Shown here piece after piece: positions 1 to 64,000 of a DNA stretch of 64,000 nt. The stretch's first letter is position 1. Each line of letters opens with the position of its first letter. Source of the stretch: Acidimicrobiia bacterium (lineage in GTDB: Bacteria > Actinomycetota > Acidimicrobiia > Spongiisociales > Spongiisociaceae). The notes beneath the pieces are model-generated. The model did no database searches and was not told the origin of the DNA. It worked only from the letters and a program-made list of their open reading frames with translations. The DNA lies in assembly GCA_009841105.1 (NCBI GenBank), contig VXMM01000057.1, forward strand, positions 1 to 64,000, given 5' to 3'. Both the position numbers and the translations under genes were made by a program.

Positions 1-392
1 AGATCCCCCGCTTCGCCCGTCTGGTGCGAGGAATGGCCCTCTCCCTCAAAGAGAGTGAATTCATCACCGCCGGCAGAGCCTTGGGCGCCAGTCATGTGTA
101 TCTGATGCAGCGGTCGCTTCTGCCCAACCTGACCTCGATCATCCTGGTGCAGTTCACCCTCACCTTCGCCACCGCGGTGCTGACCGAGGCGGCCCTCAGT
201 TTCCTGGGTCTGGGCGCCCAGCCTCCCGCCCCGTCCTGGGGCTCCATGCTGCTGGTCGGAAAGACCCTGGTCTCCACCAATCCGTACCTGGCGTTGGGAG
301 CGGGAAGTGCCATATTCATTACGGTGCTGGTCTTCACCCTCCTGGGCGACACCCTCACCGACCTCCTCAACCCCTACCGCACCGACCGTTAA
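1..392 (+). CDS. ABC transporter permease, DppC/OppC type (3' part)
   Basis: This is the C-terminal part of an inner-membrane permease of a peptide or nickel-type ABC importer. The frame is open from the window edge, so the start lies upstream. Visible is the cytoplasmic EAA loop that contacts the ATPase, running from about position 54 with the pattern FITAGRALGAS...LLPN. Two hydrophobic helices follow (ILVQFTLTFATAVLTEAALSF and the region around AIFITVLVFTLLGD). The family-typical LSFLGLGAQPPAPSWGSML stretch lies between them, and the protein ends in a short NPYRTDR tail like DppC proteins. ATPase and binding-protein genes are not in the window; an ATPase gene would be expected downstream but an SDR gene follows instead. 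Family assignment is firm, substrate unknown. Confidence 0.88.
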   Translation, partial: IPRFARLVRGMALSLKESEFITAGRALGASHVYLMQRSLLPNLTSIILVQFTLTFATAVLTEAALSFLGLGAQPPAPSWGSMLLVGKTLVSTNPYLALGAGSAIFITVLVFTLLGDTLTDLLNPYRTDR

Positions 393-530
393 GCCTGGAT
401 CCACCGATGGGTTGGTGGGGGGTGTGGCTGTCGGTCACGCCGCCGTCCCACCCTCGTAAACTGAATCAGGGCTCATTCCGTGGGTGGCCCTTTGGTCGCC
501 TCTTCTCGAGCATCGGTGACGGCAAGTCAA

Positions 531-542
531 GTATTCGAATAC
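531..542. promoter_or_regulatory. Perfect 12-bp palindrome before the SDR gene (candidate operator)
   Basis: GTATTCGAATAC is identical to its own reverse complement and ends 22 nt before the SDR start codon. It lies in the only non-coding stretch between the permease and the SDR gene, where a dimeric repressor would be expected to bind. The palindrome is seen directly; the operator role is inference. Confidence 0.35.
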
Positions 543-564
543 GCACACGAACTGAGAAGTCGAC

Positions 565-1416
565 ATGCAACCCAAACCGCTAAACGGAAAAGTGGCAATC
601 GTTACCGGCGCCGGCAGCCCCATCGGCATGGGCCGCGCCATGACGTTTGCCCTGGTGCAGGCCGGGGCACGCGTCGCGATGCTGGACATCAACGAGGAGT
701 GGCTGGAGCAGTCCGCAGGCGAGGTGCGAGCGGCCGGTGGGGACGACTGTGTCCTGGACTTGGTCTGCGATGTCTCAGACCCCGAAAGCGTGGAGGACGC
801 TGTCCGCAAGACGATAGCCGGGCTGGGCGGGCTCCACGTGCTGGTCAACAACGCTGGAACGATGAACCTTGCGGACCTCGCCGGCGGCAATCTTCCCAAG
901 TTCTGGCACATCACTCCCGAGACGTGGAGCCGGATAATCGCTGTCAATTCCAGCGGATCGTTCTTCATGGCCCGGGCGGCAGTGGGCCACATGCTCGACC
1001 AGGGATGGGGCCGGATAATAGGAGTCACGACCAGCGTCGACACCATGTATCGGCCAGGCTTCTGCCCCTACGGTCCGTCCAAGGCAAGCCACGAGGCGCT
1101 GGTCGCTCTCATGTCCCGTGAATTGGACGGGACCGGAGTAACCGCCAACGTACTCATCCCCGGCGGCCAGACCGACACCCACATGATCCCCGATGACATC
1201 GCGGTGGGGCGGGAAATCCTCATGCGGCCGGAAGTGATGAACGGGCCCGCAGTGTGGCTCGCGTCAGAAGAGTCGGACCGGATCAACGGCATGCGCCTGA
1301 TTGCCCACTATTGGGACGAAAGCTTGCCCCTAGAACAACGGCTCGACCAGGCCGCCGCGCCTGCCGCCTGGCCGCAACTTGGCAAGCAGGGCATATTCCC
1401 GGGATACGACTTGTGA
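565..1416 (+). CDS. Short-chain dehydrogenase/reductase (SDR)
   Basis: A 283-residue NAD(P)-dependent oxidoreductase of the classical SDR fold, soluble and cytoplasmic. The cofactor-binding TGAGSPIGMG motif is at residues 14-23, NNAG at 95-98, and the catalytic pair Y169-x3-K173 sits in the YGPSK motif with Ser/Thr residues at 155-157 in the expected place. An acidic residue after strand beta-2 (MLDIN, D41) suggests preference for NAD over NADP. The C-terminus is extended by some 30 residues after the usual SDR end (YWDESLPLEQ...). ATG 565 is chosen because the conserved N-terminal strand starts ten residues later. The next gene, 181 nt downstream, is a small cupin, so the two may act in one catabolic step. 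Substrate cannot be told from sequence. Confidence 0.85.
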   Translation: MQPKPLNGKVAIVTGAGSPIGMGRAMTFALVQAGARVAMLDINEEWLEQSAGEVRAAGGDDCVLDLVCDVSDPESVEDAVRKTIAGLGGLHVLVNNAGTMNLADLAGGNLPKFWHITPETWSRIIAVNSSGSFFMARAAVGHMLDQGWGRIIGVTTSVDTMYRPGFCPYGPSKASHEALVALMSRELDGTGVTANVLIPGGQTDTHMIPDDIAVGREILMRPEVMNGPAVWLASEESDRINGMRLIAHYWDESLPLEQRLDQAAAPAAWPQLGKQGIFPGYDL

Positions 1417-1597
1417 ATCGGTTGATCGCGAATACCGACGAGTCACTTTTCGAGACCCGCCCTCTTGTCGCCCCCAGCGGCACATTCACTGCGCATTCTC
1501 ATAACCTGTGCGGCGAGTGCCCGTAAACTAACCATCGAAGCGAACATACGGTAACCCCGCGCCGGTAGCGGCGCACACGCCAACGAGGAGGCCAACC

Positions 1598-2017
1598 TTG
1601 GAAGCGAAGACTGAGCTCATAGTCCCGAAGGTGATTCCCGGCGCCGTCCCGATGGTGGTCCGCGGCACCCGACCGCCAAGCGACACGGCACAGACTCCCG
1701 GCCTGATCCGCCGTCCTGCAATCGACGCGACAGCGGTAGGAGCCAGCAAGATCTGGTTCGGCACCGTCACCTCAGAGCCCAATCACACGGGTCCGCCCCA
1801 CATGCACGGTGAGGCCGAGACCGCCGCGTACGTCATTTCCGGCCACGTCCGCGTCTACTACGGCGAGGACTTCAAGGAATGGGTAGAGGCTGGACCGGGT
1901 GACTATCTGTTCGTGCCTGCCCACATGTGGCACATCGAGGAAAATCCCTACGACATACCGTCGGAACAATTCCTGGCCCGCGGACCGGACAACATAGTTA
2001 TAAACATGGAGGAGTAG
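1598..2017 (+). CDS. Small single-domain cupin protein
   Basis: A 139-residue protein with one cupin_2 beta-barrel in residues about 60-125. The first cupin motif is visible as PPHMHGEAETAAYVISG (His-x-His and Glu metal ligands), followed by GPGDYLFVPAHMWHIEEN, which supplies the third His. It therefore probably binds one divalent metal. Such proteins are isomerases, dioxygenases or sugar/acid-binding enzymes; no specific reaction can be assigned. The start is TTG at 1598, chosen because GAGGAG lies 7 nt upstream and no ATG occurs before the cupin fold. It follows the SDR gene on the same strand, so a shared pathway is plausible. Confidence 0.75.
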   Translation: MEAKTELIVPKVIPGAVPMVVRGTRPPSDTAQTPGLIRRPAIDATAVGASKIWFGTVTSEPNHTGPPHMHGEAETAAYVISGHVRVYYGEDFKEWVEAGPGDYLFVPAHMWHIEENPYDIPSEQFLARGPDNIVINMEE

Positions 2018-2179
2018 GTCCTCGGTCCTGCCTCGGAAGGTCGAGCCGATGGCAAGGTTGTGGTCGGTGGGGCGGACACGCATAGGGATACCCACGTTGG
2101 GGCGGTAGTCGATAGCACCGGTCGGCTGTTGGGATCGGCCCAGTTCCGGACTGATACAGCCGGCTATGTACATCTAGCC

Positions 2180-2234
2180 GACCACGGGACCCGCGATAAC
2201 AAACGAGCGCTCATAGCGTGAACACGTCCTAGTT
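2180..2234 (+). repeat. Dispersed intergenic repeat, module B (copy 1)
   Basis: A stretch of about 55 bp beginning GACCACGGGACCCGCG and ending CGTCCTAGTT. It recurs almost unchanged at 10655-10707 and 42436-42490. It contains GAGCGCTC (a perfect 8-bp palindrome here) and a CGCT-cat-AGCG mini-hairpin shared by all three copies. Here it lies between the convergent cupin and mgtE genes and is not preceded by a recognisable module A. Confidence 0.85.
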
Positions 2235-2246
2235 TCAAACTACCAA

Positions 2247-3629
2247 CTACCGAATTAGCAGAGTGGCGACCATCAGGAACCCGCCGAACCCGACTACATC
2301 GGTGACCAGGGTCAGGAAGATGTTCGAGGCCAGTGCCGGATCCAGTCCCAACTTGCGGAGCATAAGTGGGATGCCGGTCCCGGCCAGCGTCCCCATAACC
2401 AGGTTGACGACCGTTGCTATACCCATGGTCACTGCGAAGTTCACCGTGCCGCCGAACACCAGCCCCACCGATCCGGCGAGCACGCCGATCGGTATGGAGT
2501 TGATCACGCCGATGGTCACCTGATTCATGAGCACGCGCCCGGCCCGACTCGGCGTGACGCCGTCAATCGCCATCGAACGGATTACCACGGCCAGGCTCTG
2601 TGCCCCGGCATTGCCGCCCATCAGCGCCACCACCGGCATCAGCGCCGCCAGGACGGGGCCGATGTCGTTGATCACCGCCGACTGACGTTCGATGACCAGC
2701 GCCACTACCAGCGCCATCGCCAGATTCACCAGCATCCAGGGAAGGCGCATGCCGGCCGCTCGTGCTACGGGTGTGAACACCGTCTCCTCGGGCCCGGCTC
2801 CCATCGCGGCGGCGAAGTCCTCGGAAGCCTCGGCCTGGACCGACTCCACCACGGCCTCATGAGTGACCATGCCCAGCAGGACACCCGAGTGATCGACCAC
2901 CGGCAAGCCGAACAGGCCGTAGCGTTGTGCCAACTCGGAGACCTCTTCCCGATCTGTTTCGGGACGCACGGCAACCGGTCGGTGTGCCATCGTTTCGTCG
3001 AGTCCCACACCGGGGCGCGCGAACACCAGATCTCGGAACGACACCACGCCGACCAGCTGGCGCCGATGATCGACCACGTAGACATACGAGAGGTCCTCGA
3101 TCTGGTCGTGGAGCTGGCGGATCCGCTCGATGGCTTCGCCCGCAGTCATCCCTACCTGCAGGACCGCCACATCGGTCGTCATCAGCCCGCCTGCCGAGTC
3201 AGGAGCGTGCTGGAGGAGAGTGAGCAGTTCCTGGCAAATCTCAGGATCAAGGCCGGCTAGTACCCGCTCACGGTTCCTCTCGTCCAGTTGTCCGAGCAGG
3301 TCGGCCGCCATATCGGCGTCCATGGCGGCGATGAGGTCCGAGGTTCGGGCGAGGTTGAGTCCCTCAAGGACATCAACGCCCAACTCGGGCCGCATCTCGT
3401 TGAGGATTCCCGCTGCGTCAGCGGTGTTGAGGTCGGAGAGCAGGTCGGTAGCTGCGTCGGCGTCCAGTTCCTCGAGGATGTCGGCCGCGTCATGGGGATC
3501 GGCGCTGGCCAGTTCCTGCCACTCGGCGGTATGGGTGTCCAGGTACTGCTCGACCTCGTCCGGCTGAACCCGGGCCGTGTTCCGCAACCGCTGGGCGAGC
3601 TCCCTTGGCCGGGGCAGTCTTATTCGCAA
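2247..3629 (-). CDS. mgtE: Magnesium transporter MgtE
   Basis: A 460-residue Mg2+ channel/transporter of the inner membrane, close to the usual MgtE length of about 450. The order is typical: a helical N domain of acidic superhelical repeats (about residues 30-130, with DAADILEELDADAATDLL), two CBS domains (about 140-255) that sense cytosolic Mg2+, then five membrane helices (about 290-460). The pore motif ALMPVVALMGGNAGAQ and the terminal DPALASNIFLTLVTDVVGF segment are both present. The start is TTG at 3629, supported by GGAGGAG 8 nt upstream. It is 59 nt downstream of greA on the same strand and could be read through from it. No Mg2+ riboswitch is evident in that short gap. Confidence 0.95.
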   Translation of the reverse strand: MRIRLPRPRELAQRLRNTARVQPDEVEQYLDTHTAEWQELASADPHDAADILEELDADAATDLLSDLNTADAAGILNEMRPELGVDVLEGLNLARTSDLIAAMDADMAADLLGQLDERNRERVLAGLDPEICQELLTLLQHAPDSAGGLMTTDVAVLQVGMTAGEAIERIRQLHDQIEDLSYVYVVDHRRQLVGVVSFRDLVFARPGVGLDETMAHRPVAVRPETDREEVSELAQRYGLFGLPVVDHSGVLLGMVTHEAVVESVQAEASEDFAAAMGAGPEETVFTPVARAAGMRLPWMLVNLAMALVVALVIERQSAVINDIGPVLAALMPVVALMGGNAGAQSLAVVIRSMAIDGVTPSRAGRVLMNQVTIGVINSIPIGVLAGSVGLVFGGTVNFAVTMGIATVVNLVMGTLAGTGIPLMLRKLGLDPALASNIFLTLVTDVVGFGGFLMVATLLIR

Positions 3630-3688
3630 CGGTCTGTCTCCTCCGGGGTCGGATCCTGCTGCCGGAGCATGATGGGGACCCCGAGGGT

Positions 3689-4165
3689 TCAGCCTTCGTA
3701 AGGCCGGACCGCGAGCACTGTGACTGTGAACATGCCTCCGGGCGCCTGGTAGGTGACATCATCGCCTACCACCGCACCCACCAGTGCGGTGCCCAAGGGA
3801 CCCTCCGGAGAGGCCAGTAAGTAGCCCGGAACCCGGTTTTCGGGAATGGCCACGAGGTATTCGTCCTCGAAGCCGTCTTCGTCCATCAGCGTGGCGACCG
3901 AGCCGATCTGCACGGTGCCGTCGCTGGCGGCCTCGCCGACAGTGGAATTGTCTAGTAGATGCCGGAGCTTGCGTATCCGAGCCTCCATGAGGCCCTGCTC
4001 GGTCTTGGCGGCGTCGTAGTCAGCATTCTCCCGGATGTCACCGTGTGACCTAGCCTCGGCGAGCCGCTCGGCCATATGGCTACGTCCCGCCGTGGTGAGC
4101 GTGTCGTATTCTTCTTGGAGTTTCCGGTACGCGGCAGGGGTCAGCCAGGTCTCAGGGGTGCTCAT
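3689..4165 (-). CDS. greA: Transcription elongation factor GreA
   Basis: A 158-residue GreA, the normal family length. It binds the RNA polymerase secondary channel and stimulates transcript cleavage to rescue backtracked complexes. The N-terminal antiparallel coiled coil (residues about 1-75) carries the tip motif GDIRENADYDAAKTEQ, with the catalytic acids D43 and E46 matching the positions known in GreA. The C-terminal FKBP-like domain starts near residue 80. The open frame runs upstream to 5017, but that part is antisense to selD and unlike any GreA, so ATG 4165 is the start. It is divergent from selD across 144 nt. Confidence 0.95.
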   Translation of the reverse strand: MSTPETWLTPAAYRKLQEEYDTLTTAGRSHMAERLAEARSHGDIRENADYDAAKTEQGLMEARIRKLRHLLDNSTVGEAASDGTVQIGSVATLMDEDGFEDEYLVAIPENRVPGYLLASPEGPLGTALVGAVVGDDVTYQAPGGMFTVTVLAVRPYEG

Positions 4166-4309
4166 ACCGGCCAGGATACCCGTTGGGATGGCCTCGCCGA
4201 CCGGGCGCCGGACCAGCCGGGCCGCCCCGGCCAGGTTCGCCCTGCATCGTGCCAAACTCCTGCCCTGGGCGGAATTGTCCGCCGGGACACATGTGGAAGG
4301 AGGTGAGAC

Positions 4310-5353
4310 ATGTCCGAGATCCGACTTACGTCGTTCTCGCCGGGCGGCGGCTGAGCGTCCAAGCTCGGCGCTGACGAGCTGGCGCAGGTTCTGCGCCCCC
4401 TTCGGACTCACAACGCGACCTCTCACCCCGACCTTCTGGTTGGGATCACCACTTCCGACGATGCGGGGGTATTCCGCCTGGACGAAGACCGCGCCCTGGT
4501 GCAGACGGTGGACTTCTTCACCCCGGTCGTGGATGCGCCGTACGACTGGGGAAGGATCGCGGCCGCCAACGCCCTGTCGGACATCTACGCGATGGGCGGG
4601 CGGCCGCTCACGGCCCTCCAACTGGTGGGATGGCCCAGATCCAAGTTGCCGTTCGAGGCATTGAGCGAGGTCATGGCCGGCGGGGCCGACGTGATGGCCA
4701 TCGCCGAGGTCACGATCGCGGGCGGACACTCGGTTGAAAACGAGGCACCCGTATACGGGTTCGCGGTCACCGGAACCGTGTCTCCGGCCGGGGTCGTCAC
4801 CAACGGCACTGCCCGACCGGGCGACCTCATAGTGCTCACCAAACCCCTCGGTACGGGTGTAGCTGCTTCCGCCCTCAAGGCCGGGTTGGCCGATCCTGCC
4901 TTGCGGGACGCGGCGGTGGGGACCATGGTTGCGCTCAACGGGCCGGCCTCCGCGGTGATGGTGGAAGCGGGTGTGACGTGCGCTACCGATGTAACGGGTT
5001 ACGGGCTGGTAGGTCACCTCCGGGAGATAACGACCGCATCCGGGGTGTCGGCGCGCCTCGATATGGATGCGGTTCCGGTAATGGCCGGGATAGCCGATCT
5101 GATCGAGGCAGGGGTATATCCGGGCGGTAGCCGGCGGAACTTGGAGTCCGCACGAACCTCCCTCAGGACGTTTCGGAGCCGCACGGAACAGAAAATCTTG
5201 GCGGATGCTCAGACCAGCGGGGGCCTGCTGATGGCGGTTCCCCGGCGCCGGTCGGCCCGGCTGCTCGAGAAGCTCCGGCCGGTTGCGCCGGCGGCTACGG
5301 TCATAGGCGAGTTCATGCCCGCAGCCGGAGACCCGTTGATCGAGGTGGTATGA
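4310..5353 (+). CDS. selD: Selenide, water dikinase SelD, itself a selenoprotein (in-frame UGA = Sec15)
   Basis: SelD makes selenophosphate from selenide and ATP, the selenium donor for selenocysteine and selenouridine. Read from ATG 4310 (AGGAGG at 4298-4303, 6 nt spacing), the frame meets UGA at 4352-4354 after 14 codons and then stays open to 5353. This gives 347 residues, the usual family length. The UGA falls exactly where SelD has its active-site Cys or Sec: GGG-U15-ASK18-LG, with K18 matching the essential lysine. Downstream, TSDDAGVF, VQTVDFFTPVVDAPYDWGRIAA, ALSDIYAMGG, GGHS, TKPLGTG and TDVTGYGL are all family motifs. Starting at the first in-frame codon after the UGA would remove the catalytic residues. 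Translation needs SelA, SelB and tRNA-Sec, which are not in this window. The ferredoxin gene overlaps the stop by 4 nt. Confidence 0.9.
4359..4382 (+). promoter_or_regulatory. Candidate bacterial SECIS hairpin after the selD UGA
   Basis: Five nucleotides past the UGA the mRNA can form CC(a)AGCUCG-GCGCUGA-CGAGCUGG: eight base pairs with one bulged A and a 7-nt loop that begins with G. Bacterial SECIS elements are hairpins immediately 3' of the UGA with a G near the start of the loop. The loop here starts about 13 nt after the UGA, slightly closer than usual. The pairing is seen in the sequence; function is inference. Confidence 0.5.
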
Positions 5354-5835
5354 CCGACGCGGCCAGCCGTCCGGAGCGTCTCCGGATCATCGCCTCCGCC
5401 CTTTCGGTCGGGGGCCTGCAACGTCACATCTTCCTGTGTGCCCAACAGGCTCATCCCCGCTGCTCGACCTACGAGGAGAGCAAGCGGGCGTGGCTGCAGC
5501 TGAAACGAGCAACCAAGGACCTCGACATCGCCTCGGCGCCCCCGGCATGGCAGGGGGATCTCTCCCGACCGGCAACACCGATGGAGCAGGGTAACGGTAC
5601 GGTCCTACGGTCCAAGGTCGACTGCCTGCGGGTATGCGAGCAGGGACCCATCGCGGTGGTCTATCCGGACGGTGTGTGGTACCACTCGGTGGCGGGTGAC
5701 GTACTCGACCGGATAGTCCATGAGCATCTGGTGGGAGGCCGTATTGTCGACGAATACGTGTTTGCGGTGGATGCCCTCCGTCCCGGTCCGGCAACGCACC
5801 ACCCGGTCCAAGATCCCGGGCCCCGGCCCGGATGA
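5350..5835 (+). CDS. (2Fe-2S) ferredoxin domain protein, thioredoxin-like fold
   Basis: A 161-residue protein of the thioredoxin-fold [2Fe-2S] ferredoxin group (COG3411-like). The cluster ligands are visible as C30-x7-C38 in IFLCAQQAHPRCS and C92-x3-C96 in SKVDCLRVCEQGP. The family segment PDGVWYHSV...IVHEHLVGG follows. The protein is soluble and likely a one-electron carrier. ATG 5350 overlaps the selD stop in ATGA, so the two genes are probably translationally coupled. This raises the possibility of a role in selenium or sulfur redox chemistry, though that is only context. The last about 25 residues are Pro-rich and not conserved in type. Confidence 0.83.
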   Translation: MTDAASRPERLRIIASALSVGGLQRHIFLCAQQAHPRCSTYEESKRAWLQLKRATKDLDIASAPPAWQGDLSRPATPMEQGNGTVLRSKVDCLRVCEQGPIAVVYPDGVWYHSVAGDVLDRIVHEHLVGGRIVDEYVFAVDALRPGPATHHPVQDPGPRPG

Positions 5836-5973
5836 TCGCGAGCAGGTGGTGTCGATAACATCCGGCGCGGTGCCGAGTGATGGGTTCTGCGGAATTCACC
5901 GACCCGGAGTGACCTGGGCTGGGAGTTGCCGGCTGTCGCTCGTACGTCTCTGTACAGGGTTCCCGGACCGCTG

Positions 5974-7338
5974 ATGAGCGTGATGCGTTTCGGTAGCGCC
6001 GTCCCGGTCGTGGCATTGGCTTTGATGGTCTCGGCCTGCTCGCAGCCTTCTCCCGAGCTGCCGCCGGTCGGTGTCCCCGCCGAGGTCGTTCCCGACGTCG
6101 TCAACCCTACGGATGTCGACCAGCTCTTTCCGTTCGACGGCGGCTGCCGGCTAGCGATCGGAACCGGTGTGCGGGTGCTGGATGTGCTGGACGGCACGGC
6201 TGCCTCGGAGATGCTACGGCCCGGCGACATCCTGACCGCGGTCGACGGCGTAGCGGTCAGCTCCCGAGAGATACTGCTTGGGGTGCTCGATGACCGGCGG
6301 GCGGGGGAAGAAGTAGTCGTGGAAGCGACTCGTGTCGGAGCCCCGTTCACGGCTTCGATCTCCCTTTCCCCGGTTGCGGGTCAACCGGGACGGGCCATCC
6401 TTGGCATCATCACCGAGACCAGGCTGGAGGCTGTCCGGCCGGCGAGCCTTTCCGACGCGGTGATCGACGATAGGTTGGCCCGTCCGGTGATCGTGGATGG
6501 CTGGATCTACCGGTACGTGCCCTTGGGCGCCGTATGGACGCCCTATCCGGGGGCTCCCACGGAGCAGATGGCGGGGCTGGGCTCCGATATCTACGCCGTG
6601 GCAGCAGGAGAGCCTCTCTCCCTTATCCGGGTGGGCGGCGAGGAGCCTATCGCCGTCGATCCCGGGCCGGTCGTCTACGAGTCGCCGGGGGGCGACTTCG
6701 AGGTGGTAGCTTCCGGATTCGACGAGGTGGTCGGATCGGTGGGACGGCTCCTGCTGATAGCCGGTGAGGCGGAGGCAGGGCCCGGAGACACCGCTCCGGC
6801 GGTCCACGGTGTCAATCCGGTGACGGCGTCGGTGGAATGGATCCGCGTCCTGGGTTTGTCGGACGCCGGGAATCCGCTCGCAGCCGCTGATGCCTTCCGG
6901 AGTCCCTCCGGTGATCGTGCGATGGTGGCACTGGTCGAGCATGATGCGACGGGGAGTGCCTCGTCGGAGCTCTTCAATTACTACCTCGTGGACGAGGAAG
7001 GGGAGGGGGTGGTAGGTCCTCCCGGCATCGATCAGTTCTTTCCGACCACCGGGGTCACCGGCTGGTACGACGACGACTCGCTCATCTATGTCGTCGACTT
7101 CGAGGTTCCTCAGGTAGCTCGGTGGTCGTTGGGTACCGGCGAACACACCCTGCTGAGGTCCTACACGGCTGAAGATGCCGTCAGTCTGCGGACGGTCCTT
7201 CCGGTAGGGGACGGAGAGCATGTGGTCGAGGTGTGGGACAGCGAGGTGTCCCTGATCGACCTGAACCGCCCCGAGTTGACCCGCCTGATTTCCCGGGGAT
7301 GCCGGCACGTGTCCATAGAGGGCATGGGCTCGGCCTGA
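5974..7338 (+). CDS. PDZ-domain lipoprotein
   Basis: A 454-residue exported lipoprotein. From ATG 5974 the N-terminus is a short signal peptide ending in the lipobox LMVSAC, so the mature protein is anchored by a lipidated Cys on the outer face of the membrane. Residues about 60-130 form a PDZ-like domain (VRVLDVLDGTAASEMLRPGDILTAVDGVAV), a module that binds C-terminal peptides, as in secreted proteases. No Ser-protease triad is visible. The rest is beta-rich and acidic with repeated SPSGD and WYDDDSL stretches, compatible with a beta-propeller. An upstream TTG (5926) would hide the signal peptide and was not chosen. It converges on the FtsH-type gene. Exact role unknown. Confidence 0.7.
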   Translation: MSVMRFGSAVPVVALALMVSACSQPSPELPPVGVPAEVVPDVVNPTDVDQLFPFDGGCRLAIGTGVRVLDVLDGTAASEMLRPGDILTAVDGVAVSSREILLGVLDDRRAGEEVVVEATRVGAPFTASISLSPVAGQPGRAILGIITETRLEAVRPASLSDAVIDDRLARPVIVDGWIYRYVPLGAVWTPYPGAPTEQMAGLGSDIYAVAAGEPLSLIRVGGEEPIAVDPGPVVYESPGGDFEVVASGFDEVVGSVGRLLLIAGEAEAGPGDTAPAVHGVNPVTASVEWIRVLGLSDAGNPLAAADAFRSPSGDRAMVALVEHDATGSASSELFNYYLVDEEGEGVVGPPGIDQFFPTTGVTGWYDDDSLIYVVDFEVPQVARWSLGTGEHTLLRSYTAEDAVSLRTVLPVGDGEHVVEVWDSEVSLIDLNRPELTRLISRGCRHVSIEGMGSA

Positions 7339-7346
7339 TACTGGTA

Positions 7347-7379
7347 TAGGGTGGGTGCCGGGGAGTCCGACCCGCCCTA
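7347..7379. terminator. Bidirectional terminator-like hairpin
   Basis: TAGGGTGGGT (7347-7356) pairs with ACCCGCCCTA (7370-7379), ten pairs with one G-U type mismatch around a 13-nt loop. It sits between two convergent genes and overlaps the stop codon of the FtsH-type gene. There is no clear T-run. Confidence 0.45.
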
Positions 7380-9674
7380 GTCGGCTCTTTCGGCGTCTTC
7401 CGCTCCGACAGTCTCGCGGACCGGAGCTGTGGCCGGTAGGCCGTTACCCTCCACCCCCTCCGGAGCGGCCAGGCCGAGGGAGGAGCGATGATCTTCCACG
7501 CTCACCGCCGCAAACCCGACCGGCTTCTGCTTGGTAACGGTTCCGGCTTCGGTCCCGATTATCTCGCCCACTTCGTTCCCGGAGATCGTTTGCTTCTCCT
7601 GGAGCCGAGTCGCCACGTTGAACACCGCCACCTTGTACTCATCGAGCATCTCGTAGACCTCGTCGTAGAGCCGTCGGAGCTGTCTCTCGATCTGCTGGGA
7701 CATCGTCTCGACGATACGGTCGGTCGGGTCGGGGGGCTGGTCGAGAGCGTGACGAGGCAGACCGGCGCTCGAGGCGATGTTGTTGCCCATTCCCCAGACA
7801 CCGACCATCCGGCTGCTGATCGTGGTGGCATTCCTGAGGTCCGCGCCGACCCCCATGGAGTTGTCATCCTTGAAGAACATCCGCTCACCCGCCAGGGCGG
7901 CTAGCGACACCTTGATGTCGATCTCGAGTTCGGTCTTCCACTGTACGAAACGGTCCTCGAGGGCGATGTAAGAGACGAACCCGCCTATGTCGCCGCGCCG
8001 CTCGATGGTGGCTACATCGATGTTGGCATGGTCCTTGAGCAGGTGCGCGGCCACCGCGTGGCTGGCCTCGTGGATGGCGACCGCGAATTCCTCCCGCTCC
8101 ACGTACTCGAAGCCCTCAGCCGGCCCCATTTCCTTAAGGGTCTTGGCTTTCCAGATGTCATCCCACCCGATGATGTCGCGGTCAGCTCGCTGGGCCAGGA
8201 TGAGCGCCTCGTTGACCAGATCCTTGATCTTGGCGCCGGAGTAGTACGGAGTTTTGGCAGCGAGCTCATCGATCTGTTCGTCGCTGATGTTGTGGTTGAC
8301 CTTGGCCAGATAGCCCTCGAACGTGCGGGCACGGCCCTCCTTGGTCGGGAATCCGACTTTGTAGATGCGGTCGATCCGTCCCGGCCTCAGCAGGGCCTGG
8401 TCGAGAACGCTGGGCAGGTTGGTGGCCATCATGATGAAGATGCGGTACTTCGGTGGAGGCTTGGGTTTGATACCGAGCGCCTTGCGGGCCTTGTTGGTGA
8501 TCCCGCGTGGCTTCTTCAGCCCGGATATCTCGGTCAGGAGGGCTTGGAGGGTACCCATACCGCCGCCGCCGCCGCCCATCATCATCACTCGGTTGACCCA
8601 CGTTCCGGGAAGCCCTTCCGGTTCGCCGGAAGCCGGACTCGTCCGGGGCGCATCCGCTTCGATGATGCTGAGGGACTGCGGGCTCAGGTAAGCGGAACCG
8701 TTGCAACCCATCCCGGCGCTGAGCGGTGTGGTGGGTTGTGGCGGTCCTCCTCCCTGAGCGAGGGCGCCCCGGTTACCGAGGGCGTCGGCCTCGTCGAAGA
8801 AGACCACCACGCCCCCATGGCGCAAAGCCAGTTTGCGGAGCTTCCGGAACAGACCCTTCACCTTCAGGATGCCGACCCCCATGAACATGGCTTGGAAGGC
8901 CCCGGGATCGACGAAGACGAAGGGGAGGCCGACCTCACCCGAGGTGGCCTCGGCGATGAGGGTCTTCCCCGTTCCCGGGGGACCCCACAGCAGGATTCCG
9001 CCGGGTACATAGCCACCCTTGGCTTCGATCTCATCCGGTTTCTCGAGGAACCCGACGTTCTCCCGGACCAACTCGAGCACATGGTCCTGACCCCAGACAT
9101 CGGAGTACCGGGTCTCTATCTCCTCCGGCATGATCGTGTCGACGCCCCCTCGGGACAGGAACCAGAAGAGGGCGGCGAATTGCATGATCAGGAAGAGGGG
9201 ATAGAACAGGAACATGATGAACTGCTGCAGGTTGCGGGCCAGGATGCGGGGGAGTTGGATCACTGCTTCGATCGGTCCGTTCACGTCGGCCACGAAGTAG
9301 TCCACCACCGAGCCCAGGATCAGCAGGAAGATCAGGATCCGGACGTAGCGGCCGAGCCGGAAGCGGGTCCACGGCTTGAAGCGTCGGTGAGCCTGGCGTT
9401 CGATCCCCCCGAAGAACCCTTGGGCCCAGAACCGGTTGTAGCGGGCCCACTTCTCCGAGACGTAGTAGTGGATCTGGCGGAGCAACTCGACGGGCAGGGC
9501 GATCATAAGCACCCGACCGAATGTCTCGTTCCAAGTGTCCCCGAGGGCCTGGCCGAAGGTGGTGAACGGGGCGGTGATCTTGGCGCTGATCAGGACACCG
9601 AGGAAGAACAGGATCAGCACCACGAACTTCATGCGGTCCCATGTCGGGGAGCGCCTGCGGACGTCTGTCTTCAT
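7377..9674 (-). CDS. FtsH-type AAA+ membrane metalloprotease with enlarged AAA domain
   Basis: A 765-residue ATP-dependent zinc protease of the inner membrane. Three hydrophobic segments lie before the ATPase (about residues 16-32, 110-128, 152-173), one more than in standard FtsH. Walker A GPPGTGKT is at 231-238, Walker B VVVFFDEAD at 289-297 and the arginine-finger region MMATNLPSVLDQALLRPGRID at 416-435. The protease domain has HEASH (HExxH) at 535-539, with a likely third zinc ligand D612 in GVGADLRNAT. Two insertions are unusual: about 70 residues after Walker B (303-372, Pro/Gly-rich, ending in six Gly) and about 20 basic residues near 387-409. ATG 9674 is preferred for its AAGGA Shine-Dalgarno. 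A lipoprotein gene precedes it by 11 nt in the same operon. Substrates unknown. Confidence 0.87.
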   Translation of the reverse strand: MKTDVRRRSPTWDRMKFVVLILFFLGVLISAKITAPFTTFGQALGDTWNETFGRVLMIALPVELLRQIHYYVSEKWARYNRFWAQGFFGGIERQAHRRFKPWTRFRLGRYVRILIFLLILGSVVDYFVADVNGPIEAVIQLPRILARNLQQFIMFLFYPLFLIMQFAALFWFLSRGGVDTIMPEEIETRYSDVWGQDHVLELVRENVGFLEKPDEIEAKGGYVPGGILLWGPPGTGKTLIAEATSGEVGLPFVFVDPGAFQAMFMGVGILKVKGLFRKLRKLALRHGGVVVFFDEADALGNRGALAQGGGPPQPTTPLSAGMGCNGSAYLSPQSLSIIEADAPRTSPASGEPEGLPGTWVNRVMMMGGGGGGMGTLQALLTEISGLKKPRGITNKARKALGIKPKPPPKYRIFIMMATNLPSVLDQALLRPGRIDRIYKVGFPTKEGRARTFEGYLAKVNHNISDEQIDELAAKTPYYSGAKIKDLVNEALILAQRADRDIIGWDDIWKAKTLKEMGPAEGFEYVEREEFAVAIHEASHAVAAHLLKDHANIDVATIERRGDIGGFVSYIALEDRFVQWKTELEIDIKVSLAALAGERMFFKDDNSMGVGADLRNATTISSRMVGVWGMGNNIASSAGLPRHALDQPPDPTDRIVETMSQQIERQLRRLYDEVYEMLDEYKVAVFNVATRLQEKQTISGNEVGEIIGTEAGTVTKQKPVGFAAVSVEDHRSSLGLAAPEGVEGNGLPATAPVRETVGAEDAERAD

Positions 9675-9685
9675 GCTGAGCTTCC

Positions 9686-10324
9686 TTATCGCCGGGTGTT
9701 CACGATCCACGACTCGACTGCCGCCACGATCTGCTCACCCTCCCGCGCGAAGCACTCCAACGAGCAGCCGGCTGCCATCGAGTACAGTTCGGTGGCCTCC
9801 GGATTGGTGACCGCCAGCACGTAAACGAGCCCCTGGCTCTGGCCGTCCTGGGCCGTGAGCCCCACCGTGGCGCCGATGCCCTCGAAGTCCCTCCCAAACG
9901 TGAAGTCCCACGTGTCGATCTCCACTCCTTGGCCCGGGTTGGTGACGTCATAGGCCGAGACCGCCATCAAGCGTCGTGAGAGCAGGTCCTTCTCCGCGGG
10001 GCTGATCTGGCGGATTATCTGGGCGCCTACCGGGAACGGGGAGGTTGCCGCATCGAGTGACAGGTTGTTCAGGTCGCGTCCCGCCGCGCCGTCGAACGCC
10101 ACGAAGCTGATCGGCCGGTACCCTCCGAGGTCCGGCACGAACGGCACCGGAGCGATCAGGGACAATTCATCGGCCCGGTAGAGGTTCCAGTCATTGGGAA
10201 GTTTGAAGAGCGACCGGTTGTCCGCGTCCCGGTAGACGGTCGTGTCAGGATCGTCCCCGCCGCACGCGGTCAACAGCATGGCCCCGGCCAGTACAAGGAT
10301 CGCGATTCTTGAGTGTGCTCTCAT
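9686..10324 (-). CDS. Lipoprotein of unknown function upstream of the FtsH-type protease
   Basis: A 212-residue secreted lipoprotein: basic start MRAHSR, hydrophobic stretch and lipobox LLTAC, with the lipidated Cys at residue 21. The mature part begins Asp-rich and contains a motif SLFKLPNDWNLY reminiscent of actinobacterial PsbP/LpqN-like surface proteins. A late CSLECF pair of cysteines could form a disulfide. It ends 11 nt before the FtsH-type gene on the same strand, so the pair is probably co-transcribed and the lipoprotein may assist or be handled by the protease at the membrane. No function can be assigned. Confidence 0.7.
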   Translation of the reverse strand: MRAHSRIAILVLAGAMLLTACGGDDPDTTVYRDADNRSLFKLPNDWNLYRADELSLIAPVPFVPDLGGYRPISFVAFDGAAGRDLNNLSLDAATSPFPVGAQIIRQISPAEKDLLSRRLMAVSAYDVTNPGQGVEIDTWDFTFGRDFEGIGATVGLTAQDGQSQGLVYVLAVTNPEATELYSMAAGCSLECFAREGEQIVAAVESWIVNTRR

Positions 10325-10442
10325 GGGTCTTGCTGTCCTCGCCGTCTAGTTCACGCCGTCGGAGTATTCTACGCCGCGACGAGGAGCTAGCGGGGCCGCG
10401 TGCGATCCCCTCAGGCCCATCGGTGATCGATTCGAGAGCGTT

Positions 10443-10628
10443 GTGATCGTGTCCCTCGTGACCTTGCTGGCCCACCACCCTTACGACACCGTCCTGGGCT
10501 TTTCGATTGCTCTGGTGGGGATAGGCCTGATCATGTGGGCGGAGAGGCGGGCCAGGGCACGGCGCCAGGACGGAAGCCACCGACCCGCGCCGCCGTATCG
10601 TGAACCCGCCAACGGCCGTTCAGACTAG
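10443..10628 (+). CDS. Small single-pass membrane protein (hypothetical)
   Basis: A possible 61-residue protein starting at GTG 10443, with GAGAG just upstream. Residues about 4-32 form one hydrophobic helix (VLGFSIALVGIGLIMW), followed by an Arg-rich cytoplasmic tail. It is divergent from the lipoprotein gene at 10324. Its stop codon TAG (10626-10628) lies inside the left edge of an intergenic repeat, so the reading frame may once have been longer. I recognise no family. Confidence 0.35.
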   Translation: MIVSLVTLLAHHPYDTVLGFSIALVGIGLIMWAERRARARRQDGSHRPAPPYREPANGRSD

Positions 10629-10707
10629 TTGATCGTGATCGGTCTGTGGGGCGGCCACGGGACCCGCGATAACAAACGAACGCTCATAGCGTGAACACGT
10701 CCTAGTT
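10625..10707 (+). repeat. Dispersed intergenic repeat, internally deleted copy with module B (copy 2)
   Basis: The left edge CTAGTTGATCGTG (10625-10637) matches 42270-42282. The centre of module A is missing, and module B (10655-10707) follows with few differences from its other two copies (one is GAACGCTC in place of GAGCGCTC). Compared with the 221-bp copy at 42270 this is a deletion derivative. It ends in a TAGTT-rich tract. Confidence 0.8.
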
Positions 10708-10762
10708 GGTAGTTGTTAGTTTATAGTTGCCAAACTACAAGTCAATCATCTAGTGGCCACAT

Positions 10763-10782
10763 GGTTGTTTCATAGGCAGACC
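10763..10782 (-). repeat. Dispersed repeat, terminal fragment
   Basis: GGTTGTTTCATAGGCAGACC differs in few bases from the reverse complement of the left end of the element at 36179 and from the right end of the copy at 18041. Only this terminus is present. It lies 15 nt before the next gene's start codon. Confidence 0.6.
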
Positions 10783-10797
10783 ACTAACATCCGGCCG

Positions 10798-11979
10798 ATG
10801 TCCGATTCACGGCTTGCCACCATCGGAGCGATACTTGGAGGGGCGCCCGACCACCTGATAGAGCGATCGGCGGAGGCTCGTGCGGCCGCGCAGGGGACTA
10901 CGGTCGATGAGGTGCTGACTGCATGGTCCGGTGGGGAAGCATTGGCTCCCTCTCCTCCAGTGCCGGCATCCGACCTGGCCCCGGCGGAGGCTGAGGCGCC
11001 TCCGGCTCCGGCCCCGGCAGATCCGATCCCTCACGAGGTACCGCCGCCTGCCTTCGAGCCGGTAGCCGCGGTGGCGTTCGAAGCAGTCGAAGAAGAAGAG
11101 ATCGAACCAATCGATCCGGCGCCGCTGGCGGATCGGGTTCGCCTGGGCGCCAGGGTGGGAGCCGCTCTCGGGGCTGTCCTCGGATTGGTGTCGTTCGCGG
11201 CGATGGCGCCGCTGATGCTCACCCGGCTCTCGCAGACCACCGCGGGGGGTGACCCGGCCGGTGAGGTCACCTGGACGTACGTAGCCGCCACCGGCGTGGT
11301 CTGGGCGGTCGTAGGCGCCATCATCAATGTTGCCTCACGCGGGATGGGCCGGTTCAGGTCGCCTGCGTATGACACGGAGACCCGATGGGTCGGGTCGGTG
11401 TTCTCCGGGGGTTTTCTGGGCTTGGTGGTCGGCACGGCGTTCGGCGGCGTTATGTATGCCACCAGCGAGGCGTCCTTGTCGGGGACACAACTCCTCGCCG
11501 TCAGCCCGTTGTCGATCATGTGGACCTTGCTGGGTTGGACGGTCCTGGGAGCGCTGATCGGCGGGGCCGGCCAGGCCATGGCGCAACCGGCCGCGCTTGC
11601 CGGCGATGAGGCCGAGGAGGCTCGCGCGGTCCGGAAGCGGATCACCGATGGGCTGGCCATGCCGGTGCTCGCGACGCTGGCCATCGCGGTCATCGTGGTT
11701 TCCTTCGGGTCGTTGCTTCTTCGCTTTCCGGGTTTCGCCCCGTTGATCGCCATCCTGGTCTCCATTGGAACGATCGGTTTCGCGGCGCTGATGTCGTCCC
11801 GGCCCAACCTGAGGGTCACCAAGGGAGAGTTCCTGGTAGCTGCGGCCGGTGTCGGAGTAGTACTGATGATGCTGGCGGTGATCGCCGCCGCGGTCTCGGA
11901 CGATGGCCACGAGGATGGGGCCGGAGAGCCCGCCGGGCACGCCCTGGAGTACGTCACCACGGATCCGGCGAGCCGATAG
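10798..11979 (+). CDS. Polytopic membrane protein with Ala/Pro-rich N-terminal region (hypothetical)
   Basis: A 393-residue protein when started at ATG 10798; an upstream GTG at 10753 would translate the repeat fragment and is not preferred. Residues 1-45 look like a small helical domain (MSDSRLATIGAILGGAPDHLIERSAEAR). They are followed by a disordered Ala/Pro/Glu-rich linker (about 50-110) and then six or seven hydrophobic helices (about 118-375). The C-terminus is Asp/His-rich. No catalytic motif or family was recognised. It converges on the cytochrome oxidase cluster, and the small N-terminal domain plus linker suggests a cytoplasmic partner-binding arm. Confidence 0.6.
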   Translation: MSDSRLATIGAILGGAPDHLIERSAEARAAAQGTTVDEVLTAWSGGEALAPSPPVPASDLAPAEAEAPPAPAPADPIPHEVPPPAFEPVAAVAFEAVEEEEIEPIDPAPLADRVRLGARVGAALGAVLGLVSFAAMAPLMLTRLSQTTAGGDPAGEVTWTYVAATGVVWAVVGAIINVASRGMGRFRSPAYDTETRWVGSVFSGGFLGLVVGTAFGGVMYATSEASLSGTQLLAVSPLSIMWTLLGWTVLGALIGGAGQAMAQPAALAGDEAEEARAVRKRITDGLAMPVLATLAIAVIVVSFGSLLLRFPGFAPLIAILVSIGTIGFAALMSSRPNLRVTKGEFLVAAAGVGVVLMMLAVIAAAVSDDGHEDGAGEPAGHALEYVTTDPASR

Positions 11980-11993
11980 CCCGGAAGGTCGAC

Positions 11994-12009
11994 CGGAGCA
12001 CCGGCTCCG
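11994..12009. terminator. Terminator-like hairpin between convergent genes
   Basis: CGGAGC-ACCG-GCTCCG forms a perfect six-pair GC-rich stem with a 4-nt loop. It fills the 30-nt gap between the convergent stops at 11979 and 12010. There is no T-run, so its strength is uncertain. Confidence 0.4.
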
Positions 12010-13380
12010 TCAGCCCAGCAACAGGAGCAGGCCCCCGATCGTGAAGGCGATCATCGCCGCCAGCATCGGATACTGGGACCGGACCGCCATCTCGGAGGGG
12101 AGTCTCTCCAGGGCCCGATCATGGGCCACCAGGACCGCCAGCATGTGCCCCACCGCGATGGCCAGTGTCTGGGTCCATGCGATGGCGCCGGTCGACAGGA
12201 TCGTGTAGTCGACACGCCATCCGGCCGTACCGAACAGGTTCCATCCGAGCCCGTATGGATCCGAGGCCAACCTGATCAGGTTCTGCCCTTCGAAGACCAG
12301 AAAGCTGAAGTAATGGGCCACGGTGTAGGCCACCATGATCGGGACCAGAGAGGGGCCGAATAGGTCGCCCAACTCGTGCTCGGGCTCACCGGTCACCCGC
12401 GCCATGCCCGCGATGGCAGCACGGTACAGCGCCATCACCACGCCGATCCCGAATATCAACCCGCCGGAGTTCACGGCGGTCAGTTCCCATCCCGATCGGT
12501 TGGAGGTGATGTCAAGCCAAAAGGAAGTACGCGAGAAGCCGTCGAAGGTGGTGGCGCCTATGACGACCAGAACGAGCCGCAGGGTACCCGGGCCCATGCT
12601 CATGCGGGCCAGCCCGGTCACCGGGTACCGGAGCCGCAGTGTTCCTCCGGCGTCCCTGTGGAGGGGCGCTAGGGCGCTGATCGTACGGAACAGGGCGGCG
12701 AAGCCGTCGGCCTGCCGAGCCCAGGCCGGCCCGTGGATTATCGCGCCCGCCACCAGCGCGCTCGCGTAAAGCGCGAGGTACGTGCCGATTGTCCGTGGCG
12801 CCGCGCCCAGGTGGAAGGCCAGTTCCATCCAGAGGAACACCACGATCCCGAGGAGGGAGATGGATTCAGCGGCCTGGGCCGGTGCCGGTGCGACGTCCGG
12901 ACGGATCGAACGGCGGACCCGCCCGCTCAGATCGGCCAGGGTCGCGAAGGGGTTGACGGTAGCCCACAAGTCACCCACGAAGGCTGATGCCACCGCCACC
13001 CCCACCCATACGAGCACGAAGGCGGCGAACGGGGCCACGTTGGATTCCACTTCAGGATTGCCCCAGAACGCGGCGCCGACGGTCACGGCCAGCATCGCCA
13101 GCCCGATCAGCCGCGTGATCGGCAGGAGGCGCCGCGCTGTCCTCTCCAGGCCGGGCGGGAAGGCCAGACCGCGGGAGGCTGGCGCCAGGCGGGCGTAGGT
13201 CCAGTAGCGTCCCAGCACGGCAAACGAGACCAGGACCGCAAACGCGGCCGCCCAGGCGAAGTGCCAGATAGGGATCGGCAAATCGAGGCGGCCGCCCAGT
13301 CCGTGGGCGTGCGCTGGTGCCGCGATGGCCAGCACCAGCACAGCCGCGATGGGCCAGGCTGCGGCGCGGACCCGGATCAA
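12010..13380 (-). CDS. Polytopic membrane protein at the end of the cytochrome oxidase cluster
   Basis: A 456-residue integral membrane protein with a cleavable signal peptide (IAAVLVLAIAAPAHA, cleavage before HGLGG) and about ten further helices. The start HGLGGRLDLPIPIWHFAW and the segments GDLWATVNPF and VAHYFSFLVFEGQ recall an actinobacterial family that databases sometimes label fenitrothion hydrolase, without visible hydrolase motifs. The start is TTG 13380, overlapping the preceding lipoprotein stop in TTGA, which implies coupled translation. It is the last gene of the run ctaC-D-E-F-G-lipoprotein-this gene, so a part in oxidase assembly or copper handling is a reasonable guess, no more. 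Confidence 0.65.
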   Translation of the reverse strand: MIRVRAAAWPIAAVLVLAIAAPAHAHGLGGRLDLPIPIWHFAWAAAFAVLVSFAVLGRYWTYARLAPASRGLAFPPGLERTARRLLPITRLIGLAMLAVTVGAAFWGNPEVESNVAPFAAFVLVWVGVAVASAFVGDLWATVNPFATLADLSGRVRRSIRPDVAPAPAQAAESISLLGIVVFLWMELAFHLGAAPRTIGTYLALYASALVAGAIIHGPAWARQADGFAALFRTISALAPLHRDAGGTLRLRYPVTGLARMSMGPGTLRLVLVVIGATTFDGFSRTSFWLDITSNRSGWELTAVNSGGLIFGIGVVMALYRAAIAGMARVTGEPEHELGDLFGPSLVPIMVAYTVAHYFSFLVFEGQNLIRLASDPYGLGWNLFGTAGWRVDYTILSTGAIAWTQTLAIAVGHMLAVLVAHDRALERLPSEMAVRSQYPMLAAMIAFTIGGLLLLLG

Positions 13381-14063
13381 GACACTTCCAGTTGGAGGAC
13401 CAGGGTGTGGGTCCCTTCCAGTTCCACCTCGAAAACGCCTGGAATCGATGCCTCGAAGGTCAGCTCGCCCTGGCCTTCGTCGAGGTCCATGTGGAGGTCA
13501 TAGCCATGGATGTGAACCTCGTCGGATGTGTTCCCGCTCACCCCGAGGGTCACCGTGTCTCCGATGCGCACGACCTCGCGGCGAACGCCCCCCTCCACCG
13601 CGCCGTCGGTGATCGTCAGATCGATCGTCACTCCGCCAGGATCGGCTTCCGTAGCCGTCGGCGTGGTCGTCGTGGTGGCGAGGGTGCTCGTCGGGGTCCG
13701 TGATGTCCCGGTCGTGGTCTCCGTCTGGGAGTCACCGGTGTGCCAGGCCGGGTTGCCGGCATCCTGGATGGCAACCGCCCGTGGCGGATCCACCGAGCGG
13801 TCCAGCCCCACCGACAGGGGCCCCGACGTCCGCAGATGGTCGTACAGGTGAGCCAGCGGGAAGCGGAAGTCGCCATCGGGTGCCGGGACGATCTCGATGA
13901 CCTCGCCTTCATCCGTCCGCAGCACGAACGACTCGATGGTTTCCAGGTCCCCGTTGACTTCGAGGACCACCCCCTCGACGGTCTCGACGGAGGGCCCGGC
14001 ATCGGAGTCGCCGCAAGCCGCGAGGACCAGGACCACGCCCGCCAGAGCCGCGAGGTGTCTCAT
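13377..14063 (-). CDS. His/Met-rich lipoprotein with cupredoxin-like C-terminus
   Basis: A 228-residue lipoprotein (lipobox LVLAAC, Cys17). Residues about 25-110 form an uncharacterised beta-rich domain. A Thr/Ser linker follows (about 115-140), then a cupredoxin-like region with RIGDTVTLGVSGNTSDEVHIHGYDLHM. H184, H186, H190 and M191 cluster there as possible copper ligands. ATG 14063 overlaps the ctaG stop in ATGA; the frame is open further upstream but antisense-like there. Its place between ctaG and a membrane protein in the oxidase operon suggests periplasmic-side copper delivery to CuA or CuB. This is inference; PCu(A)C and Sco proteins do this elsewhere, but this is neither by motif. 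Confidence 0.65.
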   Translation of the reverse strand: MRHLAALAGVVLVLAACGDSDAGPSVETVEGVVLEVNGDLETIESFVLRTDEGEVIEIVPAPDGDFRFPLAHLYDHLRTSGPLSVGLDRSVDPPRAVAIQDAGNPAWHTGDSQTETTTGTSRTPTSTLATTTTTPTATEADPGGVTIDLTITDGAVEGGVRREVVRIGDTVTLGVSGNTSDEVHIHGYDLHMDLDEGQGELTFEASIPGVFEVELEGTHTLVLQLEVS

Positions 14064-14869
14064 GATCCCTTGCGGAGTTCGCGTTCCAATGCCTCCCAGC
14101 GTTGCTCGTAGGCATACCAGCGGAACCAGACCACCACCAGCACGCCCCAGAGGATGGCGCCGCCGCCGAGCTTCATCACCAGCCCGGCGAGGGTCTGGTC
14201 GGTGATTGCGTCGATTCCCCACAGGCGCGGCGCCTCGGCGTAGAAGCGGTAGAGAGGTTCCCGCCCGAATGTCAGGAACGAGGCCGGGATGGTGGGCAAC
14301 AGAGAGTGGGCGAACAGGTACAGCATCCGTAATGGAGGAGAGAGCCGCTTCAGTTCCGGCACCGGGCTCAGCACCGGTATCCACATCACGACGGCCGCCG
14401 CCATCAGCAGGGCGTGGATAGCGAAGTGATAGACGCCGGAGGTGACCATCAGGTTCACGATCTCCGGCCAGTGGATGCCCACCAGGATGCCGTTGAAGAT
14501 GAAGAACGCTGCAAGCGGTCGGGTGAGCGGTCGGATGACAGCGAACAGGCGCGGCGTCGTGAAGATCCACCGGAGCATCCAGGCGGGCGTCCCGGCGATC
14601 ATCAGCGGGGCCGACACCAGCGCCAGGGTCATGTGTTCGATCATGTGGAATAGGAACAGACGCTGTTCCGCAATGTCGTGGAACGGCCAATCCGATACCA
14701 CCCACAGCGATGCCAGCCCCACGGTGAATAGGGCCACCTGGCGCCTGGTGACGAGCGGTCCGTCGGCATTCAGGTGGGGACCGACGCGGCGGATGATGTA
14801 CACGTAGCCGAAGCCGACCACGAACACGAAGGCCCACACGTCGAAGTGGGGGTGCCAGGCCGGGATCAT
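14060..14869 (-). CDS. ctaG: CtaG-type cytochrome c oxidase assembly protein (caa3 family)
   Basis: A 269-residue protein with seven or so membrane helices, of the caa3_CtaG family needed for maturation of caa3 oxidases in Bacillus. The family signature FHMIEHMTLALVSAPLMIAGTP is clear (about residues 72-93), as are WVVSDWPFHDIAE and the loop WIPVLSPVPELKRLSPPLRMLY. It is distinct from the soluble-domain Cox11-type CtaG of proteobacteria. It lies 157 nt after ctaF on the same strand and overlaps the following lipoprotein gene by 4 nt. Confidence 0.88.
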   Translation of the reverse strand: MIPAWHPHFDVWAFVFVVGFGYVYIIRRVGPHLNADGPLVTRRQVALFTVGLASLWVVSDWPFHDIAEQRLFLFHMIEHMTLALVSAPLMIAGTPAWMLRWIFTTPRLFAVIRPLTRPLAAFFIFNGILVGIHWPEIVNLMVTSGVYHFAIHALLMAAAVVMWIPVLSPVPELKRLSPPLRMLYLFAHSLLPTIPASFLTFGREPLYRFYAEAPRLWGIDAITDQTLAGLVMKLGGGAILWGVLVVVWFRWYAYEQRWEALERELRKGS

Positions 14870-15026
14870 CTCAGCAGCCCATCAGGGCGCGTCGCAGCGG
14901 GTCGGGTGCTAGGCACATCTGGGACGGGGATCGACTCTGGATCAGGCCAGTGTAAATGCCGGCCAGCAGTTGGTCACCAGCCATGGCCCATCGACCGCCG
15001 ACCACCCGCGGAGTTTCGGGACCGCC

Positions 15027-15338
15027 CTAGAAGAGGACCACCGCTCCCAACGCGGCGAGGGTGATCAGGTAAAGGCCGCACGCCAGGATGGCGCCGGAGG
15101 TGAAGAAGCGGGAGAGAAGCCGCTTCTCGAACCGGAGGTGCATGAACATGGCCACCACCAGGTAGAACTTGAGGGCGCTCAGGATCAGCAGCGCCGGAAC
15201 GGTCAGGCTCTGGCCGATCGCGTCCACGCCGTCCTCCAGGTAGAAGAGGGCGACCTCGGCGGCGGTCAGCACCGCCAGCACGATCGCTATCGACACGTAC
15301 TGCCGTGGCTGGGGGTGATGGTGTGCGCCGCCGGCCAT
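15027..15338 (-). CDS. ctaF: Cytochrome c oxidase subunit IV
   Basis: A 103-residue subunit of the aa3/caa3 oxidase with three hydrophobic helices (about 13-33, 46-66 and 78-102) after a His-rich start. The middle helix has the family-type stretch LKFYLVVAMFMHLRFEKR. It is the prokaryotic COX4 (CyoD/CtaF-like) type that stabilises the CuB site during assembly. It lies 19 nt after subunit III in the same orientation, the standard order. Confidence 0.87.
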   Translation of the reverse strand: MAGGAHHHPQPRQYVSIAIVLAVLTAAEVALFYLEDGVDAIGQSLTVPALLILSALKFYLVVAMFMHLRFEKRLLSRFFTSGAILACGLYLITLAALGAVVLF

Positions 15339-15357
15339 TTCTAGTGCCCTGCTTCTC

Positions 15358-15969
15358 TCACTGGATCAGGTAGACGAGGACGAAGATGACGATCCAGATG
15401 ATATCGACGAAGTGCCAGTACAAGCCAACCAATTCGACGTTGAGCCCTTCGGCCTCGGACAGGCCGCCGGTGCGCATCGACTTGAAGGCCAGCACCAGGA
15501 GCATGAGGACCCCGAGAACCACGTGGAGCCCGTGGAACCCGGTCAGCATGTAGAAGGCGCTGGCGGCCGGGTTGATGTTGAGTTTCAAACCATGGAGGAT
15601 GAACTCCCCGAACTCGAAGAACTGGCCTGAGACGAAGATCGTTCCCAGCAGAGCCGTGGCAAACAGCCAGGTCTTGGTCTGGTCCTGATCGCCTCGGGCC
15701 AGGGCCGAGTGGGCCAAAACCATCGTGAGCGAACTCATCAGCAGAACGAAGGAGCTGATGGATGTGAACGGAATGTCGTAGAGCTCGACGGGATACAGGG
15801 TTCCCGGCCCGAAATCACGGCCCTTGAACAGTAGGTAGTTGTTGATGAGGGCGCCGAAGAACAGGAACTCCGAGCTGAGGAACACCCACATTCCGAGCTT
15901 GCGGTTGTCGATGCCGGTCAACTGGTGGTGTGCCGGTGCGTCAGCCGATCCGTGGGAGAGGTCGGCCAT
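15358..15969 (-). CDS. ctaE: Cytochrome c oxidase subunit III
   Basis: A 203-residue subunit III with five membrane helices, the short form common in bacteria. Recognisable segments are KLGMWVFLSSEFLFFGALINNY near the N-terminus, HGLKLNINPAASAFYMLTGFHGLHV in the middle and GLYWHFVDIIWIVIFVLVYL at the C-terminus. The conserved Glu and His residues are present. The start codon overlaps the ctaD stop by one base (TGATG), so translation is coupled. Confidence 0.95.
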   Translation of the reverse strand: MADLSHGSADAPAHHQLTGIDNRKLGMWVFLSSEFLFFGALINNYLLFKGRDFGPGTLYPVELYDIPFTSISSFVLLMSSLTMVLAHSALARGDQDQTKTWLFATALLGTIFVSGQFFEFGEFILHGLKLNINPAASAFYMLTGFHGLHVVLGVLMLLVLAFKSMRTGGLSEAEGLNVELVGLYWHFVDIIWIVIFVLVYLIQ

Positions 15970-18014
15970 CAGACGTCTCCTTCGTTCAGGGCAGGTTCGG
16001 TGTCATCCTCGTGCGCATCGCCGCCGTCCCCGTGGTCATCGTCGTGGATCTCCTCGAGCGGTTCGGATCCCCAGGCAACCAGCGCGCCGATGGCGACCAA
16101 GGTGCCCGCAGCCAGCATGGGGATGCCGTAGGGGCGGGTGTGGTACATGATCCCGTAGGCGATGAACATGATGCCGAGCCCCACTATGAACGGGAAGTAG
16201 GAGGGCGCCGGCAGGTGGATCTCATGGTCGGGGTGACCGTTGGTGTGTATCAGGTCGTCGACCAGTTCATCGGCCTTCTCCTTGCGTACCGCCCGGCCTT
16301 CCTCGTCTTCGTCGTACTTGAGGTGCCAGAAGTCGTCCAGTGAGGTTACGGTCGGCTCCACCGCAAAGTTGTATTCGGGAGTGGGGGAGGGGATCGTCCA
16401 TTCCAGGGTGCGGGCATCCCACGGGTCATTGGGCGCTATCCGACCACGGCGCTTGGAGTAACTCCAGTTGATCATGAAGACCAGCACGCCTAGGGCGATG
16501 ATGAAGGCGCCGACAGTCACCACGAAGTTGCCGGCGCCGAGGCCGGCCTCCTCGGGGTAGACCCAGGTCCGTCGCACCATGCCCTGCAGTCCGAGCCAGT
16601 GCATGGGGCCGAACGTCAGGTTCATGCCGATGAACATCAGCCAGAAGTGCCACTTGCCCAGCGCCTCGCTGTACATGCGTCCCCAGACTTTGGGGAACCA
16701 GTAGTAGATGCCGGCGAAGAGACCGAAGAGGGCGCCCCCGAAGAGCACGTAGTGGAAGTGGGCCACGATGTAGTAGGTGTCGGTCTGCTGCCAGTCGGAT
16801 GGGACCACCGCGTGGGTGACCCCAGACAGGCCCCCGATGACGAAGAGAGCCACGAAGCCCAGCGAGAACAGCATGGGCGTGGTCAGCCGCACCCTGCCTC
16901 CCCACACGGTCCCCAGCCAGTTGAAGATCTTTATCCCGGTGGGAATGGCGATGGTCATGGTGGACAGACCGAAGGCGGCCTGAGCCACGGTCGGGATACC
17001 GGAGGAGAACATGTGGTGGGCCCAGACCCCGAAGCCCAGAAAGGCGATGGCGGCGCCGGCGAACACCACTGCCGGGTAGCCGAAGAGCGGTTTCTTGGAG
17101 AAGACCGGCAAGGTCTCGGAGACGATGCCCATGGCGGGCAGGATCAGGATGTAGACCTCGGGGTGCCCGAATAGCCAGAACAGGTGTTGCCACAGGATCG
17201 GATCACCTCCGGCTTCCGCCACGAAGAACAACGTGCCGAACTGCCGGTCGAAGGTGAGCATGAACAGGGCGATGGCGATGATGGGGAGCGAGAAGAGCAG
17301 CAGCAGCGCCACCACCAAGGTCATCCACACGAACACCGGCATCCTGAGGAGCCGCATCCCCGTGGCCCGCATGTTGAGGATGGTGACGATGAAGTTCACC
17401 GCCGAGATGAGCGAGGCCACGCCCAGGATCTGCAGTCCCAAGGCCGCGTAGTCGACTGACGTACCGGGGGAGTAGGTGGCGCCGCTGTTGGGTGCGTAGA
17501 TGAACCACCCGCTGTTCGGGATCGAGCCGAGAGCGCTGGCGTCGGCGGCGCCGCCGGGCAGGCTACCGCCCACCGGAGGCGGCGAGGTTCCGAATATGAG
17601 AGACGAGTAGATGAATAGGCCCCCGAAGAGGAAGATCCAGAAGCTCACCGCGTTCATCCGCGGGAAGGCCACATCGCGGGCGCCGATCATCAGGGGGAGC
17701 AGGTAGTTGAAGAAGGCTGCCGAAATCGGCATCACGAAGAGGAAGATCATCGTCACCGCGTGGGTGGTGAAGAGACCGTTGTACTCGGCTGCGGTCAGGA
17801 AGGCGCCGTCCGGGCCCGCCAGCTGGATGCGGAGCAGCAGGGCCTCGATACCGCCGGCGAGGAAGAAGATGAAGGCGGTGTAGCCATACATGAGGCCGAT
17901 CTTCTTGTGGTCGGCGGTGGTAATCCACGACCAGAATCCGTAGGTGAGTCGGGGCCGCCTGAAGAGGGTGGTCTCGGCCCGCTCGACCGTTTCGGTCGCT
18001 ACGTCGACTGCCAT
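15969..18014 (-). CDS. ctaD: Cytochrome c oxidase subunit I, C-terminally extended
   Basis: The catalytic subunit (681 residues) of a proton-pumping haem-copper oxidase. Helix II has the haem-a ligand in LFTTHAVTMIFL. The CuB ligand and cross-linked Tyr are in WLFGHPEVYILILP, the two CuB histidines in VWAHHMFSSG, and the haem ligands of helix X in VAHFHYVLFGG. After the usual twelve helices (end near residue 550) there is a charged linker and two more helices (PSYFPFIVGLGIMFIAYGI and GIPMLAAGTLVAIGALVAW), then an acidic tail. The extra pair resembles a fused small subunit. The Shine-Dalgarno AGGAGG sits 5 nt before the ATG. It is transcribed after ctaC; a repeat element lies in between. Confidence 0.96.
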   Translation of the reverse strand: MAVDVATETVERAETTLFRRPRLTYGFWSWITTADHKKIGLMYGYTAFIFFLAGGIEALLLRIQLAGPDGAFLTAAEYNGLFTTHAVTMIFLFVMPISAAFFNYLLPLMIGARDVAFPRMNAVSFWIFLFGGLFIYSSLIFGTSPPPVGGSLPGGAADASALGSIPNSGWFIYAPNSGATYSPGTSVDYAALGLQILGVASLISAVNFIVTILNMRATGMRLLRMPVFVWMTLVVALLLLFSLPIIAIALFMLTFDRQFGTLFFVAEAGGDPILWQHLFWLFGHPEVYILILPAMGIVSETLPVFSKKPLFGYPAVVFAGAAIAFLGFGVWAHHMFSSGIPTVAQAAFGLSTMTIAIPTGIKIFNWLGTVWGGRVRLTTPMLFSLGFVALFVIGGLSGVTHAVVPSDWQQTDTYYIVAHFHYVLFGGALFGLFAGIYYWFPKVWGRMYSEALGKWHFWLMFIGMNLTFGPMHWLGLQGMVRRTWVYPEEAGLGAGNFVVTVGAFIIALGVLVFMINWSYSKRRGRIAPNDPWDARTLEWTIPSPTPEYNFAVEPTVTSLDDFWHLKYDEDEEGRAVRKEKADELVDDLIHTNGHPDHEIHLPAPSYFPFIVGLGIMFIAYGIMYHTRPYGIPMLAAGTLVAIGALVAWGSEPLEEIHDDDHGDGGDAHEDDTEPALNEGDV

Positions 18015-18040
18015 GAGGCCCTCCTAGTTACCACTAGCTT

Positions 18041-18110
18041 GGTCTGTCTGTGGAACGGCCGTGTGGTATGGCCGTCGCCAGAGCACGGCTGGTTGTTTCG
18101 CAGGCAGACC
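18041..18110 (-). repeat. Dispersed repeat, 70-bp internally deleted copy
   Basis: Begins GGTCTGTCTGTGGAACGG and ends GGTTGTTTCGCAGGCAGACC. Both ends match, in reverse orientation, the ends of the 161-bp element at 36179. The middle 90 or so bases are absent. It fills the gap between ctaC and ctaD, so it is transcribed within the oxidase operon. Confidence 0.8.
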
Positions 18111-18114
18111 ATCA

Positions 18115-19185
18115 TCATTCCAGGGTCGACAGGTAGGCGACCAAGGCGTCGATCTCGTCGGCGGTCAGGCCGAGTTCGGGCATGAACGAGCCCGGTTTCC
18201 AGGTTGGTGGATCGGCCAGCCACAACCGGAGGCCCGCCTCCCAATCGGCCCGGGAGGGCTCGAGTTGGGCCGGCAGGGTGGCACCGGCGAACACCCCTCG
18301 GCTGGCGAAGTGCGTCAGGTCGGGGGCGGGGACGGTCAGCGTCTCCGGGTCGGGGTTGTTGGTGCCGTCGATGATGTGGCACCCGATGCAGGTTCCGCCC
18401 AGGAACACTTCCATGCCGCGCTCGGCCTCCGAGCCGGGTGCTGGCGTGACGGCGGGCAGGAGTTGGTTGGCCGTCCAGGCCTCGAAGTCCGTGCCGGTCA
18501 TCGCTACCACCCGGGCGCGCATTCGAGCATGGCTGAGCCCGCAGAATTCGGCGCAGTGGCCCCAGTATTCGCCCGGGTCGTCGGCGTACAGCCGCTGTTC
18601 GGTCTCCTGTCCGGGGACGAGGTAGCGCTTGCCGGCCAGCTTCGGAATCCAGAAGTTGTGCAAGACGTCGTCGGAAGTCATCTTGGCGCAGACTTCGGTG
18701 TCCTCGGGAATCACCATGACGTTGGCGGTCACCACGCCCGAATCGGGGTACCGGAATTCGAACCACCACTGGTGCCCGATCACCTCCACCTCCATGGCGC
18801 CGCGGGGGCACTCCGCGAGCTCGAACAATGTCGAGATCGTGGGCACGGCGATAGCGGCCAGGATGATGGTCGGCACCACCGTCCACGCCAACTCCAAGCG
18901 CGTGTTGCCGGCGACTTGCTTGGGCTCGGGACGTTCCTTGCCCTTCCGCTCCCTGAAGAGGAAGACCGCCAGCAGAAGAGCGCCCTGGACCAGCACGAAT
19001 ATGACCGCCGCTCCCCAGAAAACGGGCCAGAACAGCTCGTTGATCCGCTCGGCTATCGGACCCTGGGAGTCGAAGGAGTTGAGGGGTTGTTCCACCCGCC
19101 CGCAACTAGCCAGCAGGGTTGCGGCCAGGAGAGCGATCGGCAGACGTCTGGACAGCCGAAGGGCCGGCCGCTCGCGTCGTTCCAT
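18115..19185 (-). CDS. ctaC: Cytochrome c oxidase subunit II with fused cytochrome c (caa3 type)
   Basis: A 356-residue lipoprotein-type subunit II: lipobox LLASC (Cys28), two membrane helices (about 52-78 and 98-122), then the CuA cupredoxin domain. CuA ligands are H176 (VLHNFW) and C211, E213, C215, H219, M222 in GHCAEFCGLSHARM. A class-I cytochrome c domain follows, with the haem-binding CIGCH at 266-270 and a likely axial Met in GSFMPELGL. The fusion defines a caa3 oxidase that takes electrons through its own haem c. It heads the ctaC-D-E-F run and is preceded on the same strand by a redoxin lipoprotein gene. Confidence 0.95.
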   Translation of the reverse strand: MERRERPALRLSRRLPIALLAATLLASCGRVEQPLNSFDSQGPIAERINELFWPVFWGAAVIFVLVQGALLLAVFLFRERKGKERPEPKQVAGNTRLELAWTVVPTIILAAIAVPTISTLFELAECPRGAMEVEVIGHQWWFEFRYPDSGVVTANVMVIPEDTEVCAKMTSDDVLHNFWIPKLAGKRYLVPGQETEQRLYADDPGEYWGHCAEFCGLSHARMRARVVAMTGTDFEAWTANQLLPAVTPAPGSEAERGMEVFLGGTCIGCHIIDGTNNPDPETLTVPAPDLTHFASRGVFAGATLPAQLEPSRADWEAGLRLWLADPPTWKPGSFMPELGLTADEIDALVAYLSTLE

Positions 19186-19296
19186 TTCTCCCTTCCAAGC
19201 CAGGGCCGCGGGTACCGCGCAGACCTCTATATGTTACGGGCTCGGGTATCCGGCCACCAAGCCGGGAGCTCCGGGGGCGCCACGGCTTCCGCCGCC

Positions 19297-20211
19297 TCAG
19301 GAGGTCACTTTATCCAGGGCAGCCTCCAGTTCGACACGATCGAGCACGCCCTCGAATCGATGGGTCACGATACCCGCGCTGTCAACCACAAATGTCCAGG
19401 GCTCGTTCGGCAATCCCCACTCGACGACCCCCCTGGCCGGCTGCAGGTCGTCGGGATTGGAGGTGTTCAGATTCTCGTAGATTTCCACGTGGATCCAGTT
19501 GATCTCCGGATAGACGTCGATCAGCGGTTTGGCTACGTCGATCACGGGTCCGCAGGTGCCGCTGGTACAGAAGGCCGGAGTGGCGAAGAGGATCACCGAC
19601 GGTCGCCCTGAACCGACCGCTTCCCCGACGGCTGTCCGGTAGAGACGTAGGTCTGGTGCCGGGTCGGTGGTCAAGGAAGTCAAGGGGGTTTCCGGGAGGG
19701 TCTTGGTATCTGAGGGAGGCGCTCGTTCCCCGACTCCGACCGTGCGGGGTTCCGGGCTCACCGAGAACGGGGCGCCCTCGATCACCTGATCATCCGCGGT
19801 CCGCATCCGGAATGTCCAGGTACCGGCGAGGTCGAAGTCAACCTGTGCCACCCATAATCCCCGGACGTCGGGGACGGCCCAGATGAACCGACCCGGCACC
19901 TCTACCGGTGGTGAGCCCCCCGGACCCGCGAAGGCAAGCTCTATGGGTTGGTCAGTGACCAATGATCGGTTCTCAGCATCGATGGCGGAGACGAGCACCC
20001 GCTCTGTGCCCACGGCGAGATCCGAGGACACCACCAGCACGAGTGCGCCCTCCAGGCCATCGGAACTGCTGCCCCCGCACGCCAGGAGGCCGGTGGCGAT
20101 GACTACCGGCAGCCACGGCGCAAGGATGCGCCGGACGGATGCCGCGCGACCTCGTGCGCGTGCCGGTTCAGGCGGCGCGGATCGCGACCGGCGCGCCGGG
20201 TACCACGTCAA
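19297..20211 (-). CDS. Thioredoxin-fold lipoprotein
   Basis: A 304-residue secreted protein with hydrophobic leader and lipobox LLAC (Cys45). Residues about 50-155 are a beta-sandwich-like domain with a CopC/FixG-type feel (VWVAQVDFDLAGTWTFRM). The C-terminal half is a thioredoxin-like domain with the redox motif C215-TSGT-C220 in FATPAFCTSGTCGPVIDV, a C-x4-C spacing rather than CxxC. The start is TTG 20211, overlapping the previous gene by 44 nt; no other standard start precedes the signal peptide. Lying directly before ctaC, it may reduce the CuA cysteines or the haem c cysteines, the job of Sco/TlpA proteins elsewhere. That role is inferred from position. Confidence 0.72.
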   Translation of the reverse strand: MTWYPARRSRSAPPEPARARGRAASVRRILAPWLPVVIATGLLACGGSSSDGLEGALVLVVSSDLAVGTERVLVSAIDAENRSLVTDQPIELAFAGPGGSPPVEVPGRFIWAVPDVRGLWVAQVDFDLAGTWTFRMRTADDQVIEGAPFSVSPEPRTVGVGERAPPSDTKTLPETPLTSLTTDPAPDLRLYRTAVGEAVGSGRPSVILFATPAFCTSGTCGPVIDVAKPLIDVYPEINWIHVEIYENLNTSNPDDLQPARGVVEWGLPNEPWTFVVDSAGIVTHRFEGVLDRVELEAALDKVTS

Positions 20212-20746
20212 ACAGGTCGATCCCGTCCAGAGGCATGACGAAGCCCCTGATTCCGTTACGGAGCCGCTCGCGGTCTTCTGCCAACTCGTGAGCCGAGGCC
20301 TCGGCCCGGCCGGTCACCAGACGCGTGAAAGCCACGCATGGTTCTGCCACCCTGGCGTCCTTGACCACGATCGAAGCCTGGGGAGTTCCGATGCGGATCC
20401 CTCCATCCAATTCGCCTTCGGAGACCACCTCATCGCTGGAGACGATCAGGTTCTCACCGCTGGCGCCGAGTGGGATCGGGGTGAACCGGTTCCAGATGTC
20501 CTCGTAGTGGGAGGTGAATCCGATCGAGAGCGCCCGGCCCGGGCGGTGGGTGGCGCCCTCCGGGTGATAGCGGTGGTGGCTGTCCACGATCCACGAGCGG
20601 CCGTCGAAACCGATCGAGCCGTCAGGGGTGAGCCGCAGGGTGGACACCTCGGCCAGGGGATCGAGCCGGTATACGCCTTTGTCACGCTGGCGTCGCCGGT
20701 GGACCTGGAGCTTGACAACTTGCCCGACCTCGACCCAGTCACCCAT
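20168..20746 (-). CDS. MOSC-like domain protein
   Basis: A 192-residue soluble protein. The pattern GASGENLIVS, then GIRIG, then VAEPCVAFTRLV with a lone Cys, and finally RGFVMPLDG resembles MOSC domains (molybdenum-cofactor sulfurase C-terminal type), where such a Cys carries sulfur. It is shorter than typical MOSC proteins and the similarity is by eye only. ATG 20746 is preferred over TTG 20749 because AAGGA lies 8 nt upstream. It overlaps the end of the GDPD gene by 8 nt and the start of the redoxin gene by 44 nt, so the three form a tight operon. Confidence 0.6.
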   Translation of the reverse strand: MGDWVEVGQVVKLQVHRRRQRDKGVYRLDPLAEVSTLRLTPDGSIGFDGRSWIVDSHHRYHPEGATHRPGRALSIGFTSHYEDIWNRFTPIPLGASGENLIVSSDEVVSEGELDGGIRIGTPQASIVVKDARVAEPCVAFTRLVTGRAEASAHELAEDRERLRNGIRGFVMPLDGIDLFDVVPGAPVAIRAA

Positions 20747-21557
20747 CAAGTGGTTCCTTCCAATCCGGTTTCCGGCTGCGCTTCGCCAGGAGGGTTCGTA
20801 GCAGGTCCGGACGGTCGGTGATGAGACCGTCGACTCCCAGGTCCAGCAGTCCTTCCATCTCAGCCAGATGGTTGATGGTCCATACTATTAACGGAATCCC
20901 CAGTCTCCTAGCGGCTCGGACCGTCCGGGGATTGACGATGGTGATCCCACGATCCTTGACGGGCACCTGGAAGGAGTCGGCCCGCGGCCGGTACGGCAGA
21001 TGGGTCCGCGCCGCGGCCAGGAACCGGAGGATCTCGGAGGGGCCGGCCGAGGTTGCCACCGGGCGGTCGACCAGCGCCCGGAACCGGCGCAGGCGGGACC
21101 CGCTGAACGAACCGACGATTACGCGATCCCACAGGTCGAGACGGCGGATGAGGTCTACCAAGGCAGCCTCCATGCCGTCGCTCTTCAGGTCAAGCGTGAA
21201 CACGCCATCCGGATAGGTGATGGCCAGTTCCTCGAGCGTGGGCACCCGGATCCCCCGTCCTCGATGGGGGTTGTCGCCGTCACGCTCGAATCGATAGCCT
21301 GCGTCGAGGGTCTGGAGTTCCTGCAGGGAGTAGTCGGACACGAGGCCCGTGCCGTCGGTGGTGCGGTTGACCGTGTCGTCGTGGATGGTGACCAGCACGC
21401 CGTCCCGGGTGATCTGAAGGTCGGTCTCCAGGTATCTGTAGCCGAGATCTGCCGCGCCCTGGAAGGCGACCATCGTGTTCTCGGGCCACAGCAACCCGGA
21501 TCCCCGGTGCGCCATTGCGATAGGGTGCTCGTGCCCGAGCGCGACGGGAAGGGACAT
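20739..21557 (-). CDS. Glycerophosphodiester phosphodiesterase
   Basis: A 272-residue GDPD, which cleaves glycerophosphodiesters to glycerol 3-phosphate and an alcohol. The conserved start of the TIM barrel IAMAHRGSGLLWPENTMVAF holds the catalytic His, Arg, Glu and Asn. ETDLQITRDGVLVTIHDDTVNRTTDG holds the metal-binding Glu-Asp and second catalytic His, and VFTLDLKSDG the next acidic pair. WTINHLAEM, GVDGLITDRPDL close the barrel. There is no signal peptide, so it is cytoplasmic. ATG 21557 is the start; the frame runs further upstream through a repeat element and is not coding there. A MOSC-like gene overlaps its end. Confidence 0.93.
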   Translation of the reverse strand: MSLPVALGHEHPIAMAHRGSGLLWPENTMVAFQGAADLGYRYLETDLQITRDGVLVTIHDDTVNRTTDGTGLVSDYSLQELQTLDAGYRFERDGDNPHRGRGIRVPTLEELAITYPDGVFTLDLKSDGMEAALVDLIRRLDLWDRVIVGSFSGSRLRRFRALVDRPVATSAGPSEILRFLAAARTHLPYRPRADSFQVPVKDRGITIVNPRTVRAARRLGIPLIVWTINHLAEMEGLLDLGVDGLITDRPDLLRTLLAKRSRKPDWKEPLDG

Positions 21558-21629
21558 CGACCGCGAGGTTACCCCCTGGTCCTCGCTGAAGCCGTCGACC
21601 TCAAGAGCCTTGTAGAACCCGCTCCCCGG

Positions 21630-21738
21630 ACGGTCATGCGCGTTGTCATCGTGGGTCCCGTGGTGGGTTGTGGGGCGGCGGTGGGATGTGGCGGTCCAGA
21701 GTACGCAGACCGCTACGCAGACCCACCACGATCTACTT
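21630..21738 (-). repeat. Dispersed repeat, degenerate internally deleted copy
   Basis: Read on the minus strand this matches the ends of the 221-bp copy at 42270: a left edge AGTAGATCGTGG, GGTCTGCG, the inner GTACTCTGGACCGCC, then the right part with CCACATCCCACCGCCGCC. A decayed module B (CCACGGGACCC onward) follows. The central hairpin is deleted. The amidohydrolase stop codon TAG (21733-21735) lies in its edge. Confidence 0.7.
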
Positions 21739-23061
21739 GCTGACAACCACCTCGCCTGCTTTGAGCACCTTCCAGACCAGGTTGGTTCCTGGCCGGTACG
21801 GTAGATGAGTCGGACTGGGGGCGTCCAGAACGACCAGGTCTGCCACGGCGCCGGAGCCCAGCCAGCCCCGGTCGCCCATGCCCAATGCCTGGGCACTGCC
21901 CATGGTCGCCGCCCAGATGGCCTGATCGGAGGTGAGCCCCATCTCCGTCACTGCCAGCGTGATGGCGAGCGGTAGCGACTCCACCATTACCGGCGCCGGG
22001 CTGCAGTCGGTTCCCAGTCCCAGCCGGACGCCTCTCTCCATGAGCCGGCGCAGCGAGGCGGGCGAGCGGCGGGCACCGAGCGCCGCGGTGGGGGTGATGA
22101 CCACGCTGATTCCCATCTCCGCCATCTGTTCGGCCTGGTCCCGGTCGGGGTAGCCGGCGTGGTCGACCACCGGTACCGAGGCTTCCAGTGCCAACTTGTA
22201 TGCATCCGGGGTCTGGCCCCGATGGTGAATCCGGGTCCGGGTCCCGAGGCAGGCGGCGACCCCGATGAGGCGGCGGGCTTCCTCGGTTGTCAGGGCCTCG
22301 GTTCCGAGCGACAACCGCACCGCGGCCCCCAGTCTCGCCGCCCTCGGAAGGTGTAGTTCGGCCACTTCCCCCAGAGTCCTCGAACGGTCGGATGCGGTAA
22401 CCGGCAACCCCAGGACGTCGAACGTCGGTACCAGATCCACCACGTGATGCCGACCCGCTTCGACCACGGTGCCGATGAGGGCCAGCTCCCTCTCGTAGTC
22501 GTTCGAATACCCGGCAGACGCCTCGACCGTGGTGACGCCGAAGTCGAGCATGCGGTTCAGCCGCCAGCCGATGATGTCTGCGATCGCAGCGGCATCTGCC
22601 CGGTGGTTGAGGCGGGCTGTCGTGGCGCCTCCGGAGCGCGCGGCTCGGGCACCTGACATGCCCGTGCTCCTGAGCACGAACTCCTCGCTCCGGTCGCCTG
22701 CGAACGCCAGATGGGTGTGGGCGTCCACCAGGCCGGGGAGAACTGCCCGGCCCCCGCAGTCCAGGCGGGCGAGAGACCGGAGCCCCTGCGGTGTCCGTTC
22801 CGCGGGTCCGGCCCACACAACCCGGCCGTTACGGATCGCCAACGCCGCGTCGGTGACGAGACCCAGCAAACCCGGGAACCGCGGAGTGTTGGTGGCCAGG
22901 GCGCCGATGTTGTCCAGCACCATGTCGCCGATCGGAGTGGTCCGTTCGCGCACCAGATCGACCGCGAGGTCCACGCAGGCATCGCAGATGGCGGCGCCGG
23001 CCTCGCCCATAACCATGTTCCCGGCATCTTCCGCCCGGGTTCCGCAGAAACTACAGATCAT
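21733..23061 (-). CDS. Imidazolonepropionase-like amidohydrolase with N-terminal ClpX-type zinc finger
   Basis: A 442-residue two-part protein. Residues 1-40 carry C3-x2-C6-x19-C26-x2-C29 in CSFCG...ICDACVDLAVDLVRER, a near copy of the ClpX zinc-binding domain, which in ClpX dimerises and recruits adaptors and substrates. Residues about 60-442 are an amidohydrolase-superfamily barrel. The metal-binding H115-x-H117 is in DAHTHLAFAGDRSEEF, with further metal or catalytic positions in RIHHRGQ, VDHAGY and LGLGTDCSP, as in HutI. The EASAGYSNDYE segment mirrors the HutI substrate loop but several HutI-specific residues differ. No other hut gene is near, so the substrate may not be imidazolonepropionate. 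ATG 23061 keeps the zinc finger, which starts at once. The fusion is the striking point. Confidence 0.82.
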   Translation of the reverse strand: MICSFCGTRAEDAGNMVMGEAGAAICDACVDLAVDLVRERTTPIGDMVLDNIGALATNTPRFPGLLGLVTDAALAIRNGRVVWAGPAERTPQGLRSLARLDCGGRAVLPGLVDAHTHLAFAGDRSEEFVLRSTGMSGARAARSGGATTARLNHRADAAAIADIIGWRLNRMLDFGVTTVEASAGYSNDYERELALIGTVVEAGRHHVVDLVPTFDVLGLPVTASDRSRTLGEVAELHLPRAARLGAAVRLSLGTEALTTEEARRLIGVAACLGTRTRIHHRGQTPDAYKLALEASVPVVDHAGYPDRDQAEQMAEMGISVVITPTAALGARRSPASLRRLMERGVRLGLGTDCSPAPVMVESLPLAITLAVTEMGLTSDQAIWAATMGSAQALGMGDRGWLGSGAVADLVVLDAPSPTHLPYRPGTNLVWKVLKAGEVVVSK

Positions 23062-23328
23062 CGGCAGGCGCCCGCACTCCGCGAAGATGCCACACGAAGT
23101 GGCTGGCGATCGCGATCACTACCTGTCAAACCGACGGAATAAGTTACCTGAATGGCCCGTAGCACAGAGATCATCATCACTACGGACGCTGGCCGGAGCG
23201 CGGCAGCGTAAAGCGGTCCGAGCCGGGTCCTAGCGCCGGTGATGCCGATAGCGCTTGTCTCCGGGCGCGTCGTCGTAAGGGGCAGAGCCGACCCAGGAGG
23301 AGTAGGGCCGGAGATTGTGCCCAACTGC

Positions 23329-25812
23329 TCAGGTGCGAGTTCGGGCCGGATAGAACGGGCGTAGCTGGGCGGTGGAGGGGATGGGGACACCGGCGATCTC
23401 GATGTCGAAGGAGCCCGATTCGATCCACTCCTTGGTGACGCCGGCCTCGTGATTGAGATAGCCCATGGCCAGGCAGGCGCCGAAGGTGTGGCCGTACATT
23501 CCGGAGGTGGTGCGGCCCACCAGGACGCCGTCGCGAAGGATCGGCTCGTCGTGGTACGCGATGGCCTCCGGGTCATCCAGCTTGAACTGGACCAGCCGCT
23601 TCTGCAACGGGGTGGCGGCCCGCTGGGCGAGGAGGGATTGGCGCCCCAGGAACCCTCCTGGCTTGTCCCAGGCCACCGCAAAGCCCAGCCCGGCCTCCAG
23701 CGGTGTGTCCTCGTCGGTGATGTCGTGTCCCCAGTGCCGGTAGCCGGCTTCCAGCCGGAGGGTGTTCATGGTGTGGTAGCCAGCCGGATGGATCCCATGG
23801 GCCATCCCTTCCTCCATCACCGCGTCGAACAGGTCGACCGCCGACTCCCTGGCCACGTACAACTCCCAGCCCAGCTCGCCCACGTAGCTCACCCGTAGAG
23901 CCCGTACCGGTATGCCGGCCACGGTCATCTCCTGTGACCATCCGAACGGGAACGACGCGTTGTCCAGAGGGGTGTCGGTCATGGCGCCCAGCAGGATCCG
24001 GGATCGCGGGCCCATGACCCCGATGGTGGGGAGCTCCATCGTTATGTCGGACAGTTCGGCATCGTGGCCCCGCAAGGCGCGGCGCAGCGTGTGGTAATCA
24101 CGATTGGCCACGGCCGCGCCCGTCACAACCATGAACTCCTCGGGTCCGGTACGGGTGACTGTCAGGTCGGCCTCGATGCCGCCGCGGTCGTTGAGCCACT
24201 GCGTGTAGGCGACCTTGCCGATCGGCGTATCCACATCCGCGCCCCCGATGCGGTTCAGGACGGCCAGGGCGTCGGGTCCCTCAACGCGGAACTTCGCGAA
24301 GGAGGACTGGTCGTAGAGCGCTACCCGCCTGCGGGTGGCCTCGCACTCGGCGGCGGAGGCCGGATACCAGTTCTGCTTGCCGTAGGAGTACATGTACTCG
24401 CGTTCCATGTCACCGATCGCGAACCAGTTGGGTCGTTCCCAACCCGCCACCTCTCCGAAGACCGCGCCTAGGTCGTCCAGCCGGTCGTGGAGAACCGACC
24501 GGAACACGTCGCGGGCAGATTCGAACTGGCGGAACGGCCAGTGCATGGCGTACAGCAGCCCAAGGCTCTCGGAGATACGGTCCTCGAGGTAAGCCTTGCC
24601 GCCCTGGAACGGGAAGGCCCGGCGGAGGTCCACCGCCGCCAGGTCCATCGGAGGGTGCCGCTCGGCGATCCAGTCCGCCAGCACCCAACCCGCCCCACCG
24701 GCCGACTGGATTCCGACCGAATTGAACCCGGCGGCGACGTAGAGGCTGTCCACCTCCGGAGACTCACCCAGGTAGTAGACGCCGTCGGGTGTGAAGGCCT
24801 CGGGTCCGTTGAGGAAGAGTTGGATCCCGCACTCGGCCAGGGCCGGGATGCGGTGGATGGACCTCTCGAAGATCGGCCCGATGTGGTCCCAGTCGTCCGG
24901 AAGGGTGCCGAAGGTGAAGTCTCGTGGGACCTCGTACTTCCAGGTCTTGGCCCTCGGCTCGAAGAACCCGGCCATCAGCTTGCCGGTCTCTTCCTTGAAG
25001 TAGGTGTAATTGGTGGGATCGCGCAGCGTGGGCATCCCCGGCAGCATCCCGTCGAGCGGTTCGGTCACCACGTAGAAGTGCTCGCATGGGTGGAGCGGTA
25101 CGTTCACTCCCGCGGACGCCGCCAGCTGGCGGGTCCAGATACCGCAGGCGAGGACCACCGTCTCAGCCTCCACGTAGCCCGCTTCGGTCTCCACCCCCAC
25201 CGCGGTCTGGTTGTCGACCCGTACCCGCTCCACCGCGATTCCCTCGCGGATGGTGACCCCCCGGTCCCTGGCCCCCTTGGCAAGCGCCATCGTGGTGTCG
25301 ACCGGGCTCGTCTGGCCGTCACCGGGTATGTAGACCGTGCCCACCAGATCGTCGATGCGCAGCAGGGGCCACATCTCCCGCGCCCGCTCGGGGTCTATCA
25401 CCTCCATTTCCACCCCGGCGGTCCTGGCCATGGACATACCGCGCAGGATCTCCTCCCAGCGCTCTTGGTCCGAAGCCACCGAGATCGATCCGGTGGTGCG
25501 GTAGCCGGTGGACTGGCCGGTCTCGTCCTCTAGTTCTTCGAAAAGGCGGGCGGTATACGTGGCCAGTCTGGTCAGGCTATGGCTGGACTTGAGCTGGCTC
25601 ACCAGCCCGGCCGCGTGCCAGGTGGTCCCCCCGGTCAGGGTGTTCTGCTCCAGTAGCAACACATCGGTGATGCCGCGCCTGGCCAGGTGGTAGGCGATCG
25701 AGCACCCGACGATCCCGCCTCCGACCACCACCACCTGAACGCGGTCCGGGAGGGCTCCACCGGACTGATCATCCGGAGGTGACGGGATCGTGGTGCGGCC
25801 GGGATCCGTCAT
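23329..25812 (-). CDS. FAD-dependent dimethylglycine/sarcosine dehydrogenase-like protein
   Basis: An 827-residue flavoenzyme with the full layout of the DMGDH family. It has an N-terminal DAO domain with VVVVGGGIVGCSIAYHLARRG (FAD-binding, about 28-48) and the GGTTWHAAGLV segment where His usually binds FAD covalently. A FAO_M middle region (about 390-445) and a C-terminal aminomethyltransferase (GCV_T) half with YDQSSFAKFRVEGPDAL, VMGPRSRILL and the barrel LGFAVAWDKPGGFLGR follow. It oxidises an N-methyl amino acid and passes the C1 unit to tetrahydrofolate. It sits 12 nt after the alanine dehydrogenase gene on the same strand, suggesting an amine-catabolic operon. Exact substrate (dimethylglycine, sarcosine or a relative) is not resolvable. 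Confidence 0.88.
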   Translation of the reverse strand: MTDPGRTTIPSPPDDQSGGALPDRVQVVVVGGGIVGCSIAYHLARRGITDVLLLEQNTLTGGTTWHAAGLVSQLKSSHSLTRLATYTARLFEELEDETGQSTGYRTTGSISVASDQERWEEILRGMSMARTAGVEMEVIDPERAREMWPLLRIDDLVGTVYIPGDGQTSPVDTTMALAKGARDRGVTIREGIAVERVRVDNQTAVGVETEAGYVEAETVVLACGIWTRQLAASAGVNVPLHPCEHFYVVTEPLDGMLPGMPTLRDPTNYTYFKEETGKLMAGFFEPRAKTWKYEVPRDFTFGTLPDDWDHIGPIFERSIHRIPALAECGIQLFLNGPEAFTPDGVYYLGESPEVDSLYVAAGFNSVGIQSAGGAGWVLADWIAERHPPMDLAAVDLRRAFPFQGGKAYLEDRISESLGLLYAMHWPFRQFESARDVFRSVLHDRLDDLGAVFGEVAGWERPNWFAIGDMEREYMYSYGKQNWYPASAAECEATRRRVALYDQSSFAKFRVEGPDALAVLNRIGGADVDTPIGKVAYTQWLNDRGGIEADLTVTRTGPEEFMVVTGAAVANRDYHTLRRALRGHDAELSDITMELPTIGVMGPRSRILLGAMTDTPLDNASFPFGWSQEMTVAGIPVRALRVSYVGELGWELYVARESAVDLFDAVMEEGMAHGIHPAGYHTMNTLRLEAGYRHWGHDITDEDTPLEAGLGFAVAWDKPGGFLGRQSLLAQRAATPLQKRLVQFKLDDPEAIAYHDEPILRDGVLVGRTTSGMYGHTFGACLAMGYLNHEAGVTKEWIESGSFDIEIAGVPIPSTAQLRPFYPARTRT

Positions 25813-25824
25813 GGGCCCGCGTGA

Positions 25825-26910
25825 TCAGCCACCGAGAGCGTTCCTCACGGCTTCGTTGGTGATGGAGCCGTCCCGGGTGTTGAGGCCCTCTCCCAACTCC
25901 GGGCGCCGCTCGATCGCGCCGTCGACGCCATGATCGGCCAGCAACCGGACATAGGGGATGGTGGAGGCGGCCAGGGCGAAGGTGGCAGTGCGGGGCACCG
26001 CGCCGGGGATGTTGCCGACCGCGTAGTGCACCACCTCATCGATCGTGTAGGTGGGATCTGAGTGCCTCGTCTCTCGTGACGTCTCGAAGCAGCCTCCCTG
26101 GTCGATGGCGATGTCCACCACCACCGAGCCCGGCTTCATGTCTCTGACATCCTCGGTGGTCAGGACGCGCGGAGCCCGCGCGCCGGGCAACAGGACCGCC
26201 CCGATGACCAGGTCCGCGCGGAGCACCGCTGCTCGAACGTCGGCTCGATTGGCGATCAGGGTTGTCACCGCACCGCGATACAGATCGTCGATCTCGCGCA
26301 GGCGCGCCGGGTTCAGGTCGAAGACCTTGACGCGGGCGCCCATTCCCACCGCCACCCGGAGGGAGTTGGCGCCGGCCATCCCGCCACCGATCACCACCAC
26401 ATCGGCGGGCTCGACACCCGGAACCCCGCCCAGGAGTACACCCCGGCCTCCACCTGATCTCTCGAGAAAGCGGGCCCCGACCTGGGTGGCCATCCGCCCT
26501 GCTATCTGGGACATCGGCGCCAGGAGGGGGAGGACCCCCCCGGGAAGCCTCACCGTCTCGTAAGCCACCGAGGTGGTGCCCGCTGCGCATAGCGCCGTAG
26601 CGACTTCCGGATAGGCGGCCAGATGGAGGAAGGTGACAAGGATCTGGTCGTGCGAAAGGTAAGCCAGCTCCTCTTCCTGCGGCTCCTTGACCTTCACGAT
26701 CAACTCGGCCCCGTACCAGACATCGGTGGCAGTGGAGACGATGGAGGCACCCGCCCCGGCGTAATCGTCATCGGAGATGTATGACCCCAGGCCGGCGCCC
26801 TCCTGAACCAGTACCTGATGGCCGGAACCGGCCAGGGCTTCGACGCCTGCCGGCGTGAGAGCTACCCGGTGCTCATCGGGCTTGGTTTCGGTGGGTATCC
26901 CGATCCGCAC
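25825..26910 (-). CDS. ald: Alanine dehydrogenase
   Basis: A 361-residue NAD-dependent alanine dehydrogenase, converting L-alanine to pyruvate and ammonium; the usual family length is about 370. The N-terminus MRIGIPTETKPDEHRVALTPAGV, the HLAAYPE segment with the substrate-binding His, the Rossmann motif VVVIGGGMAGANS and the VVDIAIDQGGCFETSR stretch with the active-site Asp are all family hallmarks. The start is GTG 26910 with GAGGGA upstream. It follows the class-III aminotransferase by 27 nt, and the pair could recycle the alanine formed by transamination back to pyruvate. Confidence 0.94.
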   Translation of the reverse strand: MRIGIPTETKPDEHRVALTPAGVEALAGSGHQVLVQEGAGLGSYISDDDYAGAGASIVSTATDVWYGAELIVKVKEPQEEELAYLSHDQILVTFLHLAAYPEVATALCAAGTTSVAYETVRLPGGVLPLLAPMSQIAGRMATQVGARFLERSGGGRGVLLGGVPGVEPADVVVIGGGMAGANSLRVAVGMGARVKVFDLNPARLREIDDLYRGAVTTLIANRADVRAAVLRADLVIGAVLLPGARAPRVLTTEDVRDMKPGSVVVDIAIDQGGCFETSRETRHSDPTYTIDEVVHYAVGNIPGAVPRTATFALAASTIPYVRLLADHGVDGAIERRPELGEGLNTRDGSITNEAVRNALGG

Positions 26911-26937
26911 GCGATCCCTCCGTGTCGTGCCGGATCG

Positions 26938-28266
26938 TTACAGGCAGGCGGCGAGCTGAACCAGGACGTTCGACACGCGCTCGGTTATCTCGTCCATTTC
27001 GCTGGTGGTGGCGACGAGTGGGGGAGAGAGCATGATCTTGGCCCCGCCCCGGTCGTCCACCCGGAGGTGCAGGCCGGCTTCGAGGGCCAACCGGGGCAGA
27101 ATCTCGTAGACGGCCCGCTTGGTGTCCTCGTCGGAGTATTCCCGCCCCTCCTCTCGGCTATGTCCGAGAGCGAGTGCGTACAGGTAGCCGGTTCCCCGGA
27201 CATCCAACACCTGGTCGTGGGCCTCCGCGAGGTCGTGGAGGCGAGCTTCGAACAGCGGCGCATTGCGGGCGACGTTCTCGATCACCCTCTCTTCCCGCAT
27301 GGCGGTGATGTTGGCGACGGCGGCAGCCATGACCACCGGATGGCCACCCCAGGTGGCGCCGTGCAGGAAGCTCCCGGCGGGCGAGTCCAGTACCTTGTCG
27401 ACCAGCGGCCGGCGGACCAGGACGCCGCCGATCGGCGCGTAGCCCGAGGTGGCGCCCTTGGCGAAGGTGATCATGTCGGGCTCTGCGTCCACGACCTCCG
27501 ATCCGAACCAGGCGCCGAGCCGTCCGAACCCGCAGATCACCTCGTCGGCGACGAGCAGCACCCCGTAACGGTCGCAGATGCGGCGTAACTCCCTCCAGTA
27601 ACCGGCCGGAGGGACCAGGGCGCCGCCTCCGTTCTGGACCGGTTCGGCGATGACCATGCCCACCTGATCTGCTCCCCGGCGCAGGATTTCCTCCTCGACC
27701 ACTCGGGCGGCTTCCACCCCGTCCGAATAGCCGAGGGTGTTGGGCACGTGGGTGAAGCCCGGCAGGAGGGGCAGGAAAGGTTCCCTGACCGGTTTCAGAC
27801 CGGTGGCCGAGAGTGCGCCCATGCTGGTGCCGTGATACGAGTCGATCCGCGAGATGACGCCGGTCTTGGTAGGCCGGCCAGCGGCCTGTTGGTACTGGCG
27901 GGTGAACTTGATGGCTGATTCGTTGGCCTCGGAGCCCGAGCTGACGAAGAAGACCGCGTCGAGGTCACCCGGCGCCAGGTCGGTTATCAACGAGGCGGCC
28001 TCGAGCGTGACGGGTGTGGTGGCCGACCAGGAGGGGAAGAAGGCAAGCTGCTCGGCCTGCTCGCTCATCGCCTTCGCTATGTCGGTCCTCCCGTGCCCTA
28101 TCTGGACCACGAACAGCCCGGCCAGCGTATCCAGGTACCTGTTGCCGGCGTGATCCCAGAGGTAACAGCCCTCACCGCGGGCGAACACGGGGGCGGCGCC
28201 GGAGCGCCAGTACTTGGCGCTGGTGAAGTGCGGCAGGAGGTGGCTGAGATCAGGCGAGCTAGTCAT
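26938..28266 (-). CDS. Class-III (omega) aminotransferase, pyruvate-type
   Basis: A 442-residue PLP-dependent aminotransferase. Motifs are LAGLFVVQIGHGR near the N-terminus, SGSEANESAIKFTRQY, DSYHGTSMGALSATG, VIAEPVQNGGGALVPP, LLVADEVICGFGRLGAWFGSE (PLP-contacting Asp) and ITFAKGATSGYAPIG with the Schiff-base Lys. The sequence type is that of taurine-, beta-alanine- or other omega-amine:pyruvate transaminases. The following alanine dehydrogenase and the divergent MocR regulator match the known tpa-ald and TauR arrangement of taurine users, but no xsc gene is present. The amine donor remains open. Confidence 0.87.
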   Translation of the reverse strand: MTSSPDLSHLLPHFTSAKYWRSGAAPVFARGEGCYLWDHAGNRYLDTLAGLFVVQIGHGRTDIAKAMSEQAEQLAFFPSWSATTPVTLEAASLITDLAPGDLDAVFFVSSGSEANESAIKFTRQYQQAAGRPTKTGVISRIDSYHGTSMGALSATGLKPVREPFLPLLPGFTHVPNTLGYSDGVEAARVVEEEILRRGADQVGMVIAEPVQNGGGALVPPAGYWRELRRICDRYGVLLVADEVICGFGRLGAWFGSEVVDAEPDMITFAKGATSGYAPIGGVLVRRPLVDKVLDSPAGSFLHGATWGGHPVVMAAAVANITAMREERVIENVARNAPLFEARLHDLAEAHDQVLDVRGTGYLYALALGHSREEGREYSDEDTKRAVYEILPRLALEAGLHLRVDDRGGAKIMLSPPLVATTSEMDEITERVSNVLVQLAACL

Positions 28267-28274
28267 GTCCCAAG

Positions 28275-28301
28275 TCTACCCGTCCGCCGGGCCTGGGTAG
28301 A
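28275..28301. promoter_or_regulatory. Inverted repeat between mocR and aminotransferase (candidate operator)
   Basis: TCTACCC (28275-28281) and GGGTAGA (28295-28301) form a perfect 7-bp inverted repeat with a 13-nt spacer. It lies in the 63-nt gap between the two divergent genes. MocR regulators bind in such gaps. The repeat is seen; regulator binding is inference. Confidence 0.35.
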
Positions 28302-28329
28302 GTGAGAAAGCCGATTGTCGGGGCGGTTG

Positions 28330-29802
28330 ATGATGACGTCTGAGCAGCATTACGCGACGGTGGCCCGCCTGTCCGACTCCCTGAGCGACGAGACGGACAA
28401 GCCGCGCTATCGCCGTCTCAAGGACGGGCTGACCAGGGCGATCGAGCAGGGGGAGCTCCATGGTGGTGAGATGCTCCCCTCGTCGCGGGTACTGGCGGAC
28501 CACCTGGACGTCTCTCGCAACACCGTCAACCGGGCCTACCGGGAATTGGTAGTGGAGGGGTTCATCGAGCCGATCGAGCGGGTCGGGTACGTGGTGAATG
28601 ACGGGCTCGGTGAGTGCGATGCAGGTGGGCGGTCTCGGGATGGATCATCGGCCCCGATCCGCTGGGAGGAGCGGTTGGGCGCCCTGGTGGAGGGCGATGA
28701 CGAGCGGACCCGGCCGGCCGCCTGGCGTTCCTATCCCTATCCGTTCGTGGTCGGGCCCGGCCCGGAGGGATTCCCGATCGGCTCGTGGACTAGGGCCATG
28801 CGCACGGCGCTGCGCGAGGAACACAGGGGCCCCAGCCTCCACAACCTGGACGATCAGGATGACCCGCTCCTCGTCGAGCAAATCCGGCGTACCATCCTGC
28901 CGGCAAGGGGTATCGAGGCTACGCGCGACGAGATTCTGGTGACGCTGGGAACCCAGCACGGTCTGCATCTGGTTGCGGAGGCACTACTCGGAGCCGGCTC
29001 CACGGTAGGCGTGGAGGATCCCGGCTATCCCGACGCCCGGAGGTTATTCCTCCGGCAGGAGGCGAGGCTGGTTCCACTACCGGTCGACGCCCACGGCGTG
29101 ACCGCGCCCGAAGGCCTTTCGGGACTGGACATGGTGTTCGTCACTCCGGGTCGCCAATTCCCTACCAACGTGACGATGACGATCGGCCGCAGGCGAGAGC
29201 TCCTGGCCCGGGCCGGCGGGGACGGCGCGCTGATCGTGGAGGACGACTACGACTCGGAGTACTGCTACTCGCGGCGGCCTCCGCAGGCCCTGAAGGCCCT
29301 CGACACGGCAGGGGTGGTCGTGTATGTCGGGAGCTTCTCCAAGTTTCTTGCTCCCGGCTTGAGACTCGGATTCGTGGTGGCCGATCCGATCCTGGTCGAC
29401 TATCTGCGCCGCCTGCGACATGACATGCTCAGGCATCCTCCTGGGATCATCCAGCGGACCACAGCCCTGATGATGGAGGCCGGTGATTACAGCAGGGTGA
29501 TCAGACGGCACCGCCGGGCGCTCAGGTCCAAGTGGCAGGCCATCACCGAGGCCGTGGACGACCTGTTTCCGTGGTCGGTGCCGAGCACCGACGGAGGAAT
29601 GAGCCTGTGGGTGGCCGGCCCGAAGGGACTGGACGCGGCTGCCCTCGCCGAGAAAGCGCTGGATGACGGGGTGGTGATCGAACCCGGCCGGTCCTGCTTC
29701 CTGGGGCCGGACCGCCCGGCTCGCTACTTCCAGTTGGGATTCGCCGCTATCGACCGGGATGCGATTCGCCCCGGAATCGAGCATCTCGCCCGGCTCCTAT
29801 GA
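28330..29802 (+). CDS. MocR/TauR-type transcriptional regulator (GntR HTH + aminotransferase-like domain)
   Basis: A 490-residue PLP-binding regulator. An N-terminal GntR winged helix (about residues 20-85: YRRLKDGLTRAIEQGEL...LPSSRVLADHLDVSRNTVNRAYRELVVEGFIE) is joined by a linker to a fold-type-I aminotransferase domain (about 120-490). The latter keeps TLGTQHGLHLVAEALLGAG, DYDSEYCYS and the PLP-lysine motif VYVGSFSKFLAPGLRLGFV. The domain acts as effector sensor, not enzyme, in this family. It is divergent from the aminotransferase-ald-flavoprotein genes and most likely controls them. ATG 28330 is the likely start; ATG 28333 and TTG 28315 are alternatives. Confidence 0.9.
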   Translation: MMTSEQHYATVARLSDSLSDETDKPRYRRLKDGLTRAIEQGELHGGEMLPSSRVLADHLDVSRNTVNRAYRELVVEGFIEPIERVGYVVNDGLGECDAGGRSRDGSSAPIRWEERLGALVEGDDERTRPAAWRSYPYPFVVGPGPEGFPIGSWTRAMRTALREEHRGPSLHNLDDQDDPLLVEQIRRTILPARGIEATRDEILVTLGTQHGLHLVAEALLGAGSTVGVEDPGYPDARRLFLRQEARLVPLPVDAHGVTAPEGLSGLDMVFVTPGRQFPTNVTMTIGRRRELLARAGGDGALIVEDDYDSEYCYSRRPPQALKALDTAGVVVYVGSFSKFLAPGLRLGFVVADPILVDYLRRLRHDMLRHPPGIIQRTTALMMEAGDYSRVIRRHRRALRSKWQAITEAVDDLFPWSVPSTDGGMSLWVAGPKGLDAAALAEKALDDGVVIEPGRSCFLGPDRPARYFQLGFAAIDRDAIRPGIEHLARLL

Positions 29803-29939
29803 CCCGATCTGCATGTCCCACCGCCGCGCCAGCCTGTGTCGCGGACAGACCGCTAGAATCGAGACTGCGGGTTGGATGCAGTGCGGTGTGGTGACGGCCC
29901 CGTATGACTTACCGGTTCCTTCCAGGTCGAGAGGTGCAG

Positions 29940-30197
29940 ATGCCGGATAACCGTTCGGATGACGTTCAAGAAGGCGACGGGACGCACGATGCCGGAAGCG
30001 ATCTGGCCTTCGGTATGGCCATTATGAAGGGGTCCATCGTCGGTCTACCCCTGATGGTCGCCTTCATTACCGTAGCCGTCTGGCTGATGACCGATCAGAG
30101 TTGGCAGACCTCGATAGCTACCGCCTTGCTTCCCGGTGTCCTATTCGGCGTCTTCGGCGGCGGTTTCATCGGCATGATCCGTGTGATGGATCACTGA
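29940..30197 (+). CDS. Small two-helix membrane protein (hypothetical)
   Basis: An 85-residue protein starting at ATG 29940 with GAGAGG upstream. An acidic soluble start (about 25 residues) is followed by two hydrophobic helices (about 37-53, MKGSIVGLPLMVAFITVAVWL, and 61-82). The second helix is Gly-rich (GVLFGVFGGGFIGM). I recognise no named family. It converges on the sensor-kinase gene with 12 nt between stops. Confidence 0.55.
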   Translation: MPDNRSDDVQEGDGTHDAGSDLAFGMAIMKGSIVGLPLMVAFITVAVWLMTDQSWQTSIATALLPGVLFGVFGGGFIGMIRVMDH

Positions 30198-30209
30198 ACG
30201 AGGGGCTGC

Positions 30210-32435
30210 TCACACGTCCTCGTCGTAGTCGTAGTCGTCGTCATCCTCGTCCTCATCGACCAACCGGTCGGCGTACGCCTGATCGGCTTCGGACGCTCCC
30301 TCGGGCCGCCTGAGCGGTAGATCGACCGTCATCTCGGCGTATTCGCCCTCCTCCGAATCGACCGAGATGGTCCCGCCGTGCGTCCGCACGATGTCGCTCG
30401 ACAGCGCCAGGCCAAGGCCGGTGCCCTTATCGGTGGGCTTGGTGGTGAAGAAGGGGTTGAAGATCTTGTCGATCACGTCAGGAGGGATACCGTCCCCGTT
30501 GTCGCGGATGATGACCTGGGCTCGGTCGCCCACCCGTTTGGTCTTCAGCCAGACAGTGGGCATGTAGGGCGTGCCATCGCGAGGGTCCTCCAGGATCGAC
30601 ACCCGCTTGAAGTCGGTGGCCTGGCAGGAATTACCGACCATATTGAGGAATACCCGGCCCAAGTCCTGTGGGATGGCTTCAATGTCGCCTACCTCGGGAT
30701 CGTAGTCCCGCTCGATATGCAGCTGGAATTCGGGATCCACAGCCCGGGCGCTGTGGTAGGCCAGTTGGGCGTGTTCGTTGAATACGGTGTTCAGATCTAC
30801 GGTCTGCCATTCGCCACCACCCCGGCCCATCATCAACATGTCCTGGACGATCCGGTTGGCTCGCTCGCTGTGTCGACCGATCCGTTCGAGGTTGTCGGTC
30901 AGATCCTCGATGATCTCCTCTATCTCGTCCTCGTCGAGCTCGTCCTCCTCAAGGATCTCCTCGAGCTCTTCCAGCAGCTCCCCGGAGGCCTCGGAGAAGT
31001 TCTTCACGAAGTTAAGCGGGTTGCGGATCTCGTGGGCCACCCCGGCGGTGACCTCCCCCAGCGCCGCCAGCTTCTCCTGCATGACGATCTGGTCCTGAGC
31101 CCGTTCCAGCTCCGAGAGGACCTCTTCCAATTGGCTGTTCTTCTCGACCAGCTCCGCGGCCATCTTCTCGACCAGGTTCAGGCGCTGGACCTCAAGGGCA
31201 TGGCGGCGGAAGACCTCTAGGGCGGCGGCCATGTCGGCCACCTCATCCCGACCCTTGATGTTGACCTCGGCCTCGAGATCGCCGTCGGCCATCTGGCGCA
31301 TCCGCTCCGATAGCGCGTTGATCCGGCGGAGGAGGACCCGACCGACGAATCCGTAGCTGATGGCGAAGGCTGCGAGCACGCCGAGGATGCTGATCGCCAC
31401 CAGCAGGGTACGACCGGTGTTGATGGCGTTGTCGGATGCTTGATTGGCCGCGTCAGCCGCTTGGTTCGCCGACGTGACCAGGCCATCGACCTCCGTGGTC
31501 AGCTGCGCGGCCAATTCCGTCGTGTGGAGCAGCAGATCGTCCTGGCTCTCCTCCAGCCTTAGCTTCTGGATCAGGAGGTCGAACCCGTCCCCTTCGGCTG
31601 TAGCCGTGGTGAGCAGTTGATCGAAGGGCGGGGTGAGCGAGGCATGGAGATCGGTCCCCTCTATGGCGCCCAGGCTGATCGCCAGGCGACCGGAGGTCGA
31701 CTCGAAGCTCTCCTGGAGGGGTTCGATGTAGGCCGCGTCCGAGACGCTCAGGCCGCTGGAAAGCAGTTGGGTCGCCAGCGTGGCTTCCGACTTGAGCGCC
31801 GCGAGGTGGCGGTACCGGTTGAACTCGGTCTCCGACAGGTAGAGGGTCCGGCTGGCCGGCGGTTCGCCCAGATCGCGAAACCCGGTCAGCTGGTAGAACA
31901 GCTGATCGTCGATGGCCGGGACGATTATGTCGTCGAGTTGGGAGCGCAGGTCGATGATCAGCAGCCTCAGCTCTTCGGCCCGCTGGACAAGAGCGTGATG
32001 CTGGGAGAGCTGTCCCTGGATCCGGTCGATGTTGAACAGCAACTGGAAGAAGACTGCTTGCGCGTTGGGGATGTAGGTCTGGAGATGGTCTTCCGTTCTC
32101 GCCAGCCTTTGCAAGAGGAGGATCTGATCCTCGAACCCCTGTTGGGCTTGGCGGATCTCCTCGGATATGGCGTCTACCTCGGTCGGTTGGGCGGCCACCA
32201 GCCTGGGAGCTGCCGCGGCGAGGGTCCGGCTGTACTCGGCCATCCGGAAAGCGGCCTCCATCTCGGGCAAGCTCTCGTTCTCCACCCTGGCCTGGGCGGC
32301 GCCGACCCGGTTGAACGAGATCCAACCGACGAAGCTGGCCGCGATGGTCAGCGCGACGACGGATCCGATCCCGATGTACATCTGGGTGGATATGAGGGTG
32401 CGGAGCGCCCAGAGGCGGCCGAGCCAACTCGCCAC
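30210..32435 (-). CDS. Membrane sensor histidine kinase with large extracytoplasmic domain
   Basis: A 741-residue kinase. Helix 1 (about 18-42) and helix 2 (about 340-365) flank an extracytoplasmic helical domain of some 300 residues (TorS-like, with repeated heptads). A HAMP linker (LRRINALSERMRQMADGDLEAEV), a coiled coil and the dimerisation domain GVAHEIRNPLNFVKNF with phosphoacceptor H468 follow. The ATPase domain has N (GNSCQATDFK region), DNGDGIPP, FNPFFTTKPTDKGTGLGLALS. The stretch between H468 and the ATPase holds an acidic helical insert (EELEEILEEDELDEDEIEE), and the protein ends in a tail of about 14 mostly Asp/Glu/Tyr residues. The start is GTG 32435, 2 nt after the binding-protein stop. 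It is last of five co-directional signalling genes and probably pairs with the binding protein. Confidence 0.88.
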   Translation of the reverse strand: MASWLGRLWALRTLISTQMYIGIGSVVALTIAASFVGWISFNRVGAAQARVENESLPEMEAAFRMAEYSRTLAAAAPRLVAAQPTEVDAISEEIRQAQQGFEDQILLLQRLARTEDHLQTYIPNAQAVFFQLLFNIDRIQGQLSQHHALVQRAEELRLLIIDLRSQLDDIIVPAIDDQLFYQLTGFRDLGEPPASRTLYLSETEFNRYRHLAALKSEATLATQLLSSGLSVSDAAYIEPLQESFESTSGRLAISLGAIEGTDLHASLTPPFDQLLTTATAEGDGFDLLIQKLRLEESQDDLLLHTTELAAQLTTEVDGLVTSANQAADAANQASDNAINTGRTLLVAISILGVLAAFAISYGFVGRVLLRRINALSERMRQMADGDLEAEVNIKGRDEVADMAAALEVFRRHALEVQRLNLVEKMAAELVEKNSQLEEVLSELERAQDQIVMQEKLAALGEVTAGVAHEIRNPLNFVKNFSEASGELLEELEEILEEDELDEDEIEEIIEDLTDNLERIGRHSERANRIVQDMLMMGRGGGEWQTVDLNTVFNEHAQLAYHSARAVDPEFQLHIERDYDPEVGDIEAIPQDLGRVFLNMVGNSCQATDFKRVSILEDPRDGTPYMPTVWLKTKRVGDRAQVIIRDNGDGIPPDVIDKIFNPFFTTKPTDKGTGLGLALSSDIVRTHGGTISVDSEEGEYAEMTVDLPLRRPEGASEADQAYADRLVDEDEDDDDYDYDEDV

Positions 32436-32437
32436 AG

Positions 32438-33748
32438 CTACATCCTCATGATCTCTTCGGCCGGTTCGTACTCGCCCTCGCTGTTGATGAAGGTGAGGAA
32501 GACCCGGTCCGAGCCCTGGTTGTCACCCGGGCCGAACGTGAGGGGGAACCCGTCGATGTCCATGATGCCGCCGGCCAGAAGGCCGTCCAGGAAGCAGGCG
32601 CGGGTCGGCTCGGGTCCGCATGTCTCCAGGCCGAAGATGGCGAGCCGTCCCGACAGGTAGCCCTCCAGGGACACGAAGCTGGGCGACGCATCGGGGGCGT
32701 AGGCCGCCAGGGCGTCGATGTAAGAGGCTACGACCGGTATGGACCTATCCGTGGGGAACGGCACCACCTGGGTGACGAACACGCCCCGGCCGTCCGGGCC
32801 GAGCTCTCTCGCCAGTGCGTTGCTTCCCACGAAGGAGATGGTGATGAAGATGGGATCGAAGCCGATGTGTCTGGACCAGGCGATCAGGGCCGCCACGGGC
32901 TTGTACGCCCCGACGACGATGACCGCCTCGGGGTTGCCCAGGGTGAGGTCGATGAGGCCGGTCTTGATGGCCGTGGTGTTACGGGGGTAGATCCCCACCG
33001 AAACGGGCTGCATGTCGCGGCGTTCGAGCGCTGCCTGGGCACCTTGCAATCCGGTCCGACCGAACGAGTCGTCCTGATACATGATGGCGATGCGTTCGAT
33101 CTCCAGGTCCTGAGTGAGACGGGCCACCATCTCCTCGGTCTCCTGGGCGTAAGACGCCCTGAGGTTGACGATATTGGTCCAACTCTCGGACCGTAGGAAC
33201 GCGGCGCCGGTGAAGGGCGCCACGAAGGGGACTTCCGCTTCGGCCGCCACCGGCGTGGCCGATCGGGATGTCGGGGTTCCAACCTCGCCTATCAAGGCGA
33301 ACACCTGCTCGTCCTCGATGAGCTGGAGGGTGTTGGCGATGGCCAATTCCGGTTCGTACGTGTCGTCGAGGCTGATCAGTTCAAGGCGGCGACCAGCTAC
33401 TCCGCCGTTCGAGTTCACCTCGTGGAAGGCGGCGTTGATCCCCAGGCTCATTTCCAGCCCCAGTTCTTGGGCCGGGCCGCTGAGGGCCGCCGACTGACCG
33501 AATAGGACCCGCTGGTCGTCCACGCCGGGGGTCGTCTGGCTCGAAGCGGCCGTGGTGGCGGAGGAAGTGGCGGTCGGATCGGGGTCTTGCGGGTCTTCGC
33601 CTGCTGGAGGTGAGCCGCAACCGGCCAGTACGAGGCCGAGAATCCCGGAGCTGATGGCCCGAAGAGTCCGTGGCCAGTGGCTCCTGCCACCTATCCGGTC
33701 AGAGCCCCCTATTGGGCGCGCCTTATGGTGATGGTCAGATGGTTCCAA
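32438..33748 (-). CDS. LivJ-type periplasmic binding lipoprotein
   Basis: A 436-residue solute-binding protein of type I fold (amide/branched-chain amino-acid/urea group), lipid-anchored through the lipobox LVLAGC after an unusually long N-terminal lead of about 40 residues. A Thr/Ser linker precedes the folded part: FGQSAALSGPAQELGLEMSLGINAAF, LDDTYEPELAIANT, GEVGTPTS and the hinge region YQDDSFGRTGLQGAQAAL are typical. No ABC permease or ATPase gene is nearby. Instead it lies between an RsbW-like kinase (40-nt overlap) and a sensor kinase (2-nt gap). It therefore probably presents a ligand to the kinase rather than feeding a transporter. The start is TTG 33748. Confidence 0.82.
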   Translation of the reverse strand: MEPSDHHHKARPIGGSDRIGGRSHWPRTLRAISSGILGLVLAGCGSPPAGEDPQDPDPTATSSATTAASSQTTPGVDDQRVLFGQSAALSGPAQELGLEMSLGINAAFHEVNSNGGVAGRRLELISLDDTYEPELAIANTLQLIEDEQVFALIGEVGTPTSRSATPVAAEAEVPFVAPFTGAAFLRSESWTNIVNLRASYAQETEEMVARLTQDLEIERIAIMYQDDSFGRTGLQGAQAALERRDMQPVSVGIYPRNTTAIKTGLIDLTLGNPEAVIVVGAYKPVAALIAWSRHIGFDPIFITISFVGSNALARELGPDGRGVFVTQVVPFPTDRSIPVVASYIDALAAYAPDASPSFVSLEGYLSGRLAIFGLETCGPEPTRACFLDGLLAGGIMDIDGFPLTFGPGDNQGSDRVFLTFINSEGEYEPAEEIMRM

Positions 33749-34146
33749 CCCTCTTCCCTTCGATAAACGAGGTCGTCCACCATCTCCCGGATGAGAAAGA
33801 TACCCAGCCCGCCTATCGGTCGATCCTCCATGGGCGCATCGGGATCGGGGATCGGAGCGTCCTTCGTCGGGTCGAAAGCAGCGCCGTCGTCGTGTAGCTC
33901 GACCAAAATCTCCTCAACGCCGGGAGTGATCGATACCTGGAACTCGGACAGGCCCCCCCGGCGACCATAGGTCATGGCGTTGATCGCCAACTCCTCCAAG
34001 CAGAGCTGGACCAGGTAGAGCAGCTTGGGGGACCATTCATCCTGCTCTGCCATCTCGTCGATCTGAGCGGAGATTCCCTCGAGCATCTCGGCATTGGTCT
34101 TCTCTTCACCATCCTCGAAGTCCAGGACCAGCGCGCGCGCAGTCAT
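33709..34146 (-). CDS. RsbW-like anti-sigma factor kinase
   Basis: A 145-residue GHKL-fold ATPase of the anti-sigma kinase group. LCLEELAINAMTYGRRG is the N box, ELHDDGAAFDP the G1-type box and GGLGIFLIREMVDDLVYRRE the G2 box. Such proteins hold a sigma factor or output protein until an unphosphorylated STAS antagonist takes their place. ATG 34146 lies 2 nt after the SpoIIE gene stop. The partner STAS protein (35443) and phosphatase (34149) are in the same operon, completing a partner-switching module. No sigma factor gene is adjacent. Confidence 0.87.
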   Translation of the reverse strand: MTARALVLDFEDGEEKTNAEMLEGISAQIDEMAEQDEWSPKLLYLVQLCLEELAINAMTYGRRGGLSEFQVSITPGVEEILVELHDDGAAFDPTKDAPIPDPDAPMEDRPIGGLGIFLIREMVDDLVYRREEGWNHLTITIRRAQ

Positions 34147-34148
34147 CG

Positions 34149-35363
34149 CTAACTCGGAATCCTGGAGATGGTGAGACAGGTTATGTCGTCGGATTGGGGC
34201 GTGCCGCCGGCGAAAGAGTGCACCGCTGCGAAGACGGCCTCGTTGGTGTGCTGAGCAGACGCGGGCGGGTCTTCGAGGAAGATCGCCTGCAGGCGCTCCA
34301 CGCCGAATTCCTCGTTCTCGGCATTCATGGCCTCGGTGACGCCGTCGGTGTACAGCAGGAGCGTGTCGCCGGGTTGCAAGGTGATGGATCCCTGTGAGAA
34401 TGGCACCCCCTGGACGATCCCCAGGGCTATTCCCCCGACGCGAGGAACGAACTCCGAGCTCCCATCGGCGTGGATGAGCAGGGGAGGGTTGTGGCCGCCG
34501 TTCGCGTAGGTCAGCTCGCCGGTCATCGGCGAGTACACCGCGTAGAAGACCGTTACGAACATGGCGGTCTCGTTCTCTTCGGTCAGAAGGTCGTTGACAT
34601 CGGACAGGACCATCCCCGGCTGTGGTAGCCCGATAGCGGTTCCCTTGAGGAGGGTTCGGCTCGACATCATGAACAGCGACGCGGGCACGCCCTTGTCGGA
34701 GACATCGGCGATGGCGAGTCCTACGTGATCGCGCTCCAGCATGAGGATGTCGTAGAAGTCTCCGCCGACGTTGCGGGCGGGTTCCATACTGGCGTGAATG
34801 CCGTACCTCTCGTGCTGCGGGAATTCGGTCGGCAGGATGGATTGCTGGATCTTGCTGGCCACGTCGAGCTCGTTCTGAAGCACGACCAGCTGATCACGAG
34901 AGGCCAGTGCCTCTCGCCACTCCACCAAGTTGCGGAGGGTTCGAGCAATGGTGTGGCGCAGATCCTTGAAGTCGAGGGGCTTGGTCACGAAGTCGAATGC
35001 CCCGCGGTTCATGGCAGTGCGGATGTTCTGCATGTCGCCGTATGCGGAGATGATTACGGAGCGGATGTTCGGATTGACGCTCGGTATCTGTTCGAGCAAT
35101 GTCAGGCCGTCCATCTGCGGCATGTTGATATCCGACACCACCATGTCGATGTCGGGTTCGGCGTTCAGTCTTTGGAGGGCCTCGATACCGTTCTGCGCGA
35201 AGACGAACGTGTACTTGCCGGAGCGGATGGGACGGCGCATCCGCTGGAGGATGAGGGGTTGCAGATCTGGCTCGTCGTCGACGACCAGTATCTTGTAGGG
35301 GTACGTATGACCATGCTCCGCGTCATCCTTGACAGACCGGCGGGATCGCTTTTCCGATACCAT
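34149..35363 (-). CDS. Response regulator with SpoIIE/PP2C phosphatase output
   Basis: A 404-residue protein. The receiver domain (about 22-145) has the acidic pocket VVDDEPD, phospho-acceptor D78 in VVSDINMPQMDG and the KPLD lysine. A linker helix leads to a PPM-type Ser/Thr phosphatase domain (about 190-404) with VGGDFYDI, LAIADVSDKGVPASLFM, GGHNPPLL and QSDDITCL metal-binding aspartates. Phosphorylation of D78 by a kinase, probably the one encoded at 30210, should switch the phosphatase that dephosphorylates the STAS protein encoded just upstream. It is a RsbU/RsbP equivalent with a two-component input. Confidence 0.9.
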   Translation of the reverse strand: MVSEKRSRRSVKDDAEHGHTYPYKILVVDDEPDLQPLILQRMRRPIRSGKYTFVFAQNGIEALQRLNAEPDIDMVVSDINMPQMDGLTLLEQIPSVNPNIRSVIISAYGDMQNIRTAMNRGAFDFVTKPLDFKDLRHTIARTLRNLVEWREALASRDQLVVLQNELDVASKIQQSILPTEFPQHERYGIHASMEPARNVGGDFYDILMLERDHVGLAIADVSDKGVPASLFMMSSRTLLKGTAIGLPQPGMVLSDVNDLLTEENETAMFVTVFYAVYSPMTGELTYANGGHNPPLLIHADGSSEFVPRVGGIALGIVQGVPFSQGSITLQPGDTLLLYTDGVTEAMNAENEEFGVERLQAIFLEDPPASAQHTNEAVFAAVHSFAGGTPQSDDITCLTISRIPS

Positions 35364-35442
35364 GACTCAACCTCGATGATGTTCGCTATCCGGAGAGCGC
35401 CTGACAGCGGGTACGGTCACTGAGACAGGGGTCGTCCGTGTC

Positions 35443-35778
35443 CTACTTGAGCGAGCTGACCGCATCGGCCCCGGAGTCGAAGATGGCGATGATCTGGTCG
35501 AACCCGCTTATGGTGAAGATCTCCTTGACGGAGCTGGAGAGCGAGCACACCCCGAACCCGGTTTGCTTCTGGCGGAGTTCCTTGGCGAGGAGCAGGATTA
35601 CCCGCAGGCCGGCACTGCTGATGTAGTTGATGCCGCCGAAATCTAGAACGACTCCGTTGTCGTCGTCGCTGACCACCGCCTGAATGGACTCGAGGAATTG
35701 GGCGGAGTTCGATCCGTCAATCCGGCCCTCGGCATTGATCACGAGCACCCCGTCGGTCCGTTCGGTCTTGATTTCCAT
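35443..35778 (-). CDS. STAS-domain anti-anti-sigma factor
   Basis: A 111-residue single STAS domain, the length of SpoIIAA/RsbV. The phosphorylatable serine lies in NYISSAGLRVI (S54 or S55). DGVLVINAEGRIDGSNS and VVLDFGGI are conserved strands. In its dephosphorylated form it would bind the RsbW-like kinase encoded two genes on and release its target. GGAAAGGG lies 5 nt before ATG 35778. It is the first gene of the five-gene signalling operon; the region upstream has no gene for some 640 nt. Confidence 0.92.
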   Translation of the reverse strand: MEIKTERTDGVLVINAEGRIDGSNSAQFLESIQAVVSDDDNGVVLDFGGINYISSAGLRVILLLAKELRQKQTGFGVCSLSSSVKEIFTISGFDQIIAIFDSGADAVSSLK

Positions 35779-36178
35779 GGTTACCCTTTCCTGGATCGTT
35801 GGTGTCGACGCTTCCTAGCAGATTGCGGAACGCATCAGTTGCCCGAGTTCTCCACTCTATCGACTGTCTGCCACTGGTACGCGATTGAGGGTGTAGGTTC
35901 GAGTCGCCTACGGAGGACTCAACGTCACTTCGCCCCCTGATCAGAGTGACGCCGATGACTGCGGCCCCAGGGCACCCGAACGGTAGGATAGTGGTTCACC
36001 CAGGGTCTTGCACCGGATACCTCCTCGATCCTCCCGCCACCGTACCACGGGGCGGCGCGCCTGATTCGCCGGGTGCCCGGGGGCAGCCCCGGCTCGAAGT
36101 CGAGGCATCGGATCACCCGGCCCGCATGCGCCACCGGCGTCCGGCAACATGAACCGAAACGAGCATCACACCACTAGT
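35779..36178. other. Non-coding stretch upstream of the signalling operon
   Basis: About 400 nt without a convincing reading frame. It must hold the promoter of the STAS-led operon on the minus strand, but I could not pick out clear -10 and -35 boxes. A small hairpin GTAGG...CCTAC occurs at 35893-35911. The stretch ends where the TIR-bearing repeat starts. Confidence 0.5.
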
Positions 36179-36339
36179 GGTCTGTCTGCGAAACAACCAG
36201 GCGTGCTCTGGCGGTCATCGGCGCCCCGTCGCTGCGTTCCGCTTCCTCAACGTGCCGCTGCGGGCACGCCTTCGTCAGCGGGCCTTGCGAGGAACGCCGC
36301 TGCCGACGCCATACCACACCGCCATTCCACAGACAGACC
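36179..36339 (+). repeat. Dispersed repeat, complete 161-bp module A with terminal inverted repeats
   Basis: The ends are GGTCTGTCTG (36179-36188) and CAGACAGACC (36330-36339), a perfect 10-bp inverted repeat. Inside is the hairpin GTGCC (36252-36256) / GGCAC (36263-36267). It aligns over most of its length with 42285-42435 and, with a central deletion, with 18041-18110 reversed. It encodes no protein of note. Size and ends resemble a MITE. Confidence 0.85.
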
Positions 36340-36344
36340 ACGGT

Positions 36345-36388
36345 GGTCTGTCTGCGAAACAGCCTGGCGTGTTCTGGCGGTCGTCGCA
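36345..36388 (+). repeat. Dispersed repeat, left-end fragment in tandem
   Basis: Five bases after the complete element, GGTCTGTCTGCGAAAC and the next 28 nt repeat the element's left end (GCGTGTTCTGGCGGTCGTCG versus GCGTGCTCTGGCGGTCATCG). The rest is missing. A tandem pair suggests insertion of one copy beside or into another. Confidence 0.78.
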
Positions 36389-36423
36389 CTAGCCTGGCGG
36401 GGCGTGCGTGGAAGGGAGCCCCG

Positions 36424-36876
36424 ATGTTCGAGTTGATGCAGTTCCTGCATATCCTGGGTGTGGCGGCCTGGTTCGGCGCCAACCTGGTGCGGGCCTTCGC
36501 CCGCGGCCCCATGACCAGGGAGGGCGACGGCTCCGCCGCTGCTTGGCACCGTGTCACCGTTTCCATGGGCCGGGTGATCCACACTCCGGCGGCGATCGCG
36601 GTGTTCGTAACCGGGTTCGGCCTGGTCGGCCTGGCGAACGATGCCTACAGCATGACCGATCCGTTCGTGGTGGTGGGCATTCTGGCTGTCGTGATCGGTG
36701 CGGTGCTGGCGATGACCGTCATAGGCCCGAACGGGAGACGGATCGCGGCCGCGTACGAGCGGGCCGATCACCGCCAGGCCGAGAGCCTGTCCCGCCGCTC
36801 CAGCCTGGTGGGTTGGGTGGATACCGCCGTACTGGCTTTCGCAATCCTCGTCATGGTGACGCGCTGGGGTGCCTGA
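36424..36876 (+). CDS. Four-helix integral membrane protein (hypothetical)
   Basis: A 150-residue membrane protein starting at ATG 36424 (MFELMQFLHILGVAAWFG), with GGAAGGGAG upstream. Four hydrophobic helices are visible (about 4-22, 52-72, 80-103 and 128-147). The N-terminal pattern QFLHILGVAAWFGANL, with His in helix 1, is like DUF2269/CopD-type small membrane proteins, where such His residues may bind haem or copper. The assignment is tentative. The frame upstream of 36424 crosses the repeat and is not coding. It converges on deoD across a strong palindrome. Confidence 0.65.
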   Translation: MFELMQFLHILGVAAWFGANLVRAFARGPMTREGDGSAAAWHRVTVSMGRVIHTPAAIAVFVTGFGLVGLANDAYSMTDPFVVVGILAVVIGAVLAMTVIGPNGRRIAAAYERADHRQAESLSRRSSLVGWVDTAVLAFAILVMVTRWGA

Positions 36877-36887
36877 CATCTCGGGGA

Positions 36888-36901
36888 CACCGGGCCCGGT
36901 G
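36888..36901. terminator. 14-bp GC palindrome between convergent genes
   Basis: CACCGGGCCCGGTG is a perfect palindrome in the 48-nt gap between the stops at 36876 and 36925. It can form a short GC hairpin on either transcript and may act as a bidirectional terminator. Confidence 0.4.
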
Positions 36902-36924
36902 GGCAGATGTCGACGGTAAGGGGC

Positions 36925-37644
36925 TTAGCCCTGCTCCAGGTGGTGGATTGCTTCGAGCGCGATCCTCACCATCTGGTCGAAGGTGCGCTCCCGCTCGGCT
37001 GAGGAGGTTTGCTCCTCGGTCACGAGGTGGTCCGAGACGGTAACGATGGCGAGTGCCTGGGCTCCTTCTTCGGCCGCGATGGCGTAGAGCGCCGCCGCCT
37101 CCATCTCCACCGCCAAGACCCCCATCCGCTGCCAGACCGCCAATGCGTCGGTGTAGCTGTTGTAGAACAGATCGGAGGAGTGGAGGTTCCCGACATGGGG
37201 GTGGATCCCCATTCCGGCGGCGGCATCGGCGGCCGCCCGGAGAAGCGGGTAGCTGGCGGTGGCCGCGTAGTCCCAGCCGTTGTAGCGGGTCCGGTTGATG
37301 GCCGAATCGGTGCCGGCGCCGATCGCCAGGATGACGTCCCTCATCTTCACTTCGGTGGAAATCCCGCCGCAGCTTCCCACCCGGATCAGCCGCTTCACTC
37401 CGTAGAAGCGGGTCAACTCGGTGAGGTAGATCGATGCCGAGGGCATCCCCATACCGGTGCCCATGGTCGACACAGGCGTCCCCTTGTAGGTGCCGGTGAA
37501 CCCGAGCATGTTGCGAACGGCGGTGACCTCGGTGACGTCGTCTAGGAAGGTCTCCGCGATGTAGCGGGCCCGGAGGGGGTCGCCGGGCAGCAGGATCGTG
37601 GGGGCGAACGCGCCATCTGCAGCTGAAATGTGGGGGGTGGCCAT
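36925..37644 (-). CDS. deoD: Purine-nucleoside phosphorylase, DeoD type
   Basis: A 239-residue hexameric-type PNP, the same length as Escherichia coli DeoD. It splits purine (deoxy)ribonucleosides with phosphate. MATPHISAADGAF, LPGDPLRARYIAE (phosphate-binding Arg), VRNMLGFTGTYKG, MGTGMGMPSASIY, RVGSCGGI, VEMEAAALY (ribose-binding Met-Glu) and VSDHL (catalytic Asp) are all in place. A strong Shine-Dalgarno GGAGG lies 6 nt before ATG 37644. It is divergent from an IclR regulator, which may control it. Confidence 0.95.
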   Translation of the reverse strand: MATPHISAADGAFAPTILLPGDPLRARYIAETFLDDVTEVTAVRNMLGFTGTYKGTPVSTMGTGMGMPSASIYLTELTRFYGVKRLIRVGSCGGISTEVKMRDVILAIGAGTDSAINRTRYNGWDYAATASYPLLRAAADAAAGMGIHPHVGNLHSSDLFYNSYTDALAVWQRMGVLAVEMEAAALYAIAAEEGAQALAIVTVSDHLVTEEQTSSAERERTFDQMVRIALEAIHHLEQG

Positions 37645-37796
37645 GGATGCCTCCTAACCGGGCTTTCAGGGCCAGCCAAGAACAACTGGCGCGGAAGCCA
37701 ACGTTAACCGGGGTGCTCCCGACCCAGGCCATTACCAACCGGATTCCGTTCGCCATCAGGCCGGACCGGCCAGGTCCTGGTGTTCCTCGATACGGT

Positions 37797-37838
37797 CGTG
37801 GTCCACGATGTGGTACGTTCTCCACGCGGGTGGTACGT
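37797..37838. promoter_or_regulatory. Candidate operator before the iclR-type gene
   Basis: Two structures overlap here: the 11-bp palindrome CGTGG-T-CCACG (37797-37807) and the direct repeat TGGTACGT at 37811-37818 and 37831-37838, exactly 20 bp apart, about two helical turns. It ends 21 nt before the regulator start codon, in the 215-nt divergent gap with deoD. Autoregulation is inferred. Confidence 0.35.
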
Positions 37839-37859
37839 CCGACTCTAGGAGTTCCGGCA

Positions 37860-38603
37860 ATGGCCAAGGTGCAATCGATCGACCGGGCCTTTGCCATTCT
37901 GGATGTCATCTCGGCCTCGGACCTGGGGATCACCGAGTTGGCCGAGCGGGTCGGAATGCCCAAGAGCACCGTGGCCCGGCTGGTCAAAACCCTGGTGGAG
38001 TTAGGCGCCGTGGAGCGGGTCTCGCCTGGTGCGACGTACCGGATCGGTCCCCGCCTCTCCGGTCTCGCAGCCGGGAGGAGCCGGTCGGCCGAATTAGTGG
38101 CGCGTGCCCGCCCCCATCTCAAGATGCTGGCCGATGGACTGCGGGAGGACGCCGGGCTGGCCGTGCCGGACGGCAACCGGGTTCACTACATTGCTCAGGA
38201 GGACGCCCTCAACAATATCGTGGTGAGGGATTGGACGGGCACCCTTCTACCCATGCATGTGGTCTCGTCCGGGCTGGTGATCCTGGCCCACTGGCCGCCC
38301 GAACAACTGGATAGCTATATCGCCTCCAACCCCGAGTCCTACACCCGCTATACGGTGACGGACCCCCGGCTAATACGGAAACGCCTGAAGTCGATCCGTA
38401 CCAACCGCTACGCCTGGGTCGTGGACGAGTTCGTCGAGGGGATGAGCTCGGTTGCCTCCCCCGTCTACGACCGCCAGATGAGGGTGCTCGGGGCGATCCA
38501 CGTCCACGGCCCGTCATATCGCTTCCCCGGCTCGGCCGACCGGAACGCGATCGCGGCCCGTGTCACCGGCGCCGCCGAGCGCGTCTCGATCGCGCTCCAG
38601 TAG
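37860..38603 (+). CDS. IclR-family transcriptional regulator
   Basis: A 247-residue regulator. An N-terminal winged helix (about residues 1-65: SIDRAFAILDVI...GITELAERVGMPKSTVARLVKTLVELGAVERV) is followed by the IclR effector domain (about 75-245). The latter contains VHYIAQEDALNN, LPMHVVSSGLVILAHWP and SVASPVYDRQMRVLGAIHVHGPSYR. AGGAG at 37847-37851, 8 nt from ATG 37860, fixes the start; the frame upstream is not regulator-like. Effector unknown. It is divergent from deoD and followed by a convergent HD-domain gene. Confidence 0.9.
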   Translation: MAKVQSIDRAFAILDVISASDLGITELAERVGMPKSTVARLVKTLVELGAVERVSPGATYRIGPRLSGLAAGRSRSAELVARARPHLKMLADGLREDAGLAVPDGNRVHYIAQEDALNNIVVRDWTGTLLPMHVVSSGLVILAHWPPEQLDSYIASNPESYTRYTVTDPRLIRKRLKSIRTNRYAWVVDEFVEGMSSVASPVYDRQMRVLGAIHVHGPSYRFPGSADRNAIAARVTGAAERVSIALQ

Positions 38604-38637
38604 ACGGAGGGACCCGGCGCAGGACCCGGGCACCCTT

Positions 38638-39198
38638 TCAGGGAGTGTCGTTATGCCGGGTCGAGATCACCCGCCGTGCGATCGGTTCGAAGAACTCCAA
38701 CGGTAGGGACACGTAGTCGGGGTCGAAGCAGTTCTGGTCGTACCGGGCGCAGAACTCCACCGTGTCGTCGTACCACGGGTGATCCTTGTACATGTCACGA
38801 GCGTTGCGATCCCCGCCGAAGTGGTGAAAGTAGTAGTAACCCTGGAAAAGGCCGTGGTGCCTGATGATCCAGTAGTTCTTCTCCGATATGTAGGGTCGCA
38901 GCATGTCAGCCGCCACCTGGCTGTGGTTGTAGGGGGAGATGAGGTCGCCTATGTCATGGAACAGGCAGCACACCACGAACTCCTCGTCCTTACCGTCCCG
39001 GTAGGCTCGGCTGGCTGACTGGAGGGAGTGCTCGAAGCGGCTGATCCGGTAGCCGGTATCGCCCTCATTCCATTGGACCCACTCGAGAAGGCGGTCGACG
39101 TAGTCGGTGTGGAGTCCCTGTTCCAGCCTCTCAAGGAGCTGGTACTCCTCCTTCGTGCCGTCTTCCATCCGGGTGAACGAGACCTGTTCCACAACCAT
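38638..39198 (-). CDS. HD-domain protein, possible mixed-valent diiron oxygenase
   Basis: A 186-residue protein. H57 (RFEHSL), H81-D82 (LFHDIGD), H92 (YNHSQ), H114/H115 (IIRHHG) and D154 (ARYDQ) give an H...HD...H...H...D ligand set. The 24-residue step from first His to HD equals that in PhnZ, the HD-fold phosphonate oxygenase. The C-terminal half (YYYFHHFGGDRN...HPWYDDT) is unlike nucleotide phosphohydrolases. It may therefore be an oxygenase (PhnZ/TmpB or inositol-oxygenase type) rather than a phosphatase; this is inference. ATG 39198 is chosen; ATG 39168 is possible. It is divergent from the acyl-CoA ligase gene. Confidence 0.68.
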   Translation of the reverse strand: MVVEQVSFTRMEDGTKEEYQLLERLEQGLHTDYVDRLLEWVQWNEGDTGYRISRFEHSLQSASRAYRDGKDEEFVVCCLFHDIGDLISPYNHSQVAADMLRPYISEKNYWIIRHHGLFQGYYYFHHFGGDRNARDMYKDHPWYDDTVEFCARYDQNCFDPDYVSLPLEFFEPIARRVISTRHNDTP

Positions 39199-39385
39199 CC
39201 CCGCGCGTGATCGGATACAGGGTACAGGGAGGAACGGGGTGACAGGCATCTCCCCGGGTGGGGATTCCACGGCGCCGCGGCGGGAACTGCCGGCCTCCGG
39301 GAAGTCGGGCCTCCAACTATCCGTGTCCTCGCCCGTGGGTCGGGGTAACATCGCGAAGGAGGGTATTTCCCCAGGGAGGGCAGCG

Positions 39386-41236
39386 ATGAACAGCGAAGTC
39401 GAACGCGAACGCCAGGCTATCGAGGCCACTATCGGTGACATGACCCTGGTAGGACTGCTCCGCCGGAACGCCGAGCGGTTCGCCGATCACCCGGCCATCC
39501 AATGGAAGGTCGGTGAGGAGACCCGGACCCTGACCTGGTCCGAGTATCACGGCCAGGTCGAGGAGGTGGCCGCCGGGTTGCGCACGCTCGGAGTGGAGGC
39601 CGGCACCTTCGTCGCCATCATGGGTGGCAACCGGCCCGAGCATGTGATCGCCGACCTCGGGATCGTGCATGCGGGCGCCGTTCCCGTGTCGCTCTACAAC
39701 ACCCTGGCCGGGGAGCAGATCCAGTACATCGCAGGTCACTGCTCCGCCCGGGTGGCGGTGCTGGAGAACGCCGACTACCTGGAGCGCTGGCAGGGAATCT
39801 GGGGAGATCTGCCCAACCTGACCCACATCGTCGTCATGGAGCCGCCCGCGGGCATCGGCGATGCGCGGATCAAGTCCTGGGAGGATCTCCGGTCGGCAGG
39901 CCGGGAAGCGCTGGCGAGCGATCCGGAGCTGGTCCAGCGGTCCTCGTCGGCCGTGGCACAGGACGACCTCGCCACCCTGATCTACACGTCGGGCACCACC
40001 GGAGTCCCGAAGGGGGTGATGATCAGCCACCGCAACGTGCTGTGGACCCTGGAGTGCGTCTCCCGCACCTACTCGCTGCCCGATCACCTGCGGCTCGTGT
40101 CCTACCTGCCCCTGGCGCACATCGGCGAGCGCATGGCCAGCCACTACGTCAGCCTGTACTGGGTCGGAACCGTCCGCTACATCCCCGACCTCACCGAGGT
40201 GGCGGCGGCGGTCCAGGAGACCCGCCCGCACGTCTTCTTCGCCGTGCCCCGGGTCTGGGAGAAGTTCCACGCTGGCCTGATGGCGCGGGTCAACGCCGAG
40301 CCCAACGCCCGGCGGCGGGCCCTGGCGCTCGGCGCCATCGAGTTGGCGACTGAGGGGCAACGGGCCGAGCAGGAGGGCCGCCACCTCGGGCTCGGCGCCC
40401 GCCTCAAGCTCAAGCTGTTCGATCGCATCCTCTTCTCCAAGAAGTTCCGGACCGGTCTCGGCATGGACGCGCTGAAGGTGGCCATCTCGGCCGCGGCGCC
40501 CATCTCGCCGGATCTCCTGCTCTTCTTCCGGGGTATCGGCCTACCGGTCTTCGAGCTGTACGGGATGACCGAGTCCTCCGGTCCCGGCACTTCCAACGTG
40601 CCAGGCGCCAACCGGATCGGGACCGTGGGCCCGGCCATGCCGGGGGTGGAGCTGGCCATCGCCGATGACGACGAGATCATGTTGCGGGGCGGGCTCATCA
40701 CCGAGGGTTACTACCGGGACCCCGACACGACCGCCGCCACCTATGGAGAGGACGGATGGCTGCGCACCGGCGACCTGGGACGGCTGGACGACCACGGCTA
40801 CCTCAGCATCATCGGGCGCAAGAAGGAGATCATCATCACCGCCGGTGGCAAGAACGTGGCCCCGGCCCGGCTGGAGAACCTCATCAACGAGCATGCCCTG
40901 ATCTCCCAGGCCTGCGTGGTGGGCGACGGTCGCCGCTACCTGACCCTGCTGGTGGCCCTCGATCCCGACATGGCGGAGGGATGGGCCGACAGCCAGGGCC
41001 TGGAGTACGGCAGCTTCGACGAGTTCACCCGCCATCCGGGGGTGCTCGAGGAAGTTGACCGGGTGGTGGAGTCTGCCAACACCAGAGTCGCCCGGGTGGA
41101 GCAGGCTCGCAAGTGGACGGTGGTGTCGGAGGAGTGGTCAGCCGAGACCGGCGAACTCACCCCATCGCTCAAGATGAAGCGCCGCGTGGTGCTTGAGCGC
41201 TACGCCAGCGAGATCGAAGAGCTCTACGAGGACTGA
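39386..41236 (+). CDS. Long-chain acyl-CoA synthetase (AMP-forming)
   Basis: A 616-residue adenylate-forming ligase, activating fatty acids to acyl-CoA. The P-loop-like motif LIYTSGTTGVPKGVMISHRN, the LPLAHIGERM stretch, ELYGMTESSGPGTSN (A5), DGWLRTGDLGRLDDHGYLSIIGRKKEIIITAGGKNVAP (A7/A8 hinge) and LTPSLKMKRRVV (A10 Lys) are in order. It belongs to the FadD15/LC-FACS branch (FAA1-like), typical for bacterial long-chain enzymes of about 600 residues. GGGAGGG lies before ATG 39386. The frame is open upstream to 39107, but that stretch is antisense to the HD gene. A hydroxyacid dehydrogenase gene follows by 52 nt. Confidence 0.92.
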   Translation: MNSEVERERQAIEATIGDMTLVGLLRRNAERFADHPAIQWKVGEETRTLTWSEYHGQVEEVAAGLRTLGVEAGTFVAIMGGNRPEHVIADLGIVHAGAVPVSLYNTLAGEQIQYIAGHCSARVAVLENADYLERWQGIWGDLPNLTHIVVMEPPAGIGDARIKSWEDLRSAGREALASDPELVQRSSSAVAQDDLATLIYTSGTTGVPKGVMISHRNVLWTLECVSRTYSLPDHLRLVSYLPLAHIGERMASHYVSLYWVGTVRYIPDLTEVAAAVQETRPHVFFAVPRVWEKFHAGLMARVNAEPNARRRALALGAIELATEGQRAEQEGRHLGLGARLKLKLFDRILFSKKFRTGLGMDALKVAISAAAPISPDLLLFFRGIGLPVFELYGMTESSGPGTSNVPGANRIGTVGPAMPGVELAIADDDEIMLRGGLITEGYYRDPDTTAATYGEDGWLRTGDLGRLDDHGYLSIIGRKKEIIITAGGKNVAPARLENLINEHALISQACVVGDGRRYLTLLVALDPDMAEGWADSQGLEYGSFDEFTRHPGVLEEVDRVVESANTRVARVEQARKWTVVSEEWSAETGELTPSLKMKRRVVLERYASEIEELYED

Positions 41237-41288
41237 GCATCGGCGCGGTCGGGACGGGGCGCCAGCACGGGGGCCGGGTGGCCGAGGC

Positions 41289-42266
41289 GTGACCAGGGCG
41301 TCCGTAGTGGTCACCCGTCGCCCGCCGGGGGCGGTCGTGGAAATGCTCCGGGCGGTGTCGGCGGTGTGGGTGTTTCCGGAGAATCGAGCCATCCCGCGGG
41401 CCGAGTTGCTGGCGAGGGCGCGTGATGCCGACGGTCTGTACTGCATGCTCACCGACCGCATCGACGCGGAGTTGCTGGACGCCGCCCGACGGCTCGAGGC
41501 CATCAGCCAGATGGCGGTGGGCGTGGACAACATCGACCTGGCCGCATGCACGGCGCGGGGCATCCCGGTCGGCTACACCCCCGATGTCCTGACCGAGACC
41601 ACGGCCGATACCGCCTTCGGGCTGCTCATTGGTGCTGCCCGCCGCTTCCGGGAGGGTCTGGAGGATGTGTTGGAGGGCCGTTGGGGGGAGTGGGATCCGA
41701 TGGCACTGGTGGGCCAGGACATCGCTGGATCCACCCTGGGCATCGTGGGTCTCGGGCGGATCGGGCAGGCCGTAGCCCGGAGAGGTGCGGGGTTCGGCAT
41801 GCGGATGCTCTACACCAAGCGGAGCCGCGACCACCGCGCCGAGGAAATTCTGGGAGTGGAGTACCGCACCCTGCCCGAACTGCTGGCGGAGGCGGATCAT
41901 GTGATAGTGGTTACCAGCTTTCACGCGGGTACGCACCACCTCATCGACCGAGATGCTCTGGCGGCCATGAAGCCGACTGCCACGCTCGTGAACGCGGCCC
42001 GGGGTCCGGTTGTCGACACGGACGCGCTGGTCGAGGCGCTCGCCGGGGGGACGATCGCTGCGGCCGGCTTGGATGTGACCGATCCCGAACCCATCCCGGC
42101 GGATCATCCCCTGGTGGCCCTTCCCAACTGCTTCATCGTCCCGCACATCGGGAGCGCCACCGTCCGCACCCGTGTTCAGATGGCGGAAAGGGCGGCGGCC
42201 AACCTCGTGGCCGCCCTGGAGGGCCGGCGGATGCCGTATTGCGCCAACCGTGAGGTATATGGGTAG
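41289..42266 (+). CDS. D-2-hydroxyacid dehydrogenase (glyoxylate/hydroxypyruvate reductase-like)
   Basis: A 325-residue NAD(P)-dependent enzyme reducing a 2-oxoacid. The Rossmann motif GIVGLGRIGQAVARRG is near residue 150. The catalytic Arg is in LVNAARGPVVD, Glu in LDVTDPEPIPADHPL and His in VPHIGSATVRTR, the R-E-H triad of the family. GVDNIDLAACTARGIPVGYTPDVLTETTADTAF is the conserved N-domain segment. GTG 41289 is preferred; an upstream in-frame start at 41193 would overlap the ligase gene. The stop lies 3 nt before the edge of the large intergenic repeat. Confidence 0.9.
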   Translation: MTRASVVVTRRPPGAVVEMLRAVSAVWVFPENRAIPRAELLARARDADGLYCMLTDRIDAELLDAARRLEAISQMAVGVDNIDLAACTARGIPVGYTPDVLTETTADTAFGLLIGAARRFREGLEDVLEGRWGEWDPMALVGQDIAGSTLGIVGLGRIGQAVARRGAGFGMRMLYTKRSRDHRAEEILGVEYRTLPELLAEADHVIVVTSFHAGTHHLIDRDALAAMKPTATLVNAARGPVVDTDALVEALAGGTIAAAGLDVTDPEPIPADHPLVALPNCFIVPHIGSATVRTRVQMAERAAANLVAALEGRRMPYCANREVYG

Positions 42267-42269
42267 TTG

Positions 42270-42490
42270 CTAGTTGATCGTGGTCGGTCTGCGTTGCGGC
42301 GGCGTGCTCTGGACCGCCATCGACGCCCCTGGCTGCGTCCTGCCTCCTCAACGTACCCTGCGGGTACGCCTTCGTCAGCAGTCCTTGCCATAGACGCCGC
42401 TGCCGGCGCCACATCCCACCGCCACCCCACAGACCGACCACGGGACCCGCGATAACAAACGAGCGCTCATAGCGTGAACACGTCCTAGTT
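42270..42490 (+). repeat. Dispersed repeat, complete 221-bp composite (module A plus module B)
   Basis: The left edge is CTAGTTGATCGTGGTCGG. The inverted repeat CGTGGTCGGTCTG (42279-42291) pairs with CAGACCGACCACG (near 42430-42442). Inside, GTACCC (42353-42358) and GGGTAC (42362-42367) form a hairpin around TGC. Module B occupies 42436-42490 and nearly matches the copies at 2180 and 10655. The element fills the gap between convergent genes and may serve as their terminator. It carries no gene. Confidence 0.88.
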
Positions 42491-42507
42491 CTGATGGGTG
42501 CTACCGA

Positions 42508-43155
42508 CTACTGACTACCGGCTAGTTGGTTGAAGATGGCGAGAACGGCGCCCTCGCCCACCTTGATCTCGACTTCCTGGCCCAGAGCAACGTTGCTGAT
42601 TCCCACTGAGCCGTGAACCCGGAGCGAGGCATCCCGGAGCGGCCATCGGGCGTTCCGGACATGCACGCCGTGGGCGTCCCTTCCGATCGGGATGAGGCTG
42701 AAGAGTTGTCCCGGTGTGGTGGGAACCGACTTGCCACCCCGGACGACGTAGGCCGTCTCGCGTTCCATGATCCAGCTGACTGGAACGTGGCGGGCTGCAG
42801 GACTCCCGATCACCCCGAAGTTGCCGAGCAGGTGGTCGAGCCGCCCGCCCCCGCCGCCCACGAAGACGATCTCGCTCGGCTTGGAGCGGAGCGCGACGTC
42901 CAGCGCCAGTTCCAGATCGGTGGCGTCCTTGTCAGGTGAGTGGGCTTCGATGACCGTCTCGCCATCGAAGGTCCGCTCCAAGGCCCTTCGTGAAACCGAG
43001 TCGAGATCGCCTACCAGGATGTTGACGGTCACGGCGGCGGCGGCGGCGATGTCGGCGCCCGAATCGGCGGCTACAACGATGTCAGCCGGCCCGAGCCCCC
43101 CGATCCGCTCCGGGGATACCGGATCACCCCCGACGAAGACATGGATGACAGCCAT
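42508..43155 (-). CDS. thiN: Thiamine pyrophosphokinase
   Basis: A 215-residue TPK that converts thiamine to thiamine diphosphate with ATP. VVAADSGADIA, LVGDLDSVS, SPDKDATDLELALDVAL and GGGGGRLDHLLGNFGVI are the catalytic-domain motifs, holding the Mg-binding aspartates. The C-terminal beta-sandwich (about 135-215) carries the VHVRNARWPLRDASL thiamine-binding part. It starts 6 nt after the TolB-like lipoprotein gene, so both share a transcript. No TPP riboswitch was found nearby. Confidence 0.9.
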   Translation of the reverse strand: MAVIHVFVGGDPVSPERIGGLGPADIVVAADSGADIAAAAAVTVNILVGDLDSVSRRALERTFDGETVIEAHSPDKDATDLELALDVALRSKPSEIVFVGGGGGRLDHLLGNFGVIGSPAARHVPVSWIMERETAYVVRGGKSVPTTPGQLFSLIPIGRDAHGVHVRNARWPLRDASLRVHGSVGISNVALGQEVEIKVGEGAVLAIFNQLAGSQ

Positions 43156-43161
43156 TCAGGT

Positions 43162-44574
43162 TCAGGGTGAGAACACGGCCATGGATCCGGCGCCGAGCAG
43201 GACGGGGCGCTTCTCCTGAAGAAGCTGGAGGAAGACGTAGTCGTCTCCCCGGTCGGCGGCGGCGTACACGAAGGCCGAACTGTCCGGCGCCCAGAGCGTG
43301 TGGCTGTGGCCGTATTGATTCCAGAACGGGATGTAGCTGCGCAGAAAATTCTCGGAAGGGGTGATGCCCGGGTATGCGGTGATGGCGCCGTCTTGGTACA
43401 CGTCCATGGAGAGCCGGCTCTCCTCGTTGATGCCGAGCAGGAGGATCTTCTGGCTGTCAGGACTCCACTGCCAGGCCACCGTGTTGGGGGCATCGACCTC
43501 CGCCACCTCACCACTCGGCCCGATCAGGTACATCGAGGTGGGACGGGCCAGGTTGTGGAGCGAGTAGGCCACCCGAGTTCCATCAGGGGACACCGCGAAG
43601 GCGAAGAACCCGGCCCCCGTTGCGATGACCTCGATCTGACCGCTTTCCAGGTCGTGGATCACTAGCTCGTCCGGGGGTTCTTCGGTCTGGTCCGCGGCTG
43701 GACGCACGTACATGATCGAGCGGCCGTCGGGCATCCACGACGGCGCCTGGTAACCCGACCAGACGAAGTCGAACGTGGCTACGGGGATGATCTCTCCGGA
43801 AGACGGGTCGATGATCTGGAGGCGCGAGTTGTCGAGGTGGGTCAGAACACGCGAGCTGTCCGGCGACCAGTGGAAGTAGTAGGAGAAGGCCGAGTCCACC
43901 ATCTTCACCATTCCGGTGTCCAGATCGAGGATGGCGAGGGCGACCTGGGCATCGGCGCTTCCCAGCATCGCCACGAAGCGACCGTCCGGACTCCAGTGGA
44001 TGTAGAACGCCACGAACGGTGTCTCGTACGCAAACAACGATCCACCGGTTCCAGGACCGATGACCAGCCAGCTCTCGGTAGTCGAGGCCCTTGAGAAGGC
44101 CACCAGCCGCCCGTCCGGCGACCAGACGGGCTGGGCCAGGAAACCATCCGCCGTCTCCAGGTAGAGATCGTTCCGCTCGGCGCCGGGGCCGAGGACGGTG
44201 ATGCCTCCGCCATATCGCCCGTCGACCAGCACCGGGGCGGGAAGGGCCTCGATTCCCCGGTCCGACAGCTCCAGTGCGTCCGGCATGGTGGCTGCAGCGG
44301 CTGCCGTGGTGGTCGAGGTGCTCTCCGCTGCGGCGGGCTCGGTGGTGATAGCGGTCGGTGCCGCCGTCGTGGCAGTTACGGCCGGCGCGGATGTGGTTAC
44401 GGGAGCGGCGCCGGCCTCCTCGGTCACGATAGTGGTGGCCTCGGCGGATGGGTTCCCCTCAAATACGACCTCGTTGCCGGATGTGGAGCAGGAGGGGAGT
44501 AGAGCCATAATGACCGCGACGAGGGCAAGCGTTCCGGATCGCAAAGATCGGGCCGCGCCTGCTTGGAGGCTCAT
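43162..44574 (-). CDS. TolB-like beta-propeller lipoprotein
   Basis: A 470-residue lipoprotein. The signal segment ends with lipobox LLPSC (Cys29), and a Thr/Ala-rich linker of about 60 residues follows. The rest is a beta-propeller of PD40/TolB-type repeats, seen as repeated W-SPDGR phrases (WSPDGRLVAF, WSPDGRFVAM, WSPDSSRVL, WMPDGRSIMY, SPDGTRVAY, WSPDSQKILL, WAPDSSAFVY). It is a surface-exposed binding or scaffolding protein with no enzyme motif. It is divergent from the Fe-S scaffold gene, and thiN follows 6 nt downstream on the same strand. Specific partner unknown. Confidence 0.82.
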   Translation of the reverse strand: MSLQAGAARSLRSGTLALVAVIMALLPSCSTSGNEVVFEGNPSAEATTIVTEEAGAAPVTTSAPAVTATTAAPTAITTEPAAAESTSTTTAAAAATMPDALELSDRGIEALPAPVLVDGRYGGGITVLGPGAERNDLYLETADGFLAQPVWSPDGRLVAFSRASTTESWLVIGPGTGGSLFAYETPFVAFYIHWSPDGRFVAMLGSADAQVALAILDLDTGMVKMVDSAFSYYFHWSPDSSRVLTHLDNSRLQIIDPSSGEIIPVATFDFVWSGYQAPSWMPDGRSIMYVRPAADQTEEPPDELVIHDLESGQIEVIATGAGFFAFAVSPDGTRVAYSLHNLARPTSMYLIGPSGEVAEVDAPNTVAWQWSPDSQKILLLGINEESRLSMDVYQDGAITAYPGITPSENFLRSYIPFWNQYGHSHTLWAPDSSAFVYAAADRGDDYVFLQLLQEKRPVLLGAGSMAVFSP

Positions 44575-44636
44575 GTACGGACTGTACCCGACCTCCCGGT
44601 CAACGGTTGCCCGCGTCGGTGGCTACCCTTGCGACC

Positions 44637-45263
44637 ATGAGCACCACCACCACCGCATTGATGAACTTCAGCGACGAGGCCCTTGAGCGGATCATCGAGA
44701 TCCGAGATCAGGAGCCGGGCGACGAGGAGTACGCGCTGCTGATCGAGATCACCGGCGTTCAGGGAGTCCAGTTTGGGTACTCGTTGTCGTTCGTCCCGGT
44801 CGGAGAGGCGGAGCCGTCCGATCACGTGGAGCGCCACGGTGATCTGGCGGTCGTCATTCCGGCTTCGGATACCGAGAACATGACCGGTGCCCGGCTGGCC
44901 ATGTCGTCAAACCCGATGACCCCGGGATTGGCCATCGACAACCCGAACAACCCGTCGCCCGACATACCGGATTTCGACGCCGGTGACCTGACCGGTCCGA
45001 TCGCGGAGCGGGTCCAGCAGGTCCTCGACCACCAGGTGAACCCGGCGATCGCGGCCCACGGAGGCCAAGCCAGCCTGGTGGGCGAGGAGAACGGTGTGGT
45101 CTATCTCCGGATGGGAGGCGGATGCCAGGGTTGCGGGATGGCCGCCCAAACCTTGCGCCAGGGAATCGAGCGGATCCTGCGGGACGCTATCCCCGAAATC
45201 GTGGAGATCGTGGACATCACCGACCACCAGAGCGGCGAGAACCCCTACTACGCGGCATCCTAG
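44637..45263 (+). CDS. Fe-S scaffold protein, NfuA-like (HesB-like + NifU C-terminal domain)
   Basis: A 208-residue protein. Residues about 8-105 resemble a degenerate HesB/IscA domain without its cysteines (ALERIIEIRDQEPGDEEYALLIEITGVQG...). Residues about 120-195 are a NifU C-terminal domain with the cluster-binding C163-x2-C166 in GGGCQGCGMAAQTL and preceding VNPAIAAHGGQASLV. This is the NfuA plan: it carries a [4Fe-4S] cluster to client enzymes. ATG 44637 is preferred over the upstream GTG. It is divergent from the lipoprotein gene across 62 nt. Confidence 0.88.
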   Translation: MSTTTTALMNFSDEALERIIEIRDQEPGDEEYALLIEITGVQGVQFGYSLSFVPVGEAEPSDHVERHGDLAVVIPASDTENMTGARLAMSSNPMTPGLAIDNPNNPSPDIPDFDAGDLTGPIAERVQQVLDHQVNPAIAAHGGQASLVGEENGVVYLRMGGGCQGCGMAAQTLRQGIERILRDAIPEIVEIVDITDHQSGENPYYAAS

Positions 45264-45585
45264 GCCCATTCCCACTAGGCGCCCGCTCAGGCCAGGCGAA
45301 GCCTGACGTAACGTTCCTGAAAATGCCTCCGGCCTGGAGAATCCTCAACAAGCGCGGAATGCGCTGCGAGGCGGCGCCCCTGGGACGCGGAGGCGAGCGG
45401 ATCGCTTGTCACCGCGCCGTACCGGTCTTAGAGCCGGTCGGGCGAGTAGATCCATCCACATATTCGCCATTTAAAACCCAGGACAAATCGCTGATCACCG
45501 TTTCATCTGTCTTTTTAGACCAGAAAATGTGGTAAGTGCCAGCAGACCTGCACAGCCACATTTTCAAGACCAGAGCGAGGGTGCG
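45264..45585. other. Gene-free stretch with AT-richer segment before the AlbA_2 gene
   Basis: About 320 nt without a supported gene. The part from about 45460 to 45570 is clearly richer in A and T than its surroundings, which suits a promoter or foreign DNA. It holds the inverted repeat listed separately. The remainder shows nothing I recognise. Confidence 0.5.
45524..45564. promoter_or_regulatory. 9-bp inverted repeat upstream of the AlbA_2 gene (candidate operator)
   Basis: AAAATGTGG (45524-45532) and CCACATTTT (45556-45564) are perfect inverted repeats with a 23-nt spacer, 21 nt before the start codon. The nearby GACCAG also occurs on both sides but in direct orientation. It could be an operator for an autoregulator or a transcript hairpin. 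Confidence 0.4.
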
Positions 45586-47403
45586 ATGTCTACAGGATTC
45601 GGAGCTTCGGTCGCCCTTGATGACCAGATCCAACTCGTGCTCGATCTCTTGGCGCAAGGTCGCCCTCCCGCGGAGATCGAAACGGCCCATGTGGACGTCA
45701 AAGAGGAGCCCGGCCGTCGCGACAGGCGCGGCAAGTCCCTGCCGGCAAGCCGCGAGAACGAGGAGGCTGCCGGGTACCTCACGGGCGAAATGGCCTGCAT
45801 GGCCAATACCCCGGGGGGTGGCGCGATCATCTTGGGTGTGTCCGACGACGGTGTCAGGATCGGCACAGGGCTGGATCCGGAGTGGCTCGGCCACCGCATA
45901 TTTGAACTGACACAGCGCAAGCTGACCGTCTCTGCCCGACCCTTGATGTTGGACGGCTGCCGCTTGCTGGTGCTGTCCACGCCCGAAGCTTGGGAGCCGA
46001 TCCCTTACAGGGGTCGCTATCGCTGGCGTTTGAACGACAACTGCGTTGATGTCGATTTCACATCGTGGAATGACAGGCGGCTGCTTCGCGGAGGCTTCGA
46101 TTGGTCGGCCCAGCCGTCGTCTCACTCACTGGCCGACGTCAAGCAGACCGCTGTCGACATCGCCAGGCGGTACATGCGCGAGAACGGCAACGGTAGTGGT
46201 GACGGCGGCCATCTGGCGATGGCGACGAGTCAGGACATGATCCGCCGTCTCAACCTTGTGGACGCAGACGGCCGACTGACCAACGCAGGATCGCTGCTCT
46301 TTGTGGGAACTCCCGAGATCGGAATCGACTACGTTCGGCGGGAGGTCCCCGGTGGCGACAGCACGCATCGCGTTTCCCGTGCCGGTCGGCCTTGGTCGAG
46401 CGCCTTTAGCGAGGCGTTCGGGCCGTCCTTCAGCCGGGAGGAGGTGGGGCGCCGCCCGTTGCTGGAGCAGTTCGCCGCGGTGGAGCAGGCGATGGATGTG
46501 GCGAACGCCGTGGTTCATGTGCCGGACGGCTTCGCGGCGCATCAGATCGACTCCATCCCGCTGAGAGCCATGAGGGAGGCGCTGGTCAATGGCATCGTCC
46601 ACCGCGACTGGAACTCCCCGCAACCGACGACCGTCGAGCATGTCGGGTCTGTCCTGACTGTCACCTCGCCGGGGGGCTTCGTCGGAGGGGTCGCCCCCTC
46701 GAACATCATCACGCATCCTGCGGCGCCCCGCTATAGAAGTCTCGCTGAGGCCATGGCGGCTATGCGGTTGGGCGAGCGAGAAGGGATCGGCGTGGACCGC
46801 ATGACGGCGGACATGCTCTCTCTGGGTCACCCACCGCCGGTCTTCTCGGAGGTTGATGGCCCGTACGTGCGGGTCGCGCTGATCGGCGGCAAGCCGGATC
46901 AGGAGTGGCTCCACTTCATCGGCGGGCTCGAGCCCTCCTCGCGGGGTGATCTGGACCTGCTGCTTCTCGTGAACTGCCTGATCGACCGCGGCTGGGCCGA
47001 TGCCAACTTGGCGGCTCCGGTTCTGCAAAGACCTGTCCAGGAGACGTTGTCGATGATCGAGCGGGTTGCTGATCGAGTTCACATCGACGGAAGGCCGATC
47101 ATCGAGAATGTCCACGGCATTCCCGAAGGTCACCCGCCTGCCCTCCGGCTGTCGGACGGTGCCCGCAGGCAATTCGTCCGCAAGCTCGAGCGATTCGCCA
47201 CGCGCGCCGGACGGGAGTCGGTGATGCTGGACTACGCCCGGGCGAGGGGACGCATCTCCTCGACCGAGGCCGGCGACCTGGCGGGTGTCACCGCGTCTCA
47301 CGCCGCCCAGATGCTTGCCGCGCTGGCTGATGCAGGGCACCTGGTGGGGAGCCGTCCCAACCGACGGGGCCGCGGCTTCCACTACCTGCCAGTGCCGACG
47401 TGA
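45586..47403 (+). CDS. AlbA_2/Schlafen-type ATP-binding protein with GHKL-like domain
   Basis: A 605-residue protein started at ATG 45586 (GAGGG upstream). The N-terminal part (about residues 30-150) is an AlbA_2 (Schlafen AAA_4-like) domain: VDVKEEPGR, then NTPGGGAIILGVSDDGV and RLLVLSTPEAWEPIPYRGRYRWR. A middle region has SLLFVGTPEIGIDYV. From about 300 comes an HATPase_c_4-like region, PLRAMREALVNGIVHRDWNS with VTSPGGFVGGV and GEREGIGVDRM. The C-terminus looks like a winged helix (SSTEAGDLAGVTASHAAQMLAALADAGHLVGSR). Such proteins are predicted transcription regulators or defence-associated factors. It stands alone between housekeeping genes, preceded by an AT-richer tract, which hints at transfer. 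Confidence 0.75.
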   Translation: MSTGFGASVALDDQIQLVLDLLAQGRPPAEIETAHVDVKEEPGRRDRRGKSLPASRENEEAAGYLTGEMACMANTPGGGAIILGVSDDGVRIGTGLDPEWLGHRIFELTQRKLTVSARPLMLDGCRLLVLSTPEAWEPIPYRGRYRWRLNDNCVDVDFTSWNDRRLLRGGFDWSAQPSSHSLADVKQTAVDIARRYMRENGNGSGDGGHLAMATSQDMIRRLNLVDADGRLTNAGSLLFVGTPEIGIDYVRREVPGGDSTHRVSRAGRPWSSAFSEAFGPSFSREEVGRRPLLEQFAAVEQAMDVANAVVHVPDGFAAHQIDSIPLRAMREALVNGIVHRDWNSPQPTTVEHVGSVLTVTSPGGFVGGVAPSNIITHPAAPRYRSLAEAMAAMRLGEREGIGVDRMTADMLSLGHPPPVFSEVDGPYVRVALIGGKPDQEWLHFIGGLEPSSRGDLDLLLLVNCLIDRGWADANLAAPVLQRPVQETLSMIERVADRVHIDGRPIIENVHGIPEGHPPALRLSDGARRQFVRKLERFATRAGRESVMLDYARARGRISSTEAGDLAGVTASHAAQMLAALADAGHLVGSRPNRRGRGFHYLPVPT

Positions 47404-47425
47404 TTGTTTCCGATGGCTGGGCAAG

Positions 47426-47443
47426 GTTTACCTCGCGTTCACC
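47426..47443 (+). promoter_or_regulatory. PHO box (PhoP binding site) before pstS
   Basis: GTTTACC (47426-47432) and GTTCACC (47437-47443) are direct repeat units with an 11-bp period. This is the pattern of actinobacterial PHO boxes known from Streptomyces, where PhoP activates pstS under phosphate limitation. It lies 68 nt before the pstS start codon. Confidence 0.7.
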
Positions 47444-47511
47444 CTGGAAGACCGGTCCCTTAACCCTGATGGCTTAGCGTTCGCTCCGGATCGAGGGTTA
47501 GGGGAGCTTGG

Positions 47512-48573
47512 ATGCTGATCGGCAACGTCTGGCGCCCGCTCGCACTCGTCGCGGTTGTGGCGCTAGTTGTCGCGGCATGCGGTTGGGGACCCGACTACAG
47601 CCGCGTAACCACCATCGCTACCACGGCCCGAGACCAAGCGGCAACCTCGCCCGGTGGTAGTCCGGCGTTGTCCGGTAGCCGAGGTTTGCCTCCGTCCGAT
47701 CCGTTGTCAGTGTCCGGGAACATCACGGTGGCCGGCTCCTCGACGGTGTTTCCATTGGCGGAGGCGATGGCAGCCCGGTTCGAGGATGAGGGTTACTCGG
47801 GTCTGATCACGGTCGATTCGATCGGCTCGGGCGCAGGGTTCGAGCGGTTCTGCGTGGCCGGCGAGTCGGATGTCTCGAATGCGTCCCGGCCGATCAAGGA
47901 CGCGGAGGTGGAGCAGTGCCGGGCGATCGGTCGGGAGCCGATCGAGTTCCGGGTGGGGACGGATGCTCTGGCGGTGACGGTGTCGCCCGGGAACATGTTC
48001 GCTACCGATTTGACGGTCGAGGAGTTGTCGGTGTTGTTCTCGACGGCGACGACTTGGCAGGATGTCCGGGCCGGGTTCCCGGCGAATCCGATCCAGCGGT
48101 TCATTCCCGGCACGGACTCGGGAACGTTCGATTACTTCGTCGAGGAAGTATTCCACGAGGACGAGGGTCCGATCCTGGCGTCCGGCAACACGCAGTTCTC
48201 GGAGGACGACAACGTGTTGGTCCAGGGCATTTCAGGGGATGGTTGCGACGCGTCGAATTCCGCGACCACATGCGCGGTCGGCTTCTTCGGGTATGCGTAC
48301 TACACGGAGAACGACGATCTGTTGAGGGTGTTGGATATCGAGGGCGTGGAGCCGACCACAGACTCGGTGAACGCGAATACCTATCCGCTGGCTCGCCCGT
48401 TGTACATGTACTCGACGGCTTCGATCATCGCGGAGAAGCCGCAGGTCGGGGCGTTCCTGAACTTCGTGCTCCAGTTCGTGAACGAGGAGGTCGGCGAGGT
48501 CGGGTACTTCCCGGCGCCCGACAGCGTCCTCGACAGCGCGGCCGCCGAACTCAACGCCGCCCTAGATGGTTGA
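47512..48573 (+). CDS. pstS: Phosphate-binding lipoprotein PstS
   Basis: A 353-residue substrate-binding protein of the high-affinity phosphate importer. The lipobox LVVAAC (Cys23) anchors it to the membrane; a Ser/Gly linker follows. ITVAGSSTVFPLAEAMAARF and DSIGSGAGFERFCVAGESDVSNASRPI carry the phosphate-contacting Ser, Thr, Asp and Arg residues of the family, and PGTDSGTFDYFVEEV the second lobe. It belongs to the PstS branch with the E-CXX pattern of marine and actinobacterial homologues. It is the first gene of the pst operon, behind a PHO box. Confidence 0.94.
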   Translation: MLIGNVWRPLALVAVVALVVAACGWGPDYSRVTTIATTARDQAATSPGGSPALSGSRGLPPSDPLSVSGNITVAGSSTVFPLAEAMAARFEDEGYSGLITVDSIGSGAGFERFCVAGESDVSNASRPIKDAEVEQCRAIGREPIEFRVGTDALAVTVSPGNMFATDLTVEELSVLFSTATTWQDVRAGFPANPIQRFIPGTDSGTFDYFVEEVFHEDEGPILASGNTQFSEDDNVLVQGISGDGCDASNSATTCAVGFFGYAYYTENDDLLRVLDIEGVEPTTDSVNANTYPLARPLYMYSTASIIAEKPQVGAFLNFVLQFVNEEVGEVGYFPAPDSVLDSAAAELNAALDG

Positions 48574-48753
48574 GACGCAGCGGCGCGAAGGCCTGGAATC
48601 CGCTCCTTCCGCCGAACTGATGACGGCCAACGGCCTCGACGGGATGGGTAGCCTCGGCTACCGGAGGGAGACGGACAGATAGCGACGCGCGCGACATCGG
48701 AAGCTCCACCGCTGGCCGGTTCCCTCCGCAGGAGACGGCGGCCCGGCGAGGCG

Positions 48754-49650
48754 GTGATAGGCGGGTTGCTTTTCATCGCAGCCGCCCTGTCGATCCTCAC
48801 CACGGTGGGTATCGTCTTCGAGTTGGGGAAGGAGGCGCTGCTCTTCTTCAGGTCGGAGGAGGCGTCGCTGGCCGAGTTCCTGTCCTCCACCCAATGGCAG
48901 CCGGCCATTCTGGACTTCGGCATCTGGCCCCTGGTCCTGGCCACGCTGACCACGTCAGTCGCGGCCATGGTGGTGGCGCTGCCGGTGGGTCTGGCCACCG
49001 CCATCTACCTGAGCGAGTACGCCACCCCCCGGGTGAGGGGGACCATCAAGCCGGTCCTCGAGATACTGGCCGGTATACCCACGGTGGTCTACGGCTACTT
49101 CGCCCTTACCTTCATGACCCCGCTCCTCAGGTCCATCTTGGGGGTGAGCGTGGTGGAGATCTTCAACACGGCATCCGCCGGAGTCGTGGTGGGCATTCTC
49201 ATCATCCCACTTGTCAGCTCGATGTCCGAGGACGCCCTCCACGCGGTGCCGATGTCGCTCCGGGAGGCGTCGTACGCGGTGGGGGCCACTAGGTTGGAAT
49301 CCTCGCTGCGTGTGGTCCTGCCGGCTGCCCTCTCGGGTATAACGGCGGCCTTCGTGGTCTCGATCTCCCGAGCCATCGGCGAGACCATGGTGGTGGCGAT
49401 CGCGGCCGGCGCCGGGCCCAAGAACTTCACGTTCGGCGAGGACAGGCTGTTCGGCTACATCCTCAACCCGTTCGTGGCGGGCGAGACCATGACCGGACAT
49501 ATCGTCCGCATCAGCGGGGGTGACCTGAGTTACAACTCGATCGACTACAACTCCATCTTCGCCATCGGCCTGGCGCTGTTCGTCATCACGCTGACGCTCA
49601 ACGTCCTGAGCCGCCGGTTCGTGGCCCGATTCCGCGAGGTGTACGAATGA
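48754..49650 (+). CDS. pstC: Phosphate ABC transporter permease PstC (start uncertain)
   Basis: A membrane permease with six helices. From the GTG at 48754 it is 298 residues. IYLSEYATPRVRGTIKPVLEILAGIPTVVYGYFAL is the PstC-typical segment and EDALHAVPMSLREASYAVGATRLE the EAA loop. The frame is open upstream to a stop at 48649, encoding a basic lead (SLRRRRRPGE) typical of PstC N-termini, but no ATG, GTG or TTG occurs there. An ATA at 48679 follows GGAGGG by about 10 nt, so a non-standard start or a sequence error is possible. GTG 48754 would leave only the first helix with almost no leader. The stop overlaps pstA in ATGA. Confidence 0.88.
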   Translation: MIGGLLFIAAALSILTTVGIVFELGKEALLFFRSEEASLAEFLSSTQWQPAILDFGIWPLVLATLTTSVAAMVVALPVGLATAIYLSEYATPRVRGTIKPVLEILAGIPTVVYGYFALTFMTPLLRSILGVSVVEIFNTASAGVVVGILIIPLVSSMSEDALHAVPMSLREASYAVGATRLESSLRVVLPAALSGITAAFVVSISRAIGETMVVAIAAGAGPKNFTFGEDRLFGYILNPFVAGETMTGHIVRISGGDLSYNSIDYNSIFAIGLALFVITLTLNVLSRRFVARFREVYE

Positions 49651-51010
49651 CCGCGCCCGGCGCGGAAGCGGGCGGCAGGACCTCCGACCTCCTGCGAACC
49701 TCCTCGCAGATGAGGCGCCGGCAGCGCCGGGGACTCATCGCGCGGTTCGCCCTGCTGGGCGCGCTCATGGTGGCGGTGGCGGCGCTGGTGACCCTGATCG
49801 TCACCATCCTGAACTCCTCGTTCGGCCTGGTGGCCGTGGAGAACGAACGGTCCCCGGAAGACCTAGTGGCGAGCCGGGGATACCCGGCGGGTACCGCGCT
49901 CGGCGACCTGACCAAGGAGGATCTGGTAGCGATCCTCGAAGCCGAGATCTCGACCAACCTGGGCCGCCGGTTCGAACGGGAGCAACGCTTCTTCAGCGAC
50001 CGGATGGTCTTCGAGGATCTGTACGTCCTCAACGACCTCTGCATGACGGACGACCCCCCGCCCGCCTGTTACCTGCGCGCCCGGAGCCATTCCCAGGTGG
50101 AGGCGCTGGTGGTGGAGCGGGTGGTGGAGCCCACCATCGTCGGCACCTGGTCCTTCTTCTCGTCCGTGTTCAACCGTGACGAGGTGGAGGCGTACGCAGC
50201 GGAGAAACACCCCTACGCGGAATTGGAGTTCCGATCCTGGCTCTCGTGGGACTTCGTGGTGAATCCGCAGTCGCCGGAACCGGCCATCGCCGGGATCCGT
50301 ACCGCCCTGCTCGGGTCGCTCTGGGTGGTGCTGATCACCCTGGTCTTCTCCTTCCCCATCGGGGTCGGCGCCGCCATCTACCTCGAGGAGTACGCGCGCG
50401 AGAGCCGGTTGACGGCCATCCTGCAGACCAACATCAACAATCTGGCCGGCGTTCCGTCGATCATCTACGGGATGCTCGGCCTGGCGATCTTCGTCCGGAC
50501 CCTGGAGGCCATCACCAGCGGCTCGTTCCTGGGGACGGGCGGCGAGACGACCGCCAACGGCCGGACCATCGTGTCGGCCGGCCTCACGCTCGGCCTCCTG
50601 ATCCTGCCGATCATCATCATCAACGCCCAAGAGGCGATCCGGGCCGTACCGGGCTCGCTGCGCCAGGCGGGCATGGCGCTGGGTTCCACCAGATGGCAGA
50701 CGGTGCGCTCCCACGTTCTCCCCAACGCCCTTCCCGGCATACTGACGGGCACCATCCTGGCCGTGGCCCGGGCGCTCGGCGAGACCGCTCCGCTGGTGGT
50801 GGTGGGTGCGTCGACCTTCATAACCACCGATCCGGCCGGGCCGTTCTCGAAGTTCACGGTGCTGCCAATCCAGATCTACCAGTGGACCAGCCGGCCCCAG
50901 GACGAGTTCCGCAATATCGCCGCCGCCGCCATCCTGGTGCTGCTGGTGCTGCTCCTCACGCTCAACACGGCGGCGGTGATCCTTAGAAACAAGTATTCTC
51001 GGAGGACAGC

Positions 51011-51014
<4 letters not shown>
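49647..51014 (+). CDS. pstA: Phosphate ABC transporter permease PstA with large extracytoplasmic insertion
   Basis: A 455-residue permease; usual PstA is nearer 290. After helix 1 (about 32-56) comes an extracytoplasmic insertion of about 155 residues (57-215), rich in charged residues and with C132 and C141 nine apart as a possible disulfide. The core then follows: [42 protein letters not shown], and the EAA loop [25 protein letters not shown]. Proteobacterial PstA proteins can carry an extra N-terminal DUF3333 domain; whether this insertion is the same is open. ATG 49647 overlaps pstC by 4 nt and the stop overlaps pstB. Confidence 0.93.
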
Positions 51015-51858
<844 letters not shown>

Positions 51859-51862
<4 letters not shown>

Positions 51863-52548
51863 CCGAGTTCCGCAGCATCTTCCATTCCGAGCTCAACCGG
51901 CTCGAGGTCCTGCTGCTCGACATGTCGGAGCTGGCGGAGGTTCAGATCAACAACGCGGTGGAGGCGCTGCTGCAGGGCGATGCGGAGCTGGCCCACCGGG
52001 TGGTGCTGGGGGATCGCGAGATCGATCGGCTCTATGTAGAGGTGGAGCGCCGCTGGCATGAGGTGATGGCCCGCCAGACCCCGGTTGCCTCGGATCTGCG
52101 GCTGATGTCGCTCATCCTCCAGGCCGGGCACAGCCTGGAACGGATGGGCGACCAGGCGTCCAACATAGCCAAGATCGTGGAGGCCACCTCCACCCTTCCC
52201 ACCAACAGGACCATCCTGTTGCATATCCGGGAGATGCGGTCGATCGTGGTGCCGATGGTGGAGACGGCCATGGAGGCACTCGTCAAGAGGGACCTCAATC
52301 TCGCCCTACGGCTGCCGGAGTTGGACGATCCTGCAGATTGGTTGAACCGCAACATGTGGAAGGAGGTGGCCGCCTGCGCGTCCAATCCGGAGATGCTCGA
52401 ATGGGCGGTCCACATGATGCTGGTTTCGAGGGCCCTGGAGAGGGTGGGTGATCGGGCGGTCGACATCGGCGAGCAGGTGGCGTTCCTGCTGACCGGCGAG
52501 CAGCACGAGTTTCCGGAGGGCTGGGTACCCGCGCGCGGTTCGGTATGA
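51859..52548 (+). CDS. phoU: Phosphate transport regulator PhoU
   Basis: A 229-residue all-helical protein of two PhoU three-helix bundles. The first has [17 protein letters not shown]...[14 protein letters not shown], with the acidic metal-binding pattern, and [25 protein letters not shown]. The second has [24 protein letters not shown]. PhoU links the transporter to the sensor kinase and shuts off the Pho response when phosphate is ample. ATG 51859 overlaps pstB by 4 nt and the stop overlaps the response regulator gene by 4 nt. Confidence 0.94.
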
Positions 52549-53240
52549 ACGGAACGTCGATCCTGGTGGTGGAGGACGAGGAGACCCTCGCCGAATCGCT
52601 CCGCTACAACCTGGTCCGGGAGGGCTACCAGGTCACGGTCGTCGACGACGGTCGCCTGGCCCTCGACACCTTCCGAGCCAAGGCCGCTGACCTTGTGGTG
52701 CTGGACCTGATGCTGCCCGGGCTGGGCGGCTTCGACGTGCTGAGGCAACTCCGGGCGTCGTCCGAAGTCCCGGTGGTGGTGGTGACCGCCAAGGATTCGG
52801 AGCCCGATGTGGTGGCCGGCCTCGAGCTCGGCGCCGATGACTACGTGACCAAGCCCTTCTCGATGCGCGAGCTGATGTCACGGATCAGCGCCAACCTTCG
52901 CCGGGCCTCCCGGGGTGTCGGGCCCCCCGATTCGCTCGTGCTCGAGGGTGGGCCGGTGGTGCTGGATGTGGATCGCCATGAGGTCCGGGTCAACGGTGAA
53001 CTGGTCGACTTCCGGCCCAAGGAGTTCGATCTCCTGGAGGCGTTGCTCCTGCGCAAGGGCAGGCTGGTCCATCGCCAGGTCCTCCTGGAGGACATCTGGG
53101 GGGTGCCCTTCTTCGGCGACCCCAAGACGCTTGATGTGCATGTCCGTCGCCTGCGGGAGAAGATCGAGGATGATCCCCGCTCTCCAAAGCGGATCGTCAC
53201 GGTTCGCGGCTTGGGGTACAAGTTCGTCGTTGAGGGCTGA
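52545..53240 (+). CDS. phoP: OmpR/PhoB-family response regulator (PhoP-like)
   Basis: A 231-residue regulator. The receiver domain has VVEDEE, phospho-acceptor D54 in LVVLDLMLPG and K in VTKPFSMREL. The winged-helix DNA-binding domain (about 130-230) has DFRPKEFDLLEALLLRKGRLVHRQVLLEDIWG and VDVHVRRLREKIEDDP-type residues, ending GLGYKFV. Being inside the pst-phoU operon and followed by a sensor kinase, it is almost surely the regulator that binds the PHO box before pstS (PhoP or RegX3 equivalent). ATG 52545 overlaps the phoU stop. Confidence 0.92.
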   Translation: MNGTSILVVEDEETLAESLRYNLVREGYQVTVVDDGRLALDTFRAKAADLVVLDLMLPGLGGFDVLRQLRASSEVPVVVVTAKDSEPDVVAGLELGADDYVTKPFSMRELMSRISANLRRASRGVGPPDSLVLEGGPVVLDVDRHEVRVNGELVDFRPKEFDLLEALLLRKGRLVHRQVLLEDIWGVPFFGDPKTLDVHVRRLREKIEDDPRSPKRIVTVRGLGYKFVVEG

Positions 53241-53349
53241 CACGAACCGGAGCCTTCCAGCCAAGGCCGTTCGCCGCTCGACTGCGGTCCCATTCCGGGC
53301 CGTTCCCCGCCGTTTCGTGCCCGCTCCAGCCATCCCGAGGCCGTAAGGG

Positions 53350-54573
53350 ATGGCTTCCCTGCTCCCTCCCGCCGCCCGCCGTATCGGTCGCGCGCTTGCC
53401 CGGTGGGTAACAACGGCAAGCTTGGTCGCGGCCGGGATCGCTGCCGTGGGGGCGCCTCAGCCGTGGCCGTGGGTGGGCATCGTGGCGATGGTGCTGGGGG
53501 TGGTCTCGGGGATGCTCCAGCACCGAATCAGCCGTCACGAGCGGGGCGTTGCCGAGACCCTGATCGAGGAACTTGAGGTGGATCGGCTGGAGGCGAGGAC
53601 GATTCAGGATCTGTACGGATCGCTTCTCTCTTCCCTGCCCGTCGGGGTGGTGGCCGTTCAAGCGGGCCAGGCGGTGTACGCCAACCCGGCTGCCGTCGAG
53701 GTGCTCGGGGAGCGGGTGACCCAGGCAGGCGCGCCCATGCCGGGCGCGGTGCGGGAGGTCATCGACGGAGCGGTCGCCGGCCGATCCTCGTCTGCCCGGT
53801 TCTCGCAGGGGCTGCCGCGCCGGGTGATGGAGGTGGCCGCCCGACCGGTCGGAGAGGGTCTGGTGTTGCTCCATCTGTCGGACATAACCGAGCGGTCCCG
53901 GATTGACCGGATGCGCCAGGACTTCGTGATCGCGGCGTCGCACGAGCTCAAGACTCCGGTGGCGGCGATCAGGGCGGCGGCCGAGACGGTCCTGATGGCT
54001 CTCGAGGAGGATCACGATGTGGTGGCCAGCTTCTCGGGACGCATCCTCGACAACGCGGTCCGGATGTCCAGGACCGTCTCCGACCTCCTCGACCTGTCCC
54101 GTCTGGAGTCGGGCATCCTGCCATTCGAGGCCTGTGACCTGGCTGAGGTGGTGGGAGAGGTGGTGGAGCGGTTCCTCACCGCACGCCCTTCGATCGAGTG
54201 GGATGCCGAGCCCACCCCGGTCATGGGTAGCCCCTCATACCTGGCCCTGGCCTGCCGGAACCTGCTGGAGAATGCGGTCCACCACACGCCGGATGACGGC
54301 CTGATCCGGGTCACGATTGGCGCCGCGGATGGGGAGGCCATCGTGGTGGTGACGGATAACGGAACCGGTATTCCCTCGGACGAGCTACCGCGTATCTTCG
54401 AGCGCTTCTACCGGGTGGACGAGGCGCGCTCGCGGGCCACGGGTGGAACGGGTCTGGGCCTGGCGATCGTCAAGCACGTAGCGGACCTCCATGATGGCCG
54501 AATCGAGGTGGAGAGCAGGCTGGGACGAGGTTCCACCTTCCGGTTTCGCATCCCGGTTCGCCCACCTCCGTGA
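53350..54573 (+). CDS. phoR: PhoR-like sensor histidine kinase with PAS domain
   Basis: A 407-residue kinase. Two close N-terminal hydrophobic helices (about 14-34 and 38-56) leave almost no extracytoplasmic loop, as in PhoR kinases that sense through the Pst-PhoU complex. A PAS domain (about 80-180) follows, then the HisKA box ASHELKTPVAAIRA with H198. The ATPase boxes are NLLENAVHHTPDDG, VVVTDNGTGIPSDELPRIFERFYR and GGTGLGLAIVKHVADLHDG. It is 109 nt after the response regulator. ATG 53350 with GTAAGGG upstream is the start. It converges on the malic enzyme gene. Confidence 0.9.
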   Translation: MASLLPPAARRIGRALARWVTTASLVAAGIAAVGAPQPWPWVGIVAMVLGVVSGMLQHRISRHERGVAETLIEELEVDRLEARTIQDLYGSLLSSLPVGVVAVQAGQAVYANPAAVEVLGERVTQAGAPMPGAVREVIDGAVAGRSSSARFSQGLPRRVMEVAARPVGEGLVLLHLSDITERSRIDRMRQDFVIAASHELKTPVAAIRAAAETVLMALEEDHDVVASFSGRILDNAVRMSRTVSDLLDLSRLESGILPFEACDLAEVVGEVVERFLTARPSIEWDAEPTPVMGSPSYLALACRNLLENAVHHTPDDGLIRVTIGAADGEAIVVVTDNGTGIPSDELPRIFERFYRVDEARSRATGGTGLGLAIVKHVADLHDGRIEVESRLGRGSTFRFRIPVRPPP

Positions 54574-54621
54574 TCCGAGCCAGGAAAGGTGGTCGGGGAG
54601 GGCCCGGTGGGACGCGGATCA
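54571..54621. terminator. Inverted repeat between convergent genes (weak terminator candidate)
   Basis: TGATCCG (54571-54577, overlapping the kinase stop) pairs with CGGATCA (54615-54621) around a long 37-nt loop. It lies in the gap to the convergent malic enzyme gene. The stem is short for its loop, so this is weak. Confidence 0.25.
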
Positions 54622-54630
54622 GGGTCCTAC

Positions 54631-56016
54631 TCAGGCGTCAGCAGCGGACTCGACCGCCTGTGCCACCCGTTTCACCACGCCCGGGTTGAACACCGAAGGG
54701 ATGATGTAGCTGGCGTTGACTTGTTCGGGTCGCACCACCGAAGCGATGGCTCGGGCGGCGGCCACCTTCATGGCCTCGGTGATCTTGGAGGCGCGAGCGT
54801 CCAGGGTCCCCCGGAACACGCCGGGGAAAGCCAGTACGTTGTTGATCTGGTTGGGGTAGTCGGAGCGACCGGTGGCCACCACCGGTGCGTACTCGCGCGC
54901 CACCTGCGGATCGAACTCCGGGTCGGGATTTGCTAGCCCGAACACGATGGGATCGGAGGCCATACGCTTGATCTCCCTGGCGTCGAACAGGTCGGGGCCG
55001 CTCACGCCCACGAACACATCCACACCCTCCAACGCATCGAGAATGCCGCCCTCGCGGCCTTCCCGGTTGGTGTTGTCCCTCAGCCATATCTTCGAGGCGT
55101 CCGTAAACGTGCGCTGCGGGTTTATGATGCCGCCCCGGTCGAGGGCCACGATGTCCGCGATGCCGGCCGCCTCAAGGAGCTTGGCTACGGCCACACCGGC
55201 CGCGCCGGCCCCGCTCATGGCCACCTTGACCCGCTCTATGTCCTTGTTCACCACCCTGAGGGCGTTGGTCAGGGCGGCGAGCACCACGATGGCCGTGCCG
55301 TGCTGGTCGTCGTGGAAGACCGGAATGTCGAGCGAGGCGCGAAGCCGGTCCTCGATCTCGAAGCAGCGCGGAGCAGCGATGTCCTCGAGGTTGATACCGC
55401 CGAATACCGGCGCCAGCATCTCGACCGCCCGCACGATCTCGTCGGTGTCCTGGGAGTCGAGACAGATCGGCCAGGCGTTGACGTTGGCGAAACGTTTGAA
55501 CAAGGCGGCCTTTCCCTCCATGACCGGTAGGGCGGCCACCGGCCCGATGTTGCCGAGTCCGAGCACAGCGCTGCCATCCGTGACGATGGCTACCGAGTTC
55601 CCCTTGATTGTGAGGTTGCGGGCATCCTCGGGCCGCTTTGCGAGCGCCCTGCTGACCCGGGCCACCCCCGGTGTGTAGGCCATCGAGAGTTGGTCGCGGT
55701 TGCGGAGCCGGATGCGGTTCTGGACCTCCAGCTTCCCGCCCAGATGGAAGAGGAAGGTTCGGTCCGAAGCCTTGTGGACCGTGACCCCCTCGATCGCGGC
55801 CACCGCATCGGTTATCTCGCCGGCGTGATCGTCATCGCGGGTGTTGGCGGTGACGTCCAGCACGAGCCGGGTAGCCTCGGATTCGACGAAGTCCAGCGCG
55901 GTGACGACGCCACCGGAGGTCCCGATGACGGTGGTGATGCGGCCGATGGCGTGCTGATCGTCAGGCGGGGCGTACAATCGGAGGGTTACCGAATACCCCG
56001 CGCTTGCCAGTGTCAT
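54631..56016 (-). CDS. NAD(P)-dependent malic enzyme with N-terminal ACT-like domain
   Basis: A 461-residue oxidoreductase forming pyruvate and CO2 from malate. Residues about 8-85 resemble an ACT regulatory domain (SVTLRLYAPPDDQHAIGRITTVIGTSGGVV), absent from the short malic enzymes and suggesting amino-acid control. The catalytic part has LSMAYTPGVARVSRAL (Tyr), VAIVTDGSAVLGLGNIG, MEGKAALFKRFANVNAWPICLDS (catalytic Lys), INLEDIAAPRCFEIE and PVFHDDQHGTAIV (metal-binding Asp). The nucleotide-binding AMSGAGAAGVAVAKLL and GLANPDPEFDP come next. It supplies pyruvate next to the E1 dehydrogenase genes a few kb away. Confidence 0.93.
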   Translation of the reverse strand: MTLASAGYSVTLRLYAPPDDQHAIGRITTVIGTSGGVVTALDFVESEATRLVLDVTANTRDDDHAGEITDAVAAIEGVTVHKASDRTFLFHLGGKLEVQNRIRLRNRDQLSMAYTPGVARVSRALAKRPEDARNLTIKGNSVAIVTDGSAVLGLGNIGPVAALPVMEGKAALFKRFANVNAWPICLDSQDTDEIVRAVEMLAPVFGGINLEDIAAPRCFEIEDRLRASLDIPVFHDDQHGTAIVVLAALTNALRVVNKDIERVKVAMSGAGAAGVAVAKLLEAAGIADIVALDRGGIINPQRTFTDASKIWLRDNTNREGREGGILDALEGVDVFVGVSGPDLFDAREIKRMASDPIVFGLANPDPEFDPQVAREYAPVVATGRSDYPNQINNVLAFPGVFRGTLDARASKITEAMKVAAARAIASVVRPEQVNASYIIPSVFNPGVVKRVAQAVESAADA

Positions 56017-56195
56017 AATGTTCCTAGGTTGTCCAGGGCGCCAGGCCCGCTCGTTTCTGACGGGCTCCAGAGCCGCAAGGTTACTCCCGCCTTCCGCTCC
56101 GTCTTCCGGGAAGCTCTGGTTAATGGAGCAGGTCCTATACGATCGACCGTAGACACTCCCTTCGCCGGATGTCGGCTGGTGAGGAGGACCCGTCG

Positions 56196-57935
56196 ATGAC
56201 CAATACCGATGTCGCAGCCGTCTTCGACGAGTTGGCTGCGCTCACGCGGATCGCTGACGGGACTGCCCAGTCATTCCGGGCCCGGGCCTACGAGTCGGCG
56301 GCGAAGACCATCGGGGGGCTGCCCCGACCCGTGGCGGAGCTCTCCGTGGCGGATCTGAGGCGGGTTCAGGGGATCGGCAAGTCCACGGCATCCATGATTC
56401 GCGAGTACGTCGAGAACGGACGGTTGGGCCGCCTCGAAGCCCTCCGCGACGAGTATCCCCCCGCTTTCCAGGAGTTGGTGCGCATCCCGGGCCTGGGCCC
56501 CAAGCGGGCGGTCGCATTACGAGCGGCTCTGGGGGTGGGCGACGTGGACGCCCTCATCGTCGCGCTCGATTCCCGGGCAGTACGGGAACTCCCGGGCTTC
56601 GGTCGGAAGACGGAGGAGAACCTGCGGCGCGCCATCGACCGGCTCGGCTGGTACGGCAAGGAGCGCCGGACCCCGATACTCGAGGCTATGCGCGAGGCTC
56701 AGCGCCTGGTTGCGGACCTGGGCCGATTACCCGGGGTGGACCGAGCCGCCTACTGCGGAAGCCTACGGAGGTTCCGGGACACGGTGGCCGACCTCGACCT
56801 CCTGGTGGCTACCTCCGATCCTTCCTCGGTATCCCGGCGCCTGGCCCGCCGGTCATGGGTCAGGGAAGTCATCGGTTCGGGTGACACCAAGACCTCGGTG
56901 CTGACCCACACGGGTCTCCAGGTGGATGTGCGCATGGTCCCCGAGCGCCAGTGGGGAGCGGCCCTCCTCTACTTCACCGGTTCCAAGGAGCACAACATCC
57001 GCCTACGGAGGCTGGCGATCGAGCGAGGCTGGGTGCTCAGCGAGTACGCCTTGTACGAGTCAGGCAAGGAGACGGTGGTGGCGCAGGAGACTGAGGCGGA
57101 CATCTACGGGGCGCTGGGAATGGAGTGGGTGCCGCCACCGATCCGCGAGGATCAGGGAGAGGTCGAGGAGGCGCTCGGACGTCGGCTGCCCGACTTGGTG
57201 GCGGAGAGTGATCTCCGCGGTGACCTACACGTTCACACCGACATGTCCGGGGACGGGCAGGACTCCCTCGAGGCGATGCTCGACAAGGCCGTGGCCAAGG
57301 GACTGGAGTACATCGCCATCACGGACCACGCCGAGGACCTGGCCATAAACGGGGTCGGGCGGGATGAGATGCTGGCCCAGCGCCAGCACATCAGCCGCCT
57401 TCGAGCTCATTACCCGGGGTTACGGATCCTCCACGGGGTGGAGCTGAACATCGGTAGGGACGGTTCTCTGGACTACGACGATGCGTTCCTCATGGACTAC
57501 GACTGGTGCGTTGCCTCCATCCACAGCCACTTCAACCTCTCACGGGAGGAGCAGACCGCGCGGGTGATCACCGCCATCGCCCATCCGGCGGTCGATGTGG
57601 TGGGTCACCTCCAGGGACGGAGGATCGGGCGCCGCCCGCCCATCGACCTGGACGTGGGTGCGGTGCTGGAAGCAGCCGAGCTGACCGGCACCGCCATCGA
57701 GATCAACTCCTACCTGGACCGGCTCGACGCGACTGTCGAGGTACTACTCCAGGCCCGGGGGAGGGACGTGCTCATCATCATCTCCTCCGACGCGCACAAC
57801 ACGGGGGAATTGGATCAGACGGTTTGGGGTGTCCTCCAGGCTCAGCGAGGCCGGGTGAGCCGCGACATGGTCGCCAACACCTGGCCGGTGGACCGCTTCG
57901 TCGCCTGGGCCCGGGCCCGACGGCACGGACGCTAG
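56196..57935 (+). CDS. polX: Family X DNA polymerase with PHP domain (PolX)
   Basis: A 579-residue repair polymerase. The N-terminal helix-hairpin-helix region (about 1-130: LPRPVAELSVADLRRVQGIGKSTASMIREYVENG, RIPGLGPKRAVALRAAL, LPGFGRKTEENL) binds DNA. The nucleotidyltransferase palm has YCGSLRRFRDTVADLDLLVATSD with catalytic Asp residues, then VDVRMVPERQWGAALLYFTGSKEHNIRLR. The C-terminal PHP domain from about 342 has DLHVHTDMSGDG, ITDHAEDLA, GVELNI, SIHSHF, IAHPAVD and ISSDAHN, the full metal-ligand set of a 3'-5' exonuclease. ATG 56196 with GAGGAGG upstream is preferred. Its 3' 190 nt are overlapped in antisense by the next gene. Confidence 0.95.
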   Translation: MTNTDVAAVFDELAALTRIADGTAQSFRARAYESAAKTIGGLPRPVAELSVADLRRVQGIGKSTASMIREYVENGRLGRLEALRDEYPPAFQELVRIPGLGPKRAVALRAALGVGDVDALIVALDSRAVRELPGFGRKTEENLRRAIDRLGWYGKERRTPILEAMREAQRLVADLGRLPGVDRAAYCGSLRRFRDTVADLDLLVATSDPSSVSRRLARRSWVREVIGSGDTKTSVLTHTGLQVDVRMVPERQWGAALLYFTGSKEHNIRLRRLAIERGWVLSEYALYESGKETVVAQETEADIYGALGMEWVPPPIREDQGEVEEALGRRLPDLVAESDLRGDLHVHTDMSGDGQDSLEAMLDKAVAKGLEYIAITDHAEDLAINGVGRDEMLAQRQHISRLRAHYPGLRILHGVELNIGRDGSLDYDDAFLMDYDWCVASIHSHFNLSREEQTARVITAIAHPAVDVVGHLQGRRIGRRPPIDLDVGAVLEAAELTGTAIEINSYLDRLDATVEVLLQARGRDVLIIISSDAHNTGELDQTVWGVLQAQRGRVSRDMVANTWPVDRFVAWARARRHGR

Positions 57936-58817
57936 GCCGTTCCTGCGGGCGGGTGCCTGGTCCATGAACTCCGCCACCACCTCCAGCAGCAAATCGGGGG
58001 CTTCCAGCATGGCTATGTGGCCGACTCCGACCAGCGGCCGGTAGGACCAGTCCGGACGGAGGGTGGCCAACCGTTCCGCGGCGCTGATCGGCACCACCTG
58101 GTCGTGCGTGCCATGGATGAGGAGGGTCGGGGCGCTGACCAGCAGCGCCGTCCGGCGCCAGCGCGAGAAGGGCACGAGGTTTGCCATGATTGACCGAAAG
58201 GCCTCCAGGTAGGCATGCGGTGGCCAGGGCATGGCGTTCCGCTCGGCGGCGACCTGGGCATGGAGCCGCCTGACCCTCGGCGACATCCTCCCCTGCGCGC
58301 CTGCCAGCAGGTCGAGGGCGGTGTCGGTGGTCTGCTCGGGAGTCCCCTGGCGCCGGAGCCAGTTCACGTACATGAGGTTGGCGCCCGGCACCAGATACAT
58401 GAGCATGGAGGTGATCCAGGCCGGAGGGAGACCTTCCAGGTCGGCCGTCGATCCCGGCGTGTCGATCAGTACCAGGCGGTCCACCAGGTCGGGGCGCTGT
58501 CCGGCCAGGATCATGCTGATCATGGCGCCCATCGAGTTCCCGATCACCAGCGCCGGCCCGCCTCCCTGGTACTCTATGAAGTCGGCCATGAGTCCCGCCT
58601 GAGCCTGCATGGAGGCGCTCCGCCCCGCCGGAGGGGTGCGGCCGAAGCCGGGTAGCTCCGGCGCCACCACCCGGCCGTAGGCGGTCAGCGGGACCGCCGT
58701 CTCCATCCAGTTGACCGCCGATCCGCTCAGACCGTGGACCAGCAGCACCAGCGGGCCCTCCCCGCCGTACTCCATGCCATGCAGGGGACCGTGCAGGTCG
58801 ATCGTGAAGCGCTCCAT
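57744..58817 (-). CDS. Alpha/beta hydrolase with read-on C-terminus antisense to polX
   Basis: A 357-residue hydrolase. The oxyanion motif VLLVHGLSGSAVNW, the nucleophile elbow VIGNSMGAMIS (Ser), LLIHGTHDQVVPI (Asp) and VGVGHIAMLEAPDLLLE (His) form a complete triad in the first 285 residues, the normal length of this fold. The frame has no stop there but continues about 70 more residues (from DQAPARRNG) in a Gly/Pro-rich tail lying antisense to the 3' end of polX. Either the overlap is real or the true stop was lost by a sequence change. Substrate unknown. ATG 58817 precedes the fold directly. Confidence 0.82.
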   Translation of the reverse strand: MERFTIDLHGPLHGMEYGGEGPLVLLVHGLSGSAVNWMETAVPLTAYGRVVAPELPGFGRTPPAGRSASMQAQAGLMADFIEYQGGGPALVIGNSMGAMISMILAGQRPDLVDRLVLIDTPGSTADLEGLPPAWITSMLMYLVPGANLMYVNWLRRQGTPEQTTDTALDLLAGAQGRMSPRVRRLHAQVAAERNAMPWPPHAYLEAFRSIMANLVPFSRWRRTALLVSAPTLLIHGTHDQVVPISAAERLATLRPDWSYRPLVGVGHIAMLEAPDLLLEVVAEFMDQAPARRNGLASVPSGPGPGDEAVHRPGVGDHVAAHPASLSLEDTPNRLIQFPRVVRVGGDDDEHVPPPGLE

Positions 58818-58850
58818 CCGGCCAGGGTACCCGGCCGCCGAGCGTGCGGA

Positions 58851-59846
58851 TCAGTAGGCGACGGTCTCCCGGATGGCGGCCGTGATGTCGCCGGCGCCGG
58901 GGCGGTAGGCGTCTTCGAGGGGAGGGCTGAACGGCACCGGCACGTCGAGGCCGCCGACCCGGCAGATGGGCGCATCCAGGTACTCGAAGGAGGTCTGGCC
59001 GAGATCCGCCGCGATCTCGGCGCCCACTCCCGCCAGACGGTTGGCGGCGTGTACCACCACGGCCCGGCCCGTCTTGCGCACCGACGCCGTGACCGTGTCC
59101 CGGTCGAGCGGTTTCAGGGTGCGGAGATCGATCACCTCGACGGTGATCTCGGGCGCCAGTCCGTCGGCGGCGAGCAGGGCCTGGCGCACCATCTCGCCGT
59201 AGGTGATGACCGTGACGTGGTGGCCCTCCCTTGCTATCCGGGCCCGGCCGATCGGGGTGGCGCGGTCCCCCTCCGGAACCTCCCCCCGGAGGCTCCGGTA
59301 GAGCGGCTTCGACTCGAAGTAGATGACCGGGTTGTTGTCCCGGATGGCGGCGAGCAGGAGCCCTTTGGCGTCGGCCGGCGTGGCCGGCGCCACCACCTTC
59401 AGGCCGGGGGTGTGCACGAACCACGCCTCCGGGTTCTGGCTGTGGAAGGGGCCGGAGCGGATCCCCCCGTCGGCCGGGGCCCGGATCACCCACGGAACGG
59501 GCGCCTGCCACCGGTAGTGGGTGGTGGCGGCGTACTGGACGATGGAGTCGAAGCCCGTGGAGATGAAGTCGGCGAACTGCACCTCGATCACGGGGCGGAG
59601 CCCCATCAGGCCCATGCCGGTGGCGGCCCCGATGAAGGCCAGCTCGGTCATCGGCGTGTTCATCACCCTCCGGGCGCCGAACTCGGCCTCCAGGCCCTGG
59701 GTGGCCTTGAAGGCGCCGCCGAAGTCGCCCCCGATGTCCTCGCCCATAACCAGGACGTCGGGATCACGTCGCATCTCGGTCCGCAACCCGTCCGTGATGG
59801 CCTCGATATAGGTCATGGTGCGGGTGCCGTTCGTGGTGCTGTCCAT
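58851..59846 (-). CDS. 2-oxoacid dehydrogenase E1 component, beta subunit
   Basis: A 331-residue thiamine-diphosphate-fold subunit of a pyruvate, branched-chain 2-oxoacid or acetoin dehydrogenase. MTYIEAITDGLRTEMRRDPDVLVMGEDIGGDFGGAF, RVMNTPMTELAFIGAATGMGLMGLRPVIEVQFADF, VPWVIRAPADGG and EVIDLRTLKPLDRDTV are conserved family blocks. ATG 59846 is the start; the longer open frame upstream lies antisense-like within the alpha-subunit gene. It follows the alpha gene by 11 nt. No E2 or E3 gene is in the window, so those subunits must come from elsewhere. Confidence 0.93.
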   Translation of the reverse strand: MDSTTNGTRTMTYIEAITDGLRTEMRRDPDVLVMGEDIGGDFGGAFKATQGLEAEFGARRVMNTPMTELAFIGAATGMGLMGLRPVIEVQFADFISTGFDSIVQYAATTHYRWQAPVPWVIRAPADGGIRSGPFHSQNPEAWFVHTPGLKVVAPATPADAKGLLLAAIRDNNPVIYFESKPLYRSLRGEVPEGDRATPIGRARIAREGHHVTVITYGEMVRQALLAADGLAPEITVEVIDLRTLKPLDRDTVTASVRKTGRAVVVHAANRLAGVGAEIAADLGQTSFEYLDAPICRVGGLDVPVPFSPPLEDAYRPGAGDITAAIRETVAY

Positions 59847-59857
59847 GACGGGGTTCC

Positions 59858-60826
59858 TCAGGCGGCGTACACGCCGTCGGAGACGGTTCCGGGATCCGGC
59901 CACTCGCTCGACTCGGCGAACTCCACCGCGTCGTCCACGATCTCCCGGCACTTCTCGGCCACCCGCGCCAGGTACTCGTGATCCACCAGCCCGCGCGAGG
60001 TCAGCTTCTCCTCGTGGAGGAGGAGAGGATCGCGGGCGCTCCAATCGTCCAGCAGTTCCTGGGGGACGTACTCGGCGCCGTCGTGGATGGCGTGTCCCAG
60101 CATCCGCATGGTTCGGGCCTCGATGAGGGTCGGCCCGCCGCCATCCCGAGCCTTCCCCACCGCCGCCTTGACGCTCCGGTAGACCTCCTCCACGTCGTTG
60201 CCGTCCACGGTCCGTGACTCCACCCCGTGCCCGCTGGCCCGGACGGCCAGGTCGTCGATGGCCATCTGCTGGTGCAGCGGTGTCGAGTAGGCGTACTGGT
60301 TGTTCTCGATGACCACCACGAACGGGGCTCGCTGCACCGCCGCCAGGTTGAGCGACTCGTGGAACACGCCGGCGCAGGATGAGCCGTCGCCGACGAACGT
60401 CAGGGCCACGCGGGGCTCGGAACAGTAGGAGAACGACATGGCCGCACCGAGCGCCACCGGCATGGACTGGGGGAGGTGGCTGATGAAGCCGATGAGGTTG
60501 AGGGAGAGGTCTCCACAACCGTGGAGGTTGCTGTCCCGGCCCCGCGTAACCCCGGTGGCCCGTCCGAGCTGGTTGGCCATGAGCCGTCGGGGGGTCATGC
60601 CCCTCACCAGGTAGCAGCCCAGGTCGCGGTGCATCGGAGCGACCACGTCATCCGGCGCGAGGGCCATGCCGGCGCCCACGCTGATCGCCTCGTGTCCCCG
60701 CTGGTTGAAGGTGGTTCCCACGCCCCGGCCCTGCTTCCAGAGGTTCACGAGCTGGTCGTCCATCGTGCGGGTGAGCCGCATCCAGTAGTGCAGGTCGACG
60801 TTGAGATCGTCAGGCAGCAGAGTCAC
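59858..60826 (-). CDS. 2-oxoacid dehydrogenase E1 component, alpha subunit
   Basis: A 322-residue thiamine-diphosphate-binding subunit. RLTRTMDDQLVNLWKQGRGVGTTFNQRGHEAISVG, DVVAPMHRDLGCYLVRGM and the cofactor motif VALTFVGDGSSCAGVFHESLNLAAVQRAPFVVVIENNQYA (GDG...NN) are clear. TRSVDGNDVEEVYRSVKAAV and TLIEARTMRMLGHAIHDGAEYVP with the phosphorylation-loop region follow. It decarboxylates the 2-oxoacid together with the beta subunit encoded next. The start is GTG 60826. The closest group (pyruvate, branched-chain or acetoin type) cannot be settled by eye. Confidence 0.93.
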   Translation of the reverse strand: MTLLPDDLNVDLHYWMRLTRTMDDQLVNLWKQGRGVGTTFNQRGHEAISVGAGMALAPDDVVAPMHRDLGCYLVRGMTPRRLMANQLGRATGVTRGRDSNLHGCGDLSLNLIGFISHLPQSMPVALGAAMSFSYCSEPRVALTFVGDGSSCAGVFHESLNLAAVQRAPFVVVIENNQYAYSTPLHQQMAIDDLAVRASGHGVESRTVDGNDVEEVYRSVKAAVGKARDGGGPTLIEARTMRMLGHAIHDGAEYVPQELLDDWSARDPLLLHEEKLTSRGLVDHEYLARVAEKCREIVDDAVEFAESSEWPDPGTVSDGVYAA

Positions 60827-60887
60827 GGATTCGATATTAGAGCGTGCGCGGATGCCGCTGCGTGTGGCAGTGGCCGGTACCGCCGAC

Positions 60888-62681
60888 CTACCGGCTACTC
60901 GCTACCGACCACTGATCCAAGGTCTGGATGGCGTCCAGGTACCGGCCCAACTCGGTGGCGAGCGCTTCGCGTTCCGGCCGGAGGTCCGCCTCATCGGTTG
61001 CCGCCGGATCATGCCGGGTCGCCATCCGAAGCCCTGCCGATAGGAGCGCGAGCGAGGCGGCCTCGGCCGGCATCCGATCCTGGCGGGCATCCGAGAGGCT
61101 GCGCTGGAGCGCCGATCGCAGGAAGCCCTTGGCGTCGGACGGCCGACCGGCAGGGTCCTCCGCCAACTGTCCGGCCACGACCCGGTAGGCCTCGAGGAAG
61201 TGGCGCAGTGCCCAGGGGGCCCGGTGGGGGCGGAGCCTGTCCAGCACCGGCGCCGCCCCCTCGTCGAGGAGGCGGGTTTCCCAGGCCGGGATGCGCCGGG
61301 CGAGCTCGCCGGCGACCTGACCGCAGAAGGTCTCCCGGTCGGGGAGGAAGAAGTCGGTCTCCAGCAGGCCATGCAGCTCCCTCAGACGGTTGTGGAAGGC
61401 TTCGAGCAGGGACCTCCCGGTCGCCCGGCCCGCCGCGGCGATGGCCACCTCCGCCGCCGCCGGCGCCACGTAGTGATGCGCGATGGTGTTGCGGTAGTAG
61501 GAGGCGGCCAGGCGCTGGTCGGGTTCGATCCGGTAGGTTCGTGACACACCGCCCGGCCCGGATGCGTCCTGATCGATGGCCACGATCCCCCGGCGGGCCA
61601 GAGTGCGTACGATCCTCTCGATTCCGGCCCGGTCGAGCGAAGCCAGGCCGTCGACGGCGGGCAGCCGCCGGGTTCCGGCATCCCGGACCAGCTCGCCGAC
61701 CACCTCCTCGAGCCGGGTCATGGACAGGCCGTGCGGTCCGGGGTCTCCCAGGATGGCCGATACCACCAAGGACGTGGCGGTCACCGGCGTGGCCCGGTTG
61801 ATCCTCGAACAGATCTCGGTCCCCAGCGCCGCGACCTTGCCGCGGCGGTCGGCCTCCGGGTGGCCACCGAACAGGTCTGCCATCGACAGGGGCTCGCCCA
61901 GGCGGACATGGATGTCGCCGTAGTCCCTGCCCATCATCAGGATGCTCTTGACCATCCAGACGAGGGTCTCCCGCCGCTTGGTCGCCCCGCGCTGCTCCGC
62001 TACGTAGGGCTCGATCTCCTCCACGTGGTCGTAGCTGATGGAGACCGGGATAGCGTGGATGTCGTTGCACCGGCCGTTCCAAATGGCCTCAGCGGCGTAT
62101 GTGAGCAAGCCGTAGGTGGGTGGCAACAACTTGCCGGTCCGGCTGCGGGTCCCTTCGATGTACCACTCCACCGGGTGGCACTGCTCCAGGATGTGGGCGA
62201 GGTAGGCCCGTAGGACCCGCTTGTAGATGGGGCGGTCACCGATCCGGCGGCGGATGAAGAAGGAACCTGAGCGACGCAGTATCGGCCCGACCAGGAAGAA
62301 GTTCATGTTGATGCCGGACGCCGTGTAGTTGGGTGGGCGTCCGTTGCTCCATAGCACGTGGTGCAGCACGGCATGGTCGAGCTGGGACTTGTGGGATGGC
62401 AGGAAGACCAGTGGATGGTCGGCGCCCAGTTCCGCCAGCCGCTCCAGGTCGCGGGGGTCGTAGTGGACGTTGCGGTAGTTCCGGCGCCACACCTTGCCGG
62501 CCGCCCACCCGCCGAACCCGGCCACCAGCGGCGAGGGGATGGTCCGTATCTCCCGCAGGTATTTCTTGGCGGCCCCCATGGCCTGGCGGTCGGTGCGGCC
62601 GGTCTCGCGGGCGATCCGGGCCAGGTCGGACCGGAAACCGGGGTCGGTGAGGACGCCGAGGCGAGCGAACCGGGGAATCAT
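60888..62681 (-). CDS. Glycerol-3-phosphate acyltransferase, PlsB-like
   Basis: A 597-residue membrane-associated acyltransferase, shorter than Escherichia coli PlsB (about 800). The acyltransferase blocks are in order: LPSHKSQLDHAVLHHVL (catalytic H-x4-D), GSFFIRRRIGDRPIYK, YIEGTRSRTGKLLPPTYGLL (glycerol-phosphate binding) and IHAIPVSISYDHV. It should place the first acyl chain on glycerol 3-phosphate for phospholipid synthesis or storage lipid. The C-terminal half is helical and less conserved. ATG 62681 is the start. It lies 81 nt after the acyl-CoA synthetase gene on the same strand, which could supply its acyl-CoA. Confidence 0.9.
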   Translation of the reverse strand: MIPRFARLGVLTDPGFRSDLARIARETGRTDRQAMGAAKKYLREIRTIPSPLVAGFGGWAAGKVWRRNYRNVHYDPRDLERLAELGADHPLVFLPSHKSQLDHAVLHHVLWSNGRPPNYTASGINMNFFLVGPILRRSGSFFIRRRIGDRPIYKRVLRAYLAHILEQCHPVEWYIEGTRSRTGKLLPPTYGLLTYAAEAIWNGRCNDIHAIPVSISYDHVEEIEPYVAEQRGATKRRETLVWMVKSILMMGRDYGDIHVRLGEPLSMADLFGGHPEADRRGKVAALGTEICSRINRATPVTATSLVVSAILGDPGPHGLSMTRLEEVVGELVRDAGTRRLPAVDGLASLDRAGIERIVRTLARRGIVAIDQDASGPGGVSRTYRIEPDQRLAASYYRNTIAHHYVAPAAAEVAIAAAGRATGRSLLEAFHNRLRELHGLLETDFFLPDRETFCGQVAGELARRIPAWETRLLDEGAAPVLDRLRPHRAPWALRHFLEAYRVVAGQLAEDPAGRPSDAKGFLRSALQRSLSDARQDRMPAEAASLALLSAGLRMATRHDPAATDEADLRPEREALATELGRYLDAIQTLDQWSVASSR

Positions 62682-62762
62682 CCGGCGGTCCCAGACGGGA
62701 TGGCCGGCACGCGGTGGCTCCCGGGAATCGGCACCCTATGGATGATACGTATCCGGGACCGG

Positions 62763-64000
62763 CTACCGCCTACCGGCAGCCCCCGATTCTCGGGCTGCCA
62801 GCAGTTTCCGGTTGAGCTTGCCGGTGGTGGTCTTGGGCAGGTTGTCCACGTACTCGATGATGCGCGGGTACTTGTAGGCCGCCACCTGGGTCTTGACCTG
62901 CATCTGGAGTTCGGAGGTGAGCCCTTCGTCTCCGGCCGCCCCGTCGGCCAGCACGACGAGCGCCTTGACCACCTGCCCCCGGATCGGGTCCGGAGAGGGG
63001 ATGACGGCCACCTCCGCCACCTTCGGGTGCCGCACCAAGGCCTCCTCGACCTCGGCCGGTCCGATCCGGTAGCCGGCGCTGGAGATCATGTCGTCATCGC
63101 GGCCCAGGAACCGGATGTAGCCGGCCTCGTTGATGGTTGCCTGGTCGCCGGTCATGATCCAGCCGTTGCGAAGCCTGGAGGCGGTGGCCTCGCGATTGCC
63201 CCAGTACTCCAGCATCCCGGTGGGATCGCCCGGCCGCACCGCGATCTCCCCGATCCCGCCCGCCTCGATGGGTTCGCCGTTCTCGTCGAGCACCGCCACC
63301 TCCCGGCCCGGATAGGGGCGGCCCATCCAGCCGGGCACCCCCGGCCACAGCGCCTCGCAGCCGCCCACCAGGTGGTTCACCTCGGTGAGTCCGTAGAACT
63401 CGTTGATCACCGCACCCAGTTCCCGGTCGCTCCACTTGTGCAGCTCGTCGGCCACCGACTCCCCGCCGCTGGCGATGACCCTCAGATCGAGGTCGAAGGC
63501 CTCGGCCGGCTCGGGGACCTGGGCCATCATCTTGAGGGCGGTGGGGGTGAGGAAGGCGTGGGTCACGCCGTTACGGGACATCACCTCGAAGGCGCGCTCG
63601 GCGGAGAAGCGCTGCTCGTCGGCCACCACCGGATGCCCGAAGACCAGGGCGGGAAGAAGGATGTCAAGTAGACCGCCCACCCAGGCCCAGTCGGACGGCG
63701 TGTAGAACACCGTGGACTCGTCGAACCCGATGTTGAAGAAGAGCTTGAAGGTGAGTAGGTAGCCCTCGATGATCCGCTGGGCGTGGAGGGCGCCCTTGGG
63801 ATGGCCGGTGCTTCCGGACGTGTAGAGGAGCATCGCCGGGTCCATCGACCCGGTATCGACCGGTTCGAAGCGGGGCGGGAAGCTCTCCGCCTCGGCCAGC
63901 GAACGCTCGCCAGCGCCCGCCGAGCCGGAGATGATCACGGTCTCGAGGTCCGGCAGTTCGGGCCGGACCAGGTGGATGCGGTCGGCGTAGGGCTCGGCCA
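62763..64000 (-). CDS. Acyl-CoA synthetase, AMP-forming (5' part outside window)
   Basis: The C-terminal 412 or so residues of an adenylate-forming ligase of the acetyl/medium-chain acyl-CoA synthetase branch. The frame is open to the window edge, so the start lies beyond 64000. MLLYTSGSTGHPKGALHAQR is the P-loop motif. SDWAWVGGLLDILLPAL (as in Acs/MACS proteins), NEFYGLTEVNHLVGG, GWIMTGDQATINEAGYIRFLGRDDDMISSAGYRIGPAEVEEAL and the C-terminal Lys in LPKTTTGKLNRKLL follow. It activates a short- or medium-chain acid to its CoA ester. A PlsB-like gene follows. Confidence 0.9.
   Translation of the reverse strand, partial: AEPYADRIHLVRPELPDLETVIISGSAGAGERSLAEAESFPPRFEPVDTGSMDPAMLLYTSGSTGHPKGALHAQRIIEGYLLTFKLFFNIGFDESTVFYTPSDWAWVGGLLDILLPALVFGHPVVADEQRFSAERAFEVMSRNGVTHAFLTPTALKMMAQVPEPAEAFDLDLRVIASGGESVADELHKWSDRELGAVINEFYGLTEVNHLVGGCEALWPGVPGWMGRPYPGREVAVLDENGEPIEAGGIGEIAVRPGDPTGMLEYWGNREATASRLRNGWIMTGDQATINEAGYIRFLGRDDDMISSAGYRIGPAEVEEALVRHPKVAEVAVIPSPDPIRGQVVKALVVLADGAAGDEGLTSELQMQVKTQVAAYKYPRIIEYVDNLPKTTTGKLNRKLLAARESGAAGRR

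Follow-up and report, generated by a model that had tools for sequence, protein, structure and literature searches.

The window analyzed here, the whole stretch of 64,000 nucleotides, comes from an Acidimicrobiia metagenome-assembled genome of 3.05 Mb in 69 contigs that is estimated to be 97.5% complete. It carries a gene for selenide water dikinase, selD, which is preceded by a divergently oriented gene for a GreA-type transcription elongation factor, a neighbor outside the selenium system, and is followed by a gene for a thioredoxin-like [2Fe-2S] ferredoxin (Table 1). The selD frame starts with ATG 4310, runs through 14 codons to an in-frame TGA (4352-4354) and continues for 332 open codons to the stop TGA 5351-5353. 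When the internal UGA is read as selenocysteine (Sec), the product matches SelD over its full length (NCBIfam TIGR00476, 378 bits against a cut-off of 125, residues 5-313; PRK00943, 351 bits against a cut-off of 299). Aligned with the solved SelD structure 3u0o, the UGA coincides with the catalytic Cys of the GAGCGCK motif, and it matches the same catalytic position in the alignment with homologs from the order. The Lys three residues downstream is present in all 110 SelD loci inspected; Sec15 and Lys18 correspond to Cys17 and Lys20 of the Escherichia coli SelD. All these elements had been described in the first-pass annotation of this DNA, namely a strong Shine-Dalgarno sequence 6 nucleotides from the start, 14 codons, the UGA at the catalytic Cys/Sec site with the Lys behind it, and an unbroken SelD thereafter, and each of them is seen in the sequence or in the alignments. 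The expectation that an ordinary gene caller would start at 4499 and lose the active site is also confirmed: the mechanical ORF caller reports a selD of 284 amino acids that begins with GTG 4499 and lacks both U15 and K18.

Table 1. Features of the selD locus in the window and selenium-related genes on other contigs (C) of the same genome
Feature	Position	Strand	Basis or remark
GreA-type transcription elongation factor	3692-4165	-	Pfam PF03449 and PF01272; divergent from selD
Shine-Dalgarno AGGAGG	4298-4303	+	6-nt spacer to ATG 4310; kept before the ATG of genus homologs
selD (selenide water dikinase); 347 residues, counting Sec for the UGA	4310-5353	+	family match and alignments
In-frame UGA (TGA), predicted Sec15, catalytic position	4352-4354	+	3u0o alignment; conservation in the order
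AAG, conserved Lys18	4361-4363	+	Lys in 110/110 SelD loci inspected
Predicted bacterial SECIS apical hairpin GGCGCA-GGUUC-UGCGCC	4381-4397	+	MFE -11.3 kcal/mol; comparative pairing and covariation
Thioredoxin-like [2Fe-2S] ferredoxin, 161 aa	5350-5835	+	four Cys (CX7C, CX3C); ATG overlaps selD stop (ATGA)
FtsH-like AAA+/M41 metalloprotease-type gene	7377-9710	-	
tRNA-Sec	C14: 19612-19702		77 bits, cut-off 47; ARAGORN anticodon tca (UCA)
selA	C13: 10647-11732		371 bits
selB	C13: 8827-10596		320 bits in total; adjoins selA
FdhA, molybdopterin oxidoreductase (formate dehydrogenase alpha subunit)	C21: 49436-50698		one internal TGA; second selenoprotein

Conservation of the UGA and a predicted SECIS hairpin

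The class was sampled with 395 genomes, of which 276 yield a SelD-type match. Among the matches listed, a single internal TGA is found in the SelD genes of 107 of the 118 order genomes; the remaining 11 contain no internal stop, and the two of these that were read (L037 and L039) have TGC at the Sec codon. The TGA is retained throughout the genus (10 of 10 genomes) and in all 5 other genomes of the family that were matched, and the nearest named relatives are Acidimicrobiia metagenome-assembled genomes. Judging from these sequences, most SelD proteins of the order contain Sec. In selD, the pN/pS ratio is 0.13 for codons 2-14, 0.14 for codons 16-31 and 0.31 for the remainder of the gene. The purifying selection on both sides of the TGA, together with its recurrence in 107 genomes, puts an in-frame TGA at this position beyond chance. 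A Sec-unaware caller is likely to start SelD internally and drop the active site in about 100 genomes of the order, which amounts to a probable systematic annotation error.

Some genomes of the order, such as those with loci L037 and L039, lack the UGA in SelD and nevertheless encode selB, suggesting that SelD switches between its Sec and Cys forms while Sec decoding is kept. The possibility that Sec-containing SelD tracks the presence of selB was rejected because genomes of the class with Cys-type SelD also possess selB.

Downstream of the UGA, we identified a candidate cis element that is not part of the first-pass annotation, a hairpin that can be drawn either with the 5-nt loop GGUUC on 6 base pairs or with the 3-nt loop GUU on 7 base pairs, the loop lying 32-33 nt past the UGA. 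Published criteria for bacterial SECIS elements (bSECIS) call for a loop of 3-9 nt, a stem of 4-16 bp, a G within the first two positions of the loop, a distance of 16-37 nt from the UGA and an MFE of -7.5 or lower (PMC13188914), and the selD hairpin agrees with them in loop, stem, leading G, spacing and MFE. All 7 pairs form at the fixed distance in 58 of 76 Sec-type (TGA) SelD loci from many phyla and in none of 33 Cys-type loci (Fisher p 3e-15, a value that is indicative only because related sequences are not independent). Among 53 distinct sequences, 37 cells are changed on both sides of a pair, compared to 8.1 in shuffles; when the partner strand is shifted by 1-3 columns, the pairing falls from 93.5% to 29-57%. 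Hairpins of 7 bp are not rare in the GC-rich window, where 49 of 1,593 TGA triplets (3%) precede one that fits the model, so that it is the comparative evidence that carries the SECIS assignment; folding of a longer stretch of 51 nt gives a z of only -0.96, and the Rfam scan of the window returned no hit. The hairpin is a predicted bacterial SECIS element that would be weak evidence if taken alone. Another hairpin, AGCUCG/CGAGCU at 4362-4380 (columns 11-29 past the UGA), was considered as the SECIS core and rejected, given that its pairing does not persist beyond the order and that some of the pairs form equally in Cys-type genes.

Selenium use in the genome and in the class

The search of the genome for selA, selB and tRNA-Sec that the first-pass annotation had proposed recovers all three (Table 1), and the Sec system is complete and of the ordinary bacterial type. 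As far as the assembled sequences show, the outcomes named there as refuting the proposal do not arise: selB and tRNA-Sec are encoded in this nearly complete genome, and the relatives in the genus all have TGA rather than TGC or TGT. A second gene with an in-frame UGA encodes FdhA; ordinary gene calling would split this gene as well. NIDSCNRT-U-HAPSVAGL, the canonical context in formate dehydrogenases, surrounds its UGA, which recurs in relatives from the genus, the family and the order. The FdhA hairpin has the loop GGUCU both in the source genome and in related genomes, near the GGUUC of selD, and a further ORF downstream of FdhA resembles an NADH-oxidizing subunit. The UGA-containing FdhA implies that the Sec machinery is kept for more than SelD and refutes, for the source genome, the notion of SelD as the only selenoprotein. 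In the source genome, the selenouridine synthase gene ybbB was not found, and neither was yqeB (TIGR03309), the marker of the selenium-cofactor trait (YqeB/YqeC), which is thus not indicated; with both missing, Sec is the only known use of selenium that we detect. Given the FdhA with its UGA and the failure to find ybbB, the proposal that Sec-SelD is kept only for selenouridine or as the sole selenoprotein does not hold here.

Three other readings of the TGA have to be weighed against selenocysteine. A TGC or TGT misread in sequencing or assembly, or decay of selD to a pseudogene, would be in keeping with a metagenome-assembled source, with Cys codons that are one base away and with the 11 stop-free homologs of the order, two of which were read as TGC; but the identical in-frame TGA in 107 independently assembled genomes already refutes this explanation, the gene is under constraint on either side of the TGA (pN/pS 0.13-0.31), and the SECIS hairpin accompanies TGA rather than Cys codons, so we consider it extremely improbable. 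General reassignment of UGA in this lineage, or its reading as some other amino acid, would likewise account for a frame that is open once the TGA is taken as a residue. However, 6 of the 10 window genes checked stop at TGA, with selD and the ferredoxin gene among them, and the genome encodes Sec machinery, which leaves this reading with next to no probability. Finally, translation might restart at GTG 4499, with the 284-aa product being functional and the upstream part acting as a leader, as the output of the ORF caller would have it. Such a product would be devoid of residue 15 and of the Lys18 shared by all SelD loci inspected. Constraint is stronger on codons 2-14 and 16-31 than on the remaining codons, and the strong Shine-Dalgarno sequence lies ahead of 4310; a functional restart is hardly credible.

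A selenocysteine-containing SelD encoded by 4310-5353, with the UGA decoded via SelB, tRNA-Sec and the hairpin, is the best explanation of the observations as a whole, and from the sequence data we regard it as almost certain. The original proposal that SelD is a selenoprotein is thereby supported by the family match across the UGA, the presence of selA, selB and tRNA-Sec, the conserved TGA and the covarying hairpin. On the basis of family knowledge, we infer that SelB, loaded with Sec-tRNA-Sec, would bind the mRNA hairpin and decode the UGA, and that Sec in the flexible N-terminal loop and Lys18 would handle selenide and produce selenophosphate, which SelA could then use to convert Ser-tRNA-Sec to Sec-tRNA-Sec. 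The same machinery would insert Sec into FdhA. The cycle would be self-feeding in the sense that Sec is required for the enzyme that makes the Sec donor, as is known for Sec-containing SelD in general. Accordingly, the statement of the first-pass annotation that Sec is used to make the donor for Sec stands with respect to the cycle, but it is not the whole story, since the machinery also serves the UGA-containing FdhA.

The streamlined genomes of about 1 Mb in this class (family f12; genomes G005-G053) also encode UGA-type SelD (locus L135:1165, C1, of G033; listed f12 matches). Their SelB proteins, 558-565 aa long, are divergent and score below the family cut-off, but are full-length. An apparent truncated SelB in these genomes was dismissed: the 401-aa match is EF-Tu, encoded next to an EF-G gene, and these genomes do encode a full-length SelB of about 560 aa. 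Sec-containing FdhA was not found in the f12 genomes, where the only molybdopterin-family match is a NuoG-like protein of about 780 aa without a TGA. In these genomes, Sec decoding may owe its persistence to SelD.

The ferredoxin gene next to selD

The ferredoxin ORF that overlaps the selD stop matches PDB 1f37 with an E-value of 3.2e-12 and falls below the NF041612 equivalog cut-off (45 bits against 150); it has the C-terminal segment of such ferredoxins as well as the four Cys ligands, which are kept in the order homologs aligned. In 35 of the 40 order genomes that have both genes, the ferredoxin gene lies within 1.3 kb of selD, downstream or divergent, and the occurrence of both arrangements argues for a functional link beyond a single operon. 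In families f5 and f6, the distance is about 1.2 kb, with an ORF for an MFS-type transporter in between at the one locus read (L045).

Across the order, the ferredoxin is present in 40 of 50 SelD-positive genomes and in 4 of 15 SelD-negative ones (p 0.0003). Five of these 15 contain selB above the cut-off, and in them the absence of SelD may simply reflect an incomplete assembly; of the 10 genomes that lack both SelD and SelB, 4 still encode the ferredoxin (p 0.017, a value that ignores phylogeny). A strict dependence of the ferredoxin on selenium use is weakened by these 4 genomes and by the 10 SelD-positive genomes without the ferredoxin. The coupling to ferredoxin that had been put forward as a novelty is therefore borne out as a conserved gene adjacency, but adjacency alone does not bear out a mechanism, and a role in selenium metabolism, as suggested by gene order and co-occurrence, is only a lead. 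How selenium is delivered to SelD has been stated as an open question (PMC13188914), and the adjacent ferredoxin would be a concrete candidate for that delivery. It is conceivable, although we consider it rather unlikely, that the ferredoxin is an unrecognized partner in selenium metabolism, for example as an electron donor that maintains either selenium in the form of selenide or the selenol of SelD in its reduced state.

Comparison with known systems

The ferredoxin shares with the thioredoxin-like [2Fe-2S] type (PDB 1f37; clostridial NF041612) the C-terminal CX3C segment, the GPxxVVYPDGVWY core and the four conserved Cys, and differs from it in the N-terminal extension, the length of 161 aa, the CX7C spacing of the first pair, the score below the cut-off and the location beside selD. 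The selD hairpin resembles the bSECIS model (PMC13188914) in its short stem, its small loop with a leading G followed by G/U, and a UGA spacing within 16-37 nt, with the loop, at 32-33 nt, toward the far end of that range.

The E. coli SelD, of the Cys17 type, belongs to the same family, has the motif GAGCGCKIS and aligns over the full length; it has Cys where Sec stands here, and Sec decoding persists in E. coli even though its SelD contains no Sec. In the source genus, the second Cys of the motif is replaced by Ser (U-A/T-S-K), a change also seen in SelDs of other phyla. At this position, 77 Sec-type loci have 38 Cys and 29 Ser, and Cys is found in 29 of 33 Cys-type loci; the second Cys is thus absent from 39 of the 77 Sec-type loci but only from 4 of the 33 Cys-type ones, a pattern that would fit a lower requirement for this Cys where Sec is present.

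FdhA and SelD have been reported as the most widespread bacterial selenoproteins, and SelD has been discussed as maintaining the Sec trait (PMC1794560). Searched for papers that mention Acidimicrobiia together with selenocysteine, the literature gave one match, a sponge metagenome study. Sec-containing SelD has long been known. The protein described here would share with this type (TIGR00476) the Sec at the catalytic site in the N-terminal loop, the Lys three residues on, the full domain and the bSECIS inside the ORF, and would differ from it in lineage only. This agrees with the earlier view that Sec-SelD is known in other bacteria and that the novelty lies in the lineage: it is a known kind of gene, with a new member in an under-described lineage.
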